Assembly: GCF_000350165.1 (NCBI RefSeq)
Contig: NZ_CAUI01000023.1
Span: 496,001 to 560,000 of the forward strand
From: Halanaerobium saccharolyticum subsp. saccharolyticum DSM 6643
GTDB lineage: Bacteria > Bacillota > Halanaerobiia > Halanaerobiales > Halanaerobiaceae
Reading direction: 5' to 3'
Length of the DNA stretch: 64,000 bases
The translations under genes were made by a program, and so were the position numbers. Positions 1 to 64,000 of the stretch are shown piece by piece; the stretch's first letter is position 1; every line of letters starts with the position of its first letter. The notes beneath the pieces were generated by a model. It saw only the letters and a program-made list of their open reading frames with translations, had not been told where the DNA came from and ran no database searches.

Positions 1-582
1 GCAATCTTCAATTAAATATAAGTTATGTTCTTCAGCAAATTCTGTTACAGCTTTTAAATTAAATGGATTACCCAGAGTATGAGCGAGCATAATAGCCTTA
101 GTCTTATCAGACAGTGCTTTTTCTAATTCTGAAACTTTTATATTATAGGTACCAAGTTCTACATCTACAAATACAGGAACAAACTTATTTTGAACAATTG
201 GATTAACTGTTGTTGGAAAACCAGCAGCAACAGTGATTACTTCATCACCAGCTTTTAATTTTCTTTCTTCTAATTTATCTGAAGTTAAGGCTGATAAAGC
301 AACTAAATTAGCAGAGGAACCAGAATTAACCAGAGAACAATATCGCTGATCCATAAAATCTGCAAATTCTGCTTCAAATTCTTCAGCATATCTTCCAGTC
401 GTTAGCCAAAAATCAAGACTGGAATCAACTAAAGATACTTTTTCTTTTTCATCAAAAACTCTAGCTGCAAAAGGTATAGTATCTTTACCCAATTCAAAAC
501 TTTCTTCTTTTTGTTCTTCTCTATGCAATTCTTTTACTTTTTCAAGTATTTCTTTTCGTAATTTATCAGTTTTTTTACTCAA
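1..582 (-). CDS. rfbH: RfbH-like sugar dehydrase/aminotransferase-fold enzyme, 3' end cut off by window edge
   Basis: The first 194 codons of a PLP/PMP-dependent enzyme of the DegT/DnrJ/EryC1 fold, read by translating the reverse strand. It shows GRYAEEFE, SGSSANL, AAGFPTTVNP and AHTLGNPF, which match RfbH (CDP-4-keto-6-deoxyglucose-3-dehydrase, E1), the enzyme that makes 3,6-dideoxyhexose precursors for surface polysaccharide. The diagnostic Lys-to-His change lies beyond the edge and cannot be checked. The start is TTG at 582, chosen because GGAG lies eight bases upstream and no ATG fits. It begins only 18 bases after the SMEK gene stop, so the two are probably co-transcribed. A related dehydrase or aminotransferase of an O-antigen cluster is the alternative. 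Confidence 0.8.
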   Translation of the reverse strand, partial: MSKKTDKLRKEILEKVKELHREEQKEESFELGKDTIPFAARVFDEKEKVSLVDSSLDFWLTTGRYAEEFEAEFADFMDQRYCSLVNSGSSANLVALSALTSDKLEERKLKAGDEVITVAAGFPTTVNPIVQNKFVPVFVDVELGTYNIKVSELEKALSDKTKAIMLAHTLGNPFNLKAVTEFAEEHNLYLIEDC

Positions 583-600
583 TTAAATCACTCCAAAATA

Positions 601-1698
601 TCAATTTGTAAGTCCAGCATCTTTTCTTGCAGTTAGCTTTTTTGCGAATTGATTAAAATCTAGATTAACAAAAACAATTTTAAACCTAACATCATTTTTT
701 TCTAAAAATTTTTTAAGATAATGATAAAAATATTCTTTTTCCATTATTCCATCAAAACAAATATAATAAGAGTAGTTAATTTCTTCAAAATAAATTAATC
801 TTTCCTCTTCTAATAAATTAAGTTCCTCATTAATAATATTTTGAGATAAACTGAAAAACCTTTTGATCTTAGCATAATTTATTTTATAATAACTGTCATC
901 AGCACTACTTGTACTCTCTTTAAGTAGAACAGAGTAAAATTCTCTCGTAATACGTGGTAAGCTTTTTAGTTTATTATAAAATTTAATCATATCTTTATGA
1001 AATTCTACTTCATCTAAGAAGTCTTCTATACCAGGCCAATAATGGCCTTTCTTAGGGAAGTCCCCCATTAAAAAGTTAAATAACTTAATTGAATTTTTAG
1101 GTTTAGAATAAGTTCGCTTTTCTAAATATTTAAAGATTTCATTTTCATAATTATTATTTACATCTGGAATCTCTAATTCTGCTTGAACTCTCATCAAATC
1201 TCTTTTTATTAAGGTATATACTTTTTCCAAATTATCTAATGATAAACTAGTAGTTTTTTTATAAATATAATTCAAATCTATTATATTATCCTTTTTGTCA
1301 AAGTTAATTTCATTAGCAATTTCTAAATATTTATTTTTTAATGTATATTGTCCCTGTTTTTCACCAATTATAAATATATAAAAATCATCATATAATTCTT
1401 TATCTTTTGATGAAATATTAGTTAAAGTTTCTTTAACTTTGGAAGTGGATTTATCTGTAGTAATTTGATATGCAACTCTTGCATTTTTATCTCCTAAATC
1501 TATACCTGGATAATTTGGTTTTTCTTGGTTTAAGTTAATTAAATTAATTTCTTCAATGATATTTATTATTTCTTTAAAGAAATCTTCACAATAAATATTT
1601 AAGTTAGTATATCCTAATTTGTTTCTAGGAGTAATTGATAATCTTAATTGACTTAGAGAATCTATTATTTCTCCAATCATTTTGCCTCTTGTTAGCAT
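601..1698 (-). CDS. SMEK-domain protein, probable conflict/defence gene
   Basis: A 365-residue protein. Residues about 1-110 resemble the SMEK domain: LSQLRLSITPRNKLGYTNLN, a CEDFFKEIIN helix, LINLNQEKPNYPGIDLGD, then VAYQITTDKSTSKVKETL. The GIDLGD...QIT pattern recalls restriction-endonuclease-like cores, so nuclease activity is possible but unproven. The remaining 250 residues show no domain I recognise; residues about 280-340 look like a winged-helix segment (INYAKIKRFFSLSQNIINEE, then LLEEERLIYFEE). The start at 1698 has AAAGGA five bases upstream; an upstream ATG at 1776 would add 26 residues without a good binding site. It sits 18 bases before the rfbH-like gene, an odd partner that suggests insertion into a polysaccharide operon. 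Known role: SMEK proteins are listed among predicted prokaryotic conflict genes; the activity is not known to me. Confidence 0.65.
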   Translation of the reverse strand: MLTRGKMIGEIIDSLSQLRLSITPRNKLGYTNLNIYCEDFFKEIINIIEEINLINLNQEKPNYPGIDLGDKNARVAYQITTDKSTSKVKETLTNISSKDKELYDDFYIFIIGEKQGQYTLKNKYLEIANEINFDKKDNIIDLNYIYKKTTSLSLDNLEKVYTLIKRDLMRVQAELEIPDVNNNYENEIFKYLEKRTYSKPKNSIKLFNFLMGDFPKKGHYWPGIEDFLDEVEFHKDMIKFYNKLKSLPRITREFYSVLLKESTSSADDSYYKINYAKIKRFFSLSQNIINEELNLLEEERLIYFEEINYSYYICFDGIMEKEYFYHYLKKFLEKNDVRFKIVFVNLDFNQFAKKLTARKDAGLTN

Positions 1699-1928
1699 AA
1701 AAATCCTTTCTATGATGCCAAAAAAATGATAAAATTCTCTACACATAAAAAAATAGTTTTTTACATATAAACTCAATCCCTTAAGTTCATATACAAAAAA
1801 CTGTATATTCTTTATCTATATTTTTTTCTCTACCCCTATTCAACACTATGTCCACTTTGTTGAAATCAAAGTGTATTGCTAAAAAAATAACCTGACCCTT
1901 GACCTTATATCATAGTTTTTTAAACCTC

Positions 1929-2009
1929 TAACTCAGTTCATTTTACTCATATGAAAACCCCGGTTCCAAAGATTTTCATACATATTCAGTTGTCAACGTA
2001 CCTGAGTTA
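1929..2009. repeat. Nested inverted repeats
   Basis: The outer arms TAACTCAG (1929-1936) and CTGAGTTA (2002-2009) are perfect complements. Inside them TATGAAAA (1950-1957) and TTTTCATA (1973-1980) are also perfect complements. The layout would fold into one long interrupted hairpin. It may be a structured RNA, an operator or a transposon remnant; nothing here decides. Confidence 0.55.
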
Positions 2010-2021
2010 AGATTTTATTCG

Positions 2022-2036
2022 TGACATCGGATGTCA
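2022..2036. repeat. TGACATCGG palindrome, copy 1
   Basis: TGACATCGGATGTCA has perfect 6-base arms around CGG. A second copy lies at 2164-2178. Both are preceded by T(C/T)G or TTG and followed by T, so the conserved unit is slightly longer than the palindrome. Confidence 0.55.
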
Positions 2037-2163
2037 TATATTGAATAATACTCCTATGTCGCTCACAAATTATATTTTATAACATTATTTAAGATACATC
2101 AAATAATTAGAGTATCTAATTTTGTCGAATGACAAAGCAAAACTTTTCAGTTAATATTCTTTG

Positions 2164-2178
2164 TGACATCGGTTGTCA
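2164..2178. repeat. TGACATCGG palindrome, copy 2
   Basis: TGACATCGGTTGTCA, one base different from the copy at 2022-2036; the arms shrink to five bases (TGACA/TGTCA). The 142-base spacing does not fit a CRISPR array. Confidence 0.55.
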
Positions 2179-2269
2179 TTTTTGCACTTTTTCTTTATTT
2201 ATTTCAATTAATATATAGATTTAATGCGCAGACGCTCAATAAACTATTTTTAATCTTTTCTAACGTGTT

Positions 2270-2348
2270 CAATTTCTTAACAACTTTTATTATAATACAC
2301 TCTTGCCTTAAAATCAATTAATATTTCTCTGTTTTTTTGTCGAATTAA
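2270..2348 (+). repeat. Direct repeat flanking the MntA-HepT module, left copy
   Basis: Matches 3212-3293 in the same orientation. In the best part (2301-2347 against 3246-3292) I count 42 identical positions of 47 by eye. The two copies bracket the mntA-hepT genes. Confidence 0.6.
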
Positions 2349-2504
2349 GATAAATTTTATCATTAAATGCACGCGGTGATTTGATAAACCTCTTCTTTCT
2401 GAACACCTGATTTTATTTCCGATAGTAAAAAGTGATATTTTTAGTTAAATCAATATAAAAAATATTATATCTGCTAAAATTTTGGTTTATAGGCAAAAAA
2501 ATAA

Positions 2505-2521
2505 CCAGACAACATGCCTGG
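2505..2521 (-). terminator. Terminator after hepT
   Basis: Read on the minus strand: CCAGGC-atgtt-GTCTGG followed by TTATTTTTTT. It lies a few bases past the hepT stop, as expected of an intrinsic terminator. Confidence 0.75.
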
Positions 2522-2526
2522 AATAA

Positions 2527-2862
2527 TTAAATATGACTTAATATATCTTCTATCACTATTTTAAGTTGTGGTATTTTATTTTCAATTACATTCCAAACTA
2601 TTTCTAAGTCAACTCCAAAATAGTCATGTATTAATATATCTCTGAGGCCAGCAATTTTTCTCCATTCTAAATCAGGATATTCCTCGCGAATATCAGCAGG
2701 TATATTTTTAACAGCTTCCCCTATAATTTCAAGATTTCTAACAATAGCATCTTGAACCATATCTTTTTCTTTAAATTCTTTATAAGACATATTTTCTGAA
2801 TAATTCTGAACTTTATTTATAGAACTTAAAATGTCCCTTAAATATACCTCAGGCCAGCGCAT
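2527..2862 (-). CDS. hepT: HepT-like HEPN ribonuclease toxin
   Basis: A 111-residue all-helical DUF86 protein. The HEPN active-site motif R-x4-H-x-Y is present as RDILIHDY near residues 75-82, preceded by the conserved [13 protein letters not shown] helix. In characterised HepT/MntA systems HepT is an RNase toxin and the paired minimal nucleotidyltransferase neutralises it by adding AMP to the tyrosine of this motif. The start ATG at 2862 has GGAA nine bases upstream; a GTG at 2871 is the alternative. The gene overlaps the 3' end of mntA by 14 bases, so translation is coupled, and a terminator follows directly. All expected catalytic residues are present, so it looks functional. Confidence 0.88.
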
Positions 2863-3145
2863 ATTTAGCACTTCCTAGAATATCTTCCTTTAACTCTTCT
2901 TTTAAGGCATCTTTAATCACAAGATCTACATCTTTATTTAGATTATCTTCAAGATAAAATTTTAGGTCCATATAATTATCAAAGGTCTTCTCGCCTTCTT
3001 TAAATTCAACAAGAAGATCAATATCACTATTATTATTGGCCTGACCACTAACATATGAACCAAATAAAGCAATATTTTTAACTCCAAATCTATTTAAAAT
3101 ACTTCTCTTTATTTGTAAAAATTCAATAATTTCTTGAGCAGTCAT
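2849..3145 (-). CDS. mntA: MntA-like minimal nucleotidyltransferase antitoxin
   Basis: A 98-residue protein of the pol-beta nucleotidyltransferase superfamily. The signature G-S-x10-D-x-D is visible as [21 protein letters not shown] around residues 28-48, so the two metal-binding acidic residues are intact. MntA enzymes transfer AMP from ATP to the tyrosine of the HepT toxin. It is the first gene of a two-gene operon, overlapping hepT by 14 bases, and has an AGGAGG-like site (GGAGGTCG) before its ATG. The module is bracketed by two direct repeats (2270 and 3212). Confidence 0.88.
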
Positions 3146-3211
3146 ATTATCGACCTCCTATTTCTATTTTAGCACCATTAATCAAATAAAACAAGTTTTT
3201 AATTTGATAAA

Positions 3212-3293
3212 AAACTATTCAATATTTTAACATTTTTTTATAAAATCTTGCTTTAAAATCAATTGATATTTCTCTATTTTTTTGTTAAATTAG
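3212..3293 (+). repeat. Direct repeat flanking the MntA-HepT module, right copy
   Basis: Same orientation as 2270-2348; see there for identity. It ends about 110 bases before the rpn pseudogene, so it may also carry or border that gene's promoter (a TATAAT lies near 3331). Confidence 0.6.
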
Positions 3294-3402
3294 CTTTAAT
3301 TTGATTGAACATAAGTTCGTTTTGTGATATAATATACTTAAAGGTTAGTCCTCAGGTCTTATCTTTTTAAAGATAAAATTCTAAGAGAAAGAGGTTAATA
3401 AA

Positions 3403-4377
3403 ATGGCAACTCCCCATGATAAGTTTTTTAAAGAAATGTTTAGTAAAAAAGAAGTGGCGGAATCATTTATCAAAAACTATTTTCCCCAGGACCTTTTAGA
3501 ACTTTTTAATACTGATGACTTAGAAATTACTAAAGACTCTTTTGTTGACGAAGACTTAAAAGAATTCTTTTCTGATGTTGTATACCGGGTTAAATTAAAT
3601 GACCATGACGCTTTTATTTACTGTCTTTTCGAACACAAAAGTTACCCAGATAAAAAAGTTTCGCTTCAACTACTGAAATATATGACTAAAATCTGGAATC
3701 TATATTTAAAACAAAAAAATTCTGGCAAACTGCCAGTTATCCTCCCCCTCTTGATTCACCATGGCGGAAAGAGGTATAATATAGATAAGAGATTCAGCTC
3801 CAGGTTTAATATTCAAGCAAATACAAAAAAATTTATTCCAGACTTTGAATATTTACTTTTTGACTTTTCTAAGTATAGTGATCTGGAGATTATAGGAAGT
3901 ATATAGTTACAAATAGTTTTGAAAATTCTACACACCAGTTTTATTGATGATGATTACGCTAAAATATTCGCTGACATATTAGAGCTGATCAAAAAATTGA
4001 ATGATGCTGAGTCTATTTTAGAATATTTTACAACAGGAATGAAATATATACTTGAAATTAAGGATTATGATTTTGATGTCATGCATAATAAAGTTAATTT
4101 AATCATCCCCGAAAGGAGTGAGACTTTTATGTCTACAGCTAATAAGTTGCGTGAAGAAGGTAAATTAGATGGAATTAAAAAAGGGATTAAAGAAGGTAGA
4201 AAAGAAGAACTTATAGAAACGATAGTACACTTGACAGTAAAAAAATTAGATATTGATTCATTTCCTAAAGAATTAGAAAAATCCCTATATAATAATGAGA
4301 TTGGAACTTTAAAAATAATTAGAGATAATCTGTTAACTATTAAATCACTTGAGGATTTAGAAGAATATTTAAACTAA
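3403..4377 (+). pseudogene. Rpn-family nuclease/putative transposase, interrupted by one in-frame TAG
   Basis: Two reading frames in the same phase make one 324-residue Rpn (PD-(D/E)XK, recombination-promoting nuclease) protein. The first 167 codons start MATPHDKFFKEMFSKKEVAE and contain the nuclease core (VVYRVKLND, then FEHKSYPDKKVSLQLLKYM). A TAG at 3904-3906 stops translation after EIIGSI, and the frame continues at once as LQIVLKILHTSF through the usual C-terminal tail LREEGKLDGIKKGIKEGRKEE. No frameshift is needed, so a single base change is the simplest explanation. Upstream GAGAAAGAGG is a good binding site and a terminator follows the final stop. The 167-residue front part keeps the core and might still be made. 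Rpn proteins cut DNA and promote RecA-independent recombination. Confidence 0.85.
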
Positions 4378-4404
4378 AGAGCAGACTTTTCTGCTCTTTC
4401 TTTT
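4376..4404 (+). terminator. Terminator after rpn pseudogene
   Basis: AAAGAGCAG-actttt-CTGCTCTTT followed by CTTTT, starting within the stop codon. Confidence 0.8.
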
Positions 4405-4411
4405 CATTCAT

Positions 4412-4631
4412 CTATTCATTTAGTATATTGTTGAATTCTTTCTGAATATCACGATGAAATATTATTAAATCCATAGCTTTTTTTGCAATTCTTAATCCTT
4501 CTAATGCTTCACTACTCTTAACACTGCTTCTGAAAGCAGATACAGGATCTTTCGCTGCTATTTCATCTTCTTTTAAAAATTCATTGATATCTAAGCTTAA
4601 TATTTCAGCTATTTCCTTAATTTCTGTTAAA
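4412..4631 (-). pseudogene. C-terminal half of an XRE regulator gene split by the TnpB element
   Basis: Encodes LTEIKEIAEILSLDINEFLK and about 50 more residues, ending FNNILNE. It is the 3' part of the gene whose 5' part is at 6197-6339. The two parts (143 + 220 bases) join in frame to a 120-residue protein once 4632-6196 is removed, giving RRDITLTEIKEIAEIL across the junction, the normal end of an XRE/Cro helix-turn-helix domain. Confidence 0.85.
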
Positions 4632-4921
4632 TTGACATCCTCCCCGCCCGTTCGTTAACACTCACAAACGAGGATTCCTAAAAGGAACTTTCACCGAAAC
4701 TCTCTTTTGTATTACGAAATGATAGTTTCGATATTAGGCCATCGAGGCCGTCACGAGGTTGTCTACTGATTAAATGCCAGTCCATTTCTGGTAGGCAAGT
4801 GCGACGCAGACTTCAGGCTGTGCCATCAGCCCTCCTGAGATAGCCGACTATACATTTCAATAGTATAATCCTAGTATTATTCTTACTAATTTAGGCACTC
4901 AGGCACTTAGACTATTACCCT
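4632..4921 (-). ncRNA. Candidate omega RNA (reRNA) of TnpB, with right end
   Basis: A 290-base non-coding stretch between the tnpB stop and the element's right end. TnpB proteins use an RNA from exactly this position as guide scaffold, with the guide taken from flanking host DNA. Here the scaffold would end at GATGTCAA (4632) and the guide would begin with TTTAACAGAAATTAAGG in the XRE gene. Several stems are visible, including CCTCG...CGAGG-like pairings near 4665-4760. Position and length are seen; function is inferred from characterised TnpB systems. Confidence 0.65.
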
Positions 4922-6010
4922 CTAAGCAGATTGTTGTTCTAAATATTTATTAGCAATGTTTCTACTTGCATTTAAATCAGCGTGGATATGATTACCACAC
5001 TCGCAAGAGTATAAGTTAGCTTTACGATTAGACTTCTTAATTTTAGTACATTTAGAACAACCCTGGGAGGTATATTTAGGGTTAATGTATTCTACCTTGA
5101 TCCCAGCTAATTCAGCTTTGTATTCAATAAATTGTTGAAGTTGATAGAAAGTCCAGCTGTGAATGTTTCTATCTGCTCGATTAAGACTCTTAGCAGTATT
5201 TCGGATATTTTCTAGATCCTCCATAATTATAGTCCCAACTTGCTCCTGCACAGCAAGATTAATAAGCTGGCGACTAATTTTATGGTTTAAATCAGTCATC
5301 CATCTCTGCTCTTTGTCATTAATATTTTTAATAGCTTTAACTTTTTTAGATTTACCCAGTTTTCTTCTTAACATACGATACTTTTTGCGGATAAAACCTG
5401 CCTGTTTACCATTGTGGAATTGGCGATGAATTTCTTTGCCTTTATGAGTTTTAACACTGGCAACCGCTAATTGGCGAAGTCCTATATCAATTCCCATTAG
5501 ATTAGAATTATTGGTTTTTTTAGCTGCAATTTTAATTGTTACAGCAAAATACCACTTGCCTCTTTTGTAGAAGAGACTGGCTTTACCCAATTTGCAGTCA
5601 CTATCGATATGCTGCTGCAGTTTTTCAAATCTTTCAGTCTGCTTAACAGGGAAGGCAAATCTCTGACACTTAGTAGTATAAAGAGGAATTGAAATTATAT
5701 GATGATCAATTTTATAATTTTGATTATTATAGCAAATAGGCTGGTTATCCTTAAATTCTATATTATCTTTATCAGAACCAGATTTTAAGAATAGTTTATA
5801 GAGAGCTTTAACTTCCCTAATATTCTGATTTTTAACAGCGGCAGGTAGCTTTATTTCTTTAAAGTCAGCAGAACTCAAATTAGTTTCTCCTGCTTTAAGT
5901 TTGGCAGCGACAGCCTGACGATTTTCAACTACTTCTGCAATGTTATCTAAGAATATATTTTCTTTTCTTTTAGTTGGTTTTAATAACTCCAGCACATATG
6001 TTAATTGCAT
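4922..6010 (-). CDS. tnpB: TnpB, RNA-guided DNA endonuclease of IS200/IS605 elements
   Basis: A 362-residue protein with a complete RuvC-like nuclease: first Asp in MGIDIGLRQLAVAS (about residue 175), Glu in IIMEDLENIR (about 265), last Asp in HADLNASRN (about 345). Between the last two is a zinc ribbon of four cysteines (CSKC, then SCECG). The N-terminal part holds the usual OrfB helix-turn-helix-like domain. All catalytic residues are intact. The start at 6010 is preferred because AAGGTG lies seven bases upstream; an ATG at 6028 would add six residues. It is the only gene of the element. Known role: cleaves the empty donor or target site next to a TTAC-like motif, guided by omega RNA, and so helps the element persist. 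Confidence 0.93.
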   Translation of the reverse strand: MQLTYVLELLKPTKRKENIFLDNIAEVVENRQAVAAKLKAGETNLSSADFKEIKLPAAVKNQNIREVKALYKLFLKSGSDKDNIEFKDNQPICYNNQNYKIDHHIISIPLYTTKCQRFAFPVKQTERFEKLQQHIDSDCKLGKASLFYKRGKWYFAVTIKIAAKKTNNSNLMGIDIGLRQLAVASVKTHKGKEIHRQFHNGKQAGFIRKKYRMLRRKLGKSKKVKAIKNINDKEQRWMTDLNHKISRQLINLAVQEQVGTIIMEDLENIRNTAKSLNRADRNIHSWTFYQLQQFIEYKAELAGIKVEYINPKYTSQGCSKCTKIKKSNRKANLYSCECGNHIHADLNASRNIANKYLEQQSA

Positions 6011-6196
6011 ATCAAACACCTTTTTCATTAATTATTAAATATCAATGATATTTTAAAACAATGCAAAAAATTTTATTACTAAGTATATTATACCACCAAA
6101 AGAACAAACGTTCAACAAATATAAAGTTTTTTAACTATAAATTAGCCGATTCATCCCCGCCCATTGACATAAGCGAGGCTTTCTCGGCCAAATTCG

Positions 6197-6339
6197 GTAA
6201 TATCTCTTCTGTAATTAATAATTTCGTTTATCCCCTGAAGCGAAGTTCCTAATTTGGTAGCAAAATCAGCCCGTGACATTTTAATTTCATCTAATTTATT
6301 TTTTATGTTATGAGCCACAATTTTATTTAAATCTTTCAT
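6197..6339 (-). pseudogene. N-terminal half of the split XRE regulator gene
   Basis: Encodes the first 47 residues of a lambda-repressor-like helix-turn-helix protein, with MSRADFATKLGTSLQGINEI as the helix pair. The frame then runs into the element and stops at 6151, adding 15 foreign residues. The ATG overlaps the stop of the upstream 71-residue gene (ATGA), so both belong to one operon. With the C-terminal part at 4412-4631 it rebuilds a 120-residue antitoxin-sized repressor. A truncated peptide is unlikely to bind DNA. Confidence 0.85.
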
Positions 6340-6551
6340 TCATCATCACTCTCAAATCTACTTGATTTTTTAGATTTTTGATTAACTTCATATTCAAAAG
6401 CCCACTCTGCTGCTTCATATTCATCATCAATAATATTTTTATCTTGTTTATAATTAGAATAAAAATATTTAGAACTGAATCCATACTTTTCTTCAAATTC
6501 TTTAAGTTTATTAGAAGAATAATTAGGTTCTATAACTGAATTAATTTTCAT
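6336..6551 (-). CDS. Small acidic protein, partner of the split XRE gene
   Basis: A 71-residue protein. The central pattern KLKEFEEKYGFSSKYFYSNY followed by EAAEWAFEYE resembles small proteins found in front of toxin-antitoxin-like genes in many bacteria and archaea, but I know no assigned function. GGAGAGGAG lies six bases before the ATG at 6551. Its stop overlaps the start of the XRE gene, so the two were co-translated. With the partner broken, this operon is probably inactive as a regulatory pair. No toxin domain is visible in it. Confidence 0.6.
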   Translation of the reverse strand: MKINSVIEPNYSSNKLKEFEEKYGFSSKYFYSNYKQDKNIIDDEYEAAEWAFEYEVNQKSKKSSRFESDDE

Positions 6552-6565
6552 CAAAAACTCCTCTC

Positions 6566-6655
6566 CTACGCATTCCCCAAATCTTTTTTCAGTTCATCCA
6601 GGCGTAAACTCAAAAGTATTTCTTCGGGCAACTCAATTTCTTTTTTGATACTCAT
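6566..6655 (-). CDS. 29-residue ORF, possible remnant of a UPF0175-type antitoxin
   Basis: A short frame with AAGGGG eight bases before its ATG, encoding MSIKKEIELPEEILLSLRLD and nine more residues. The beginning looks like the N-terminus of UPF0175 antitoxins (KIELPEEILLALGL...), which normally continue for about 60 more residues. It is therefore either a truncated remnant or a real small first gene of the operon. It lies 14 bases before the 71-residue gene. Promoter-like TATAAT sequences precede it in the divergent region shared with the VbhA-like gene. Confidence 0.45.
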   Translation of the reverse strand: MSIKKEIELPEEILLSLRLDELKKDLGNA

Positions 6656-6749
6656 AATCATTTCCCCTTTTAATGGATCTTTTAAGCCAAAGCTATTATA
6701 CTGATATTATATCATTCTAAATATGATTAATAAAGAAAGGATAATCTCA

Positions 6750-6938
6750 ATGAAAAGAATGAGCAGCAAAGAAATTAAAGAGGCAATAGAAAATGTCAGG
6801 GCATCACTGGCTGTAGAAAATATTGAAGTGGATGAACTTAGTATAATCATCGGAGAAAAATATTTAAAGGGAGAAATATCAAGCGAGGAAGCAATCGATA
6901 TTATTACTAAATATATAAAACGTAAACAGTCAAGTTAA
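6750..6938 (+). CDS. VbhA-like antitoxin, no Fic partner visible
   Basis: A 62-residue helical protein. The pattern ENVRASLAVENIEVDE, then KYLKGEISSEEAIDIITKYI, matches the antitoxin VbhA fold, whose inhibitory helix blocks Fic-domain AMP-transferases. The expected S/T-x-x-x-E-G-like inhibitory segment appears only loosely (SLAVENIE). No Fic or Doc gene follows: the next 430 bases are non-coding. The start at 6750 has GAAAGGA eight bases upstream; an ATG at 6723 would add nine residues. It is probably an orphan antitoxin or a relic. Confidence 0.6.
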   Translation: MKRMSSKEIKEAIENVRASLAVENIEVDELSIIIGEKYLKGEISSEEAIDIITKYIKRKQSS

Positions 6939-7074
6939 GCATTAATTGTTAAATAAATCCTATCAATATTAGTGGCAAATCTATGCTTATATCCATTTTG
7001 ACATCCGAGATTGATGCCAGAAACATATAATTCAACTCCTAAAAAAAATCCTCCTTAATGGAGGAATACAATTG

Positions 7075-7121
7075 AGTAGTATTCTTTCTTTTAAAGTTTT
7101 CCGATACTCTCGGGAAACTAA
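7075..7121 (+). repeat. 47-base hairpin repeat, copy 1
   Basis: Contains GTTTTCCGA-tactc-TCGGGAAAC (7096-7118), a 9-bp stem with one G-T pair and a five-base loop. About 80 percent identical to 7196-7242 by eye. Confidence 0.65.
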
Positions 7122-7195
7122 TTTCTTTGTTTTAGTTTATAAAATGATATTATTTTTTACGACCCCGTCATTTGCGTAGGTCAACCATGCACTTA

Positions 7196-7242
7196 AGCAA
7201 TATTCTCTGTTTTTAAGTTTTCCGTTACTTTCGGGAAACTAC
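7196..7242 (+). repeat. 47-base hairpin repeat, copy 2
   Basis: Contains GTTTTCCGT-tactt-TCGGGAAAC (7217-7239). The stem is kept and the loop differs by one base. The copies start 121 bases apart. Confidence 0.65.
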
Positions 7243-7375
7243 CGTATCTAATAATTATATACCTTAAATTTTACTATATCAATGATTCCAGCAAGCGGAA
7301 ACAAGAACAAGTTAAAATTCTAGATGCATTATAAAAAATAGCAGATCTATATTAGTATAAAACATAGACTCATAA

Positions 7376-7672
7376 TTATAGTTCCTCTCGATTTTGTAGT
7401 TCTGGTTGATTTCTATTTTCTAAAAAGTCATCAGAAAAACTATCTAAACTTTTGGCTAATTCCTCAAAAGTATTATTATATTTCTGGTTTGTTTTATCAA
7501 AAGCTTTAGCCCATTCTTCAGTTTCAGGATTAAAAGTAGTTACTGTAAAACCATCTTCGCTTTCAATAATATAAAGTTCTTCATCTTCTTTAAGATTATA
7601 TTTTTCTTTAAGCTCTTTTGGAATAGTAAAAACGTAGCTGTCACCAACTTTTCTCAGTTTTACAGTTTTCAT
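7376..7672 (-). CDS. AbrB/MazE-type antitoxin, orphan
   Basis: A 98-residue protein with an N-terminal swapped-hairpin AbrB domain: VKLRKVGDSYVFTIPKELKE, then DEELYIIESEDGFTVTT (residues 3-50). The C-terminal half (EEWAKAFDKTNQKYNNTFEE...) is acidic and probably disordered, as in antitoxins that wrap a toxin. The family usually pairs with Fic/Doc or MazF toxins, but nothing codes for one downstream before the gene-free stretch. The start has GAGGTGATCGACT just upstream. It is divergent from the ribbon-helix-helix gene at 7797, which may share its promoter region. Confidence 0.78.
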   Translation of the reverse strand: MKTVKLRKVGDSYVFTIPKELKEKYNLKEDEELYIIESEDGFTVTTFNPETEEWAKAFDKTNQKYNNTFEELAKSLDSFSDDFLENRNQPELQNREEL

Positions 7673-7796
7673 AGTCGATCACCTCGATCATATTATAGCA
7701 TTTATATTATTCGAAAGCCAAGCAAAAAGCTTAATTACTGCCGTTGTTTAGCAACACATGCCGCGATATAATTATATAAGTGAAGAGGTGATACTA

Positions 7797-7952
7797 ATGA
7801 AAAAGAAACTCACTATAAGTATTAATGACGATCTTATAGATTTTGCTCATAATTTTTCAAAAGAAACTAATCAGTCTATTTCCCATATTGTAGAAGAATA
7901 TTTAGCTGAATTAAAAAAGCAACATGAAAAAGAGTTAAAGAACAGAAATTAA
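7797..7952 (+). CDS. Ribbon-helix-helix antitoxin-like protein (DUF6364 type)
   Basis: A 51-residue protein beginning MKKKLTISINDDLIDFAHNF, a ribbon-helix-helix strand followed by two helices, with a basic/acidic tail (KKQHEKELKNRN). This matches DUF6364/ParD-like antitoxins normally linked to a PIN toxin, but no toxin follows: the next gene is convergent and overlaps by four bases. GAGGTGA lies before the ATG at 7797; a longer start at 7758 would add 13 residues without better support. Confidence 0.7.
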   Translation: MKKKLTISINDDLIDFAHNFSKETNQSISHIVEEYLAELKKQHEKELKNRN

Positions 7953-8458
7953 ATAAAGATATTTACCGGCTCCAGGTGCTCCACCTTTAAATCCGGATTC
8001 CAGTGCAGAAGCAGACTCTCCTCTTTATTTATCCGGGCCAGTTCTTCCTCTGCAGTAAATACTTCAAACTCCAAATTGTTTTCCCTCAAGACTAAAGAAA
8101 CCAGATCCAGGATCTCATCTTCCTCTTCATCACTGTAGAGATAGAGATCTTTATCCTCTTTTTCAGCCCGGGCTGCCAATTTTAGCACCTCAGCCTCAAT
8201 TTTTTTAATTGCCTGATAAGATTTTTTAACATATGTAATAGTCTTTTTGGTTTTTTCTTTAATACCAGCCGGGGTTAAGATGTATTTAATATTCCGGGAA
8301 TTAAGCCTTTCAATTTTAATCAGACCCTTTTTAGCACACTTTTTAAGCAGGGTATTAACCAGACCTAAAGAAATACCGGCCTCTTTTGCTATTTCCCGCT
8401 GAGAAGGGCTATCTTTGCTGTTTAGTATATTTAAAATATCAGTTATTTTTTCTTCCAT
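7949..8458 (-). CDS. Winged-helix regulator of the EPS-associated MarR type
   Basis: A 169-residue protein. Residues about 1-85 form a winged helix (SQREIAKEAGISLGLVNTLL, then KKGLIKIERLNSRNIKYILTP) and continue as GIKEKTKKTITYVKKSYQ, a pattern typical of MarR-like regulators found in exopolysaccharide clusters. The rest (residues 90-169) is acidic with no domain I recognise. It overlaps the upstream nucleotidyltransferase gene by 16 bases, so the two are translationally coupled. This is unusual: minimal nucleotidyltransferases usually pair with HepT, and here the regulator takes that position. It may control the polysaccharide genes near the left edge, or act as an antitoxin/toxin partner. 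Confidence 0.7.
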   Translation of the reverse strand: MEEKITDILNILNSKDSPSQREIAKEAGISLGLVNTLLKKCAKKGLIKIERLNSRNIKYILTPAGIKEKTKKTITYVKKSYQAIKKIEAEVLKLAARAEKEDKDLYLYSDEEEDEILDLVSLVLRENNLEFEVFTAEEELARINKEESLLLHWNPDLKVEHLEPVNIFI

Positions 8459-8754
8459 ATTAACGACTCCTGATCTCTAATAACTTCTTTTTTGAAATCT
8501 TCTTTTTTTGCAAATTTTTTCAACCCACTATACGTAATAATATCAACTGATAAACCCAGAGCTTCTTCAATATCTAATTTTACAGCGGTTAATTCAAACA
8601 AATTATTTTGAGAAAGTTCTACAATTAAATCAAGATCACTTTTCCCATTAACAGCTTCACCGCGAGCATAGGAACCAAATATTCCAGCTTTCTTGATATT
8701 GTGTTTATTTAATATGTCTTTGATCTTTTCTTTCTCATCCTGTGAAAGATTCAT
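8443..8754 (-). CDS. MntA-like minimal nucleotidyltransferase paired with a regulator
   Basis: A 103-residue nucleotidyltransferase with G-S-x10-D-x-D as FGSYARGEAVNGKSDLDLIV (residues about 26-45) and the downstream VDIITY strand that supplies the third acidic residue. The catalytic set appears complete. It is first in a two-gene operon and overlaps the winged-helix gene by 16 bases. No HEPN protein is adjacent, so the AMP-transfer target of usual MntA proteins is missing; the regulator downstream may be the substrate. An AAGGAG site precedes the ATG. Confidence 0.82.
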   Translation of the reverse strand: MNLSQDEKEKIKDILNKHNIKKAGIFGSYARGEAVNGKSDLDLIVELSQNNLFELTAVKLDIEEALGLSVDIITYSGLKKFAKKEDFKKEVIRDQESLIWKKK

Positions 8755-8973
8755 AATTGATATCTCCTTATAGTAAAAACTTAAATCTGATTATATTATA
8801 TCACCTACTATGAAGATTATAAATAAAAAAATTGAATTTGAGCCAGTTTCAAAGATCATTATTGGACATCTTAACTTGATGAAAACTTAACAAAAGTTAC
8901 CTTGACCAAAAATTATCATTAATATATAATTTCATTATTACTACAGCACAAACATAAAGTAGGGGGTTAAAAA

Positions 8974-10533
8974 ATGCAGGATTTAGTAACTAGTCAGGCC
9001 CATTTTAAATCAATTATAGAAAACAATTCTCTATATATCGACAAAACAGAATTCGTCTACAAAATCGCAAACAGTGAGGAAAAGTTTTTTCTGCTCAACC
9101 GCCCCCGGCGTTTTGGTAAGTCATTATTTGTTAACACCCTAAAGAGTTTTTATCAAGGAGAAAAAGAGCTTTTTGCCGGCTTAGATATCTATAATCAGGA
9201 CTGGCAGTGGGAAGAATATCCGGTTATTCACCTTGATTATTGTGCGGTTGTTGCAGAAAGCACAGAAAGTCTGGATAAATCGCTGGGTTATGCCCTGGAG
9301 AGAGTCGTAAGAGAATATGATCTGAAACTTGAAGCCAATACAGCTCCCAGGATGTTAAAAAATTTAATCCTAAAATTATATCAAAAATTTGATAAAAAAG
9401 TTGTGATTCTAATTGATGAATATGATAAGCCTGTATTTGCAAGTCTAATCGATTCTCACAGCTATCAGTTTGATTTTGGGAAATATGAGAGGTTTCAAAA
9501 AGCACTTAAGTCATTTTATCAGATTTTAGAAGAGCTTGCAGATCATCTGGAAAAAGTCTATCTGACAGGTATTATTAAATTTGGCAGCAGTTCAATTTTT
9601 CCGGATTCAATTAACTTAGTTGAACTGGATCAGAATTCTGAATTTGCAGAGCTGCCTGGATTTACCGAATCAGAATTAGATCAGTATTTAACTCCTTATT
9701 TCTCCAAACTTAAAGCCAAATATGAACTTACTACAAAAGAAGTAAAAAAAGCTTTTAACGAGCATTACCTGGGTTACCGCTTTACGGAAAAAGATATTAA
9801 GGTCTATAATCCTTTTGCAGCAGCAAGAGTTTTAGATTTTGGTTCTTTTGATAACCACTGGTTTAACAGCGGCTCACCAAAATTATTGTTCCATCTTATT
9901 CAGAGAGAAGATTTTAATATTACAAAGTTCGAAGATTTAAAAGTGGAAAAAAGCAAACTAAATCCGGCCAGCATCAAAGAGTTAACACTTATTTCTTTTA
10001 TGTATCAGACCGGATATTTAACAATTAAGGAAATTTCAGCTTATGGTTTAGTAAAATTGGGTTTCCCGAACTTTGAGGTGGAAAGCAATTTTTTAATTAA
10101 TCTGCTGGATTTTCTGACTAACGACAAAATTAATCGTGTAGATATTTATTATTTAAGAAACTCTCTTGTTAAAAATGATGAACAGCAGTTTAGAAAATAT
10201 CTCAATTCAATAATTGATGATCTTAAAAAAATAGCAATTAATCAGTCAGATTCAGTTAAAGAATTCTACCAGCAAATTTTCTATTTAATTGCAAAAGCTC
10301 TAAGCAGTCTTTATCTAAAAGTATCTTCTGAAGTATTAAACAATAAAGAAACAGTAGAATTTAGAGTTAAAACGGAGGATAATCATTTTCTGCTTTCTTT
10401 TCACTATGGGCAGAAGGAAGAAATATTTAATCAGCTTAAAGCAGAATCTGAAACTGAAAAGGACTCTACTTATATTTCAATAAATTTTGATCTTAAAAAA
10501 AGAGATTTGGCTGAGGTTGAGATTAAAAGTTAA
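8974..10533 (+). CDS. AAA-ATPase-like protein with degenerate PD-(D/E)XK nuclease tail
   Basis: A 519-residue protein. The N-terminal AAA-ATPase-like domain (DUF1703 group) shows YIDKTEFVYKI, Walker A NRPRRFGKSLFV (about residues 43-54) and Walker B VVILIDEYDKPV (about 145-156). The C-terminal region, about 415-519, sits where relatives carry a PD-(D/E)XK nuclease. The family motifs GRIDL and FEFK are replaced by VEFRV and LSFHYG, so the nuclease acidic residues and lysine appear lost. AGGGGG lies before the ATG. The 3' end overlaps the convergent gene at 10530 by four bases. Members are common, mobile and of unknown role; a part in DNA conflict is inference. Confidence 0.8.
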   Translation: MQDLVTSQAHFKSIIENNSLYIDKTEFVYKIANSEEKFFLLNRPRRFGKSLFVNTLKSFYQGEKELFAGLDIYNQDWQWEEYPVIHLDYCAVVAESTESLDKSLGYALERVVREYDLKLEANTAPRMLKNLILKLYQKFDKKVVILIDEYDKPVFASLIDSHSYQFDFGKYERFQKALKSFYQILEELADHLEKVYLTGIIKFGSSSIFPDSINLVELDQNSEFAELPGFTESELDQYLTPYFSKLKAKYELTTKEVKKAFNEHYLGYRFTEKDIKVYNPFAAARVLDFGSFDNHWFNSGSPKLLFHLIQREDFNITKFEDLKVEKSKLNPASIKELTLISFMYQTGYLTIKEISAYGLVKLGFPNFEVESNFLINLLDFLTNDKINRVDIYYLRNSLVKNDEQQFRKYLNSIIDDLKKIAINQSDSVKEFYQQIFYLIAKALSSLYLKVSSEVLNNKETVEFRVKTEDNHFLLSFHYGQKEEIFNQLKAESETEKDSTYISINFDLKKRDLAEVEIKS

Positions 10534-11774
10534 TTTGTTAATTTCTCCCAGAAACCGACTACTTTGTAGCCAAAAAATTCAGGATAGATTCTTTCATCAA
10601 TCACAGCATCATTAATCTTTTTAATATCCTGATAGTCGTCTGTTTCCAACAGCTCTTTGACCTCCGCTCTATAGTTGGAGAAAATATAAGCAAGAGCTGC
10701 CGAAGAATAGTTGGACTCTAAAAAATCTTTAGTTGCTTCAGCCAGCAAAATGATCACTTCATCCGAAATTGTTTCGACAGTTTCTGCTTTAAAATATCTG
10801 TTAACCCTCTGTTCAGCTAAATCTTTATCTGAATCTAAAAGTAAATTAACCAAAAGGCAGTATTTTTTCAAGTCATGCAGAACTTTATAGATCTCAGGAT
10901 ATTTTTTGAGGATAAATCTATTATCTAGTATGACATCTCCAATGTTAATATAGACTTTCTCATACAATTTTGTCAGTTCATAGTTTTGAACTTCCTGATT
11001 GGCCTGAACAATCATTTGAGCTGCTGGAATATTTGGCTCACCTATAATTTCTATTTCTTTGTTCATCTCTTTTTCTAATTCTCGGCGCTCAAGATTAAAA
11101 TCATCCCTATTATCAAAACTTTTAAAAAAGGCTTCATTGTTCTGATATCCATAAATACATGGTGGATCGTAAATTGCATCGTAAAAGTCTTTAATCTGAA
11201 GTTCATTTTCTCTAACAAAATTAGCAGCATTTTTAATTAAGGCTATAAAGAAAAACTCAATGGTTTCAATCTCAAACTCTGATAATTCTGCTGGATTATC
11301 TTTAGTTTGATCATTAAAAAAATTAAAATTTAACCCACCTTTAACATCATAGATTGAAAGCAGAAATACTTCATCCATCTCTTTAGGCTTGAGTTCAAAG
11401 TCAAAAATAAAAGTATTTTTGTAATCGCTACTTTTTTTTGCTGTTCCAAAAAAATATTCTAAGAAAACCCTCATATCTGGCAGATCAACCAATCCATTTA
11501 TTCTAAAATATTGATCAAAATCATGCATAGCAGTCCACTGACCAGAAGCAGAATTGAAAAATTCTATATAATTTCCACCACTGTATTTTGAACCTGCTCC
11601 TTCTCTCAATAATCTAAACTCATAGCTACCCTGGCCATTTTTAATCTGAAAATTAACCTGCTGCTTAATATAATCCTCTACTTCTGATTTTCTTAAATCC
11701 AGCATACTGGAAATCTTATCGACTGACATTCCTTCCATAAAGTAAAGCTTTTGAGATAGTGTTTTCTGATCCAT
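10530..11774 (-). CDS. Unknown 414-residue protein with N-terminal HTH-like segment
   Basis: I do not recognise the family. Residues about 12-35 (YFMEGMSVDKISSMLDLRKS) resemble the helix-turn-helix of sigma-region-4 or terminase-small-subunit proteins. The rest alternates aromatic-rich strands (YIEFFNSASGQWTAMHDF) with acidic helices; no membrane segment or signal peptide is visible. GGGGG lies six bases before the ATG. A palindrome (11802-11816) sits in the promoter region and could be its operator. It converges on the AAA-ATPase gene. Codon use and AT content look like the neighbours. Confidence 0.6.
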   Translation of the reverse strand: MDQKTLSQKLYFMEGMSVDKISSMLDLRKSEVEDYIKQQVNFQIKNGQGSYEFRLLREGAGSKYSGGNYIEFFNSASGQWTAMHDFDQYFRINGLVDLPDMRVFLEYFFGTAKKSSDYKNTFIFDFELKPKEMDEVFLLSIYDVKGGLNFNFFNDQTKDNPAELSEFEIETIEFFFIALIKNAANFVRENELQIKDFYDAIYDPPCIYGYQNNEAFFKSFDNRDDFNLERRELEKEMNKEIEIIGEPNIPAAQMIVQANQEVQNYELTKLYEKVYINIGDVILDNRFILKKYPEIYKVLHDLKKYCLLVNLLLDSDKDLAEQRVNRYFKAETVETISDEVIILLAEATKDFLESNYSSAALAYIFSNYRAEVKELLETDDYQDIKKINDAVIDERIYPEFFGYKVVGFWEKLTN

Positions 11775-11801
11775 TTTGACCCCCTTTTAAGGTTTAAAAT
11801 A

Positions 11802-11816
11802 AATACTATAAGTATT
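11802..11816. promoter_or_regulatory. Palindrome upstream of the 414-residue gene
   Basis: AATACT-ata-AGTATT, with a related half-site AAGTATTATA near 11829-11840. The spacing of about 28 bases suggests two operator half-regions on the same DNA face region; binding by the HTH protein itself is a guess. Confidence 0.4.
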
Positions 11817-11868
11817 ATTTAACGTATATAAGTATTATACCACTTAAAAAGATGTTTATAAATAAAAA

Positions 11869-11890
11869 ACCGTCCCGGGAAAAGGACGGT
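11869..11890 (-). terminator. Terminator after the fused MntA-HepT gene
   Basis: Minus strand: ACCGTCC-ttttccc-GGGACGGT region followed by TTTTTTATTT. A second hairpin AGCTGCT-ctctgc-AGCAGCT (11934-11953) lies between it and the stop codon. Confidence 0.8.
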
Positions 11891-12043
11891 AAAAACAAGG
11901 AGAAAAGTATCTAGTACTTTAAATCTATGTTATAGCTGCTCTCTGCAGCAGCTTCAAAAAGGGGATAAACTGTATTTCTTTTAGCTTAATTATATAATAG
12001 CAGCTCTGGATTAAAAATACTTTAAAAGAATATTAGAAGCAAA

Positions 12044-12886
12044 TTAGAAATATCTATTGACAATTAAATCAACATAACTTTCTATATCTTCCAAATTATT
12101 ATTTATTATTTGATAAATATATTCCTCATCAATTTGATCATAGAGATGGACAATCCTATTTCTGAATTTAGTCATTTTAACAAACTTTAACAGTAAATTT
12201 TCCTGGATAATCCCCTCAGCAGCAAGTATTCTAAAAGAATCAGCACTTGTATTAGGACTTGTATATCCTTCTCGATAAATAATATGGGCTGCTATATCTA
12301 ACATGGCTTCTACTGCTGCCAGTAGATTATATTTAGCAGTATCATAGTTCCTGTAATCTCTCAAAAAATCTTTCTTTTCAAGTTCAACCAGTTCTTTCAA
12401 TTTTTTTAGATTAGCTCTGATGAATTTTAGCTTTTCTGCTATCCGTTTATGATTTGTATCTGTTCTTTTCTCCTTTATTCCTGTAATATACTCCTGCTGA
12501 AATTTATATTTAATTTCTTCAGCCTCAGGACCATATTTTAAAATCTCTTCTTTAAACTCAGCAGTCTCAATTTCATCTCTGCTGTAAATTAACTTTCCAC
12601 TTCTAACTACTTCATACTTAAAAGCCAGTTCAACATTATTTAAGTTGATTAAATCAATATCATATTTTCCTAACTTCAATTCCAGGCGTGCTGCCAGCTC
12701 CATCTGCTTGGACATATCTGGTGGATCATCAAAAAATACAGCTAAATCCAGATCACTATAGGTATTTTGATACTTCGTACCATAAGAGCCAAAAATATAG
12801 GCCAGCTTAACATTTGCTTCTTTTTTTAAAAAATCAGCTATATTTTCTTTAAGCTCAGGCTTAAGCTTTCTCTTTAACTTTTCCAT
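12044..12886 (-). CDS. Fused MntA-HepT: nucleotidyltransferase joined to HEPN domain
   Basis: A 280-residue protein holding both halves of a HepT/MntA module. Residues about 1-105 are the nucleotidyltransferase with FGSYGTKYQNTYSDLDLAVF (G-S-x10-D-x-D) and DIDLINL. After a charged linker (about 105-150), residues about 150-280 are a HEPN domain ending with R-x4-H-x-Y as RNRIVHLY near 247-254. All catalytic motifs are intact. It follows a separate mntA-hepT pair by 26 bases on the same strand, so three genes make one operon. Fusion would hold toxin and modifying enzyme at 1:1 and could give cis modification of the tyrosine. GGTGAG precedes the ATG. Confidence 0.88.
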   Translation of the reverse strand: MEKLKRKLKPELKENIADFLKKEANVKLAYIFGSYGTKYQNTYSDLDLAVFFDDPPDMSKQMELAARLELKLGKYDIDLINLNNVELAFKYEVVRSGKLIYSRDEIETAEFKEEILKYGPEAEEIKYKFQQEYITGIKEKRTDTNHKRIAEKLKFIRANLKKLKELVELEKKDFLRDYRNYDTAKYNLLAAVEAMLDIAAHIIYREGYTSPNTSADSFRILAAEGIIQENLLLKFVKMTKFRNRIVHLYDQIDEEYIYQIINNNLEDIESYVDLIVNRYF

Positions 12887-12912
12887 GATCTCACCGTCCT
12901 GGATTGAAGGCT

Positions 12913-13326
12913 TTAATCAATATATTCCATATACCACCTGAAAATAACTTTTAAGTCAATTACATTTTCTTTAATGATCATCAGTAAAATCTCTGGATCT
13001 ATTTCTGCATAATCATGAACAATTACATTTCTGAATTTAGCCATTTTAATATAGCTCTCAACATTTTCTTTAATAATATGATTTTCAGCTAGAATCTCTA
13101 TAATCTCACTGTTAACTTTCGGATTGCCGAGCCGCTCATCACTTATAATATGACTGCCAATGTTCAGGACACTATCTACTGCTAAATGAATTGTTCTTTC
13201 TAAATAACGAAATAGAACTTTATCCCCAGCTAATCTTTCGAGGCTTAAATCCTGGTATTCCTCCAGATCATTGATATATTCTTCCAGGTGTTCAAGTTTA
13301 TTTCTGACTACTTCTGCATCTACCAT
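12913..13326 (-). CDS. hepT: HepT-like HEPN toxin, second copy
   Basis: A 137-residue HEPN protein with R-x4-H-x-Y as RNVIVHDY near residues 108-115 and the conserved helix AVDSVLNIGSHIISDE. It starts two bases after the mntA stop, with its binding site inside the end of mntA, so translation is coupled. It is more like the HEPN half of the following fused protein (shared ...IGSHII/IAAHII... and MAKFRN/MTKFRN patterns) than the HepT at 2527, pointing to local duplication. Confidence 0.87.
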   Translation of the reverse strand: MVDAEVVRNKLEHLEEYINDLEEYQDLSLERLAGDKVLFRYLERTIHLAVDSVLNIGSHIISDERLGNPKVNSEIIEILAENHIIKENVESYIKMAKFRNVIVHDYAEIDPEILLMIIKENVIDLKVIFRWYMEYID

Positions 13327-13328
13327 AG

Positions 13329-13751
13329 CTAAAACCTCTTTCCCAGGTGCTGATCATAAATTTTATAAAATTTACGCATATCTATATAATTTAAAATTGC
13401 TCTCTTTTCCAGCTCAACTCTGCGGCTCTGATCACTGCAGTAAATTAATTTTCCGTCCAGAATCTGATGTTTAAATTTTAAATCAACATTTTCAAAATCA
13501 ACAATATCAACTTCTATCTCAATTAATTTCTCCAGTGCGGCCATTAGTTCTAATTTTAAATCAAATCTTTTAAATTTATCCAATCCTTCTGAATAAATCA
13601 CAGCCAGATCCAGGTCACTATTTTGACTAAATCTTTCAGTATTAAAAGAACCAAAAATATAGACAGCTGAAATATCATTTCGCTTAGTAAAATAATCTCT
13701 GATTTTATTTTCAATTTCTTTTTTATTTACTTTAGCATTTCCGGATAGCAT
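13329..13751 (-). CDS. mntA: MntA-like nucleotidyltransferase antitoxin, second copy
   Basis: A 140-residue nucleotidyltransferase with FGSFNTERFSQNSDLDLAVI (G-S-x10-D-x-D, residues about 31-50) and VDIVDF as the third acidic strand. It is longer than the MntA at 2849 by a C-terminal helix (YIDMRKFYKIYDQHLGKRF) that corresponds to the linker of the fused neighbour. AGGGTG lies before the ATG. It leads the mntA-hepT-(mntA-hepT fusion) operon. Confidence 0.87.
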   Translation of the reverse strand: MLSGNAKVNKKEIENKIRDYFTKRNDISAVYIFGSFNTERFSQNSDLDLAVIYSEGLDKFKRFDLKLELMAALEKLIEIEVDIVDFENVDLKFKHQILDGKLIYCSDQSRRVELEKRAILNYIDMRKFYKIYDQHLGKRF

Positions 13752-13792
13752 AATTCACACCCTCTTTATTTAAAGCTGATTATAATCTTAAT

Positions 13793-14209
13793 TTAACTGC
13801 TGATGAAAATATTATTTAAAAAAGTACCCTTTTTTGTTTGATAAAGATTAAAATCAGAGTCAATAGAAACAATATCTTTAATATCTTCTCTTTCTGCCAC
13901 CGCTACCAGCGAAGCATCAGCAAAATCAGCAGCTAAATCATTATATTTTTTAGTTAAATCTATTACTCGCTTTAAAATATTTTGATCAAAGTTCAAAACT
14001 CTTAAACCACCTCGGTCCAGCCAGCTTAAAAAATCAAGTTGTACTTCTGTTGAAAAACTGAGCACATAAAGAGTTTCAGTTATTACCGGCCAGGTTGTAT
14101 ATAAATGACAATTATATGACTTTAAAAATTCTAACATTTGCTTATGATAAATATCATCTTTATCAAAAAGAGCAATCAATGGGCCAGCATCAACCAGAGT
14201 ATTTTTCAT
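13793..14209 (-). CDS. vapC: VapC-like PIN-domain toxin
   Basis: A 138-residue PIN ribonuclease. The acidic residues of the active site are visible: Asp in LVDAGPLIALFD (about 6), Glu in VITETLYVL (about 45), Asp in DFADASLVAVAE (about 96), and Asp in IVSIDSDF (about 115). VapC enzymes cut tRNA or rRNA. The ATG at 14209 gives the standard MKNTLVDAGPL beginning; a GTG at 14221 is possible. It overlaps the antitoxin gene by 20 bases, the usual order of a vapBC operon. Confidence 0.9.
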   Translation of the reverse strand: MKNTLVDAGPLIALFDKDDIYHKQMLEFLKSYNCHLYTTWPVITETLYVLSFSTEVQLDFLSWLDRGGLRVLNFDQNILKRVIDLTKKYNDLAADFADASLVAVAEREDIKDIVSIDSDFNLYQTKKGTFLNNIFISS

Positions 14210-14438
14210 GAATCTTATCACTCACTCTCTTCTTGTAAGTTGTTGAAAGCTCGCCTTTATTACTTCCATGTTTTCCAAATAGGTCTTGACCCAGTTGATA
14301 GGAATCCTTTTTCGTTTCTTTTTCGGCAATGTATTTATTTAAGGCCTCTTTAACCAGATAAGTCTTGGTGACATTTTCGGACTCTGCTAATTGATTTAAC
14401 TTTTTTTCCAAATCTTCTGGAAGTCTTACACTAATCAT
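14190..14438 (-). CDS. vapB: VapB-like ribbon-helix-helix antitoxin
   Basis: An 82-residue protein. ISVRLPEDLEKKLNQLAESE and VTKTYLVKEALNKYI form a ribbon-helix-helix DNA-binding domain (residues 2-42); the C-terminal half is basic and would wrap the PIN toxin. The ATG at 14438 has GGAGGTG eight bases upstream. A palindrome at 14452-14469 lies directly upstream of the binding site and is the likely autoregulatory operator. Confidence 0.88.
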   Translation of the reverse strand: MISVRLPEDLEKKLNQLAESENVTKTYLVKEALNKYIAEKETKKDSYQLGQDLFGKHGSNKGELSTTYKKRVSDKIHEKYSG

Positions 14439-14451
14439 CAGACCCACCTCC

Positions 14452-14469
14452 GTAATACTATTGTATTAC
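14452..14469. promoter_or_regulatory. Probable VapB operator
   Basis: GTAATAC-tatt-GTATTAC, perfect 7-base arms, ending just upstream of the vapB binding site. Ribbon-helix-helix antitoxins commonly repress their own operon through such a site. Confidence 0.65.
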
Positions 14470-14501
14470 ATGTTTATCTTTTTTACAATAGTTCTTTAAA
14501 T

Positions 14502-15047
14502 TTAAAGCGAAAACTTCTCTATCGACTCATCCATTATATCCTGGGTGATCCCGATATAATCTAAGGTAATACTGGGAGAAGAATGGTTAAATAATTTCTG
14601 TAGAAGAGCCACATCCTTATTCTTTTTGTAGTGCCAGTACCCAAAAGTTTTTCTGGTGCTGTGGCAGGCAATGCTTTCCAGCCCTGCTTTACGGCCTGCT
14701 TCACTAAAAATCCTGTACGCCTGAAAACGTGTTAAAGGTTTATTTGTCCCAATCCGGCTCTGAAATAGATGTTCTTCTGCTTCCATACCCTTAATATAGT
14801 CTTTGAGCTCCCGCCGCAGGTTGGAGTTGATCAAAAAGCGCTTATTTTTGGATGTCTTCTGCTCCTTCAGGACAATATGAGTTTTATCCCGCACATTTTT
14901 GACCTTAAGCTTCAGCATATCACTGATCCTGAGGCCGGTATTAATCCCCAGCACAAATAGTATATAATTGCGGTAGCTCTGCTGCATAAGAATCTCCTTC
15001 AGCTCAGCAATTTTACTTTTATCTCTGATCGGCTCAACTTTATTCAT
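14502..15047 (-). CDS. Small tyrosine recombinase/integrase, catalytic domain only
   Basis: A 181-residue protein consisting of the tyrosine-recombinase catalytic domain. The set is complete: Arg in NTGLRISDML, Lys in QKTSKNKRF, His-x-x-Arg in CHSTRKTFG, His in LFNHSSPS and the nucleophile Tyr in TLDYIGI. The N-terminal core-binding (SAM-like) domain of phage integrases, about 100 residues, is absent; such short forms are known in Firmicutes. It stands alone on the minus strand at the border between the accessory island and metabolic genes, consistent with a role in the island's insertion. No att repeats were identified. Confidence 0.88.
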   Translation of the reverse strand: MNKVEPIRDKSKIAELKEILMQQSYRNYILFVLGINTGLRISDMLKLKVKNVRDKTHIVLKEQKTSKNKRFLINSNLRRELKDYIKGMEAEEHLFQSRIGTNKPLTRFQAYRIFSEAGRKAGLESIACHSTRKTFGYWHYKKNKDVALLQKLFNHSSPSITLDYIGITQDIMDESIEKFSL

Positions 15048-15207
15048 CTGGACTCCCTTCTCAAGTCAGTTAAACAGGGTTGAATATAAAATATTTACTT
15101 TAGACTTATTATAACACTTTTTAATAGAAATTTTAAGTATTATTTACAAAATTTTCTAATTAATATAAAATTAAAGCTACTTCTGACTTACAAGCAGCTT
15201 TAATAAT

Positions 15208-15885
15208 CTATTTTGCAACAAACTTATAACCAATTCCCCAGACTGTCTGAATATATTCTCCTACTTCTGCCCCTAACTTATTTCTAACAGCTTTAATATG
15301 AGTATCTACCGTTCTAATTCCCCCATAATAATCATATTCCCAGACCAGCTCTAAAAGTTTTTCTCTGCTGAAAACTGTTTTGGGAGAGGAAGCCATCTGC
15401 CACAGCAGATCAAACTCTTTGGGAGCGAAAGCAATTTCTTCTCCTTTTACTTTTACCAGCCTTTGATTTTTATTAATAACTAAATTGGGGAATTTCAATT
15501 TTTCCTGATCCTGATTCTTAGTCATTCTGCGTAAAACATTTTTGGTTCTAAGTACAACTTCTTTGGGGCTAAATGGCTTGGTAACATAGTCATCTGCTCC
15601 CAGTTCCAGCCCTTTTATCCGATCATTTTCTCTATTTTTAGCACTCAAAATAATTATCGGTATCTCATTATTGGGTTTTAATTCTCGGCAAATATCCAGC
15701 CCATTTTTTTCTGGTAACATTAAATCTAGAATAATAACATCTGGTGCTAATTCATTTATCTTTCTTAAACCCTCTTTACCATCGTGGGCTTCAAAAACCT
15801 CAAAATTTTCATGATTAAAGTAATCCCGCAAAATCTTACAAATCTGCTGATCATCATCTATGATTAAAATCCTTTGCATAGTCAT
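15208..15885 (-). CDS. OmpR/PhoB-type response regulator
   Basis: A 225-residue two-component regulator. The receiver domain has the acidic pair in LIIDDDQQICK, the phospho-acceptor Asp in VIILDLMLPEKNG (about 55) and Lys in DYVTKPFSP (about 105). The C-terminal winged helix includes FDLLWQMASSPKTVFSREKL and GGIRTVDTHIKAVRNKLG. It is the last gene after its kinase (72-base gap), reversing the usual regulator-first order. GGAGG lies four bases before the first ATG, ten before a second ATG two codons on, so either start is possible. Targets are unknown; the PhoP/WalR group is the nearest by pattern. Confidence 0.92.
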   Translation of the reverse strand: MTMQRILIIDDDQQICKILRDYFNHENFEVFEAHDGKEGLRKINELAPDVIILDLMLPEKNGLDICRELKPNNEIPIIILSAKNRENDRIKGLELGADDYVTKPFSPKEVVLRTKNVLRRMTKNQDQEKLKFPNLVINKNQRLVKVKGEEIAFAPKEFDLLWQMASSPKTVFSREKLLELVWEYDYYGGIRTVDTHIKAVRNKLGAEVGEYIQTVWGIGYKFVAK

Positions 15886-15957
15886 AAAGCCTCCATCACC
15901 TCTTTCCTTAACATATCAAATTTATGTGATGAAAATATGATGAAACTAAAAATTATA

Positions 15958-17739
15958 TTACTTGTTAGAGTCTGGAATAGTGAAACTGAAAATAGAGCCC
16001 TCTCCCTTACTGCTTTCCAGAGAAACTTCCCCCTGGTGCTCATTTACAATTTGTTTTACGATTGCCAGACCTAAGCCGCTGCTTCGCTCACCGGGAGTTC
16101 TTGCCTTATCAACTTTATAAAATCTCTCCCAAATATTTTTCTGTTCAGACTCTGGAATTCCAATTCCATTATCTAAAATCGAAATTTTAATTTGATTATC
16201 ATCTCTTTCGGCTTTTAATTTAATCTGTCCATCTGCAGCAGAATATTTGACACTATTACTTAAAAGATTAATTAAAACCTGCCTTATTTTTTCGCAATTA
16301 GCAGAGACTGATAAATCATCCTCAACCTCTAACTCCAGGCTCTGTTTCTCTTTTTTGATATTATTAAAAAAGACCCTCAAGTTTTCAAAAAGATCCTCAA
16401 TCTTTATCTTTTCCTTATTCAATTCAACTCCACCGGCGTCAAATTCTGCCAGAGTTAAAGTCTCATCTATCAGCTTAGATAAACTATTACTTTCCTTTAG
16501 AATCATTTTTAGGTACTCTCTTTTTTCTGTTTCATCATTTATAATACCATCCAGCAAAATTTCAACCGAGCCCTTAATTGAAGAAAGCGGACTTTTCAAC
16601 TCATGTGAAACATTAGCCACAAATTCTCTCTGCAGCTGTTCAAAACGATATCGCTCACTTATGTCATGAAAGATTGCAACTCCACCCCAGAAGCTTTCAT
16701 CTTCAAGTTTAATTGCAGTAAAATGCACCAGATAATATTGATTTGTAGCTTCTCTTTCAATAACTAACTGCTTACTTTCAAAATCTTTTTTCTTTATGAT
16801 TTCTTCAAAAACATTAACTACTCTGGAATCTAATTTAACCTCACTAATCTCTTGACCTCTTATCTCAGCCTTAAAGTCAAATAATTTAGAAGCCGACTGA
16901 TTTGCCAGAATAATTTTGCCCGAGCTATTTACTGCAATAATTCCTTCTTCCATCCCTGACAATACATACTTAAGCTTATTTTTTTCTTCAGCCAGGCTTT
17001 TAATTGTCTTTTTCAATTTCTCAGACATCAAATTGATACTATCAGAAAGAATTTTAATCTCCTTACTTGCTCCTTTTTCTTCAATTTCTACTTTTTTGCC
17101 ATACTCACCCTGGCTTATCTTTGCAGCCACAAATCCCATATTCTGCAGCGGATTTGCCAGCGAACGAGAAAAATAATAGGAAATAAAAAGTATAAAAATC
17201 AAAGCAGCTAAAGAAATATAAACCATTATTCTAACTATATGTTTGATTATTGAATTGATTTCTTCTATTGGAGTAAAAACTAGTAAAGCTGCAATAACTT
17301 CACCCTGATACCTAACAGGCATCCCTACAAAGAGCATTGTCAGCTCAAAATCATCAGTATTAACTTCTCTAGAAATTGTATTTCCTTCAAAGATAGTCTC
17401 ATAACCTGAAAAAGTCCTCTCTTCATCAAAGGAATAAGGATAACTGAATTCTAAAACTCCCTCTTTATTAATTAACCAAGCATTTCCTTCATTCAACTCG
17501 CCTATTATACTCAGCCAATTTACAATCTCCTGTTTATTAGCTTCTGCTTTAGAATCTGCAAGATAATCAATAACTGCAGAACTATTTTTATTTATTTGAT
17601 TTTCTTTTTGCTCTATAAAAAATGTTTTGAAATATGTAATCACTGAAAACCCAAAAATCAAAATAACTATCATTGTGATTGCCAGAAATCTAAATATTAG
17701 TTTTGTAAAAAAAGTGTTTTTTTCTAAATTAAATTTCAT
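15958..17739 (-). CDS. Membrane sensor histidine kinase, PhoR/WalK-like
   Basis: A 593-residue kinase. Domains in order: transmembrane helix about 13-35, extracytoplasmic sensor about 36-170, second helix about 172-193, HAMP about 193-245, PAS about 255-365, HisKA with VANVSHELKSPLSSIKGS (phospho-His about 380) and HATPase with NLLSNSVKYS, DNGIGIP, ERFYKVDKA and GLGLAIV. It begins seven bases after the stop of the secreted nucleotidase/LysM gene and precedes its response regulator, making a three-gene operon. The secreted LysM protein suggests that the signal concerns the cell wall or periplasmic phosphate/nucleotides, but this is inference. Confidence 0.92.
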   Translation of the reverse strand: MKFNLEKNTFFTKLIFRFLAITMIVILIFGFSVITYFKTFFIEQKENQINKNSSAVIDYLADSKAEANKQEIVNWLSIIGELNEGNAWLINKEGVLEFSYPYSFDEERTFSGYETIFEGNTISREVNTDDFELTMLFVGMPVRYQGEVIAALLVFTPIEEINSIIKHIVRIMVYISLAALIFILFISYYFSRSLANPLQNMGFVAAKISQGEYGKKVEIEEKGASKEIKILSDSINLMSEKLKKTIKSLAEEKNKLKYVLSGMEEGIIAVNSSGKIILANQSASKLFDFKAEIRGQEISEVKLDSRVVNVFEEIIKKKDFESKQLVIEREATNQYYLVHFTAIKLEDESFWGGVAIFHDISERYRFEQLQREFVANVSHELKSPLSSIKGSVEILLDGIINDETEKREYLKMILKESNSLSKLIDETLTLAEFDAGGVELNKEKIKIEDLFENLRVFFNNIKKEKQSLELEVEDDLSVSANCEKIRQVLINLLSNSVKYSAADGQIKLKAERDDNQIKISILDNGIGIPESEQKNIWERFYKVDKARTPGERSSGLGLAIVKQIVNEHQGEVSLESSKGEGSIFSFTIPDSNK

Positions 17740-17746
17740 ATATCAT

Positions 17747-18670
17747 TCACCTTAGATGGGGTATTATTAATTCTTGACCCTGAAAAATTAAACTTCTATT
17801 TTCTAGTCCATTTGCTGTCATAATTTCCTTAACTGTGGTCGAAAACTTTTGAGCAATTAAATAAAGATAGTCTCCCTGTTTAACTTGATAAACATAATTT
17901 CCATCCTTTTTCCTGACAGGAATAATTCTGTTCATCTGAATTTCTTCTATAATTTCCTGCTGTTTCAGATAATCTATAAAAATTTGATCAAGTCGGCCGG
18001 CATTTTCTATTTTTTCAGCCTCTTTAAATTCTTCATACCCATCCCCACCATCTGCCAGAAAATCATTCGTTGCCATTAAATAGTTTTTATTTTTTTTTAT
18101 TTGCTCATAATTGATCGAAGCCCTTAAAATTTCATTTTCTCCATTCTGAACTTCAGCAAATATAAGCTTAATTCCACTTAACTGAGGAAAAAAACTGGCT
18201 GTATCAGGATATTTAGAAACCCCATGTTTAAGAGCTTTAAGTAACTCTGAACCCTTTATTTTCTTAATAATTACTTCATCTTTAGCCGGAAGAACTTCCC
18301 GTATATTTCTAATATTGATTAAACCTTTATTAATTGAAGAATTTATGGTTCGGCTGTTGATGACTGCTAAATGAACTTTGGCTTTATTCACAATTGCATC
18401 AGTAATTAAGTTACCTAAATTGCTTTCCCTGCTTCTTATCTGATCTTCTTCTCCATTTAAAAATACAACAGTACTGCCAATAATCATATCTTTTTCTATT
18501 TCTCTCTTTTTTTCTATCTCTTCTTTTAGTTCCATAATTTGTTCATCATTTTCTAAATTTATAGATTGATCGTTTAATTCTATTTTTTCCTCAGCTGCTG
18601 CTAATGCTGATGAATTAAATATCAGTAAAGATATTAATAAAAGACAAAGAAAAAATGACTGTTTTCCCAT
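17747..18670 (-). CDS. Secreted 5'-nucleotidase C-terminal domain with LysM
   Basis: A 307-residue exported protein. Signal peptide about 1-25 (FFLCLLLISLLIFNSSALAA). Residues about 75-240 match the 5'-nucleotidase C-terminal domain: SRESNLGNLITDAI, VINSRTINSSINKG, IKGSELLKALKHG and TNDFLADGGDGYEEF. A LysM repeat closes the protein (YQVKQGDYLYLIAQKFSTTV...LIIPHLR). The N-terminal metallophosphatase domain that carries the active site in this family is absent, so hydrolysis is doubtful; a binding role at peptidoglycan is more likely. The start at 18670 is preferred because GGAGG lies upstream of it but not of the ATG at 18688. First gene of an operon with a kinase and regulator. Confidence 0.82.
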   Translation of the reverse strand: MGKQSFFLCLLLISLLIFNSSALAAAEEKIELNDQSINLENDEQIMELKEEIEKKREIEKDMIIGSTVVFLNGEEDQIRSRESNLGNLITDAIVNKAKVHLAVINSRTINSSINKGLINIRNIREVLPAKDEVIIKKIKGSELLKALKHGVSKYPDTASFFPQLSGIKLIFAEVQNGENEILRASINYEQIKKNKNYLMATNDFLADGGDGYEEFKEAEKIENAGRLDQIFIDYLKQQEIIEEIQMNRIIPVRKKDGNYVYQVKQGDYLYLIAQKFSTTVKEIMTANGLENRSLIFQGQELIIPHLR

Positions 18671-18923
18671 AACTACTTTTCCCTCCATTTCAAATTCATT
18701 CTACTATAATACTATATTATTCTTTGATTTTCGTCAATCCAAAGCAGTCTTAATTAATTTTCTACTTTTAAATAATAATTCAAACTATGCTCATACTTTC
18801 ATTAAATTCTACTGCTATTATATTAGTTGCAGGGAGGTGATAGACAAAAAGCAACTCAGACGTACTTCAAATTATTAAGATACTCATTTAAATATTATTA
18901 TTAAAAAAGAAGGGATGATTATA

Positions 18924-19556
18924 ATGAAAAATAGAAGTAAGATATTTACATTTGGTTTGATAGTCTTGATTATATTCACCGGAGTTATTTACGCACAAAA
19001 TAAAAGAAAAGTTAAAGAACAGGTTGACAAATTTGAAATAACTGAAAATAGAAAGAAAAAAGATATAAAAGATCCAAAAATTGATAATATTGAAGAATAC
19101 AATGAAAGTGAATTAAAAACTGAAAGTGATATTAACACTGAATTAATAAGCGAAGAAAATACAGAAGTTAATACCGAAAAGAAAATTACAGAAACTGCGG
19201 CTGATAGCGAAAATAGTTCTGACCTTAATTCTAAGCAAGCTGCTGCAATGATTAATTTGGAAGAGTTAATGGCTTTCCACCCGGAGACTCAAGAACTCAA
19301 CAAAAAATATATATCAAAAAAGAACAAACTGAAGGCTGGAGAAAATTCAGCAGAAAATATTGAAATTTTAAAAGAAAATTATCGTCCTTTAGTAATTGAA
19401 AAAACTAAATCAGATTTAAGAAAATTTGCTGAAAAAGAAGGCTTGAATTTATTACTGGTCAAAGATAAAGTTGTTTTTGGTTCTAAAACAGAATACCAAG
19501 ACTTAACTGAAGTCAATAATCAAACTGATAACTTCAAAAAATTCCTAAACAAATAA
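18924..19556 (+). CDS. Exported OmpH/Skp-like protein with long acidic spacer
   Basis: A 210-residue protein with an N-terminal hydrophobic segment (residues about 6-23, ending VIYAQN) that is a signal peptide or anchor. Residues 25-100 are a charged low-complexity spacer rich in Glu, Lys and Asn. Residues about 100-205 resemble OmpH/Skp: INLEELMAFHPETQELN, a helical arm, then LNLLLVKDKVVFGSKTEYQD. Skp-like chaperones guard outer-membrane proteins in the periplasm, supporting a diderm cell. The start at 18924 lies nine bases after AGAAGGG. It stands alone and ends at a strong terminator. The spacer is unusual for this family. Confidence 0.65.
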   Translation: MKNRSKIFTFGLIVLIIFTGVIYAQNKRKVKEQVDKFEITENRKKKDIKDPKIDNIEEYNESELKTESDINTELISEENTEVNTEKKITETAADSENSSDLNSKQAAAMINLEELMAFHPETQELNKKYISKKNKLKAGENSAENIEILKENYRPLVIEKTKSDLRKFAEKEGLNLLLVKDKVVFGSKTEYQDLTEVNNQTDNFKKFLNK

Positions 19557-19579
19557 CTTTCACCTCATACCTCATAAAG

Positions 19580-19621
19580 GCCCTTTCTTAAAAGCTAAAC
19601 TTAAAGCTTTTAGGAGAGGGC
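19580..19621 (+). terminator. Terminator after the OmpH-like gene
   Basis: GCCCTttcTTAAAAGC pairs with GCTTTTAggagAGGGC, followed by a T-rich run. Confidence 0.75.
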
Positions 19622-19803
19622 TCTTAATATTTTTAGATCTTTTAGCTGCTTCTTAATAATAATTTTTAAACAAATTCTTTTAAAGTAAATAGATAGCTTG
19701 TAAATTATTTCTATATCTAATATAATAAATATAATCTTGCAGTAATAGTTTACTAAGATCTTTTTCTAAAATCTAGAATAACATAATAGGAGTTAAATGA
19801 AAT

Positions 19804-20751
19804 ATGGACATTAAAAAGATTTTCACCGGCCGCTGGCAGGTAGCAGCTTTAGCAATTACCTCCTGTTTACTCTGGGGTTCTGCTTTTCCCTCATTGAAAA
19901 TAAGTTACGCCCAAATTATGCCGCTTAATGTTAATGCCTATGATAGAATGATTTTTGCATCGTTGAGATTTTTTATCGCCTCATTAATGCTATTTTCTAT
20001 AATTTTGCTCAATGGAAAAAGAAAAGAATTGTTTAAAATAAAGAAATATTTTTTAGCATTATTAATTTTAGGTTTAATGCAGACCAGCCTTCAGTATTTT
20101 TTCTTCTACAATGGCCTTGCAAATACAACAGGAGTTAAAAGTTCTATTATTAGCACCAGCGGGATCTTTATGACCGTTATAGCTTCACATTTTGTTTATC
20201 AGAATGACAAATTAAATTTCAAAAAAAGTGTAGGGATTATACTCGGTTTTTTGGGAGTAGTTGTTGTTAATTTAAATCGAGGAGAACTAAATGCAGCTTT
20301 TCTTTTTACTGGAGAAGGCTTTTTAATTATTTCAGCAGCAATTTCTGCAGCTGCCAGTTTTTTAGCTAAAAAATTAACCGGAAGTTTAAATGCTTTAATA
20401 GTAACTGCCTGGCAAATGTTTATGGGATCTTTAATCTTATTTTTTGTATCCTCAACCGGCAGTGGTTTTAACAGATTAAGTTTTAGCCCCTTTACTTTAG
20501 GCTTATTGTTCTATCTGGCTTTTATTTCAGCAGCTGCCTTTGCTCTCTGGTACACCTTAATTAAATATAATAATTTAGGTTTTGTCACAATCTATAAGTT
20601 TATGGTTCCAGTTAGTGGAGTTTTTCTTTCTTCTATTTTACTGCCAGAAGAATCAATAAATATAATTATTATTTCTGCGATGCTGATGGTTTCTTTAGGT
20701 ATAATTATAATTAACTACAGACCAAAATTATTAGAAAATAAGAATATTTAA
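19804..20751 (+). CDS. EamA/DMT-family transporter
   Basis: A 315-residue membrane protein with ten predicted helices in two EamA halves. The first begins AITSCLLWGSAFPSLKISYA, the second FLIISAAISAAASFLAKKLT; NTTGVKSSIISTSGIFMTVI is the typical fourth helix. Members export or import metabolites and amino acids; the substrate cannot be told. GGAG lies 11 bases before the ATG. It is flanked by terminators and is probably monocistronic. Confidence 0.88.
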   Translation: MDIKKIFTGRWQVAALAITSCLLWGSAFPSLKISYAQIMPLNVNAYDRMIFASLRFFIASLMLFSIILLNGKRKELFKIKKYFLALLILGLMQTSLQYFFFYNGLANTTGVKSSIISTSGIFMTVIASHFVYQNDKLNFKKSVGIILGFLGVVVVNLNRGELNAAFLFTGEGFLIISAAISAAASFLAKKLTGSLNALIVTAWQMFMGSLILFFVSSTGSGFNRLSFSPFTLGLLFYLAFISAAAFALWYTLIKYNNLGFVTIYKFMVPVSGVFLSSILLPEESINIIIISAMLMVSLGIIIINYRPKLLENKNI

Positions 20752-20764
20752 ATACGCATAAAAA

Positions 20765-20804
20765 AACAGCTCCCTGGTAAACCTATCATAAAAAGGGAAC
20801 TGTT
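20765..20804. terminator. Bidirectional terminator between EamA and PTS genes
   Basis: AACAGcTCCCT pairs with AGGGAaCTGTT, with A-run before and T-run after, serving the converging transcripts. Confidence 0.8.
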
Positions 20805-20826
20805 TTTTATTAAAATTTATATTTAA

Positions 20827-21900
20827 TTAGTTCATATCGAATTCTAGTTCTAAATCTTCATCCTCTTTTTCAGTAATTTCTTCAGTTTCACTCACAGTAT
20901 TTTTTAAGAAGTTGACCATAAAAGCAGTAACTAAAGTCCCCGCTACAGCCGCAACAACAAACATAATCCTATTGTCAACTACTGGTAAAACTATTGGTCC
21001 ACCATGTGGGGCGGGATCTCCAACTCCAGCCAACATTGCAATAACTGAACCAACTGCAGATCCTGTAACAATCGAGGGTATAACTTTAAGTGGATCAGCT
21101 GCTGCAAAAGGAATAGCTCCTTCGGTAATTCCAATTAAACCCATAAAGAAAGCACCCTTACCAGCTTGTTTTTCTTCTTTATTATACTTATTAGGAGCTA
21201 GCATTGTTGCCAAAGCCATTCCAAGAGGAGGAATACATATAGCGACCGCAATTGGTCCCATAACTGTATATATTCCCTGTTCGATTAAACCAACTCCAAA
21301 TAAAAATGCTGTTTTATTAACCGGACCTCCCATATCAAAAGCAATCATAGCACCAAGAATAATTCCAAAAACAATCTGACTTCCTTCACTCATAGCTCTT
21401 AACCAGGTTGTGAGACCACCCATCATATTACTGATTGGTATCCCAATAACATACTGCATTAAAGAACCCACAATAATTGTTGATAACAGTGGGATAACAA
21501 ATATAGGCATCACTGGTTTCAAAACATCCGGTACAGACCAACTTTTAATCCAGGCAGAGATATAACCAGCTAAAAGACCTGCAACAATACCACCTAAAAA
21601 CCCAGCTCCGATCTGTCCTGCAAGATAACCACCAATCATACCAGAAACTAAACCAGGCCTATCAGCAATTGAATATGCTATGTATCCAGCCAAAATCGGA
21701 ACCATTAATGTAAAAGATGCACTACCCAAAGACAATAAATTTTGCAAAATAGGATTTGTTACATCTGCACCTTTACCCGCTTCTACACCACTCAACATAA
21801 TTGAAAATGCAATTAAAACACCACCTGCAACAACAAAAGGTATCATGTGACTAACACCAGTCATCAAATGACCTCTAATTTCTTTCAACTTGGATTTCAT
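20827..21900 (-). CDS. PTS fructose-type EIIC permease
   Basis: A 357-residue integral membrane sugar channel of the fructose-mannitol PTS family. Visible signatures include SHMIPFVVAGGVLIAFSIML at the start, FDMGGPVNKTAF, and GITEGAIPFAAADPLKVIPS, the substrate-loop motif. It lacks fused EIIB or EIIA, which are separate upstream genes. A charged C-terminal tail (EEITEKEDEDLELEF) follows the last helix. GGAGG precedes the ATG. Last gene of the operon regulator-EIIA-EIIB-EIIC; no 1-phosphofructokinase gene is present, so the sugar is uncertain (fructose, mannose or a related hexose). Confidence 0.92.
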   Translation of the reverse strand: MKSKLKEIRGHLMTGVSHMIPFVVAGGVLIAFSIMLSGVEAGKGADVTNPILQNLLSLGSASFTLMVPILAGYIAYSIADRPGLVSGMIGGYLAGQIGAGFLGGIVAGLLAGYISAWIKSWSVPDVLKPVMPIFVIPLLSTIIVGSLMQYVIGIPISNMMGGLTTWLRAMSEGSQIVFGIILGAMIAFDMGGPVNKTAFLFGVGLIEQGIYTVMGPIAVAICIPPLGMALATMLAPNKYNKEEKQAGKGAFFMGLIGITEGAIPFAAADPLKVIPSIVTGSAVGSVIAMLAGVGDPAPHGGPIVLPVVDNRIMFVVAAVAGTLVTAFMVNFLKNTVSETEEITEKEDEDLELEFDMN

Positions 21901-21965
21901 AAAATTTCCTCCTTGTAGTTTAGAATTAAATTATATAATAAAATTATTTATTAATATACTTTTGT

Positions 21966-22277
21966 CTATTCAGAAAATTTACTAATTATTTTATTTATTA
22001 TCTGATCGGAATGTTTTATTGCTTTTTGAACATCTAGCTTTAGTTTAGGTTTTCCTTTAAAACGATCTGCCTTAGAAATATTGACATCTGCCGCTATAAT
22101 TACTGCAACTGCTGCTTCAATATCTTCTTTAGTTAACTCATTTTCAATACCAATCGAGCCCTGAGTTTCAACCTTTATTTCAACCCCTTTCTTTTTAGCG
22201 CTCTTTTCTAATGATTCAGCAGCCAAATAAGTGTGAGCTATTCCTGTAGGACATGCTGTAACTGCTACTATTTTCAT
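21966..22277 (-). CDS. PTS fructose-type EIIB
   Basis: A 103-residue phosphocarrier. The phosphorylated Cys is in VTACPTGIAHTYLAAESL (about residue 9). The rest has the EIIB-Fru fold pattern (VETQGSIGIENELT, VIIAADVNISKADRF). It passes phosphate from EIIA to sugar bound at EIIC. The start at 22277 has GGAG nine bases upstream; an ATG at 22286 has its binding site directly touching it. Gap to EIIC is 65 bases. Confidence 0.92.
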   Translation of the reverse strand: MKIVAVTACPTGIAHTYLAAESLEKSAKKKGVEIKVETQGSIGIENELTKEDIEAAVAVIIAADVNISKADRFKGKPKLKLDVQKAIKHSDQIINKIISKFSE

Positions 22278-22305
22278 TTTATTCATCTCCTTTTTCTTTT
22301 AATTT

Positions 22306-22758
22306 CTATGCAAATATATTTTGAATTATTGAATTTATTATTTCTTTGTTTTCAGCCTGAAGTAAATCACGTTTGAAATCTTCATTTAATAAATTTCTAG
22401 ACAAAGTTGATAATATTTTCAAATGCTGATTGCTCTCACTTTTTTCTGGAACCGCAAGCAGAAATACAAGCTTAACTTTTTTATCATCAAATGATTCCCA
22501 TTCTACCGGCTGAGCTAAACGAGCAAATGCAACTGCTGCCTTTTTTACTCCCTCAGATTTACCATGGGGAATAGAAATTTCTCTACCCACTCCCGTACTT
22601 GTTTGCTCTTCTCTTGCCAATACTGACCTGACAAACTCTTCCGATGAAGTTAAGTTACCATTTTCTTCTATCATTTTAGCCATTTTTTTAATAACTTCTT
22701 CTTTATTTTTTGCTTTTAAATCTAAACTAATTAAATTAATATTAATAATTTCATTCAC
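22306..22758 (-). CDS. PTS fructose-type EIIA
   Basis: A 150-residue EIIA domain with active His in GVGREISIPHGKSEGVKKA (about 66) and AFARLAQPVEWESFDDKKVK. It receives phosphate from HPr. Start is GTG at 22758, supported by GGAGGG eight bases upstream; the start follows the regulator stop by two bases, so translation is coupled. Twenty-eight bases separate it from the EIIB start. Confidence 0.92.
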   Translation of the reverse strand: MNEIININLISLDLKAKNKEEVIKKMAKMIEENGNLTSSEEFVRSVLAREEQTSTGVGREISIPHGKSEGVKKAAVAFARLAQPVEWESFDDKKVKLVFLLAVPEKSESNQHLKILSTLSRNLLNEDFKRDLLQAENKEIINSIIQNIFA

Positions 22759-22760
22759 TT

Positions 22761-24770
22761 TTAAATCCCTCCTCGAGTTAATAAAGAAATAATCTCAAAA
22801 TTTGATTTTGAATTTTTTATTTGTTTTAAAAATAAATCATTTTCCATAATCTCATAAAAATAACTAAAGAATTTTTTTGCAATTTGATTATCTATAGCAA
22901 GCAAAAATACAACTTTAACTTTCGTTTCTCCCCACTTTATAGGCTCTTTTAAAACGGCAACTGCAACTTTTCTATTTTTGGTTTCTTTTATCTTAGCATG
23001 TGGGATTGCAAGTTCTTTTCCTACTTCAGTCGCAGTAATTTTTTCTCTTTTTAAGACTTTTTCAATAAATTTTTGATCTGCATAGCCTCTTTCTTTTAAT
23101 TTGCTACCCAAGAATTTTATAACTGCTTCAGGGGTTTTTAAATCAAGATTGGCAAAAACAAGGTCTTGATCAAATAAACTTTTAAGATCTCTTGCAGGAA
23201 AAATTATATTATTGAATTCATCTTTATCAAATTGAGTTATATAATTAATTTTATTTTTAATTCTTTTTAGATCATCTTCATTTAAGATTGCACTTACCTT
23301 AACTACATCTTTTTTTATACCAGACAATGGAATAGTAGAAATAATAAAATCAATATTTTCTGTTTTTTTATTATATAATTCATGAGTAGAAAGTATATCT
23401 ACAATTTCCAACTGTGGTAAGTATTTATTTATCTTACTTGCTAAAAGTTGCGAAGTCCCAACTCCACTGCTGCAAACTATAATAACCTTCCACTTTTGAG
23501 TGATTCTTTCTACTGCTGCTCCCAGATGTAGGGCGAGAAAACCAACTTCATCTTCATTTACTTTTAAACCAAGTTCTTTTTGGAAAATGATACTGCTGCT
23601 CCAAGCAGCTCCAAAAATGCTGGGATAATTTTCTTTAATTTGTTTTAGAATTGGATTTCTAATGCTGAGTCCATATTTCAAACGATTGATAGATGTTCTT
23701 AAATGCAAAATTAAACCTAAAAGCAATTCTTCATCATCTTCAAAATTATAAGCTAAAATTTCAGAAGTCATTTTGATTATTTTTAAAGCAATTTCTACAG
23801 TTTTAGAATCAGAATTTTCTATAACAGTTTTAACATCTTTTCTATCTAAGTGCTGCTGAATTTTAGACCCTAAAATATGAAGAGAGATATACCCTATCTC
23901 AGCTTTTGGAAGTTGATAAGATAATTTAGATTTAATTTTCTCTGCTATTTTACTGGCTAAAGCAAACTCTTTTTTTCCTTCTAGAACACTTAATTGTTCA
24001 TCTTCCATATTTATATCTTTGTTTTTTTCTAATCTTTCTAAAGCTATTGCAATATGAACAACTAATGCTGTTACAGCCTCATCTGTAAATATAAAATCTG
24101 ATTCTATTTCCACTTCTTGAATAATTCTTTCAACTTCTTCAAAATTAACATCTCCAAATAATCCTTCTAGCTGATGATAAATATCTTTTTTGCTATTTGA
24201 TTCATCCTCTAATTCATTTTCCAGCATATTTTTTAATTCTTGATTATTTTTCAATTTAACTAATAAATCAGCCACGGCTTTACGCCAATTTTTTTCAGCT
24301 CCTTTAATATAAATCCCGTAATTTTGTCTTCTTTCTAAACTAAGATTATATTTTTTTATCCATTTTTCAATTTGTTCAAGATCTTTATAAATGGTAGAAC
24401 GACTTACAAATAATTTATCTGCAAGATCCTGCATTGTATATTTTTCATCCTGATAAAGTAAATATTTTAAAATGAATTCTTTTCTTTTTTCAGGTGAAAC
24501 AGAATCTTTATATTTTTCTAATTTCGAAATCTTTGTAAGTAAGGTTTTTCTATTTTCAACTTTAATGTTCAACCAGATTCCTACTCCAGGCTTTTTAACT
24601 AATTCTATAGATCTTTCTTGAAGCCAAATTTCTAATTGCTTTAAATCATTTCTTATTGTTCGAGCAGAAACATCAAATTGTGAGGCTAAATCATTAATTG
24701 TTATTGAATTATTAGTTTTTAATAAGATGGACAATATTTTTCCACATCTTTTATTTGGAAGTGCCAGCAT
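22761..24770 (-). CDS. BglG/LicR-type PTS regulator
   Basis: A 669-residue activator with all modules of the family: HTH (ITINDLASQFDVSARTIRND), Mga-type HTH (LADKLFVSRSTIYKDLEQIE), two PRD domains (about 190-410, histidines in VVHIAIALERLE and ISLHILGSK), an EIIB-Gat-like domain with Cys in VIIVCSSGVGTSQLLAS, and a C-terminal EIIA domain with His in TEVGKELAIPHAKIKE. Phosphorylation of these sites by the PTS tunes transcription of the operon it leads. AGGAG precedes the ATG. Next gene begins two bases after its stop. Confidence 0.92.
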   Translation of the reverse strand: MLALPNKRCGKILSILLKTNNSITINDLASQFDVSARTIRNDLKQLEIWLQERSIELVKKPGVGIWLNIKVENRKTLLTKISKLEKYKDSVSPEKRKEFILKYLLYQDEKYTMQDLADKLFVSRSTIYKDLEQIEKWIKKYNLSLERRQNYGIYIKGAEKNWRKAVADLLVKLKNNQELKNMLENELEDESNSKKDIYHQLEGLFGDVNFEEVERIIQEVEIESDFIFTDEAVTALVVHIAIALERLEKNKDINMEDEQLSVLEGKKEFALASKIAEKIKSKLSYQLPKAEIGYISLHILGSKIQQHLDRKDVKTVIENSDSKTVEIALKIIKMTSEILAYNFEDDEELLLGLILHLRTSINRLKYGLSIRNPILKQIKENYPSIFGAAWSSSIIFQKELGLKVNEDEVGFLALHLGAAVERITQKWKVIIVCSSGVGTSQLLASKINKYLPQLEIVDILSTHELYNKKTENIDFIISTIPLSGIKKDVVKVSAILNEDDLKRIKNKINYITQFDKDEFNNIIFPARDLKSLFDQDLVFANLDLKTPEAVIKFLGSKLKERGYADQKFIEKVLKREKITATEVGKELAIPHAKIKETKNRKVAVAVLKEPIKWGETKVKVVFLLAIDNQIAKKFFSYFYEIMENDLFLKQIKNSKSNFEIISLLTRGGI

Positions 24771-24934
24771 GCTAAATTCTCCTTTTTAAAAAATAACTTA
24801 ATTAAGTAATGAGGAAAAAATAATTTTTATCATCTGTTAAAAGTATAACATTGTTATGATTACTATTCTATAGCAGAAAGTTTATAATTACTTCCACTTC
24901 AATGTGGAAATAATAAACTATTAAACTCAAAAAA

Positions 24935-24956
24935 GGCAGTTCAATTAAGAACTGCC
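24935..24956 (-). terminator. Terminator after the HAD gene
   Basis: Minus strand: GGCAGTTC-ttaatt-GAACTGCC followed by TTTTTT. Separates the HAD gene from the PTS operon. Confidence 0.85.
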
Positions 24957-25006
24957 TCAGATAAATCATCTTTTTTTATTTTAAATAAGAACTTACTTTG
25001 TGAAAA

Positions 25007-25672
25007 TCAAGCTAAAGCCTTATTCAGATTTTCTTGATTATATTCTTCAATAATTAAATCCGCCTTAGATAAATCCTGACTCTCAGCCTGAGCTCTATTA
25101 AAACCAATAACCTTTGCCCCGGCCTGATGGGCTCCATTAACACCATTTTCCGAATCCTCAATAATTAGACAGTTTTCAGGCTTAACTCCAAGTTTCGCTG
25201 CCGCTTTTAGAAAAATATCAGGCGCAGGTTTTCCATTTTCTATAGAATTCCCATCTACATAACCTTCCATATATTGCTCAAGACCAAAACGCTGATAAAC
25301 ATGTTCAATTATCGGCGCATAAGAAGAAGAAGCAATAATCATCTTATAACCGTGATCTTTTAAAAACTCAAACCAATCTTTAACTCCCGGCATAAGTTCT
25401 AGCTCTTCAGCTTCTGCCAGCCCCTGATAGGAACTGTGAATATGATCTTCCATAAAATCCTCAATCTTATAATGAGCAAACTCTTCTTTAACTGGATGAC
25501 GTTCTAAAATATCAGTCCAGATATCTCTCATATTTGCTCCCATATGACGATCATAATCTTCCTGACTTAAATCAAATCCATATTTTTCATAAATTTCAGC
25601 ATTTACTTGATCATAAATTGGTTCTGAATCAACAATAGTTCCATCCATATCAAAAATTACAGCTTTAATCAT
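25007..25672 (-). CDS. HAD-superfamily sugar-phosphatase / beta-phosphoglucomutase-like
   Basis: A 221-residue HAD enzyme with a cap domain. Motif I DMDGTIVDSE (Asp nucleophile about 8 and Asp 10), motif II Ser in IIASSSYAP (about 112), motif III Lys in NGKPAPDIFLKAA (about 146), motif IV EDSENGVNGAHQAG (about 170). The pattern fits the beta-phosphoglucomutase/2-deoxyglucose-6-phosphatase subgroup; specificity is not readable. The ATG at 25672 gives the standard MIKAVIFDMDGT start with GGGTG nine bases upstream; two alternative starts lie just before. It stands between its own terminator and an inverted repeat. Confidence 0.88.
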   Translation of the reverse strand: MIKAVIFDMDGTIVDSEPIYDQVNAEIYEKYGFDLSQEDYDRHMGANMRDIWTDILERHPVKEEFAHYKIEDFMEDHIHSSYQGLAEAEELELMPGVKDWFEFLKDHGYKMIIASSSYAPIIEHVYQRFGLEQYMEGYVDGNSIENGKPAPDIFLKAAAKLGVKPENCLIIEDSENGVNGAHQAGAKVIGFNRAQAESQDLSKADLIIEEYNQENLNKALA

Positions 25673-25717
25673 TAACATTATCACCCGTTATTTAAAAATT
25701 ATATAAAGTTATATGAG

Positions 25718-25758
25718 CTTCCGTTTACAGAAGCAATATTTGATTCTGTAAACAGAAG
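25718..25758. repeat. 15-base inverted repeat between NhaC and HAD genes
   Basis: CTTCCGTTTACAGAA and TTCTGTAAACAGAAG are complements with one mismatch, separated by 11 bases. No T-run follows on either strand, so it may be an operator or a U-less terminator after nhaC. Confidence 0.55.
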
Positions 25759-25783
25759 TTAGAAAGTTAAAAGTTAAAGTCAA

Positions 25784-27214
25784 TTACATTATAAAACCTG
25801 CTGCTAAATAAAGTACCAGGGCTAAAGCTCCATTGGCCAGTGCATAAGGCAGCTGTGTATTTACATGATCAATATGATCTGAAGCAGAAGCCATCGAAGA
25901 AATAATAGTAGTATCAGAAATTGGTGAGCAGTGATCTCCCATAATTCCACCGGAGACTACAGCCCCAATTGTTGGATATAGAGGTGCTCCCATAGCAACA
26001 GCCATCTGAATTCCAATCGGCATCATAATACCAAAAGTTCCCCAACTGGTTCCAGTAGCAAAGGCCATTAAAGAAGCCATAATAAAGACTATAGCCGGTC
26101 CAAAAGCTCCACTGACTCTTCCTTCAACTAAAGAAGCCATATACTCTCCTGTTTCTAAATAGCCAATTACATTTCCGATTGCAAAGGCTGTAATCAAAAG
26201 AATAGCAACCGGCACTATAGCTCCAATACCCTGATAAACATAATCAATATATTCTTTTAAATTCATAATTCCTGTTAAAACATATAGGAAACCAGCAAAG
26301 GTTACTGCTGTAATAACAGCCCAAAAAACCGAAGTCGAACCTGAACCCTGCAGAATATTGCCCTCACCTGTGATATAAAGACTGAGCGGCATCATCGAAA
26401 TTAAAACAACAAGCGGTAAGATCATATTCCACATATTTGGAGTAACTCCCTCTTTCGGAGGTGTTGCAGTAGCTTCCTCAGAAACCATTGGAGTCGCACC
26501 TTTTCGTAAAAGCAAGCCTTCTTCAGTAGCTCTTTTTTCTGCCTTAGCCATTGGACCCCAGTCATTACCAGTCATTATATAATAACCAACTGCTATAATA
26601 GCGATAATTGAATAAAACTGAAATGGTAATGATTTAGCCAACAGCTCAGCTGCAGTTCCTTCAACAACTCCATTGGCAATCTGGACACCAATAACTCCCA
26701 TCAGCATTGCTCCCCAACCATTGAGTGGTATTAAACCACAAACCGGGGCTGAAGTTGAATCACAGACATAGGCTAATTTTTCTCTAGAAACTTTATACTT
26801 ATCTGTCAATGGTCTAGCTACTGTACCGGCAACTAAAGATGTGATTGATGATTCGATAAAGATAACCAAACCAGTTATGTACGCTAAAAGTAAAGCACCT
26901 TTTTTGTCTTTAACCACATCTCTTTTTTTAGTCAGGTATTCAATAAAGCCCTGAACTCCACCAGAGGCAGATATCACAGTTATTAAACCCCCAACCATAA
27001 ATGAAAATATAATAGTCTTAGTAATCCAGCCTTCAGAAAATATTGCCACAATTTCTTCTAAAGTCATATTTACTGCAGCAAAAAAAGACCAGTCAGTAAT
27101 AATTAATGTTCCTGAAAAAATACCTAAAATTAGTGAAATAAAAACCTGTTTAGTAGTTAAAGCAAGTAAAATTGCGATTAACGGTGGTAAAATACTTAAA
27201 ATTCCATATTCCAT
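25784..27214 (-). CDS. NhaC-family Na+/H+ antiporter
   Basis: A 476-residue membrane protein with about 11-12 helices. Signatures: ALTTKQVFISLILGIFSGTL, GALLLAYITGLVIFIESSIT, SAPVCGLIPLNGWGAM and the end motif ATGTSWGTFGIMMPIGIQMA with GDHCSPISDTTIISSMAS. This matches the NhaC superfamily; some members exchange organic acids (malate/lactate) or arginine/ornithine instead. The start at 27214 lies behind GGGAGGAG; a longer frame to 27247 has no support. Monocistronic by spacing. Confidence 0.88.
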   Translation of the reverse strand: MEYGILSILPPLIAILLALTTKQVFISLILGIFSGTLIITDWSFFAAVNMTLEEIVAIFSEGWITKTIIFSFMVGGLITVISASGGVQGFIEYLTKKRDVVKDKKGALLLAYITGLVIFIESSITSLVAGTVARPLTDKYKVSREKLAYVCDSTSAPVCGLIPLNGWGAMLMGVIGVQIANGVVEGTAAELLAKSLPFQFYSIIAIIAVGYYIMTGNDWGPMAKAEKRATEEGLLLRKGATPMVSEEATATPPKEGVTPNMWNMILPLVVLISMMPLSLYITGEGNILQGSGSTSVFWAVITAVTFAGFLYVLTGIMNLKEYIDYVYQGIGAIVPVAILLITAFAIGNVIGYLETGEYMASLVEGRVSGAFGPAIVFIMASLMAFATGTSWGTFGIMMPIGIQMAVAMGAPLYPTIGAVVSGGIMGDHCSPISDTTIISSMASASDHIDHVNTQLPYALANGALALVLYLAAGFIM

Positions 27215-27374
27215 TCTTTTGCTCCTCCCTAATTCACAGGGCCTCAAGCCAACTGTGTTTTGTCGAAAAATCTGTAAATTTATAATACTTGTCTTTTATT
27301 ATAGCATATATTTTCTGAAAATAATAATTAATTTAAGTAATTTACTACAGTTATTTATCAACAGCTAAATCTTT

Positions 27375-28763
27375 TTAAATCAAACCTGTAAGCTGCCACC
27401 AGAAATATTCGAAAATAACTGTAATCAATGATACAGCTGTCATTGGAATTCCAAGTTTAATTACACTTTTTTCACTATAATTACCATTTTCCTTACCCAT
27501 CCCAACTAAAATATTTAAATGATGAAAGGGTAAAATATAATGAGTTCCAATGGCAGTATAAACAAAAAGTGCAGGAACTAAAGGATTTAGCCCAAATTTC
27601 TCGGCAAAAATTATAAAAGCAGGGATTGCAATTCCCATCACTGACATTACACTGCCTAAAAACATATGCAAAAACATTGAAATTAAAGCTGTCATTAAAG
27701 CAAAATACAACATGTTAGTTGGCGCCTCTGCCGGCAGTACAACTGCAGCTAACCAGTTATTCATTCCAGTTAAAGAACCTACATTGCTAATTGCTACTGC
27801 GGCATTCAAAAAAATTAAAACTTTAACAGGTACCTGATTCCAATCTTCTTTCTTTAAGATATCTCCTCCAATCGGAAAGCTCATCATCACCGCAATAGTA
27901 AGAGTCACCCAACCCAGTTCAATTCCATGGATAGAATCTGTCATCCATAACAAGACCGCTATAATCAGCCAAAAAATTGTTCTCTTTTCTTCAGCAGAAA
28001 TTTTTCCTAAATCAAGCATCTTATTTTCTATTTTCTGCTTATCAATTTTCACCTCTGCTTCTGCTTTAAACAAAGTTAATATTAAAAATAAAGTTAAAAT
28101 CGAAGCTAATACTGCCGGCGCCCCCATATATAAGAGCCAGCCACCCCAGCTTAAGTTAACACCTGCAAACTCCAAAGTCATAATATTAAGTGAGCTCTGT
28201 CCGGTTAAAAAGATCATTGAGACTGGAATGGCAGCAGCAAAAACTGTTAAACCAATTTTTGAAGCATCTCTGCTGTTAATCCCAGCATTTTTAATAACTA
28301 CTGACATTACTGACATAATTATAAAACAGCGGGGCCAGGGATGAGGTATAATCAAACTCAAAACAAAAGTTAAAACAAAAATAGCATAGATTATAGATCG
28401 ATAAGAATCCACAAAACGAATAATGAACTTATAGGCGATTCTTTCACCCAGGCCAGATCGTTCAACAGCAGCTGCAATTAGATAGGCACCAATCACAAGA
28501 TAAATTGTCGGCGACACCCAGAGTGATAAAACTTCCGCTGCTGGGGCAATGTCTAAAATTATAATCAACATTAAAAACAAAGAAGCAATATAGGCAGAGT
28601 CAGCAACCTTTGCTGACCAAAAAATTACAGTCATCAAAGTCAAGGAAAACATTTTCCGCCCGGCTAAAGAAAGAGAAGGGATCTCTAAATTCCAGATAAC
28701 TAAAGCCACTATTATTCCTATAAATAAAAATATCTTTCTTTTATCTCTAATTATAACCACCAC
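27375..28763 (-). CDS. SLC13/DASS-type anion symporter
   Basis: A 462-residue protein with about 12 helices. It shows SPTIYLVIGAYLIAAAVERS near residue 85, FLTGQSSLNIMTLEFAG, the paired helix-hairpin regions of the DASS fold, and AIGTHYILPFHHLNILVGMG near the end. Family members import dicarboxylates, citrate or sulfate with Na+. Which anion is not readable; the HYILPFHH motif replaces the more usual SNT carboxylate motif, so the substrate may be unusual. The start (GTG at 28763) is uncertain because GTG, GTG and ATT codons cluster behind AGGTGG. Confidence 0.8.
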   Translation of the reverse strand: MVVIIRDKRKIFLFIGIIVALVIWNLEIPSLSLAGRKMFSLTLMTVIFWSAKVADSAYIASLFLMLIIILDIAPAAEVLSLWVSPTIYLVIGAYLIAAAVERSGLGERIAYKFIIRFVDSYRSIIYAIFVLTFVLSLIIPHPWPRCFIIMSVMSVVIKNAGINSRDASKIGLTVFAAAIPVSMIFLTGQSSLNIMTLEFAGVNLSWGGWLLYMGAPAVLASILTLFLILTLFKAEAEVKIDKQKIENKMLDLGKISAEEKRTIFWLIIAVLLWMTDSIHGIELGWVTLTIAVMMSFPIGGDILKKEDWNQVPVKVLIFLNAAVAISNVGSLTGMNNWLAAVVLPAEAPTNMLYFALMTALISMFLHMFLGSVMSVMGIAIPAFIIFAEKFGLNPLVPALFVYTAIGTHYILPFHHLNILVGMGKENGNYSEKSVIKLGIPMTAVSLITVIFEYFWWQLTGLI

Positions 28764-28968
28764 CTAAGATTATAGTTTATTATTTTAATTCTACAAGAAA
28801 TATTGGCATAAAGCAAATTCTCTAAATATGATTTTAATCTTAACAGTCCTGGCTCTTTAAAAATAATAAAAAATTGTAAAACGCTTTGCTCAATTTATAA
28901 GATAATTCTGATATAATAAAATTTAGAAATAAAAATTTAAACACAAATTAAAATAGGAGGTTTTTTTG

Positions 28969-29961
28969 ATGCCTTATTTAGCTGATGAAGACCGTTATCA
29001 AAAAATGGATTATAATTACACTGGTAAGAGTGGGCTTAAATTACCCGCAGTTTCTCTGGGTTTATGGCATAACTTTGGCGGGGTTGACACTTTAGAAAAC
29101 GCCCGCAAAATGCTGCGCAAGGCTTTTGATTTAGGAATTAATCATTTTGATCTTGCCAATAATTATGGTCCTCCTGCTGGTTCTGCAGAAGAAACAATGG
29201 GAATTTTAATGGAAAAAGATTTTAAACCCTATCGTGATCAATTAGTGATCTCTTCTAAGGCAGGCTATTATATGTGGCCTGGACCATATGGAAACTGGGG
29301 TTCCCGCAAATACTTAATTTCAAGTCTCGATCAAAGCTTAAAAAGAATGGGCCTTGATTATGTAGATATCTTCTATCATCACCGCCCAGACCCTGATACA
29401 CCTTTAGCAGAAACAATTGGCGCTTTAAAACAAATTCAGGATCAGGGTAAAGCTCTTTATGTAGGTATTTCAAATTATAATGCAAAACAGACTAAAAAAG
29501 CTGTAGAAGTTGCTGAAAAAATGGGAGTAGACTTACTCTTAAATCAGTATAATTATTCTATTTTTGATCGCTGGTCTGAAAAAGAAAATCTTTTAGGAAC
29601 ACTTAAAGAAGCTGGAATGGGCTCAATTATCTATTCTCCGCTCGCTCAGGGATTATTAACTGATAAATATTTAGATGGAATTCCTGCAGATTCTCGGGCT
29701 GCCAAAGAAAGCGGTTTTCTAAAAGAAGACAGCATTACAGAAGAAAAATTAGAAGCAGTAAGAAAGTTAAACGAAATTGCTGCTGATAGAGGTCAAAGCT
29801 TATCGCAAATGGCTTTAGCCTGGGTCTTAGATCAGGGAGCTACTTCAGTTCTAGTTGGCGCCAGTAAAGTTGAACAAATAATTGAAAATGCTGCTGCAAT
29901 CAATAACACAAGCTTTACTAATGAAGAACTAGCTGCTATTGAAGCAATAGCTGCTGAATAA
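28969..29961 (+). CDS. Aldo-keto reductase, YghZ-like
   Basis: A 330-residue NADPH-dependent reductase. The catalytic tetrad is visible: Asp and Tyr in NHFDLANNYGPPAG, Lys in VISSKAGYYMWPGPYGNWGS, His in FYHHRPDPDTPL. The long GNWGSRKYLISSLDQSLKRM stretch is typical of YghZ (AKR14), which reduces L-glyceraldehyde 3-phosphate and methylglyoxal. AGGAGG lies eight bases before the ATG at 28969. Monocistronic between a promoter with TATAAT near 28912 and a bidirectional terminator. Confidence 0.9.
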   Translation: MPYLADEDRYQKMDYNYTGKSGLKLPAVSLGLWHNFGGVDTLENARKMLRKAFDLGINHFDLANNYGPPAGSAEETMGILMEKDFKPYRDQLVISSKAGYYMWPGPYGNWGSRKYLISSLDQSLKRMGLDYVDIFYHHRPDPDTPLAETIGALKQIQDQGKALYVGISNYNAKQTKKAVEVAEKMGVDLLLNQYNYSIFDRWSEKENLLGTLKEAGMGSIIYSPLAQGLLTDKYLDGIPADSRAAKESGFLKEDSITEEKLEAVRKLNEIAADRGQSLSQMALAWVLDQGATSVLVGASKVEQIIENAAAINNTSFTNEELAAIEAIAAE

Positions 29962-30024
29962 TTTGGCAAATGTTTGTTGGGTAGCTGTTAAGCAGCAAAT
30001 TATAAAAAATAATTTAAAAAATGC

Positions 30025-30065
30025 AAAAAGGCTAAAGCCCAAATCAGTGGCTTTAGCCTTTTTTT
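30025..30065. terminator. Bidirectional terminator between AKR and the phosphorylase-like gene
   Basis: AAAAAGGCTAAAGCC and GGCTTTAGCCTTTTTTT form a 13-bp stem with A- and T-runs on the two sides. Confidence 0.88.
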
Positions 30066-30078
30066 ATACTTAATTATC

Positions 30079-33000
30079 TTAATCTAAGAAAATATTAATT
30101 TCCTTAAACTCACCTGCTCTTATTTTTTGAGCCAACTTGCCTTTAACTGCACTGCCTTTTACCTGATATTTTTCTCCAGACTGAGCAATCAGTTTAAATT
30201 CAGTGATGCTTACTCCATTTTGACCAAAGGTATTTGCTCTTTTTGGATTACGATAAATCACTAGAGTGCTGCCTAAAAATCTGTAAGCAAATGAATCAGC
30301 AGGTATTTCTACTTCAACTGATTTTTTTTGACTGAGCTGAAGTTTCTCCAATCTTTTTTCTGATGTAAAGAGTTCTGCTATTAAATTAGGCTCTGGAGCA
30401 TAAACAAGTTCACCCGACTGAAATTTAAATGGTTCTTTACCAAAAGCCATCAGCGACCACATATTTATATATTCTGCCGTAGAGCCACTGAGTCTTGCAA
30501 TATAGCCGCGTCCATGATTTTTGCTGTCTCCATTTAAGCTGCTTAAAATAAAAGAAGAGTTTTCTAAAATACTGCGTCCATAAATTTTCGGATCCTGAAA
30601 TGGAACTAAAGCATCATTTATTGCCTGATAATACTCTTCGTAGAGCCCATTTTTAAGCAGCTCAAGTAAATACTTATACTCCATATGCAGCCAGATCGAT
30701 CCATTTTCAAGCCAGCCAGGACTAAAAGCTCTTGCCCTACCGATTTCATAGCTTTCTTTGCTTAAATCTCCATTTACTCTGTACATACCTAACTTTGAAT
30801 CGTATAGTTCACTTTTTTTAACACTCTCGGCTAGACTTTGAGCTTGATTCTGATCTTTTAAAATTTTCATCCCTCTAACCTGTGCTTCCAGAAACGGCGG
30901 CAGTTTATGTTGTTTGAACTTCTTAACAGTAACCTTTCCCAGTCCATTTTCTGACGTAGAAGCAAGTTTTTCGTATTCTTCTGCCTGATAGCTGTAGTAC
31001 ATTGTATAAAGTCCACCCTGCTCTTTTGCAAGTTCAACTGCCCGTTCAAGTTTTGCTTCAATCTTATTTAAAAATTTATTTATTTTTCGCAGAGAAACTG
31101 TCTTTTTTACTCCTTTTAGGTTAGCAAAAACCTGCTCCCTATATTCTTCTTTAATCTGACCAGCCTGCTGCCAGTAAAGAAAATCCTGATCTGTTTTTAT
31201 TTCAGTTAAAATATGATCCAGATTGTCTAAGAAATCAGAAAGTTCGACTGCCAGCTTAATCTCTGTTTTTGAACTAGTTTCTGCAATAGCTGCCGACATA
31301 AATCTGGTCAGTCTTAAAAGTTCCATACTCTCAGCAATAGAGGATCCGAATAATCCCGGCAGTCCATTTAAAGCATCATACCAACCCGGCTTATTTGCCT
31401 CCATCTCAATCCCCATTCCGTAAGGATCAAGGCTGGCCGCTTTATTAAGAACTAAAGTCAGCAGCTTATTGAAAAGACTGGTGGTATATATTTCGCCAGC
31501 TGCAGTTCTTAGATAATATGGAAATTTATTTCGGGCAGCAATTTCTTTTTTCTTGGCTTGATCTGAAATAACTGCATTGTACTGTCTGGGTCCATTTTCT
31601 GTTAAGAGATACTTCTGACTGCGGGGCTGAACTTTAACATGGGAATCATAAAAAGTATAATCAGTTTTTTCAAAAAGCAGTTCTTCTTTCTTTTCTGGAT
31701 AAAGAGCCAGATAGTTTTCGATCAAATCTAGATTGTAGGTCCAGTGGTCAATCCAGTAGCCCTCGCCAAATTTAGCTTCGGTCCAGCTTACTGCTTCTTC
31801 AACAATTAGATCAATAAAATCTGTAAACGAAGTTTTTAGTTCAAGCTTATGATTATCTATAAAGACAGCTATTTCACCTGGAGTAAATTCTTGACCTAAG
31901 CGCTGATAAAATTTAGCTTTTGCCTCTCCCTCAACTTGCTTCATCACCTTTTTCAAAGAAAGATCATTATCTAAATAGAATTTACTGCCTTCAATAACTA
32001 AGGGGTTGTAGCCATCTACTTGAATTAAATCAGCAAACATTTTAAGATTATCCCTTTCAATCTCGGGGTTAAAGTACAGATCACAGCGTCTATTTTGGTT
32101 GACATCTCTAAAGTTACCATTACCTTGAGAGTAATAGGTTGGTTCTAATAGAAAGTTATTATAATCTCTTTCTAAATCTCCATGTTTGCGGGAAAAAATG
32201 TGATATGTCTTTTTATTTTCCTGCCCCAGTGATAGCGGGAAACCTCCCCGAAGCAGATTATCCATAAAAGTTTGACGGCTGTATGCATCAAGCTCTTTTT
32301 GACCGCTAACTGTAAAAATATGATCTGCATAATAGTTATGGATATTTTCTGATTCAGCTCTTTTTTGCCGCAGATAATTCGGCTCCAAAACGCGGTCTTT
32401 AATTTCACTTAACCGCTCTTGATCTGAAAGATTACCGAAAACTGAAGCTATTTCTAATTTCTGATCTGGATTTAAAGTCTTTTTTGCTGCTGCCATAGCA
32501 GCTGGAAAGCGATTTTCTAAAATCTGCTCTCCCTGAAAATCAGCCAATTCTTTTCTGGCAAAACCCGGGGCTGTTTCTAAGCTTGTTTTTTCAGCAAAAA
32601 TCACATCTGGATCTACTAAAGGAGTTAAAAGCTTATTTTCAGTTCCTTTTTCAAATGAAAGATAAAAATTACCAGCTGTCATTTCTTTAACTTCTGCTTC
32701 ATCTTCTGCTGAGGCACGGAGGCGATAAAATGGTGTTTTAGATTCAAAGGAATCAACCATAGCCCAGGCCGAAATAGTTTGACTTACTTCTTTTAACGCT
32801 TCATTTTCAATACCGAAAGGAACTAAAATCGGCATTCCATCTAAAACTTCAAGCTCTCTAGCTTCAGCGGCTGTATTTTCTACCGCTACTTCTCTTACTA
32901 AAGCACCATAATCTTCATTGGGAAGAATATAATAATTAACTATTGTTTTTAAACCAATTTCAAGATTTTCTTCTTCAATTTTTAAAGAATCAGGGGCAAT

Positions 33001-33324
33001 AATCATCTTAGTACTGATATTCTGATTAAGATTCCTAAAGGGCTCATAAACTTCCTTCTCGTCTACTAATTTAATAAAAGTACGAAAACCCTTAGTTGAT
33101 ACATTTTGATAAGATTTATTTGCTGGGTAAAATTCCATAATTGCATTATCCTTATTACTGGAACCAAAACTTGCAATACCCTGACCGCGATTAACATAAA
33201 ATGCCCAAATTGGAATCCCAAATTTACCTGCTATTCCTGGCAAAAAACTGGCAAATGTTTTCTGCTGCTGGTAATCTTTGATTATAAACTGACCTTTTTC
33301 ATTTAAAAAATACTGCTCATTCAT
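30079..33324 (-). CDS. Large glycoside phosphorylase-like enzyme (GH94/GH149/GH161 type)
   Basis: A 1081-residue cytoplasmic protein, no signal peptide. The N-terminal part is a beta-sandwich ([40 protein letters not shown]), followed by an (alpha/alpha)6 barrel with [42 protein letters not shown] and [20 protein letters not shown]. The architecture is that of inverting phosphorylases of clan GH-Q; [9 protein letters not shown] carries the likely general acid Asp. At about 1080 residues it is much longer than cellobiose phosphorylase (about 800) and fits the beta-1,3-glucan phosphorylase families better. It would yield glucose 1-phosphate from imported oligosaccharides. GGAGG precedes the ATG. 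Monocistronic; a palindrome lies in its promoter. Confidence 0.7.
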   Translation of the reverse strand: [1081 protein letters not shown]

Positions 33325-33403
33325 CTTTTTCCTCCATTCTAGAATTTCGTTACGTCAAATCTCAATTTTTATAATAAACTTTAAATTTATGTGTGAATTT
33401 ATT

Positions 33404-33423
33404 TTACTAAAAGGATTTAGTAA
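33404..33423. promoter_or_regulatory. Palindrome upstream of the phosphorylase-like gene
   Basis: TTACTAAA-agga-TTTAGTAA, perfect 8-base arms about 80 bases upstream of the start. Candidate operator of an unidentified regulator; the LacI at 46751 and a distant PTS-linked regulator are possibilities. Confidence 0.45.
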
Positions 33424-33526
33424 ATACATAAAAAAACACTTTTTAATTACCTTAAGTATAGGTTATGCTCTTTATTTTGTCAAGTGAATTTTCTAATAAT
33501 TTGCATAATATACTTTTTTATTAATC

Positions 33527-33557
33527 AACTGGAGCCTTTTCATTAAAAACTCCAGTT
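33527..33557. terminator. Terminator after the MATE gene
   Basis: AACTGGAG and CTCCAGTT enclose a 15-base loop, with T-run (TTTTTTG) on the plus side and A/T on the other. It ends the minus-strand MFS-MATE unit. Confidence 0.7.
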
Positions 33558-33580
33558 TTTTGTTTTGTGAGCTAAAAACA

Positions 33581-34960
33581 TTAAATCGCTTTTTTCTCTT
33601 TCCAGCTGCCCTTTTTAAACCAGATACCACCAATAATTGCACTTAAAAAGTTGGAAATAAACATTCCCCACCAGATACCGGTAGTTCCAAGCTGAAAGTA
33701 ATTTGATAAAAGTCTAGCTAACGGCACTCTAAACCCCCAAAGAGCAACTACTGCCAGCACCATTGCAGCTACCGTATTTCCTGCTCCTCTAAAAGACCCA
33801 CCAATTACTATCCGAACTCCTAAAAAGCCAAAAGATAAGCCAACAATCTTAAGAAAGTCGACTCCAATTGCAACTACTTTTGGATTATCATTAAAGACTG
33901 ATATAATCTGAGCCGGGAAAAATTGAGTAACTAAAATCATAGACATCATTAGACTAAATGTTAAACCTACAGCTGTCCAGGCAATTTTTTCCGCCCGATC
34001 AGGATCATCTGCCCCCATAGTCTGGCCAACCATAGTTGTAGTTGCCATCGAAAGCCCACGCATCGGCATCATTACTACTGATAAGATCCTATTTCCAATT
34101 CCATAAGCAGCAACTGCCAGGGTTCCAAATTCAGAAACTATGCCCATTAAAAAAGTCATTCCCAGAGCAATAATTGACTGTTCTGCTGCCGAAGGTGTAC
34201 CTAATTTAATTATTCTTTTTTGAACTTTAAAATCTGGAATTAAATTTTTAGCATATAGTTTAATTCCTTTTTCACCTTTAAATAATAAATAAACTCCATA
34301 TAAACCAGCCAGAGCTCTTGCTAAAACAGTTGCAATTGCTGCTCCTCTAACACCCATTTGTGGGAAAAAACCCCAACCTAAAATTAAAAACGGATCAAGA
34401 ATAATATTAAAAAGAGTTGAAAAAACCATCATCTTCATCGGTGTCTTAGTGTCTCCAACCCCTCTTAAAAGAGCTGTAAACACAAAAAAGATAAACATAA
34501 AAGCTACTCCAGCAAAAATAATATCTAGATAAGCAACAGCCTCGTCCATTATATTTGCTGGCGCACCTATCCAGCCTAAAATTGTCCTGTCAAAAATAAA
34601 ACCAGCTGCACCAAAGATTAGAGAAAGAAAAATAACTAAGCTAAAGATTTGACCTGCTACATGGTCGGCCATCTTTTTATTATCTGAACCAGTATACTGA
34701 GCAACTAATGTGGTGCCAGCAATTGTCATTCCTCCCCCAATAGATATCAGTAGAAAAACTAAAGGAAAACCAACAGAAATTGCTGCAACAGAATCAGCAC
34801 CAAGTTTACCAACCCAAAATGTGTCAGCTAAATTATATAAAACCTGCATCGTATTACCGACCATAATCGGCCAGGAAAGTTTAAAAAGGGTCTTTGGTAT
34901 TGAATCATTTAAAATTGCTTCTCTGTTATTTAAATTATTTTTTTGTTTTAATTTCTTCAT
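33581..34960 (-). CDS. MATE-family multidrug/metabolite exporter
   Basis: A 459-residue protein with 12 helices in two MatE halves. Signatures: SWPIMVGNTMQVLYNLADTF, AISVGFPLVFLLISIGGGMT, GVGDTKTPMKMMVF, TPSAAEQSIIALGMTFLMGI and GSFRGAGNTVAAMVLAVVAL. It exports drugs or cationic metabolites using Na+ or H+. It begins 25 bases after the MFS stop, so the two transporters are probably one operon. Weak binding site (GGGTGGT). Confidence 0.92.
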   Translation of the reverse strand: MKKLKQKNNLNNREAILNDSIPKTLFKLSWPIMVGNTMQVLYNLADTFWVGKLGADSVAAISVGFPLVFLLISIGGGMTIAGTTLVAQYTGSDNKKMADHVAGQIFSLVIFLSLIFGAAGFIFDRTILGWIGAPANIMDEAVAYLDIIFAGVAFMFIFFVFTALLRGVGDTKTPMKMMVFSTLFNIILDPFLILGWGFFPQMGVRGAAIATVLARALAGLYGVYLLFKGEKGIKLYAKNLIPDFKVQKRIIKLGTPSAAEQSIIALGMTFLMGIVSEFGTLAVAAYGIGNRILSVVMMPMRGLSMATTTMVGQTMGADDPDRAEKIAWTAVGLTFSLMMSMILVTQFFPAQIISVFNDNPKVVAIGVDFLKIVGLSFGFLGVRIVIGGSFRGAGNTVAAMVLAVVALWGFRVPLARLLSNYFQLGTTGIWWGMFISNFLSAIIGGIWFKKGSWKEKKAI

Positions 34961-34985
34961 TTTAAACCACCCGACTCTAAAATAA

Positions 34986-36269
34986 TTAGGCTCTGTTTTT
35001 TAAAAACCCACTATCTTTAAAAACTACAAAAGCTAAAAGTAAAACTGCGGCTGATGCAAAAAATATTACAACCTTAAACATTACTGCCATGCCAAAGTTA
35101 TCAATTAAATAGCCACCTAAAAGACTGCCAATAATACCTGCAGCTCCAAAAGCTGACATCATTGCTATGCTCTGAGCGGTAGTTTTTAAAGCTGCTGGTG
35201 CAACAAGTTTAACATAATAACGGACAGTTACTAAAAAAACTCCAAATGATAGAGACTGCAGCATTCCAAAAAATAAGAAATATACAGGCGAAGTTGCCAC
35301 AGCTGCAACTATAAATCTGATTAGATAAAAGAAAGCAGAAAACAAAAGTAGAGAATTAGTCTTATATTTTTCCAAAAAATATTTAGCTGCAAAAAATATA
35401 GGTGCTTCACTTAAAGCATTAAAAAAGAACATATAACCAAGATCAGTAGAATCTCCGCCAACTGATTTAATAATTGGCGCCAGATAAACAAAAATCATCT
35501 GGTTTGGGATAAATATCATCAGAGTAATAAAAAGTATAAAAATATAATCTGGATTTTTAAAAAGCCGCATTATATTTTTGTCATCTAATTCAGATTCAAT
35601 CTCTTCAACTGCTGCCAACTTTAAATCTTCTGTCTTTATATCTTTAGCTTCTATTCCCTCTAAATCATACTCTTTTTGTTGAAGTTCACTATAACTATTA
35701 TCTTTAATATTTAGCGCTATGATTACTAAAATAAATATTATTACTCCATAACTTAAAAAATGAACCCGCCAGCCAAATTTATCAATCACCTGACCAAAAA
35801 CTGTAACTATAATTGCAAAACCAATTGATCCCCAGGCCCTCATAAAACCGTAATTATGAGCTGTATGAGCAGAGGTCTCTAAAATCCAGCTGTCCAAAAC
35901 TGACTGTTGGGGCTCCCATAAAAAACCGACAATTCCAATTGAAACTGCCAGCATTAGATCTCCATAAAAAGTTAGAGGAGTAATTACAAGTCCCATTAAA
36001 GACATGGATATAATAAATACCATTTTTCTATTTTCCAAACGATCACAGATATAGCCAACAATTGGGGGTGCAATTAACCCCATAAATGTCCGCAGAGACA
36101 TTAAAGTCCCAATTCTCATATTGCTGTAACCTAAATCACTAAGATAATAAACTAAATAAGCTCCATAAACTGCCCAGGAGCTCCAAAAGAAAAACTGCAG
36201 AAATGAAAATTCTGCTATTATTTTATATGAATTATTTGATTTTACTTTTTTGACTAAATTGTTAACCAT
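34986..36269 (-). CDS. MFS transporter of the MFS_1-like (LacY/nucleoside symporter) group
   Basis: A 427-residue protein with 12 helices and a long charged central loop (about 200-240). FFFWSSWAVYGAYLVYYLSD and FLWEPQQSVLDSWILE fit the group that includes LacY, NupG and the phenylpropionate transporter. The substrate is not readable; sugar or nucleoside import is likely. No clear ribosome site stands before the ATG at 36269, so the start is tentative. Co-oriented and close to the MATE gene. Confidence 0.82.
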   Translation of the reverse strand: MVNNLVKKVKSNNSYKIIAEFSFLQFFFWSSWAVYGAYLVYYLSDLGYSNMRIGTLMSLRTFMGLIAPPIVGYICDRLENRKMVFIISMSLMGLVITPLTFYGDLMLAVSIGIVGFLWEPQQSVLDSWILETSAHTAHNYGFMRAWGSIGFAIIVTVFGQVIDKFGWRVHFLSYGVIIFILVIIALNIKDNSYSELQQKEYDLEGIEAKDIKTEDLKLAAVEEIESELDDKNIMRLFKNPDYIFILFITLMIFIPNQMIFVYLAPIIKSVGGDSTDLGYMFFFNALSEAPIFFAAKYFLEKYKTNSLLLFSAFFYLIRFIVAAVATSPVYFLFFGMLQSLSFGVFLVTVRYYVKLVAPAALKTTAQSIAMMSAFGAAGIIGSLLGGYLIDNFGMAVMFKVVIFFASAAVLLLAFVVFKDSGFLKNRA

Positions 36270-36486
36270 AAATTGTAGATAATAGCTGCTAACTTAAAAT
36301 TTATAACTTAAGCTGCTATTAACTCCTTCCTGAATATAATTTAATCTTTTAAATTAAGTTACTTCTATATATATAATACTAGAGAATAATTGAAATACCT
36401 TTAAAAATTGAATAATAATTATAAATTTAATTAATTATAGTTTAGAAACAAATTTAACTAACTTAATATTAAGATAATCTAAAAAA

Positions 36487-36520
36487 GCAGCTAAAACTCA
36501 AAGTAAAGAGCTTTAGCTGC
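36487..36520 (-). terminator. Terminator after glycerate kinase
   Basis: Minus strand: GCAGCTAAAGCTC pairs with GAGTTTTAGCTGC, then TTTTTT. Confidence 0.85.
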
Positions 36521-36553
36521 CCATAATATTTAAATTATTTAATTGACTTTTTT

Positions 36554-37690
36554 CTACAATCTTTTAATTTGTATTGTCCTAATAATTTGTTCACTTAACT
36601 TAGCTAAGAGTTTTGGACTTTCTTCTATTATTTCTTTTAATGCAGCTGGCCGGTCTATAATAGAAAAATATGAGTTAATTCCGTGGTCTAAAACTTTTTC
36701 TACACCCTCACCTAAAGTACCTGCGATAGCAATCACTGGTATATCTTTTTCAGCAGCACTGCGGGATACTCCAACTGGGGTCTTGCCATAAATACTCTGC
36801 CCATCAAGCATTCCTTCACCTGTAATAACCAGATCAACATTTTTCAGCCTCTCTTCAAAATTAATCAAATCTAAAATTATAGTGACCCCAGCTTTTAATT
36901 CTGCATCTAAAAATGCAACCAAACCTGCACCTAAGCCTCCTGCAGCTCCTGCTCCAGAAATTTCATTTGGGTTTTTATTTAATTCTTTAATAACGATATC
37001 ATTAAAATGACGAAGATTTTGATCAAGTATTTCTACCATTTCTGGATTTGCTCCCTTTTGAGGAGCATAAACATAAGCAGCCCCCTCTTTACCATAAAGA
37101 GGATTATCTACATCACAGGCAGCTAAAATTTCAACATCTTTTAGTCTGGAATCTAATTTATCAAGTTTTATCTGCTCTATTTGACTTAAGCTGCCTCCAC
37201 CAAAATCTATCTGTTCTCCTTTTTCATCTAAGATCTCTGCTCCTAAAGCCTGGGCCATCCCAACTCCAGCATCATTAGTCGCACTACCACCAATGCCAAT
37301 AATAATTTTTTGAGCACCCGCATCAAGAGCGGCAGCAATCAGTTCACCTGTCCCATAAGTAGTAGTTTTTGAGGGATTCTTTTTTTCTTCAGGTACTAAA
37401 GGCAGTCCAGAAGCTGCAGCCATTTCAATTACAGCAGTTTTCTTATCTCCAAGCAGACCATAAAAAGCTTCAACCCTATTGCCCAAGGGGCCAGTAACCT
37501 TCTTTTTTATAATTTCTCCTTTAGTTGCATCAACTAAAGACTGAACTGTACCTTCTCCCCCATCAGCCATCGGCAATAAATCAACATCTATTTTTGAATC
37601 ATAATTATGTATGCCATTTTTTATATTCTCTGCAGCTTCCATTGCAGTCAATGAGCCTTTAAAAGAATCAGGAGCTACCAGTATCCTCAT
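36554..37690 (-). CDS. glxK: Glycerate 2-kinase, GarK/GlxK family
   Basis: A 378-residue kinase making 2-phosphoglycerate from D-glycerate and ATP. It begins with the signature MRILVAPDSFKGSLTAMEAA and contains PMADGGEGTVQSLVDATKG, GIGGSATNDAGVGMAQALGA and LVITGEGMLDGQSIYGKTPV, all hallmarks of the GarK family. Length is normal (about 380). GGGG lies eight bases before the ATG. The antiporter and a glycerate-dehydrogenase-like gene follow upstream on the same strand, so a glycerate/hydroxypyruvate module is likely: the reductase interconverts hydroxypyruvate and glycerate, and this kinase feeds glycolysis. Confidence 0.93.
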   Translation of the reverse strand: MRILVAPDSFKGSLTAMEAAENIKNGIHNYDSKIDVDLLPMADGGEGTVQSLVDATKGEIIKKKVTGPLGNRVEAFYGLLGDKKTAVIEMAAASGLPLVPEEKKNPSKTTTYGTGELIAAALDAGAQKIIIGIGGSATNDAGVGMAQALGAEILDEKGEQIDFGGGSLSQIEQIKLDKLDSRLKDVEILAACDVDNPLYGKEGAAYVYAPQKGANPEMVEILDQNLRHFNDIVIKELNKNPNEISGAGAAGGLGAGLVAFLDAELKAGVTIILDLINFEERLKNVDLVITGEGMLDGQSIYGKTPVGVSRSAAEKDIPVIAIAGTLGEGVEKVLDHGINSYFSIIDRPAALKEIIEESPKLLAKLSEQIIRTIQIKRL

Positions 37691-37723
37691 TTTTTATCCC
37701 CCATTTTAAAGTTTTTAAAATAG

Positions 37724-38980
37724 TTAACAGCGTTTTGTCTTCATCTCGTCTGATTTAATCAACGCATATTCTGTTGCTAAAGAACCAAAGATTTCAGTAA
37801 AGATTGAGGTAAATAAAATAACATTTAGGATTAACATTGAAATATTTGAAACATTTCCTCCAATATGTACAAAATCTTTCTGAATTATGAAAGCTAAATC
37901 AATTGTAATTCCAATCTGTGGTATCAAACCAAAACCTATGTAATCTTCTACATGTTTAGGAGCAGAAGATAGTTTAGCCCCTAAGTGGGCTCCGCCAACT
38001 TTTCCAAGCATCCTCATAAATGTATAAGCAAAAGCTACTATTAAAAAAGTCTGATCAAACAAATTACTTATATCAAGTTTTGTTCCAGCTAAAATAAAGA
38101 ATGTCGCCAGCAGCGGCACAGTCAAAACATCAATTTTGTCTGAAACATCCAGCCTACTTTTCGGTACATTCCGATAAACAAAGCCTAAAGTTAGATTGGC
38201 AAATAGCGGTGAAATATGAAAGAAGACTGCTGCAGCACTTGTACCGATAATAGTTGCCAGAATAAGTAATATTTTTCTACTTTCAGAACTACATTTTATC
38301 ATTAAATGCTGAGAAATATATCCAATTACTAAACCAAGTAAGATAGCAGCTGTAACTCTTAAAAATGGTGTTAAAAACATATTCATAAAAGTTAATTCCA
38401 CTTCTGGAGACGCCAATATGTAGGATAAAGGCTCCATAAATGAAAATATTAACAGTGCTAAAAATTCATCTAAAGCTAAGACAACCATCAAAGTTGCTGA
38501 ATACTCTCCCGGAATACCATATTCTTTTAAAACCATAACAGTTGCAGCTGGAGCTGTTGCGGTAGCTATTGTTCCAAATAAGATAGCTACAAATAACTCT
38601 TTTCCTAATAAAAGCATTATTCCTGAAACTAAGACAAAAGCCCCTATTGATTCGAATAAAACTATTAAAGTTAACTCAAATTCTAATTTTTTTAGAATTT
38701 TTATGTACAAAGAAGTACCAATCCCAAATGAAATAAATGACACAGCTAAAACAGTTATGAAATTTAAGGTGTTCAATAAGTAATTATACCAGGCCAAAAA
38801 TTCCTTTGATAAAAAAGAAAAATTACCAACCACACTTTGACTAAATATGGTCCCTAATAAAATATAACCAACTACACTGGGGATTCTAAATTTATCTGTT
38901 ATCGTTTTTACAATAAAAGCTGCTAAAAATAAAAGCCCAATCAAATAAATTAATCTATGACTTTTATGATTAAGCATCAT
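37724..38980 (-). CDS. CPA2-type Na+(K+)/H+ antiporter
   Basis: A 418-residue membrane protein with about 12 helices, no TrkA or USP domain. Signatures: FRIPSVVGYILLGTIFSQSV, GTIATATAPAATVMVLKEYG (the conserved TATAPA region), ALDEFLALLIFSF (the ion-binding Asp), and GLIPQIGITIDLAFIIQ near the end. It would balance Na+ and pH. The ATG at 38980 has no clear binding site; the frame is open upstream for 16 codons (ITDYGVLENLNGLQYW) after AGGGATGTGA, so a non-ATG start such as ATT near 39028 is possible. Confidence 0.85.
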   Translation of the reverse strand: MMLNHKSHRLIYLIGLLFLAAFIVKTITDKFRIPSVVGYILLGTIFSQSVVGNFSFLSKEFLAWYNYLLNTLNFITVLAVSFISFGIGTSLYIKILKKLEFELTLIVLFESIGAFVLVSGIMLLLGKELFVAILFGTIATATAPAATVMVLKEYGIPGEYSATLMVVLALDEFLALLIFSFMEPLSYILASPEVELTFMNMFLTPFLRVTAAILLGLVIGYISQHLMIKCSSESRKILLILATIIGTSAAAVFFHISPLFANLTLGFVYRNVPKSRLDVSDKIDVLTVPLLATFFILAGTKLDISNLFDQTFLIVAFAYTFMRMLGKVGGAHLGAKLSSAPKHVEDYIGFGLIPQIGITIDLAFIIQKDFVHIGGNVSNISMLILNVILFTSIFTEIFGSLATEYALIKSDEMKTKRC

Positions 38981-39131
38981 CCAATACTGAAGACCATTTA
39001 AATTCTCTAAGACACCATAATCAGTAATCTATATCACATCCCTATAAAATTTTTAAGAAATTTTCCAAGTATAATTATATATTAAGATACCAGCTAAAAC
39101 AATACCAAAGTAAATCAATTATCTTTATTGA

Positions 39132-40109
39132 TTAATTTAAATTAACCTGATTCTTTATATTTCCTTCGAGAAAACTTTTTATATTTTCATAAACTATTTC
39201 CATTAAACACTGTCTTGATTCTTTAGTGGCCCAAGCTATATGGGGAGTAATAATTGTTTTCTCAGAATTTAAAAGCAAATTTGATACTGCCGGCGGTTCA
39301 TTTGTCAACACATCAAGAGCAGCAGCTTGAATTTTGCCCGCCTCCAGGGAAGCTGCCAGATCATCTTCTATAATTAAACCTCCCCGAGCTGTATTAATAA
39401 TAATTACATTCTTTTTCATTTGAGCAATGCTCTTTTGATTTATCATTCCTGCAGTTTCTTCAGTTAAAGGACAGTGCAGACTTATAATATCAGATTGTTT
39501 ATAAAGCTCTCTCAGCTTTAAAAATTCCAGACCCTCGGTCAATATATCTGGATCTGAAATTTTTTCTTGCGGACTGCGATCATAGACTATAACCTTCATA
39601 CCAAATGCTAATGCCAACTCAGCAGTCCGCTGACCTATGCTGCCAAAACCAATTATTCCTAAAGTCCTATTTTTTAACTCAATTAAAGGATAGTTCCAAA
39701 AACAAAAATCTTCAGACTGAGTCCATTCCTTTGCTTTAACTGCTCTATTATGTTCACCTACATGTAAAGCTGCCTCTAAAATCAAAGCTAAAGTAAATTG
39801 TGCTACTGCATTTGTACTATAATCAGGTGCATTTGTTACAATTACATCATTTTCTGCAGCTGCTTTAATATCTACAACATTATAGCCTGTTGCTAAAATT
39901 CCTATATATTTTAATCCTGGCAGGCTTTCTATTGTTTTTCTTTTTAGCGGAGTCTTATTTGTTAATAAAATATCTGCTCCTTTAGATCTTTCTAAGATTT
40001 TTTCTTTAGGAGTTCGATCATAGATTTCAAGCTCTCCTAAGTTTTTTATCTGATCCCAACTTAAATCGCCTGGATTTAGCGCATATCCATCTAAAACTAC
40101 AATTTTCAT
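39132..40109 (-). CDS. D-2-hydroxyacid dehydrogenase, glycerate-dehydrogenase-like
   Basis: A 325-residue NAD(P)-dependent enzyme. Nucleotide-binding motif TLGIIGFGSIGQRTAELALA (about residue 150), Arg in IINTARGGLIIEDDLA (about 235), Glu in TNEPPAVSN (about 265) and His in TPHIAWATKESRQ (about 285). FCFWNYPLIELKNRTLG is the pattern of D-glycerate dehydrogenase/hydroxypyruvate reductase. GGGGG lies before the ATG. With the nearby glycerate kinase it could move hydroxypyruvate into glycolysis; D-lactate or other 2-keto acids are also possible substrates. Confidence 0.85.
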   Translation of the reverse strand: MKIVVLDGYALNPGDLSWDQIKNLGELEIYDRTPKEKILERSKGADILLTNKTPLKRKTIESLPGLKYIGILATGYNVVDIKAAAENDVIVTNAPDYSTNAVAQFTLALILEAALHVGEHNRAVKAKEWTQSEDFCFWNYPLIELKNRTLGIIGFGSIGQRTAELALAFGMKVIVYDRSPQEKISDPDILTEGLEFLKLRELYKQSDIISLHCPLTEETAGMINQKSIAQMKKNVIIINTARGGLIIEDDLAASLEAGKIQAAALDVLTNEPPAVSNLLLNSEKTIITPHIAWATKESRQCLMEIVYENIKSFLEGNIKNQVNLN

Positions 40110-40375
40110 TTATTTTTCCCCCAGTTTATATTTTTCAAAATAAGAAATATTCTTAGTTTATGCTGATGGTTTTAGTAAATAAATTACTTTCATTAATATT
40201 ATTCTATTTAGAAGAGGGTCTTCCTTCTTTTAGTCTCCGGATAATTTAAAAAGTAATATAATTATTTTATTGATAAAATATTAAATTTAAAGCAGGAGTC
40301 TGGACTTTTATGTTTAAATATAAATATAGAAATAAATATAAATATTTACATATATTATTTTCAGTCTGAAAACAA

Positions 40376-40449
40376 AGGCACAATAATTGAAAGATTATTA
40401 CGCAAAGATCTGAGTCTAAGGATTTAATCTATGACTGTCAGATTTGCCT
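40376..40449 (+). promoter_or_regulatory. Cyclic-di-GMP class I (GEMM-I) riboswitch aptamer
   Basis: All landmark elements are present in order. P1 is AGGCA (40376-40380) with TGCCT (40445-40449). P1b is AATAAT-tGAAAg-ATTATT, a stem capped by the GAAA tetraloop. The conserved ACGCAAAG joiner follows (40400-40407). P2 carries the tetraloop receptor GTCTAAG...CTATGAC and closes TCTGA/TCAGA. The three ligand-contact regions (GGCA, GCAAAG, CAG) are kept. The following gene starts at 40512. The 3' P1 strand is followed by CAGGTATA, which can pair with TATACAGGAGG around the ribosome site, giving a plausible translational switch. Confidence 0.9.
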
Positions 40450-40511
40450 CAGGTATAGAAGCCAAAGTGAGAACAAGAGTAGTGATAGCATCTTATACAG
40501 GAGGGATAAAT

Positions 40512-40922
40512 ATGGGGATTTTTAACTTTTTAAAGAGAAATGAGAATCAAAATATTAAATTTTTTGAGGAAAATAATCTGGAATCTTGGTGGAATCACAG
40601 CTTTAATGACAGAGAAAAAAAGAGAATTATTTCTGAAAGCTCAAATTTACTTAATAATTTAAATTCAGACAAAACAGCTGCCAGAACCTTATATCTGCTT
40701 GCAGGAAATGTTATTACAAGATTTAATAATAATCCTGATCTAATAATACGTTTACTTAAAAAAGCAGCAGAACTTTCAAAAGAGCCAAAGGAGCGCTTTG
40801 AAATATATTCTCAATTGATTAAAATGCTGCAGGAAGATGAGCAAAATGAAGAAGCTATTAAGTTAATTAGAGAGGCTGAAGCTCAAAATTGGGCGGGTAA
40901 CTGGCAAGAACTTAAAAATTAG
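40512..40922 (+). CDS. Riboswitch-controlled small helical protein of unknown function
   Basis: A 136-residue protein beginning MGIFNFLKRNENQ. No signal peptide and no membrane helix. Residues about 50-130 are helical with TPR-like spacing (ARTLYLLAGNVITRF, PDLIIRLLKKAAELSKEPKE, EDEQNEEAIKLIREAEAQNW), suggesting a repeat scaffold. The start at 40512 follows GGAGGG by six bases. A longer frame to 40431 would run through the riboswitch and is rejected. It is the only gene behind a c-di-GMP riboswitch, so it may act in motility, attachment or envelope change, but no domain says so. A strong terminator follows. Confidence 0.65.
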   Translation: MGIFNFLKRNENQNIKFFEENNLESWWNHSFNDREKKRIISESSNLLNNLNSDKTAARTLYLLAGNVITRFNNNPDLIIRLLKKAAELSKEPKERFEIYSQLIKMLQEDEQNEEAIKLIREAEAQNWAGNWQELKN

Positions 40923-40982
40923 ATGCTTTAATTTAAATTTTTAAAATACATATAGCCTTAAAATAAATATCAATAAATATCA

Positions 40983-41023
40983 AAAAGCTTAGATTTCTCT
41001 TTGAAAGAGATTTCTAAGCTTTT
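40983..41023. terminator. Bidirectional terminator between the riboswitch gene and kduD
   Basis: AAAAGCTTAGA...TCTCTTT pairs with AAAGAGA...TCTAAGCTTTT across a short loop, a long near-perfect stem. Confidence 0.9.
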
Positions 41024-41031
41024 CTTTTTGC

Positions 41032-41796
41032 TTAACTTGCCAGCCAGCCCCCATCAACAGGAATCAAAGCCCCATGCATATAATCAGAAGCCTCAGCTGC
41101 TAAGAAAATAGCTGCACCTTTTAAATCATCATTCTGTCCCCAGCGTCCAGCAGGTATTCTGCTTAAAATGGCTGAACTTCTTTCTTTATCCTTTCTAAGT
41201 GGGGCAGTGTTATTTGTAGCAATATAACCAGGTGCAATTGCATTAACATTTATCCCTTTTGCAGCTAATTCATTACAAAAAGATTTAGTAATTCCAGCTA
41301 CAGCATGCTTACTCGCTGTATAAGACGGGACAAACTTACCTCCCTGATAAGAAAGCATTGAAGCAGTATTTATAACCTTCCCCTGAACATTATTATCTAC
41401 AAAATAATTAGCAACTTTTTGAGTTAATAAAAATAAACTTCTTAAATTAACTTTCATTACAGAATCCCAATCTTCGACTGTAAAATCTAAAATAGGATTG
41501 CGTCTTATCATTCCTGCATTATTAACAAGTATATCTATTTTCCCATATTCAGCCAGTGTTTCTTCGACTATTTTATCTAAATTATCTTCTTTCATTAAAT
41601 CTGCCTGAATTGCTAAAAATTTTCGCCCTGTTTTACTTTCGATAGCTTCTTTTACCTCATCTAAATCACTGCGGGCTACTCCCGCTATATCAGCTCCAGC
41701 TTCTGCTAAGCCTTCTGCAATTGCATAACCAATCCCAACAGGGCTTGAACAACCTGTGACAATAGCGACTTTACCTTCTAAATTAAATAAATCCAT
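41032..41796 (-). CDS. kduD: 2-deoxy-D-gluconate / 3-deoxy-glycero-hexodiulosonate dehydrogenase
   Basis: A 254-residue short-chain dehydrogenase. NAD(P) motif GCSSPVGIGYAIAEGLAEAG (a variant of TGxxxGIG), NAG in DILVNNAGMIRR, catalytic Ser in INTASMLSY, Tyr and Lys in SYTASKHAV. NVNAIAPGYIATNNTAPLRK is typical of KduD. KduD reduces 3-deoxy-D-glycero-2,5-hexodiulosonate to KDG in the breakdown of pectin, alginate-like or glycosaminoglycan uronates. GGAGAG precedes the ATG. It is the last gene after kduI (gap about 60 bases) and the TRAP genes, forming one hexuronate operon. Confidence 0.92.
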   Translation of the reverse strand: MDLFNLEGKVAIVTGCSSPVGIGYAIAEGLAEAGADIAGVARSDLDEVKEAIESKTGRKFLAIQADLMKEDNLDKIVEETLAEYGKIDILVNNAGMIRRNPILDFTVEDWDSVMKVNLRSLFLLTQKVANYFVDNNVQGKVINTASMLSYQGGKFVPSYTASKHAVAGITKSFCNELAAKGINVNAIAPGYIATNNTAPLRKDKERSSAILSRIPAGRWGQNDDLKGAAIFLAAEASDYMHGALIPVDGGWLAS

Positions 41797-41856
41797 AATA
41801 TCTCTCCTTAAAAACCTTTCTTTACTTTAAAAATTCTTTGGAATTAATTTTTGTTT

Positions 41857-42687
41857 TTATTTTAAATCTGCCATTGCTACATGATCCATATCAGAAAAAG
41901 TCTGATTTTCTCCAACCATACCCCAAATAAATGTATAATTACCGGTTCCTACACCAGAATGGATTGAATAACTGGGACTAATTACAGCTTCTTCATTTCT
42001 GACTACTAAATGTCTGGTTTCATCTGGTTCGCCTGTTAAATGCCAGACTACATTATCGTCTTCAATATCAAAGTAAAAATACACTTCCATTCTGCGATCA
42101 TGAGTATGACAGGGCATAGTATTCCAAACATTTTGTGGTTCTAAAAGTGTCATTCCCATTAATAGCTGACAGGTATCAAGCACATCTGGATGTAAGTATT
42201 TATAAATAGTTCTTTTATTTGAATTTTCTTCAGCACCAGCTTCTTGTGGCTTAGCATCTTTAATATTTATTTTTTTATTAGGATATTTTTTATGGGCAGG
42301 AGCACTATTTAAATAAAACTTAGCTGGTTTTTTTGAATCTGCACTGCTGAAAACAATCTCTTTATTTCCCATTCCAACATAAATTCCATCTCTTGAATTA
42401 AGATCATATTTTTCTCCATCAACTTCAATAGTTCCAGCTCCGCCAATATTAATTACTCCCATTTCTCTTCTGGCCAGAAAATATTCTGCTCCAATTTCTT
42501 TGCCAGCTTCTAACTTTAATTTTTTACTAACAGGTTTTATTCCCCCGGTAATAATTCGGTCTATGTGACTGTAAACCAATTTTATCTCATCTTTTTGAAA
42601 AAGACCTTGAACTAAGAATTCTTTTCTCATTTTTTCAGTTGTATAATGTTTTGCGTCTTCTGGATGTACACCATTTCTAATTTCCAT
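41857..42687 (-). CDS. kduI: 5-keto-4-deoxyuronate isomerase
   Basis: A 276-residue cupin-type isomerase, normal length for KduI (about 278). [20 protein letters not shown] and RIITGGIKP are signature stretches; zinc ligands are [14 protein letters not shown] (two His and Glu) and [17 protein letters not shown]. It converts 5-dehydro-4-deoxy-D-glucuronate to the hexodiulosonate used by KduD. The start at 42687 gives the family's usual N-terminus (MEIRNGV...), with AAAGGG 12 bases upstream; an ATG at 42699 touches the binding site. Seventy-odd bases follow the TRAP genes. Confidence 0.95.
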
Positions 42688-42772
42688 AATAAATTTCATC
42701 CCTTTCTAATTGATAAGTAATAATCTGATCTGTTCAGCTTAAAGATATTTTTATTAACTATTGACTTAATAG

Positions 42773-44050
42773 TTAAAAGAACATAGATGGTATCCACAAT
42801 GAAACTTGTGGGAAAAACGTAACAAGAATTAAAACTAAAACATTACAGGCTAAAAAAGGTAAGGTTTCCTTGGCAATTTCCATTATTGACATATCAGAAA
42901 GTTTGGCTGCCGCGTTTAAGCACATCCCAATCGGCGGAGTAGCGAGTCCAATTCCCAGTCCAACTATTAAAATTGCTCCCAGCTGTAATAAGTCCATGCC
43001 TAAGGTCTCCATTACTGGTACTAATATTGGTCCTAATAATAAGAGAGCTGGACTAACATCGATAAACATTCCTACCAGCAAAATTAAAATATCTAAAAAA
43101 ACTAAAATCCAAAAATAACTAATATTAAGTGATAAAATAAAATTCCCAATATTATCTGGTATTCTTTCAAAAGCCAAAATCCAAATAAAAATATAAGCAA
43201 ATGCAATAATAACCATAATAGTACTTGAAGTTAAAAGTGTTTCTTTTGCAACTTCAGCAAATTGACTCAACTTCAATTTTTTATAAACCAAAAAACCTAT
43301 AATTACTGCATATAATACTGCCACCCCTGCTGATTCAGTTGCAGTAGCTACTCCTAACGAAACAGATAGCACAATAAATACCGGCATCGAAATAGATAAT
43401 ATTCCATCAACTGATCTTTTCAGCATTTCTTTTATTTCAAATTTACCTTCTTCAATTGGATAATTATTTCGACGAGATATTATATGAACTAAAAATAACT
43501 GGGTGGTACCAATTAAAAGTCCTGGAATTAAACCAGCTAAAAATAAAGCACCAACTGATTCATTAGATATAGTTGAATAAATTATCATGGGAATACTTGG
43601 CGGAATAATCATTCCTACAGTTGAAGATCCAACAGTAACTCCAGTTGCAAATGCTTTACTGTAGCCCCTATTTTCCATTTCTGGTATCAATACTGAGCCT
43701 AAAGCTGATGTATCAGAGACTGACGATCCCGATATACCACCAAAAATCATGCTGGCAATTACATTAACTTCTCCAAGACCACCTTTAAATGGTTTAACAA
43801 GATAAGAACAAAAATCTATAATTTTTCTGGTTATACCACTTAAATTCATTAACATTCCCGCCATACAAAATAAGGGAAGGGCTACCATAACTGAACTATT
43901 TGCCCCTGCCCAAATTCTTTGCGGCATCATAATTAAAAAATCTGGGTTTAAAATAAAGTAAGCCATACTTGAGAGACCAAGTGAGAAACTTATAGGAAGC
44001 CCAAGTAAAATAAATATAAATAATGATAAAATCAATGCTGTAACTGCCAT
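42773..44050 (-). CDS. dctM: TRAP transporter large permease, DctM type
   Basis: A 425-residue permease with about 12 helices. MPQRIWAGANSSVMVALPLF, GGISGSSVSDTSALGSVLIP, TVGSSTVGMIIPPSIPMIIY and LATPPIGMCLNAAAKLSDMS are DctM hallmarks. It uses a Na+ gradient to move an anion delivered by DctP. AGGAGTG precedes the ATG, five bases after the dctQ stop. Confidence 0.93.
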   Translation of the reverse strand: MAVTALILSLFIFILLGLPISFSLGLSSMAYFILNPDFLIMMPQRIWAGANSSVMVALPLFCMAGMLMNLSGITRKIIDFCSYLVKPFKGGLGEVNVIASMIFGGISGSSVSDTSALGSVLIPEMENRGYSKAFATGVTVGSSTVGMIIPPSIPMIIYSTISNESVGALFLAGLIPGLLIGTTQLFLVHIISRRNNYPIEEGKFEIKEMLKRSVDGILSISMPVFIVLSVSLGVATATESAGVAVLYAVIIGFLVYKKLKLSQFAEVAKETLLTSSTIMVIIAFAYIFIWILAFERIPDNIGNFILSLNISYFWILVFLDILILLVGMFIDVSPALLLLGPILVPVMETLGMDLLQLGAILIVGLGIGLATPPIGMCLNAAAKLSDMSIMEIAKETLPFLACNVLVLILVTFFPQVSLWIPSMFF

Positions 44051-44055
44051 TTAAT

Positions 44056-44532
44056 TCACTCCTGAAGTCTAATGTCTTTTATTTTTTGTATAATATCTCC
44101 AAATATATAGATTAATAAGAAAAATGAACTAACAGGTAAAATTGCATAAAAGTAACTCATCGGTATTCTCATTCCTGGATTAACAACATTTCCAACTCTT
44201 TTAATCCACCTGATGCTGACATTAATAATTTGCCAGTTAAGATAAAAAATTAATATATCAAAAACAATATTAAATATAATTTTTAATTTAGGAGGGAACC
44301 TGCTGTACAGTATATCTATAGACAGATGTTCATCGCGCTTAAATGCAACTACTGAGCCAAAAAAAGTGGTGAATATAAACATTAATACTATTAATTCCTG
44401 AAACCAAACATAAGAAATTCCAAATAAATATCTCAAAGCAACTGACATAATAACCATTAGCCCTATTAAGATTATAACTGCAGTCAATAATTTCATTAGT
44501 ACTTGATCTAGAATATCAATAATTTTATCCAT
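44056..44532 (-). CDS. dctQ: TRAP transporter small permease, DctQ type
   Basis: A 158-residue protein with four helices (about 15-37, 45-65, 85-105, 125-147). RYLFGISYVWFQELIVLMFI and the central FKRDEHLSIDILYSRF fit DctQ. It joins DctM in the membrane complex. It lies between dctP (gap 50 bases) and dctM (gap 5). Confidence 0.9.
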   Translation of the reverse strand: MDKIIDILDQVLMKLLTAVIILIGLMVIMSVALRYLFGISYVWFQELIVLMFIFTTFFGSVVAFKRDEHLSIDILYSRFPPKLKIIFNIVFDILIFYLNWQIINVSIRWIKRVGNVVNPGMRIPMSYFYAILPVSSFFLLIYIFGDIIQKIKDIRLQE

Positions 44533-44582
44533 CTAGTCACCTTCTTGAGAAAGGGCCAGCTTTTAACCAGCCCCCCTAATTT

Positions 44583-45581
44583 TTAGTTAGATGCTGCTTC
44601 TCTAATTTCATCAATTTCTGCCTGACTAAAGAAACCCTGCTCAATATAATAATCATATACTGATTGTGATGCATCAATAAACATTTGTCGCTGTTCATCA
44701 GTTAAATAATTAACTTCCATTTCTTTTTGAAGTACTGCTAAAGAATCTTCAGTTCCTTCTCGATTTAGCTCATCATTATAAATCATCATCTTATCTGCAC
44801 ATTTTTCTAAAGTAACCTGGAGCTCAGAATCTAAAGAATTATACCAATCTAAACTTGTATATAATGGACTTGGGTGAAACTGATAATTTACTATTGTTAA
44901 GTATTTTTGTACTTCATATAACTTTTTATCTACCATATTTGTAAATGGATTTTCTTGTCCATCTGCAACTCCTGTTTTTAAAGCCATATATAATTCAGCA
45001 TATGGTACTGAAACAGGATTTCCACCAATAGCTTCTATTGTTTTAATAATACTATCAATAGGTGGAGTTCTCATTTTCAATCCCTGCATATCGGCAGGAG
45101 TCTCTATTGCTCTTTCGTTGTTGCTGAAGTTTCTCAATCCACCTGCAACACCGGTTGCTAAAATCTTTATGTCATTAGCTTCAGCTGCAGAAGCAATTTT
45201 ATCACCAATTGGTCCCCGAATTATATCATGAACTGCACTGATATCTTCAAATAAAAATGGCATAGTGTAAATCAGAAGTTTTGGCGAAGCTGCTTCAAAT
45301 TGGCCACCTAATGTTGCCTGAATTGCTCCCATTTTAACACTTTCCAGCATTTCTGCTTCTGTTCCTAACTGATTTGAAGGATATATTTTCACTTCTACTC
45401 TGCCATCAGTTTCTCTTTCAACTATCAATTTAAAATATACACATGCTTTATGACGAGGAGTTTTAACTGATTGACTGTGTCCAATTTTCATTTCATAATC
45501 TGCTGCAAAAATACTACCACTTAAAATAAGACTAACTAGTAAAATCATCACTAAAATAGAACTAATTTGACATTTTTTCAT
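44583..45581 (-). CDS. dctP: TRAP transporter solute-binding protein, DctP type
   Basis: A 332-residue exported binding protein: signal peptide about 1-26 (SSILVMILLVSLILSGSIFA) without lipobox Cys, so periplasmic. YEMKIGHSQSVKTPRHKACV begins the mature protein; the carboxylate-binding Arg is in GLKMRTPPIDSIIKTIEAIG, and VPYAELYMALKTGVADGQEN is the family signature. Because it leads an operon with kduI and kduD, a deoxyuronate or hexuronate is the likely ligand. GGGGGG lies before the ATG, and an operator candidate sits at 45721. Confidence 0.93.
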   Translation of the reverse strand: MKKCQISSILVMILLVSLILSGSIFAADYEMKIGHSQSVKTPRHKACVYFKLIVERETDGRVEVKIYPSNQLGTEAEMLESVKMGAIQATLGGQFEAASPKLLIYTMPFLFEDISAVHDIIRGPIGDKIASAAEANDIKILATGVAGGLRNFSNNERAIETPADMQGLKMRTPPIDSIIKTIEAIGGNPVSVPYAELYMALKTGVADGQENPFTNMVDKKLYEVQKYLTIVNYQFHPSPLYTSLDWYNSLDSELQVTLEKCADKMMIYNDELNREGTEDSLAVLQKEMEVNYLTDEQRQMFIDASQSVYDYYIEQGFFSQAEIDEIREAASN

Positions 45582-45720
45582 TTTTTCCCCCTTTTTTGAT
45601 TAAAACAACCCAACAAAATTATATATCCCTCCTTAGACAAAAAATTATAAATCAAAAAATTTTAAATAAATTCAAGATTATTTTTAAAATCAATATTCAA
45701 AATATTTAAAACAAAGATTA

Positions 45721-45745
45721 TTTCATATATATGAATAAAGTTTCA
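45721..45745. promoter_or_regulatory. Candidate IclR-family (KdgR-like) operator upstream of dctP
   Basis: TTTCATATATATGAATAAAG followed by TTTCA, containing the 14-base palindrome TTCATATATATGAA. It matches 46570-46594 in 19 of 25 positions by eye, and the half-sites TTTCA/TGAA resemble KdgR boxes. It lies between the iclR stop and dctP. Confidence 0.6.
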
Positions 45746-45772
45746 TTGGATTTGCTAAAAAAAATATTTTTT

Positions 45773-46555
45773 TTAACTTAGCTGGTATCCTAATTTAAAT
45801 GAAATGTTTAATGATTCATGATGAATAGCATTTAAATTTTTCTCCTTATTTTTTTTAACTCGTTCTGTATCTCCAGTTATTCCAAGAGCAGCTATAACCT
45901 CTTTGTCTGCATTGTAAATTGGCATTGCCAGACAGGTAGTACCCCTAAAAACTTCTTCTCGATCAACTGCATATCCTTTTTCTCTAATTTCTTCTAATTC
46001 TTTTTCTAATTGCTTAGAATCAGTAATAGTATTCATATTAAAAGCTTTTAATTCTATTTTCTCCAACAACTCTTTTCTTTTCTCTTCTGGCTGAAATGCT
46101 AGCAAAATTTTCCCAGCTGCTGGTGCATGTAAGGGTAAGCTTAAACCTACAGTTCCTCTAGTCTTAGTATTTTTAGGCGCCTCGATAATCTCTAAAAAAT
46201 ATAAGTTTTCTTCAAAAATAATTCCTAATTGTGAAGTTTCTCCTGTTTCAGCAGTCAATTCTCTCATATAAGGCATCGAAATATTTCTTAATTCTCTGAT
46301 ATAGTCAACTTTATTGCCCAATTGAAATAATTTAAAGCCAAGGGTGTATCTTTTAGATGACTGATCTCTTTCAATCAGCTGGTTACTTTCTAAAGTTTTT
46401 AAAATATTATAGGCTGTCCCATTAGGTATTTTTAAATCTTTAGCGATATCTGACATATTTTTTTCAACTTGAGAATCGGCTAAATATTCAAGAACTTTAA
46501 TTGCTCGATCTAAAGTAGTTTCTCTTTTATTGGTTGAATTAGCTATAATAATCAC
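45773..46555 (-). CDS. IclR-family regulator, probable repressor of the kdu-TRAP operon
   Basis: A 260-residue regulator. Winged helix: NMSDIAKDLKIPNGTAYNIL then SNQLIERDQSSKRYTLGFKL (about 33-80). Effector domain: TGETSQLGIIFEENLYFLEI, LPLHAPAAGKILLAF, REEVFRGTTCLAMPIYNADK and IAALGITGD. It resembles KdgR, which senses KDG. It is directly upstream of the TRAP-kdu operon on the same strand. The start is unsure: GTG at 46555 overlaps AGAGGTG, and ATT or ATA codons lie at normal spacing. Confidence 0.85.
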   Translation of the reverse strand: MIIIANSTNKRETTLDRAIKVLEYLADSQVEKNMSDIAKDLKIPNGTAYNILKTLESNQLIERDQSSKRYTLGFKLFQLGNKVDYIRELRNISMPYMRELTAETGETSQLGIIFEENLYFLEIIEAPKNTKTRGTVGLSLPLHAPAAGKILLAFQPEEKRKELLEKIELKAFNMNTITDSKQLEKELEEIREKGYAVDREEVFRGTTCLAMPIYNADKEVIAALGITGDTERVKKNKEKNLNAIHHESLNISFKLGYQLS

Positions 46556-46569
46556 CTCTTTGAAACTTT

Positions 46570-46594
46570 TTTCATATATATAAAACTTATTTCA
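46570..46594. promoter_or_regulatory. Candidate IclR-family operator upstream of iclR
   Basis: TTTCATATATATAAAACTTA followed by TTTCA, preceded by TTTGAAAC. Same orientation and spacing as 45721-45745, consistent with autoregulation. Confidence 0.55.
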
Positions 46595-46682
46595 CAATTA
46601 TATTATACAAAGTTGATTTCTATTTGTCAAGTAATTTGAAAATTATTTTAATTTTTTACCCATTGCGCAACTAAATAAAAAA

Positions 46683-46704
46683 CAGCTCTCAACTAAGAAA
46701 GCTG
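46683..46704 (-). terminator. Terminator after the LacI gene at 46751
   Basis: Minus strand: CAGCTTTC...GAGAGCTG then TTTTTTATTT. The stem is short, but the T-run is good. Confidence 0.6.
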
Positions 46705-46750
46705 CAATTTAAATCAATTATTATCTTTTATAAATAGTTTTTTTTAAATT

Positions 46751-47758
46751 CTATAGTTTTTTAGTTGAATTTCTTAATACAAATTCAGTATCAATTATTT
46801 CAGCTTCAACTTTTTTTTCAGGGTTATTAATCATTTCTAAAACCATATTAGCGGCCTCAATTCCCATTTCATCTTTTTGCTGACGAATTGTAGTTAAGGC
46901 TGGATTTAAGTACTGGCTGATTTCTATATCATCAAAACCGACAATAGAAAAATCATCAGGAACATTTAACCCTGCTTCCTTAATTGTCTGCATGGCCCCA
47001 ACTGCTATTTCATCACCCATACAGAAAATTGCCGTTGGCCGATCTTCTAATTTTAAAATTTTCTCCATTGCTTTAACCCCGCCATCAACACTAAATCGAC
47101 CCTGAATAATCCATTCGTCTTTAATTTCTAAATTCTGTGCTTTCATCTCAGCTTTATAACCAGCTAGACGCTTTTGAGTAGGAATAGTAATTTCTTCACC
47201 TTCAATAACTGCAATCTTTTTATGCCCTAATTCTGCCAAATGTCTTACAGCTTCTCTGGCTCCTTTTTCATTATCAGAAATAATATAGGAAGCTTTGTCA
47301 TCAGAAATATCAAGATCAATAAAAACTGATGGGATTTTAGCATTTAAAAGTTCAGGTAATTTAGGATCATCCTTGGGAACCCCCATTAAAATAGCACCAT
47401 CCACATTCCGGAACTGACATTTTTCTAAATAACTAAACTGATCTTCCCAATTAGCAGAAAATAAGATCATATCATAATTATTTTCCAGCAATCTTTCTTC
47501 AAGACCAGATATAATTCCTCTGAAGAAAGGATGTTTTACACCACTATCTTGATGGTCTTTAAAAAAGAGTCCAACTAAAAAAGATTTATTAGTTCTTAAA
47601 GACTGAGCATTGGCATTTGGCCGATAGTTATTTTCTTTAATAATTTTTAAAACCTTTGCCTTAGTAATTTCTCCAATATCATCATAACCATTCATTACCT
47701 TAGAGACAGTTGCTACAGAAACTTCTGCCTTTTTGGCAATATCTTTAATTGTCAACAT
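46751..47758 (-). CDS. LacI-family regulator
   Basis: A 335-residue repressor. N-terminal HTH IKDIAKKAEVSVATVSKVMN with hinge YRPNANAQSLRTNKS; periplasmic-binding-like effector domain (GLFFKDHQDSGVKHPFFRGI, AIFCMGDEIAVGAMQTIKEA, DDFSIVGFDDIEISQYLNP). The ligand is a sugar or sugar acid. It lies upstream of, and co-oriented with, the iclR-TRAP-kdu genes but is separated by a terminator. AAGGGA lies nine bases before the ATG. Targets are unknown; its own gene and the hexuronate operon are candidates. Confidence 0.92.
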   Translation of the reverse strand: MLTIKDIAKKAEVSVATVSKVMNGYDDIGEITKAKVLKIIKENNYRPNANAQSLRTNKSFLVGLFFKDHQDSGVKHPFFRGIISGLEERLLENNYDMILFSANWEDQFSYLEKCQFRNVDGAILMGVPKDDPKLPELLNAKIPSVFIDLDISDDKASYIISDNEKGAREAVRHLAELGHKKIAVIEGEEITIPTQKRLAGYKAEMKAQNLEIKDEWIIQGRFSVDGGVKAMEKILKLEDRPTAIFCMGDEIAVGAMQTIKEAGLNVPDDFSIVGFDDIEISQYLNPALTTIRQQKDEMGIEAANMVLEMINNPEKKVEAEIIDTEFVLRNSTKKL

Positions 47759-47912
47759 TCAGATCATTCCCTTATATTAGTTACATTTATTTCCCCTATT
47801 TTTATCTCATTTTTATTTTATCATCAATTTAACTAAATTTACAGTCATCTGTCTAATTTTATCTTTTATTTAAAACAAAATGCGAAATTGATTTAGTAAA
47901 TTTGCAAAAAAA

Positions 47913-47942
47913 CAGCTCCCAATTAAATCTTTTGGGCAGCTG
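47913..47942 (-). terminator. Terminator after the nitroreductase gene
   Basis: Minus strand: CAGCTGCCCAA...TTGGGAGCTG followed by TTTTTTT. Confidence 0.85.
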
Positions 47943-47972
47943 CCAATCAAGTTAAGTTTATATGATTTTAAT

Positions 47973-48572
47973 TTACTTATAAACCTTTACTCTCTGTTCT
48001 AAAGGATCAAATTCTTTTTGATCAGCTTCTTCTACAGGATTACCAAAGGGCATTTGAGCTACAAATCTCCATTCCTCTGGTACATCCCATTCTGCTTTTA
48101 CATCTTCTGCTATTAACTCAGTGTAGTGCTGAAGTGATGCCCCTAAACCTTCACTTTCTAAGATTGTCCAAACATTATACTGCAGCATCCCGCTTGAATG
48201 TTGTGACCACTTAGGAAAGTTATCACTATAAAGTGGGAAACGCTGCTGCAGATTTTCTACAATTTCCATATCTTCATAAAACAGAACAGTCCCATAACCA
48301 CTACGGAAACCATCAATTTTATCTCTAGTTGAATCAAAATCTTCGTTAGGAACTACCTCTCTTAAATTAGATTCAACTATATTCCAAAACTTATTATGCT
48401 GATCATCAAATAATAAAATTACTCTACCGGTCTGGGAGTTAAAAGAAGTTGGCGTATATTTTACAGCGTGTTCAACAACTTTTTCGACTTTTTCCTCTGA
48501 AACAACCTTTTTATCATCTATATTATAATAGCTTCTTCTTTCTTTTACTGCCTGATAAATATCTTTTGCCAT
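47973..48572 (-). CDS. Nitroreductase-family flavoprotein, Frm2/YdgI-like
   Basis: A 199-residue FMN-dependent oxidoreductase. KERRSYYNIDDKKVVSEEKV and PTSFNSQTGRVILLFDDQHN (FMN-binding Ser/Gln region), GTVLFYEDMEIVENL, and EGLGASLQHYTELI identify the Frm2/HBN1-like group of nitroreductases. Physiological substrates of this group are unclear; they may act on quinones or nitro-compounds in redox stress. GGAGG lies eight bases before the ATG at 48572. Monocistronic, but next to WrbA, another flavin-dependent redox enzyme. Confidence 0.9.
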   Translation of the reverse strand: MAKDIYQAVKERRSYYNIDDKKVVSEEKVEKVVEHAVKYTPTSFNSQTGRVILLFDDQHNKFWNIVESNLREVVPNEDFDSTRDKIDGFRSGYGTVLFYEDMEIVENLQQRFPLYSDNFPKWSQHSSGMLQYNVWTILESEGLGASLQHYTELIAEDVKAEWDVPEEWRFVAQMPFGNPVEEADQKEFDPLEQRVKVYK

Positions 48573-48610
48573 TATTAAAACCTCCAATTAATATTTTAAA
48601 ATTTCTATGT

Positions 48611-48642
48611 AAAAACCCCAGCTGTGGGAGCCAGGGCTTTTA
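48611..48642 (-). terminator. Terminator after wrbA
   Basis: Minus strand: AGCCCTGGCT...AGCTGGGGTTTTT. It also lies just before the nitroreductase start. Confidence 0.6.
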
Positions 48643-48712
48643 GAATATATTGGAATAAGATTAATTGCATTTTAATGATCACTATCACTTTTCTGTTCTA
48701 ACTTTAAAATTT

Positions 48713-49336
48713 CTATTTAGTTGACTGAATTCCGGCAGCAACTCTGGCTACTCTCTTGGCAAGTCTACCTGCCATATTTAAGTCACCTTCTGTTGGTACT
48801 TTACTTCCATCAGGTCCTGCAACTGTAGATGGACCATATGGTGAACCACCTTGCAGTTTGTCTTCACTTAATTCAGGGTTTTGACCATAAGTTGAACCAA
48901 CAAAAATCATTCCAAAATGAATTAGAGGAAGCATTGAACTTAAAATTGTACTTTCTTGACCCCCATGGAGTGTATTTGTACTAGTAATAATTCCAGTAGC
49001 CTTATCTTCCAATTTGCCTTCTGCCCATAAGCCACCTGCGGTATCAATAAATTGCTTGACCTGAGCTGGCATATTTCCAAATCTGGTTGGAATACCCCAA
49101 ACAATACCATCAGCCCATTCTAAATCAGCTAAAGTAACTTCTTTTTCTTCTGACTGAGCTTCTTGAGCAACTAAATAGGCATCTTGACCTGACATCGCTT
49201 TTTTAGCAGCTTCTAGTTCCGGTATTTTTCTTAATTTTACCTCATGATTTTCTGCTTCTGCTGCATTTCTAGCAACTTTTGCCATCTCATAGATGTGTCC
49301 ATATGAACTATAATATGTGACTAACAATTTTGCCAT
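48713..49336 (-). CDS. wrbA: WrbA-like NAD(P)H:quinone oxidoreductase
   Basis: A 207-residue flavodoxin-fold enzyme. FMN phosphate loop VTYYSSYGHIYEMAKVARNA at the start, WADGIVWGIPTRFGNMPAQV around residue 80, and STNTLHGGQESTILSSMLPL with HFGMIFVGSTYG are WrbA signatures. It performs two-electron reduction of quinones, protecting anaerobes from oxidative stress. The start at 49336 follows GGAGG; the longer frame to 49369 lacks a site. Separate transcript by flanking hairpins. Confidence 0.94.
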   Translation of the reverse strand: MAKLLVTYYSSYGHIYEMAKVARNAAEAENHEVKLRKIPELEAAKKAMSGQDAYLVAQEAQSEEKEVTLADLEWADGIVWGIPTRFGNMPAQVKQFIDTAGGLWAEGKLEDKATGIITSTNTLHGGQESTILSSMLPLIHFGMIFVGSTYGQNPELSEDKLQGGSPYGPSTVAGPDGSKVPTEGDLNMAGRLAKRVARVAAGIQSTK

Positions 49337-49447
49337 TTCTGAATCCCTCCTGCTAATTTTATTTGTCATAATAATTATTTTAAATTATATATTATAATGA
49401 AATCTGAGTTTTATACTACGAATTAATCTCAAAAAAAATTTATATAA

Positions 49448-49472
49448 ATTATCCCTGATCTACAGGGATAAT
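49448..49472. terminator. Hairpin after the DUF2892 gene
   Basis: ATTATCCCTG-atcta-CAGGGATAAT, a 10-bp perfect stem just past the stop. No strong T-run follows. Confidence 0.55.
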
Positions 49473-49479
49473 AAATTAA

Positions 49480-49671
49480 CTAATTATCCTTTTTGGTGTT
49501 AATTCCAAAAAGTTTGTACAGGGCACATTTTCCTGTTAGACCTGTGTAGAGTGGAATAATACCTAAAATACCAAAATATTTTGCATTCCCTTCTACAAAA
49601 AAGAACATTGACAGGAGAACAATACCAAGAATAATCCTGATCAGCTTATCTGTTTGACCAACATTTTTCAT
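49480..49671 (-). CDS. DUF2892 (YgaP-like) small membrane protein
   Basis: A 63-residue protein with two helices. Begins MKNVGQTDKLIRIILGIVLL and ends with YTGLTGKCALYKLFGI, the usual pattern of DUF2892 membrane segments such as the tail of YgaP rhodanese. A conserved Cys (GKCALYKLFG) is present. Function unknown; often near redox or sulfur genes, here next to wrbA. GGGG-rich site before the ATG. Confidence 0.85.
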   Translation of the reverse strand: MKNVGQTDKLIRIILGIVLLSMFFFVEGNAKYFGILGIIPLYTGLTGKCALYKLFGINTKKDN

Positions 49672-49773
49672 AACCTTTCCCCCTTCAAATCATTAATTTA
49701 AATATTAATTTTTATTTCCTAATTATAAATTATCATCTAAGACAATAACTTTCTGTATTATTGTTTACATTCC

Positions 49774-50865
49774 TCAAATTAAATTGTGCGCAATCAAATC
49801 TAATATATCTTTTGCAGAAGGTGGGCAGCCCTTAACAAAACTATCAGCACCACTGCAGCAGCTGCCAATTCCAACTCCAGAAAATTCTTCCCCCTGATAA
49901 CCTTGACCAATTTTAATTTTAGTATTTATTTTATCCAGCTTCCCTTTTTCTTCTATTCGTTTTAAAGCATGAATTAAACTGCCATAACAGGCTGAACAGG
50001 CATTATTAGCTTCTATTCTTTCTGCTAACTTTTTAATTTTTTTGGAGGAATATTCAATTTCAACTCCCTGATCTTTATTTAATTCAACTATTTCTGCCCT
50101 GGATAAATCTTTAAAACCAACTCCTATTTGAGCAGCTATTTCTATATATTTAACTTCGGCTGTAGAATAGCCGAGCAAACTAGCTGCATAACTATCAACC
50201 AGCACCGGATCTTGAGCAGCAATAATTCTATTCATTTTAACTGGATTACCGCCTTCTTCAAAATCTAAATCTCCATAAATACCATCTACAATAACTAAAT
50301 CTTGTTTTAAAAGCTTATTTAAATAAGCTATCGGCTGATGCAGTCCTTGGCGGTGAAATTTTCTTTTTTCAAAATCAGAAATACAACCCTTAAGATTTTT
50401 CAAAGCACAGGTGATATTAGTCTGACAGTGGCCTTTAAGCACGGGAAAATTGATCAAATAATCAGCTGCAAGAGCTTTTTCTGCTATTTCAATTTCTAAG
50501 CCCTGATAAGATTTTTTAATGAAATTATCATTTTTTAAATTATATAATGGAAGATCATAATCCTGGGCCAGCTTTTGATAACCGCAGACTTCAAAGGCGG
50601 TATCAGTATCTGCTCCCACCCAGGAACCTTCAATAATCATCAAATTATTAAAACCTCGCTGCTGAAGATATTCAATAACTCCCTGCACAATTTTGGGATC
50701 AGTGGTCGCTCCAACTTCTGCTTTAGTAGCATTGATCAAATTTGGTTTTAAAGCAATCAAATCATCTAACTGCAGCTCAGCTTCAATTTTAGTTTTTTGC
50801 AGCAGTTCCTGAACCATTTTCTTAGCCTGGTCACCATAATTAATAAAAATTTGATTTTGTTTCAC
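49774..50865 (-). CDS. DUF362 protein with C-terminal cysteine cluster
   Basis: A 363-residue protein. LDDLIALKPNLINA, TDPKIVQGVIEYLQQRGFNN, INFPVLKGHCQTNITCALKN and IAAQDPVLVDSYAASLLGY place it in DUF362. A C-terminal Cys-rich part (NNACSACYGSLIHAL and GIGSCCSGADSFVKGCPPS) differs from the usual ferredoxin 4Fe-4S pair but could bind a cluster. The start is GTG at 50865, with GGAAGG eight bases upstream. Function of DUF362 is unknown to me; it is sometimes linked to metal or redox pathways. Followed on the same strand from an aminotransferase (57-base gap), so the pair may be an operon. Confidence 0.82.
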   Translation of the reverse strand: MKQNQIFINYGDQAKKMVQELLQKTKIEAELQLDDLIALKPNLINATKAEVGATTDPKIVQGVIEYLQQRGFNNLMIIEGSWVGADTDTAFEVCGYQKLAQDYDLPLYNLKNDNFIKKSYQGLEIEIAEKALAADYLINFPVLKGHCQTNITCALKNLKGCISDFEKRKFHRQGLHQPIAYLNKLLKQDLVIVDGIYGDLDFEEGGNPVKMNRIIAAQDPVLVDSYAASLLGYSTAEVKYIEIAAQIGVGFKDLSRAEIVELNKDQGVEIEYSSKKIKKLAERIEANNACSACYGSLIHALKRIEEKGKLDKINTKIKIGQGYQGEEFSGVGIGSCCSGADSFVKGCPPSAKDILDLIAHNLI

Positions 50866-50922
50866 AAAAATCACCTTCCAGCTGCTTTTGTTTGCTATTT
50901 AGTAAAGATTATTTAGATAAAA

Positions 50923-52038
50923 CTAATTGTACTCATGCAGAAATTCTTTCAGCAGAGCTAAACCTGTTTTTAGCTCACTTTGATTACCAGCAAAACCAAT
51001 CCGAATAAACTTTTCTCTACCAAAGGCAATCCCCGGTACAACTAAAACACCTTTTTCTTTAAATAACTTTTTAGCAAAGCTTTCAGAGTCAAGATCCAAC
51101 TTATATTTTAAAAAAGCTGTTGTACCTCCATTTGGTTTAACATATTCAATTAAATCTTCACTCTGCACCCAATCATCTAATAGCTCAAGCTGTTTTTTTA
51201 CCTTGGCCAGATTTCTTTTTAAAATCTTTTCCTTATTTTCCAGAGCAATTACAGAAAGATAATCAGAAATCATGCTGTTGCTGATAGTTGTGTAATCACG
51301 ATGCAGTTGACAGAGTTCTATCACTGCTTCAGGTGCAGCAATCCAGCCCATTCTCAGTCCAGCTAAAGAGAAAACTTTGGACATACTGCCCACACTTATT
51401 CCTTTTTCGTAGAGATCAACAATAGAAGGTATCTCTTCCTCCAGATCAAAACCACGGTAAACTTCATCTGCTAAAATATAAGCATCAGCAGCTCTTGCTA
51501 TTTCCACAATTTCTGCTAAGATTTTTTTGTTCATAACTACTCCCGAAGGGTTGTTGGGATTATTAATTGCAATCAGCTTTGTTTTTGGATTAACTAGTTC
51601 TTTGAGTTTTTCTAAATCTGGCAGAAATCCATCCTCATATTTTAAATCCAGCTTTTTAACTTCCGCTCCAAAAGACTCAGGAATAGAATAAAGCTGCTGA
51701 TAGGTTGGAAATACTGAAACTACTTGATCATCAGCTTCTACTAAAGAATAAAGCAAAAGAAAGTTAGCCCCAATAGCTCCATGTGAGGGTAAAATATTTT
51801 TGGGATCAACACTGTCATAAAGACTGCTGACTCCTTTTTTAAAAGCAGCTGAACCCTTGATATCTCCATAGGTAAGCTGCATCTTTTTTATTTCTTCCAG
51901 CCTGGCAGCTGGATTATCACTAAAATTTAATAATTCCTCTACTGTCAGTGATTCCACACAGGTTTCTGCAATATTGTATTCAGCATCCATCTCATACTCA
52001 TTCATCCACTCTTCTACTTTAAATGCTGCTATTTTCAT
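50923..52038 (-). CDS. PLP-dependent aminotransferase, class I/II
   Basis: A 371-residue fold-type I enzyme. Asn-Pro-Asn-Asn-Pro motif LIAINNPNNPSGVVMNKKI (about 160), Asp/Tyr in ILADEVYRGFD (about 190), PLP Lys in VGSMSKVFSLAGLRMGWIAA (about 220), and substrate Arg in KFIRIGFAG (about 350). The substrate is unknown; the group includes aspartate/alanine-type enzymes and cystathionine lyase relatives. It leads the pair with the DUF362 gene and is isolated from the ABC genes by a strong terminator. Confidence 0.9.
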   Translation of the reverse strand: MKIAAFKVEEWMNEYEMDAEYNIAETCVESLTVEELLNFSDNPAARLEEIKKMQLTYGDIKGSAAFKKGVSSLYDSVDPKNILPSHGAIGANFLLLYSLVEADDQVVSVFPTYQQLYSIPESFGAEVKKLDLKYEDGFLPDLEKLKELVNPKTKLIAINNPNNPSGVVMNKKILAEIVEIARAADAYILADEVYRGFDLEEEIPSIVDLYEKGISVGSMSKVFSLAGLRMGWIAAPEAVIELCQLHRDYTTISNSMISDYLSVIALENKEKILKRNLAKVKKQLELLDDWVQSEDLIEYVKPNGGTTAFLKYKLDLDSESFAKKLFKEKGVLVVPGIAFGREKFIRIGFAGNQSELKTGLALLKEFLHEYN

Positions 52039-52146
52039 TTTTTTGCCTCCAATTTTATATTTGTGAATTATTTATTCTGTACCCGGTACCAACCAACATC
52101 CAGATAAGAAATGCTTATGGCTATTTTATCAGAAAAATAAGAAAAA

Positions 52147-52190
52147 CTCTACCAGCTTAGCTAGATTAGCTAAGCAAGTAGAGTCTTTTT
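52147..52190. terminator. Bidirectional terminator between ABC permease and aminotransferase
   Basis: CTCTACcaGCTTAGCT and AGCTAAGCaaGTAGAG enclose a short loop, followed by TCTTTTTT. Confidence 0.9.
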
Positions 52191-52209
52191 TGCTAAAAAA
52201 TATAAATTT

Positions 52210-53052
52210 TTACTTGCCTGAGCCCATTGTCAAACCTCGAATAAAGTATTTTTGTAAGAAAACAAAAACTATAATTGTCGGAATAGTAGCCAGTATTGCT
52301 CCGGCTACTAAAACACTCCAGGAGGTTATAAAATTACCTTTAAGTGTTGCCAGACCAGCAGTTACAGGTTTAAATTTATCATCGCGCAATAAAACTAAGG
52401 CCCAGATATAATCGTTAAAAATCCAGGTAAATTCTAAAGTTCCAAGTGCTGCTAGAGCAGGCAGAGAAAGTGGTAAATAAATTTTATAAAAAATCTTAAA
52501 TTCTGAAGCTCCATCTATTCTTGCTGCTTCAGATAATTCATCTGGAATAGTTATCATGTAATTTCTTAAGAAAAATGAGCAAAAACCCATCTGAAAAACA
52601 GTATGAATCATTATTAAACCCCAGTAATTATTATAAATTCCCAGAAAATTACTCAGCTGAAAGACTGGAATTAATAAAATTTGAAATGGGATTAACATTC
52701 CTCCCACAAACATTAAATAAATTATCATATTACCTTTAAATTTATATTTCGCCAGCGCAAAACCAACCAAAGAAGATAAAGCCAGAGTTCCAATTAAAGA
52801 CGGAATGGTTATTATAAAACTATTTTTTAAGTAGGTATTTAAATTCCCCTCTGACCAGGCTGTGGCAAAATTACTAAAGGTCACCTGATCAGGCAGACTC
52901 CAAAATCCATTATTCATGATATCATCCATTGTCCTGATCGAAGTTAAAAAAGCGCCAAATACAGGCAGCAGCCAGACTAGCACAAATAGTAAAAGAGCTA
53001 TAAATATAGCTGCATGTTTAAGTCTCTTTTTTTGATGTAGCGATAAATTCAT
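52210..53052 (-). CDS. CUT1 sugar ABC permease, second (MalG-like)
   Basis: A 280-residue permease with six helices. The EAA loop SEAARIDGASEFKIFYKIYL (about residue 185) and the C-terminal QKYFIRGLTMGSGK are typical of CUT1 inner-membrane proteins. It forms a heterodimer with the preceding permease. The ATG shares a base with the previous stop (TAATG), coupling translation. No ATPase gene is in the operon, so a shared MsmK/MalK-type ATPase must serve. Confidence 0.92.
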   Translation of the reverse strand: MNLSLHQKKRLKHAAIFIALLLFVLVWLLPVFGAFLTSIRTMDDIMNNGFWSLPDQVTFSNFATAWSEGNLNTYLKNSFIITIPSLIGTLALSSLVGFALAKYKFKGNMIIYLMFVGGMLIPFQILLIPVFQLSNFLGIYNNYWGLIMIHTVFQMGFCSFFLRNYMITIPDELSEAARIDGASEFKIFYKIYLPLSLPALAALGTLEFTWIFNDYIWALVLLRDDKFKPVTAGLATLKGNFITSWSVLVAGAILATIPTIIVFVFLQKYFIRGLTMGSGK

Positions 53053-53918
53053 TATTCAAGCTCCCCTTTCCTGATCTGGCGTAAATAAATAACTATAAAG
53101 ATAAACATAATTGCAAATAAAACTACAGCTATTGAAGCCCCATAACCCATATTATAATTTTTGAAAGCTTCGGTATACATATAATGTGCTAAAACATTGG
53201 TTGAATTAAAAGGCCCACCTCTAGTCATCATGCTGACAAAGTCAAAAGCTCTCAGGGACTGAATCATGGTTATTACAATTACAATTACGGTGGTTGGCTT
53301 TAAAAGTGGTAGAATAATATATCTAAATCGCTGCCAGGGACTGGCCCCATCAATACGAGAAGCCTCAATTACAGTTGGCGAAATTGCTGTTAAACCAGAT
53401 AAAAATAAAAGCATTACATAACCTGTATGCCGCCAGACTGCTGCTCCAATAACAGCATATAAAGCAGTATTTGGGTTGCTCAGCCAGCCTCTGGTTAATC
53501 TTTCTAAACCAATATAAGTTAAAGTATTATTTAAAAGTCCACCCTGAGGTTGATAAATCCAGGACCAGATTAAGCCAATTACAACCGGTGCTAAAATCAT
53601 AGGCGAATAAATAGCCGCCTTATATCCTCTTGCCCATTTAATTTCCTGACTCAAAAGCATTGCTAAAAATAGACCGACAGTAACCGGAATTGCCATAAAA
53701 ATTATCAGCCATTTAACATTATTAACTAATGATGTATAAAAAATAGGATCATTAAATAATTGCAGATAGTTATCGATTCCCTGAAATTGAGGTGCTGTTA
53801 TCCCGTCCCAATTTGTTAAGCTTAAATACATGGTATAAATTGTTGGTGCAATAACCCAGACAGTATATAAGCTTAAAGGTATTGACAAAAATAACCATGG
53901 AATATGCTTTCTCTTCAA
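53052..53918 (-). CDS. CUT1 sugar ABC permease, first (MalF-like)
   Basis: A 288-residue permease with six helices; EAA loop VIEASRIDGASPWQRFRYII (about residue 190). Start is TTG at 53918, behind AGGAGG eight bases away. It lies between the binding-protein gene (separated by a stable hairpin) and the second permease. Confidence 0.92.
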   Translation of the reverse strand: MKRKHIPWLFLSIPLSLYTVWVIAPTIYTMYLSLTNWDGITAPQFQGIDNYLQLFNDPIFYTSLVNNVKWLIIFMAIPVTVGLFLAMLLSQEIKWARGYKAAIYSPMILAPVVIGLIWSWIYQPQGGLLNNTLTYIGLERLTRGWLSNPNTALYAVIGAAVWRHTGYVMLLFLSGLTAISPTVIEASRIDGASPWQRFRYIILPLLKPTTVIVIVITMIQSLRAFDFVSMMTRGGPFNSTNVLAHYMYTEAFKNYNMGYGASIAVVLFAIMFIFIVIYLRQIRKGELE

Positions 53919-53940
53919 ATTCTAAACCTCCTAAAAATTA

Positions 53941-53969
53941 TCACCTGTGAGATATTATCCCACAGGTGA
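53941..53969 (-). terminator. Intercistronic hairpin after the sugar-binding protein
   Basis: TCACCTGTG and CACAGGTGA form a 9-bp perfect stem between binding protein and permease. Followed on the minus strand by TAATTTTT. Such hairpins often keep binding-protein mRNA more abundant than permease mRNA. Confidence 0.7.
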
Positions 53970-53981
53970 CTTTAGTTTTAA

Positions 53982-55229
53982 TTAGTCATTGATAAAATTC
54001 TGACGATGTGCTTCCATTTTCTCCATGATCTCTCTATAATTAGCTGGTGAATACCAAAATTCCATTAAAGAATCCATTGTTTTATCAGCTAATTCTGGAT
54101 CCATATCACGATCATAGAATTGTGCTAACTCATCAGTTTCATCAATCATTTTTCTGCCTTTATTGGTTAATCCATCATATATATCAGCAGGCATATCTTT
54201 ATTGGTTACCAGACGACCTAAGTCTTCAGCAAAGAGACGCTGTCCTTCGACCGAACCAAGGAAAGCTATAAAATCTTTTGCCAGTTCTGGATTAGGCGCT
54301 TTTGCAGGAATCATAAAACCATCTGTAGGTAGATCTTCGGCAACCGGAACATCTTCGTCAATAATTGGGAAACGGAAGAAGTTTAAGTCTTGACTTACCT
54401 CTTCAGATGTTGCATCTAAAATAAACTGTCCCATTAAATACATCGCTGCATCTCCTCGGGAAAGGAACTGTAAACCTTCCTGCCAGGAGTAGGCTGCTGC
54501 ATTTTCTACAAAATAGTCATTTTCAATTAAGTACTTCCATTTTTCAAATACATCTGCAACTCTCTCATCTGTAAATGGAATATTACCAGCCATCAATTCT
54601 TTATGGAATTCTGCACCATTGATTCTCATATTGAAATAATCAAAGAAAGCAGCTGCAGTCCAGCGGAATTTAGTACCAATTGCAAATGGAGTAATTCCAT
54701 TGGCTTTAAGAGTTTCTCCTACTTCCAGGAATTCATCCCAGGTTTGAGGCTCTTCTAAGCCATACTCTTCAAAAATTGATTCTCTGTAAAATACAGACCA
54801 CCAGTAGTAGTTATGAGGTAAAAAGTAAGCTTTACCATCATAGATACTGATACTCTGAAAAGCTTTTGGGAATTTTTCGTAGAAGTTTTCTTCTTCCCAG
54901 ACATCAGAAATATCCATAACCAAATTTCTGTCTACAAAATATCCAGCTCTATTGCCAGCAAACCAGCTGAATACATCAGGTGGATTATCGGAAGTTAACC
55001 AGACTCTAATTGCCTGTTTAAAATCTTCATGAGCTGTAATGTTCAATTCAACATCAACATCAGGATTCATTTCTTCATACTGAGCCACTAACTCTTTCAT
55101 AACTGCTCTTGGAGCTGGGTCACTTGTATAAGTATTAACAACTAAAGTGTCCTGTGCTGCTGCAGAGAAAGACAAAGCTAAAACCATAACTAAAGTAATT
55201 GCAATAAGTGAAAAATTCTTAAAATTCAT
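53982..55229 (-). CDS. CUT1 extracellular sugar-binding protein
   Basis: A 415-residue exported protein. Signal peptide about 1-25 (LIAITLVMVLALSFSAAAQ) without lipobox Cys. DTLVVNTYTSDPAPRAVMKE and DVFSWFAGNRAGYFVDRNLV, ITPFAIGTKFRWTAAAFFDY and the C-terminal AKDFIAFLGSVEGQRLFAED fit family 1 binding proteins. It delivers an oligosaccharide to the permeases. An operator (55263-55279) sits in its promoter, linking it to the LacI next door and to the glycosidases. Confidence 0.92.
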   Translation of the reverse strand: MNFKNFSLIAITLVMVLALSFSAAAQDTLVVNTYTSDPAPRAVMKELVAQYEEMNPDVDVELNITAHEDFKQAIRVWLTSDNPPDVFSWFAGNRAGYFVDRNLVMDISDVWEEENFYEKFPKAFQSISIYDGKAYFLPHNYYWWSVFYRESIFEEYGLEEPQTWDEFLEVGETLKANGITPFAIGTKFRWTAAAFFDYFNMRINGAEFHKELMAGNIPFTDERVADVFEKWKYLIENDYFVENAAAYSWQEGLQFLSRGDAAMYLMGQFILDATSEEVSQDLNFFRFPIIDEDVPVAEDLPTDGFMIPAKAPNPELAKDFIAFLGSVEGQRLFAEDLGRLVTNKDMPADIYDGLTNKGRKMIDETDELAQFYDRDMDPELADKTMDSLMEFWYSPANYREIMEKMEAHRQNFIND

Positions 55230-55262
55230 TAAAAATAACCCCCTTTTGATTTTTAAAACACT

Positions 55263-55279
55263 ATTTAAACGTTTTAAAT
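55263..55279. promoter_or_regulatory. LacI-type operator, upstream of the binding protein
   Basis: ATTTAAACGTTTTAAAT: near-palindrome centred on ACGT, nearly identical to 56387 and 61867. About 35 bases upstream of the start. Confidence 0.75.
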
Positions 55280-55368
55280 TATGATTAAATTATCCCTCCT
55301 TTTTTTATTTTTGCTGATATTTACTGATAAAAACCAGTTTCAGATCAGTTTTATCAAACTAATTTTCA

Positions 55369-56373
55369 TTAAAATTTCCTACTTGAATCTCTAATAATTA
55401 GTTCTGTAGGAAAGATAAAAAACTTTTCTTTGTCACTTAAAGATTTTCCAGCTATTCTTTTTAGCAAAATTTCTGCTGCTTTTTTTCCCATTTGACTTAC
55501 TGGTATATTAACAGTGGTTAATGATGGATTATAGAAATTAGCCATTTTAATATTATCGATTCCAATAACTGATATTTCTGCTGGCACTTCCACTTTCTTA
55601 GCAATCAAAGCCTGGATTACTCCAATTGCAATCTCATCATTTAAACAGACAACAGCAGTCGGCTTTTCCTTTCTGGCTGCTATTTTTTTGCCGACTGCAT
55701 AACCACCCTCCATTTTTAAATAATCATAATAGATATTTTCTTCTTTTAGTTCCAGTTGATGTTTCATCAGAGCACTTTTAAAACCATTTAATCTTTCTAA
55801 ACTTTGGCCGGCAAAAGCCAAATTTTTATGCCCCAAAGAAATTAAATAATCAGCTGCCTGGTAAGCAGCATGATAGACATCACTTTTAACTACAGGAATT
55901 AAATCATGATCTACACCATCTCGATCTACAAATACAACCGGAACATTTTGCTTAACTAGTTCAATAATCAGCTCATTATGCTTTTCCATTACATCTCCAA
56001 CACAGGCAAAAATAGCACCATCAACCTGACCGGAACGAAACATATTAATATATCGTAGCTCTTCTTCACTCTGATAATCAGTGCTGCAGAGAATAACATT
56101 AAAATCCTGACTGCGTACATAATCTTTAATTGACTGGGCCAGCTCCGCAAAAAAAGGATTCACTACTTCTGGAATTACAAGGCCAATAGTATTGGTTGAT
56201 TTTTTTACTAAAGCCCTTGCTCTTGCATTTGGTATATAATTAAGTTCTTCTGCGATATTTTTGATTCTAATTTTAGTATCTTTGTTTACTTTATCGCTGC
56301 CATTAAGCGCAAGCGAGACTGTTGCTAAAGAAACACCTGCTTTACTGGCAATATCATTTAAAGTTACAGCCAT
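55369..56373 (-). CDS. LacI-family repressor of the glycosidase locus
   Basis: A 334-residue repressor with HTH LNDIASKAGVSLATVSLALN and hinge YIPNARARALVKKSTNTIGL. Effector domain: IPEVVNPFFAELAQSIKDYV, GAIFACVGDVMEKHNELIIE, VVCLNDEIAIGVIQALI, EISVIGIDNIKMANFYNPSL. It lies between the ABC operon and the lacZ gene and is flanked by operators. GAGGTG precedes the ATG. An oligosaccharide or its hydrolysis product is the likely inducer. Confidence 0.93.
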   Translation of the reverse strand: MAVTLNDIASKAGVSLATVSLALNGSDKVNKDTKIRIKNIAEELNYIPNARARALVKKSTNTIGLVIPEVVNPFFAELAQSIKDYVRSQDFNVILCSTDYQSEEELRYINMFRSGQVDGAIFACVGDVMEKHNELIIELVKQNVPVVFVDRDGVDHDLIPVVKSDVYHAAYQAADYLISLGHKNLAFAGQSLERLNGFKSALMKHQLELKEENIYYDYLKMEGGYAVGKKIAARKEKPTAVVCLNDEIAIGVIQALIAKKVEVPAEISVIGIDNIKMANFYNPSLTTVNIPVSQMGKKAAEILLKRIAGKSLSDKEKFFIFPTELIIRDSSRKF

Positions 56374-56386
56374 CTAATCCACCTCA

Positions 56387-56402
56387 TTTAAAACGTTTAA
56401 AA
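56387..56402. promoter_or_regulatory. LacI-type operator, upstream of lacI
   Basis: TTTAAAACGTTTAAAA, 14 bases upstream of the lacI start, overlapping its leader; suggests autoregulation. Confidence 0.75.
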
Positions 56403-56471
56403 TATTGTATTCTTAGAATACCAAATTTTCTAACAATTTGCAAGATTTATTTTCATTTATTCTTTTTTTAT

Positions 56472-56504
56472 TAGCTGGTACAAAATCTTGTTCTGTACCA
56501 GCTA
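56472..56504 (-). terminator. Terminator after lacZ
   Basis: TAGCTGGTACA pairs with TGTACCAGCTA, an 11-bp perfect stem, on the minus strand followed by an A-rich then T-poor run, so the stop may be weak. It ends the GH3-lacZ unit. Confidence 0.7.
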
Positions 56505-56519
56505 TTTATCTATCAGATA

Positions 56520-59594
<3,075 letters not shown>

Positions 59595-59608
59595 TCAACT
59601 CACCTCAT

Positions 59609-61843
59609 TTAATTATTTTCATATATATCTAAAATTTCTTCTATCTCCTCGAAACTGACCTGTTCTGGGGTAAAAAAATGCATTCTATACAGCGGCCAGG
59701 CTTTCAAAAATCCAATTTCTTCAATCTCCGCTTCCGTTAATACTTCTTTTACTGCTTTTTCACCTAAAGGATCAGCAAGCCAATCCTCAAAGGGACTTTT
59801 TGCTGTTAAGTCTTTAAGCACAAAGGAACTTTCAACCTCAATATCTTCTGTAAATTTAATCTCTCTGGATGAAGCACCAATCATGATCTTAAAGCGGTCG
59901 GATTCTACAATCCAGCCTGCCTGCGGATGATAATAAGCTAAATCTTGATAATCTAATTCTAATTCCAGCCATTCTTTTTCTCCAGGCTCTAATTCGATTT
60001 TACCAAATCCTTTAAGCTCCTTCGGCGGCCTCGCAAGGCTAGGGTTCTGCTGAGATAGATAAAGCTGAATAATTTCTTTACCTTTAAACTGACCAGTGTT
60101 TTCTATTAAAATCTTAATTTTTAATTTATCGCCTTCTGCTAAATAATCAGGAGCCTCCAGAGCTCTATAGGCAAACTCTGTATAAGATAATCCATAACCA
60201 AAGGGGAAAAGAACTTCCATTTTTCTTTTATCATAGTAGCGATAGCCAATATAAATCCCTTCTCCATAGCGAACACTATCACTGCTGCCGGGAAAATTAA
60301 GATAAGAAGGATTATCTTCTAATTTAAGTGGATAGCTTTCTGCCAATTTTGCCGAAGGATTAATCTCCCCTGCAATAATATCTGCTAAAGCTGAGGCCCC
60401 AGCCTGTCCGGGAAGTCCTGCTTCTATAACTGCAGAAACCTTATCTAACCACTGTCTCAGATCAACGGCTGAGCCATTATTTAAAATAACAATAATATTG
60501 GGGTTAACTGCTGCCAATTCTTTAATCAGCTGATTCTGTTCTTTAGGAAGCTGCATATCCTGGCGGTCATATCCTTCTGCTTCTGCTTGCTCAGGCAAAC
60601 CTGCATAAATAATTACATAATCCTTATTTTCAGCAACCCGCAGCGCTTTTTCTTTTAAACTTTCATTTTCTCCAGGCTCAGCTTCAGAATTATAGCCTGG
60701 AGTATAATGTAATTCCAGCTCTTCCCCAAATTTGTCTTCTAAAGCCTGATAATGATTATCCAGCCTGGTTGGATTAACCTGTGAGCTTCCAATTCCCTGA
60801 TAACTAGGTTTCTGAGCCAGCTCACCCACTACTAAAATTGATTCTTTATCAGCCAGCTTTGCTGCTGTTAAAGGCAGTAGTGGCCCCTGATTTTTAAGCA
60901 GAACTATTGTTTCTCCAGCAATTTCTTTTGCCAGCTGATGATGTTCTTCGACGGGCAGCTTAAAATCTTTTTTTGCTTTTTTTTGTGTTTTTAAAATTAA
61001 TTCTAAAATTCTTCTAACGGCCTGATCAACTACTTCTTCTTTTAGTTCACCTGCCTGAACAGCATCTATAACTTTTTGATCATTAACCGGATCTGCACCT
61101 GGCATTTCAAGATCAAGACCGGCTTTTAAAGCTTTAACCCGATTATGCACAGCCCACCAGTCAGATACAACTAAATTGTCATAACCCCACTGGTCACGCA
61201 ATATATCCTGCAGCAGATAATCGTTTTCAGTTGCAAAATCACCATTTATCTGATTATAGGCTGCCATTACTGTCCAGGGATTGGCCTCTTTAATTACTTT
61301 TTCGAATGCTGCCAGATATATTTCTCTTAACGGCCTTTCGTCGATTTGAGCATCAATAGAAAAGCGCTTATATTCTTGATTATTAGCCACATAATGTTTA
61401 AGTGAAGTTCCAACACCATTTTTTTGAACTGTTTTAATAAATTCAACCGCAAGTTCAGCACTTAAAAATGGATCTTCAGAAAAATATTCAAAATTTCGCC
61501 CTCCAAGCGGTGAGCGCTTGATATTAATTCCCGGTCCTAAAAGCACATCAACTCCTCGTGCTTTTGCTTCTACAGCAAGGGCTGCTGCAGCTTTTTTTAT
61601 TAAATTCAAATCCCAACTTGCTGCTAAATTAACAGCTGTTGGAAAACAGGTTGCTTTTTTTGCAGGATCATCATGGTCTCGATCAGCAACATAGCGCACC
61701 CCATGTGGGCCATCAACTAAAAATATTGCCGGTATATTAAGCCTCTCGACTGCTTCAGTCTGCCAAAAATCTCCTCCAGAAAGCAAAGAAGCTTTTTCGC
61801 TCAATCTTAAATTTTTTAAAATCTTATCTATATCTTTTTCCAT
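59609..61843 (-). CDS. GH3 beta-glycosidase
   Basis: A 744-residue family 3 hydrolase. N-terminal barrel: ASLLSGGDFWQTEAVERLNI, FLVDGPHGVRYV, RNFEYFSEDPFLSAELAVEF; nucleophile Asp in NLVVSDWWAVHNRVKALKAG (about 228). Middle alpha/beta domain with IIVILNNGSAVDLRQWLDKV and a C-terminal fibronectin-III-like domain (KGKEIIQLYLSQQNPSLARP). No signal peptide. Beta-glucosidase or beta-xylosidase activity is likely. The ATG at 61843 follows AAAGGGG; a longer start to 61861 is less supported. First gene of the GH3-lacZ operon; its promoter holds a perfect operator. Confidence 0.93.
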   Translation of the reverse strand: MEKDIDKILKNLRLSEKASLLSGGDFWQTEAVERLNIPAIFLVDGPHGVRYVADRDHDDPAKKATCFPTAVNLAASWDLNLIKKAAAALAVEAKARGVDVLLGPGINIKRSPLGGRNFEYFSEDPFLSAELAVEFIKTVQKNGVGTSLKHYVANNQEYKRFSIDAQIDERPLREIYLAAFEKVIKEANPWTVMAAYNQINGDFATENDYLLQDILRDQWGYDNLVVSDWWAVHNRVKALKAGLDLEMPGADPVNDQKVIDAVQAGELKEEVVDQAVRRILELILKTQKKAKKDFKLPVEEHHQLAKEIAGETIVLLKNQGPLLPLTAAKLADKESILVVGELAQKPSYQGIGSSQVNPTRLDNHYQALEDKFGEELELHYTPGYNSEAEPGENESLKEKALRVAENKDYVIIYAGLPEQAEAEGYDRQDMQLPKEQNQLIKELAAVNPNIIVILNNGSAVDLRQWLDKVSAVIEAGLPGQAGASALADIIAGEINPSAKLAESYPLKLEDNPSYLNFPGSSDSVRYGEGIYIGYRYYDKRKMEVLFPFGYGLSYTEFAYRALEAPDYLAEGDKLKIKILIENTGQFKGKEIIQLYLSQQNPSLARPPKELKGFGKIELEPGEKEWLELELDYQDLAYYHPQAGWIVESDRFKIMIGASSREIKFTEDIEVESSFVLKDLTAKSPFEDWLADPLGEKAVKEVLTEAEIEEIGFLKAWPLYRMHFFTPEQVSFEEIEEILDIYENN

Positions 61844-61866
61844 TCTAAAAGCCCCTTTCATCTTCG

Positions 61867-61884
61867 TTTTAAAACGTTTTAAAA
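61867..61884. promoter_or_regulatory. LacI-type operator, upstream of GH3
   Basis: TTTTAAAACGTTTTAAAA, a perfect 18-base palindrome and the best of the three sites. Confidence 0.82.
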
Positions 61885-62019
61885 TAAAAATATTAATTTA
61901 AACCCTCTGCAAGATTTAAATGATTTAAAAATATCTTTTAACTTATATGGATATTTTAGCATAAATAATTATCATCTTCAATAATTTTCTCAAAATTTTG
62001 ATTATTAAAGAATGCAAAC

Positions 62020-62045
62020 AGGGCAACCATTTTCACGATTGCCCT
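62020..62045 (-). terminator. Terminator after the second GH2 gene
   Basis: AGGGCAA and TTGCCCT enclose a 12-base loop; on the minus strand it is followed by GTTTGC. Separates this gene from GH3. Confidence 0.6.
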
Positions 62046-62088
62046 TGATCAAACTAAGCTTAATTATTAAATATATAATCCTCAGAGC

Positions 62089-63870
62089 TTAATCAACAAT
62101 TTGATTTAATTTGATTATTTTTTCAAGCTCTAATTTAAATTCTCTATTTTCATCCAGCAGACCATTTTTTTCCTGTTCAACATCAGTCAGCTGGGTATAA
62201 CAATAACCTTCAAATTCTTCAACATCTTTAATCACTTCCAGCTGCTGCTTAATTCTCTGATTCAATTCTTCTTTATTTTGAACCTGTTCCCCATAGCCCC
62301 AGCCTTCTTTATCCTGAAAAGCAATACCTCCAAACTCACTAAAAATTATCGGCTGACCCTGATACTGATAATTATCAGCCATAATAAATTTACCACCAGT
62401 AATATATTCTTGATCATTAAAGACTTTTTTATTCTGCAGCAATTTTTCCATGTTTTCAACATATGTTTCTCGAAGCTGAGCAGTACTTTCTACATAATCA
62501 TGAAAGCTTATAATATCAGAAATAGTATGCTCCCAGCCGTCATTAGCAATCACTGGCCTCTCTTGATCAATGCTCTTTGTCAAATGGTAAATACTTTCAG
62601 TAAAATGCTGCTGTTTTTTATTATGACTAACAGCTTCAATCCCCCAGGATTCATTGAAAGGAACCCAGCAAATAATTGAAGGATGATTATATAATTCTTT
62701 AACTACCCGCTGCCACTGAGAACTAAAATTTTCTACAGCCTGATCATTATACTGATAACTAGAACCTATCTCGGCCCAGACTAAAAGCCCTAACTTATCA
62801 GCCCAGTAGTAAAAGCGATCATCTTCAATTTTTTGATGTTTACGGACTCCATTAAAACCCATTTTTTTAGTCAGTTCCAGGTCTTTTTTTAGTGCCTGAT
62901 CAGAGGGAGGGGTAATTAAAGACTCGGGCCAGTATCCCTGATCAAGGATTAATTTCTGATAAAGAGGCTGATTATTTAAAAATATCTTATTAGCTTCTAT
63001 AGAAATTTTTCTCAGGCCAAAATAGGAATCAATTTGATCTACAACTTCATCATTTTTATATAAGATAAGCTTTAGATCATATAAATTTGGACTCTCGGGA
63101 TGCCAGATTTTAATCTCATTCTCTTGATCTTCAAGCTTAACTTTAAAATTATAATTATTTTTTTTAACTTCCAGCTCAAATTGATTAATTAACTGACCTT
63201 CAAATTCTATTCTGCTTATTAATTTATAGTTTTCAGCTTCAAAACCTTCTCCCTCAAAATTATAATCCAGTTCTACTTCTTTTTGATCAAGATAAGGGGT
63301 TATTTTAAGATTTTCAAGATAGAGATTCTGATCCACAAATTCCAGCCAGACTGTCTGCCAGATACCGGTAGTCCTGGTATACCAGCAGAGGAAATTATCT
63401 TTTTTATAAGTCTGCTTACCCCGGGGCTGAGTTTTAGAAAGTGAATCTTCAACTTTAACTACAATATTATTTTTATCCTGATAATTAATAAAGTCACTTA
63501 TATCAAATGAAAATGAATCATAGCCTCCCTGATGGCTGCCGGCAAAACTGCCGTTAATCCAGACTTTAGTTAAATAATCTACAGCTGCGAAGTTCAAAAT
63601 TGTTTTTTGTGCTTGCTCAGCATTAACTTCAAAAGTTCTCTGATACCAGATATAATTATGTTCACTTCGATCAGCAATGCCGCTGGCTTTAGTTTCAAAA
63701 GTAAAAGGCACAGTTATTTCCTGCCCCAGTTCTTTATTCTGGTACCACTTATTTTTTTCACCCTGATTTTGATCATCAAAGTCGAAATTCCAGCTTCCAT
63801 TTAAATTTTGCCAATTCTGTCTCTGAAACTGGGGTTTCGGATGTTCCGGCCTCGGTATTCTATTTCCCAT
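62089..63870 (-). CDS. GH2 glycosidase, beta-glucuronidase/galactosidase-like
   Basis: A 593-residue compact GH2 enzyme. Sugar-binding jelly roll (PRPEHPKPQFQRQNWQNLNG, GSFAGSHQGGYDSFSFDIS), Ig-like domain, then TIM barrel with GVRKHQKIEDDRFYYWADKL. Acid/base Glu in CWVPFNESWGIEA (about 406) and nucleophile Glu in IIFSEFGGIAFQDK (about 511). Length and pattern resemble the short GH2 group often called beta-glucuronidase/galactosidase-like in Firmicutes. No signal peptide. AGGAGG lies six bases before the ATG. It follows another ABC permease gene by about 80 bases, so a second uptake operon is likely upstream of the window's end. Confidence 0.9.
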   Translation of the reverse strand: MGNRIPRPEHPKPQFQRQNWQNLNGSWNFDFDDQNQGEKNKWYQNKELGQEITVPFTFETKASGIADRSEHNYIWYQRTFEVNAEQAQKTILNFAAVDYLTKVWINGSFAGSHQGGYDSFSFDISDFINYQDKNNIVVKVEDSLSKTQPRGKQTYKKDNFLCWYTRTTGIWQTVWLEFVDQNLYLENLKITPYLDQKEVELDYNFEGEGFEAENYKLISRIEFEGQLINQFELEVKKNNYNFKVKLEDQENEIKIWHPESPNLYDLKLILYKNDEVVDQIDSYFGLRKISIEANKIFLNNQPLYQKLILDQGYWPESLITPPSDQALKKDLELTKKMGFNGVRKHQKIEDDRFYYWADKLGLLVWAEIGSSYQYNDQAVENFSSQWQRVVKELYNHPSIICWVPFNESWGIEAVSHNKKQQHFTESIYHLTKSIDQERPVIANDGWEHTISDIISFHDYVESTAQLRETYVENMEKLLQNKKVFNDQEYITGGKFIMADNYQYQGQPIIFSEFGGIAFQDKEGWGYGEQVQNKEELNQRIKQQLEVIKDVEEFEGYCYTQLTDVEQEKNGLLDENREFKLELEKIIKLNQIVD

Positions 63871-63951
63871 ATGCTACCTCCTAAAAAAATCAACCTTAGA
63901 TTACGAAAATATTTATCTTTTCTTAATTTTAATAAGTACTCTGCAAGAAAG

Positions 63952-64000
63952 TTAACCTTTAATTCCTGTAAATTTAATTCCCTGAATAATCTGCTTCTGG
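63952..64000 (-). CDS. C-terminal end of an ABC sugar permease, cut by window edge
   Basis: Sixteen codons at the edge give QKQIIQGIKFTGIKG and a stop, the usual end of MalG-like CUT1 permeases (QK...QG...GA/TVKG). It indicates a second sugar ABC operon upstream of the GH2 gene. Confidence 0.7.
   Translation of the reverse strand, partial: QKQIIQGIKFTGIKG

Follow-up and report, generated by a model that had tools for sequence, protein, structure and literature searches.

The 64,000-nucleotide stretch of Halanaerobium saccharolyticum subsp. saccharolyticum DSM 6643 analysed here (the window) carries, as judged from its sequence, a genuine c-di-GMP-I riboswitch aptamer that is predicted to bind its ligand and that lies in front of a small gene. 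The aptamer is an ordinary member of the Rfam family RF01051; the uncommon feature is a terminator visibly lost between two orthologous leaders, together with a candidate replacement. The best explanation, to which we give an even chance, is that a terminator-type switch was converted towards translational control, probably ON, and that the aptamer and an antiterminator-like element were retained and still work. Somewhat more tentatively, a single small deletion may have moved a c-di-GMP switch from termination of transcription to control of translation, with the CCTCAGG strand reused to hide the ribosome site and both the aptamer and the ON direction kept. If true, the locus represents the conversion of an expression platform caught in the act. 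A change from terminator to translation is rarely visible, and the orthologous leader pair provides a concrete, testable intermediate.

The aptamer matches the whole RF01051 model (positions 1–87) at window positions 40367–40451 of the forward strand, with a score of 57.1 bits (E = 1.6e-8) against a gathering score of 35, and a whole-genome search returns the same locus. This match bears out the c-di-GMP-I riboswitch proposed in an earlier note on this DNA. The GAAA tetraloop and CTAAG/TATG receptor recognised in that note are present in the Rfam alignment together with the P2 and P3 helices, and the helix pairs are kept in 93–100% of cells per helix among nine relatives. In the same alignment, G40378–C40379 pair with G40402–C40403, the conserved CC at the 3′ end of the aptamer occupies positions 40447–40448, and G40377 and C40447 align with the ligand-contact positions G20 and C92 of Vc2 (C92 by inferred numbering). 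G20 is equivalent to G11 of Cd1, the ligand-selectivity position, and in Cd1, which has no canonical P1, C87 at the 3′ end sits in the binding pocket (PMC9262584). By Rfam column mapping, the G at 40377 marks the aptamer as c-di-GMP rather than cGAMP type, and C40447 is the likely counterpart of Cd1 C87.

RF01051 describes only the aptamer, and the expression platform lies outside the model. The aptamer is devoid of a well-formed, conserved P1. The sole pairing that could be a real P1 joins, by complementarity, TCTGA (40365–40369) to TCAGG (40449–40453); it would be weak, and it was not found in the flanks of the relatives. Further upstream on the forward strand, a consensus scan picked out a candidate promoter at 40327–40356 (TAGAAA, 18 nt, TATATT) with nine of twelve consensus matches, which is not clearly above chance.

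The regulated gene (40512–40922, forward strand) starts sixty bases downstream of the aptamer and encodes a 136-residue, weakly TPR-like protein whose TPR similarity is sub-threshold only. It looks like a one-gene unit since the neighbours on both sides lie on the opposite strand. Four further Halanaerobium genomes have homologues; beyond the genus, searches of 59 genomes of the class, of GTDB contigs and of viral contigs found none. The closest homologue, in H. saccharolyticum WC1 (genome G007), shares 61% identity over residues 2–114, and the comparison of the two genes gives a dN of 0.30 and a dS of 1.57, near synonymous saturation. The three more distant homologues have no aptamer. The window protein is shorter than its WC1 orthologue by about 60 internal residues (136 versus 198), as if a repeat unit had been lost in frame. 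An in-frame ATG at 40431, inside the aptamer, would open a longer reading frame (40431–40922) through the whole platform; it was rejected as the start of the gene, since the orthologous leader does not retain the extension, which probably arose by chance.

The leader of the WC1 orthologue (L060) is the only other one found with an aptamer before this gene. It has the same aptamer in the same place, followed by GCCACAG-TGATGAAAATTG-CTGTGG-TTTTTT, which reads as a textbook intrinsic terminator. Both leaders belong to a sub-type, class T, defined by an aptamer ending in CCTC[AG] and followed by a GCC-type strand and AGTG, with 18 copies in the Halanaerobiaceae. A terminator scan found a terminator in 16 of these, the exceptions being the window and locus L035 of genome G002, and a further member with a terminator (L085) comes from G036, in another family of the order. 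From this distribution the terminator is taken as the ancestral state, which makes the ribosome-site stem described below a derived feature of this genome only. The ancestral platform of the genus would have consisted of the aptamer, CCTCAGG, a short loop, GCC-(AN)AG-TGA, the terminator 3′ strand and a U-run. Pattern-scan matches in Bacteroidota and Ignavibacteria look unrelated. L035 (around 1591–1968) has the aptamer and the strands of the hairpin H1 described below, no terminator by the scan, and a transposase gene (HTH_Tnp_1) close downstream, which suggests an insertion in its platform.

In the window leader, scans find no intrinsic terminator between aptamer and gene, and a hidden terminator was rejected on that result. 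When window and orthologue are aligned, the last part of the terminator stem and its U-run face a gap of ~34 nt on the window side. The segment GCCAAAGTGA (40461–40470, forward strand), which aligns with GCCACAGTGA of the H. saccharolyticum terminator and is identical to L034, appears to be a remnant 5′ strand of the ancestral terminator whose 3′ strand and U-run are missing. We infer that a deletion of ~34 nt in the window lineage removed these parts and brought the ribosome site near the aptamer. Between G40377 and T40454, window and orthologue agree except at 4 of 78 positions, and two of the four are both sides of one P3 pair (40414/40435), changed from G–C to A–T. With so few differences in the leader beside a gene almost saturated at its synonymous sites, selection has maintained the RNA through most of the period that separates it from the orthologue. 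The deletion could be recent, and conservation of the aptamer would then be silent on present function.

The platform retains a second conserved element, the candidate antiterminator hairpin H1 (40448–40471, forward strand), in which CTCAGGT pairs with GCC-(AAAG)-TGAG. Across an alignment of nine subtype 1 sequences, the window included, the hairpin takes the form CTCAGGT with GCC-(bulge of four)-TGA, and its pairs are kept in all nine members; four of the six pairs are invariant, and a change on both sides is seen in one pair only. The GCC strand takes part in H1 as well as in the terminator, and for this reason H1 may be the antiterminator, an assignment with weak to moderate support. Shuffles do not support it as a thermodynamically special hairpin, its fold energy being no better than theirs (combined p 0.42), and it is kept only as a conserved-sequence candidate. 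A covariance model of the aptamer plus H1 ranks the window second best in the order at 110 bits; this model was built from the nine sequences including the window, so the score shows only that the H1 strands are intact.

The window leader offers a candidate replacement for the lost terminator at its ribosome site, AGGAGGG (40499–40505), which is a good one. In the minimum-free-energy fold of the free leader, CCTC(AG)GTATA at 40447–40457 pairs with TATAC(AG)GAGG at 40494–40504, a pairing that the earlier note had proposed, and most of the pairs have a probability of ~0.9 in the ensemble. In this sequestering stem (CCTCAGGTATA/TATACAGGAGG), the outer and inner parts of the anti-ribosome-site strand CCTCAGGTATA are paired and the AG lies in an internal loop, while the partner strand TATACAGGAGGG (40494–40505, forward strand like the first) contains the Shine–Dalgarno sequence. 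In the predicted ligand-free fold the ribosome site is sequestered by pairing of 40447–40450 with 40501–40504, again with a pair probability of ~0.9.

The duplex energy of the stem is −12.1 kcal/mol. In a set of 125 natural gene starts that have a ribosome site, drawn from the window and related loci, 124 do less well; since the set includes the window itself, the one equal value is presumably its own start. When the flanks are shuffled, a fraction of 0.024 is as good (the stem beats ~97.6% of shuffles), and the natural starts and flank shuffles place the p value at ~0.01–0.02; for the fold of the whole leader with the middle shuffled, the fraction is 0.07. The CCTC/GAGG part of the complementarity is to be expected in any case: the sub-type keeps CCTCAGG for other reasons, and most ribosome sites contain GAGG, which leaves GTATA/TATAC alone as specific. 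The stem occurs in one genome only, that of the window, and hence has no covariation support. The earlier note had named a lack of conservation of this stem in relatives as refuting its reading, and that is the outcome here: the orthologous WC1 switch has a terminator instead.

A switch could be assembled from these elements as follows. In the absence of ligand, the sequestering stem would form and translation would be low. With c-di-GMP, the folded aptamer would take C40447, the only position shared for certain by the ligand-bound fold and the stem, and would favour the adjacent H1, or the weak P1; the ribosome site would then be released, giving an ON response. In a nearest-neighbour model, full exposure of the ribosome site has a probability of 0.003 in the free leader and 0.011 with the aptamer enforced, and a bonus of a few kcal/mol on H1 brings it up to ~0.08. 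With the aptamer enforced the site stays mostly hidden, so that an ON response would need extra stabilisation of the adjacent hairpin. The modelled direction is ON, its size would depend on stabilisation that the model does not contain, and on thermodynamic grounds alone the predicted effect of the ligand is small.

The genes behind the class-T copies also bear on the direction. Many are pilus or surface genes: PilB-type ATPases with MshEN domains recur in several species, and a PilX-like protein and an inverse autotransporter are also encoded, alongside GGDEF proteins. Genes for flagellar rod proteins, FapA and chemoreceptor-like proteins lie behind other platforms. High c-di-GMP is generally expected to switch on pili and surface genes, so the downstream genes support an ON direction for the ancestral switch and, through inheritance, for that of the window. 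Translational ON is still the likeliest form of the switch, as the earlier note had proposed, although the P1 named there is wrong and the stem is not conserved; its observation is confirmed in part and its interpretation supported in part.

The small predicted effect of the ligand makes a broken, decoupled leader a serious rival to a converted switch. The deletion would have removed the terminator and left the aptamer as a relic in front of a constitutive gene, with the match of the stem largely a coincidence added to the CCTC/GAGG pairing that is expected in any case. The lack of a detectable terminator in the window leader, the restriction of the stem to one genome, its weak significance (0.02–0.07) and the small modelled effect all agree with such a loss, as do the internal deletion in the gene itself and the case of L035, where the platform is also lost and a transposase gene follows close behind. 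Against it, the aptamer, the ligand-contact positions and the H1 strand are intact; the leader has diverged at four positions, two of them forming one base pair, beside a gene near synonymous saturation; and the energy of the stem stands at the extreme of natural gene starts. We regard a broken switch as unlikely, though it keeps real weight.

A translational OFF switch, in which the ligand would mask the ribosome site as reported for Vc2 of Vibrio cholerae, is improbable. C-di-GMP-I switches of this type exist, according to PMC9262584, which cites Inuzuka 2018, and in the model the sequestering stem minus one pair fits the folded aptamer. However, C40447 is common to the stem and to the inferred ligand contact, so that binding can only weaken the stem, and the predicted fold showed no other pairing by which the ligand-free leader would expose its ribosome site. 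Least probable is the exact model of the earlier note, in which a ligand-stabilised P1 formed by AGGCA (40376–40380) and TGCCT (40445–40449) displaces the stem: the two segments do overlap and complement each other, but this pairing consumes the ligand-contact positions G40377 and C40447 as well as G40378–C40379, which belong with G40402–C40403, and must therefore be a pairing of the ligand-free state, not the P1 of the bound one. As an alternative P1, TCTGA/TCAGG falls ~3 kcal/mol short of the sequestering stem and is absent in relatives.

The window leader is one of many that carry such an aptamer. Seven c-di-GMP-I aptamers are found in its own genome and ~59 in 14 Halanaerobiaceae genomes, a family that runs a multi-gene c-di-GMP regulon of pili and surface proteins, flagella, chemoreceptors and cyclases, with several platform designs partly matching gene function. 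At the ligand-selectivity position (aptamer position 11), 21 of 56 Halanaerobiaceae aptamers carry A (L003, L006, L016, L017, L019, L025, L029, L032–L035, L037, L038, L041, L045, L049, L051, L054–L056 and L058) and one carries C (L057), like the cGAMP-type G20A. In another group (L004 and L007, a tandem pair of the same genome as the window, with L030, L031, L044, L047, L050, L052, L053 and L059), the 3′ end of the aptamer runs straight into AGGAGG and so adjoins the ribosome site; in at least some cases it is the second of two tandem aptamers that does so. A search of the open-access literature, with subscription journals outside its scope, found no work on c-di-GMP switches in Halanaerobium. 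Transcriptional ON and OFF types of c-di-GMP-I switch are known (PMC9262584, PMC4759541), and riboswitches act mostly by termination in Firmicutes and mostly on translation in other groups (PMC2258182).

Compared with RF01051 as a family, the window shares the full-length aptamer, the tetraloop and receptor, G20 and the 3′ CC, and differs in having no conserved P1. Locus L006 of the same genome and its relatives L051 and L058 have an aptamer 3′ flank that, as in the window, can pair with either the 5′ flank or the ribosome site. In these loci the sequence TCTCCTC stands just after the aptamer, in a translational-type platform whose gene encodes a small protein that looks secreted; three species share both the P1 GGAGA/TCTCC and TCTCCTC as the anti-site strand, and position 20 is A. 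The general mechanism of the earlier note, a P1 in competition with pairing of the ribosome site, looks better conserved at L006 than at the window locus. With the Halanaerobium class-T terminator platform, which is described in the present analysis (L060, and L034 and L113 of H. congolense), the window has in common the aptamer sub-type, the CCTCAGG strand and the GCC-(AN)AG-TGA strand, whereas the terminator 3′ strand and U-run of those loci are both missing from it. Cd1 of Clostridioides difficile likewise has no canonical P1, and its terminator can coexist with the aptamer as in ancestral class T, but Cd1 switches transcription OFF and has an antiterminator (PMC9262584), and the window has no terminator. 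Vc2 of Vibrio cholerae resembles the window as a c-di-GMP-I aptamer acting at the ribosome site; in PMC9262584 it is reported as translational OFF with a functional P1, whereas the window is predicted to be ON.
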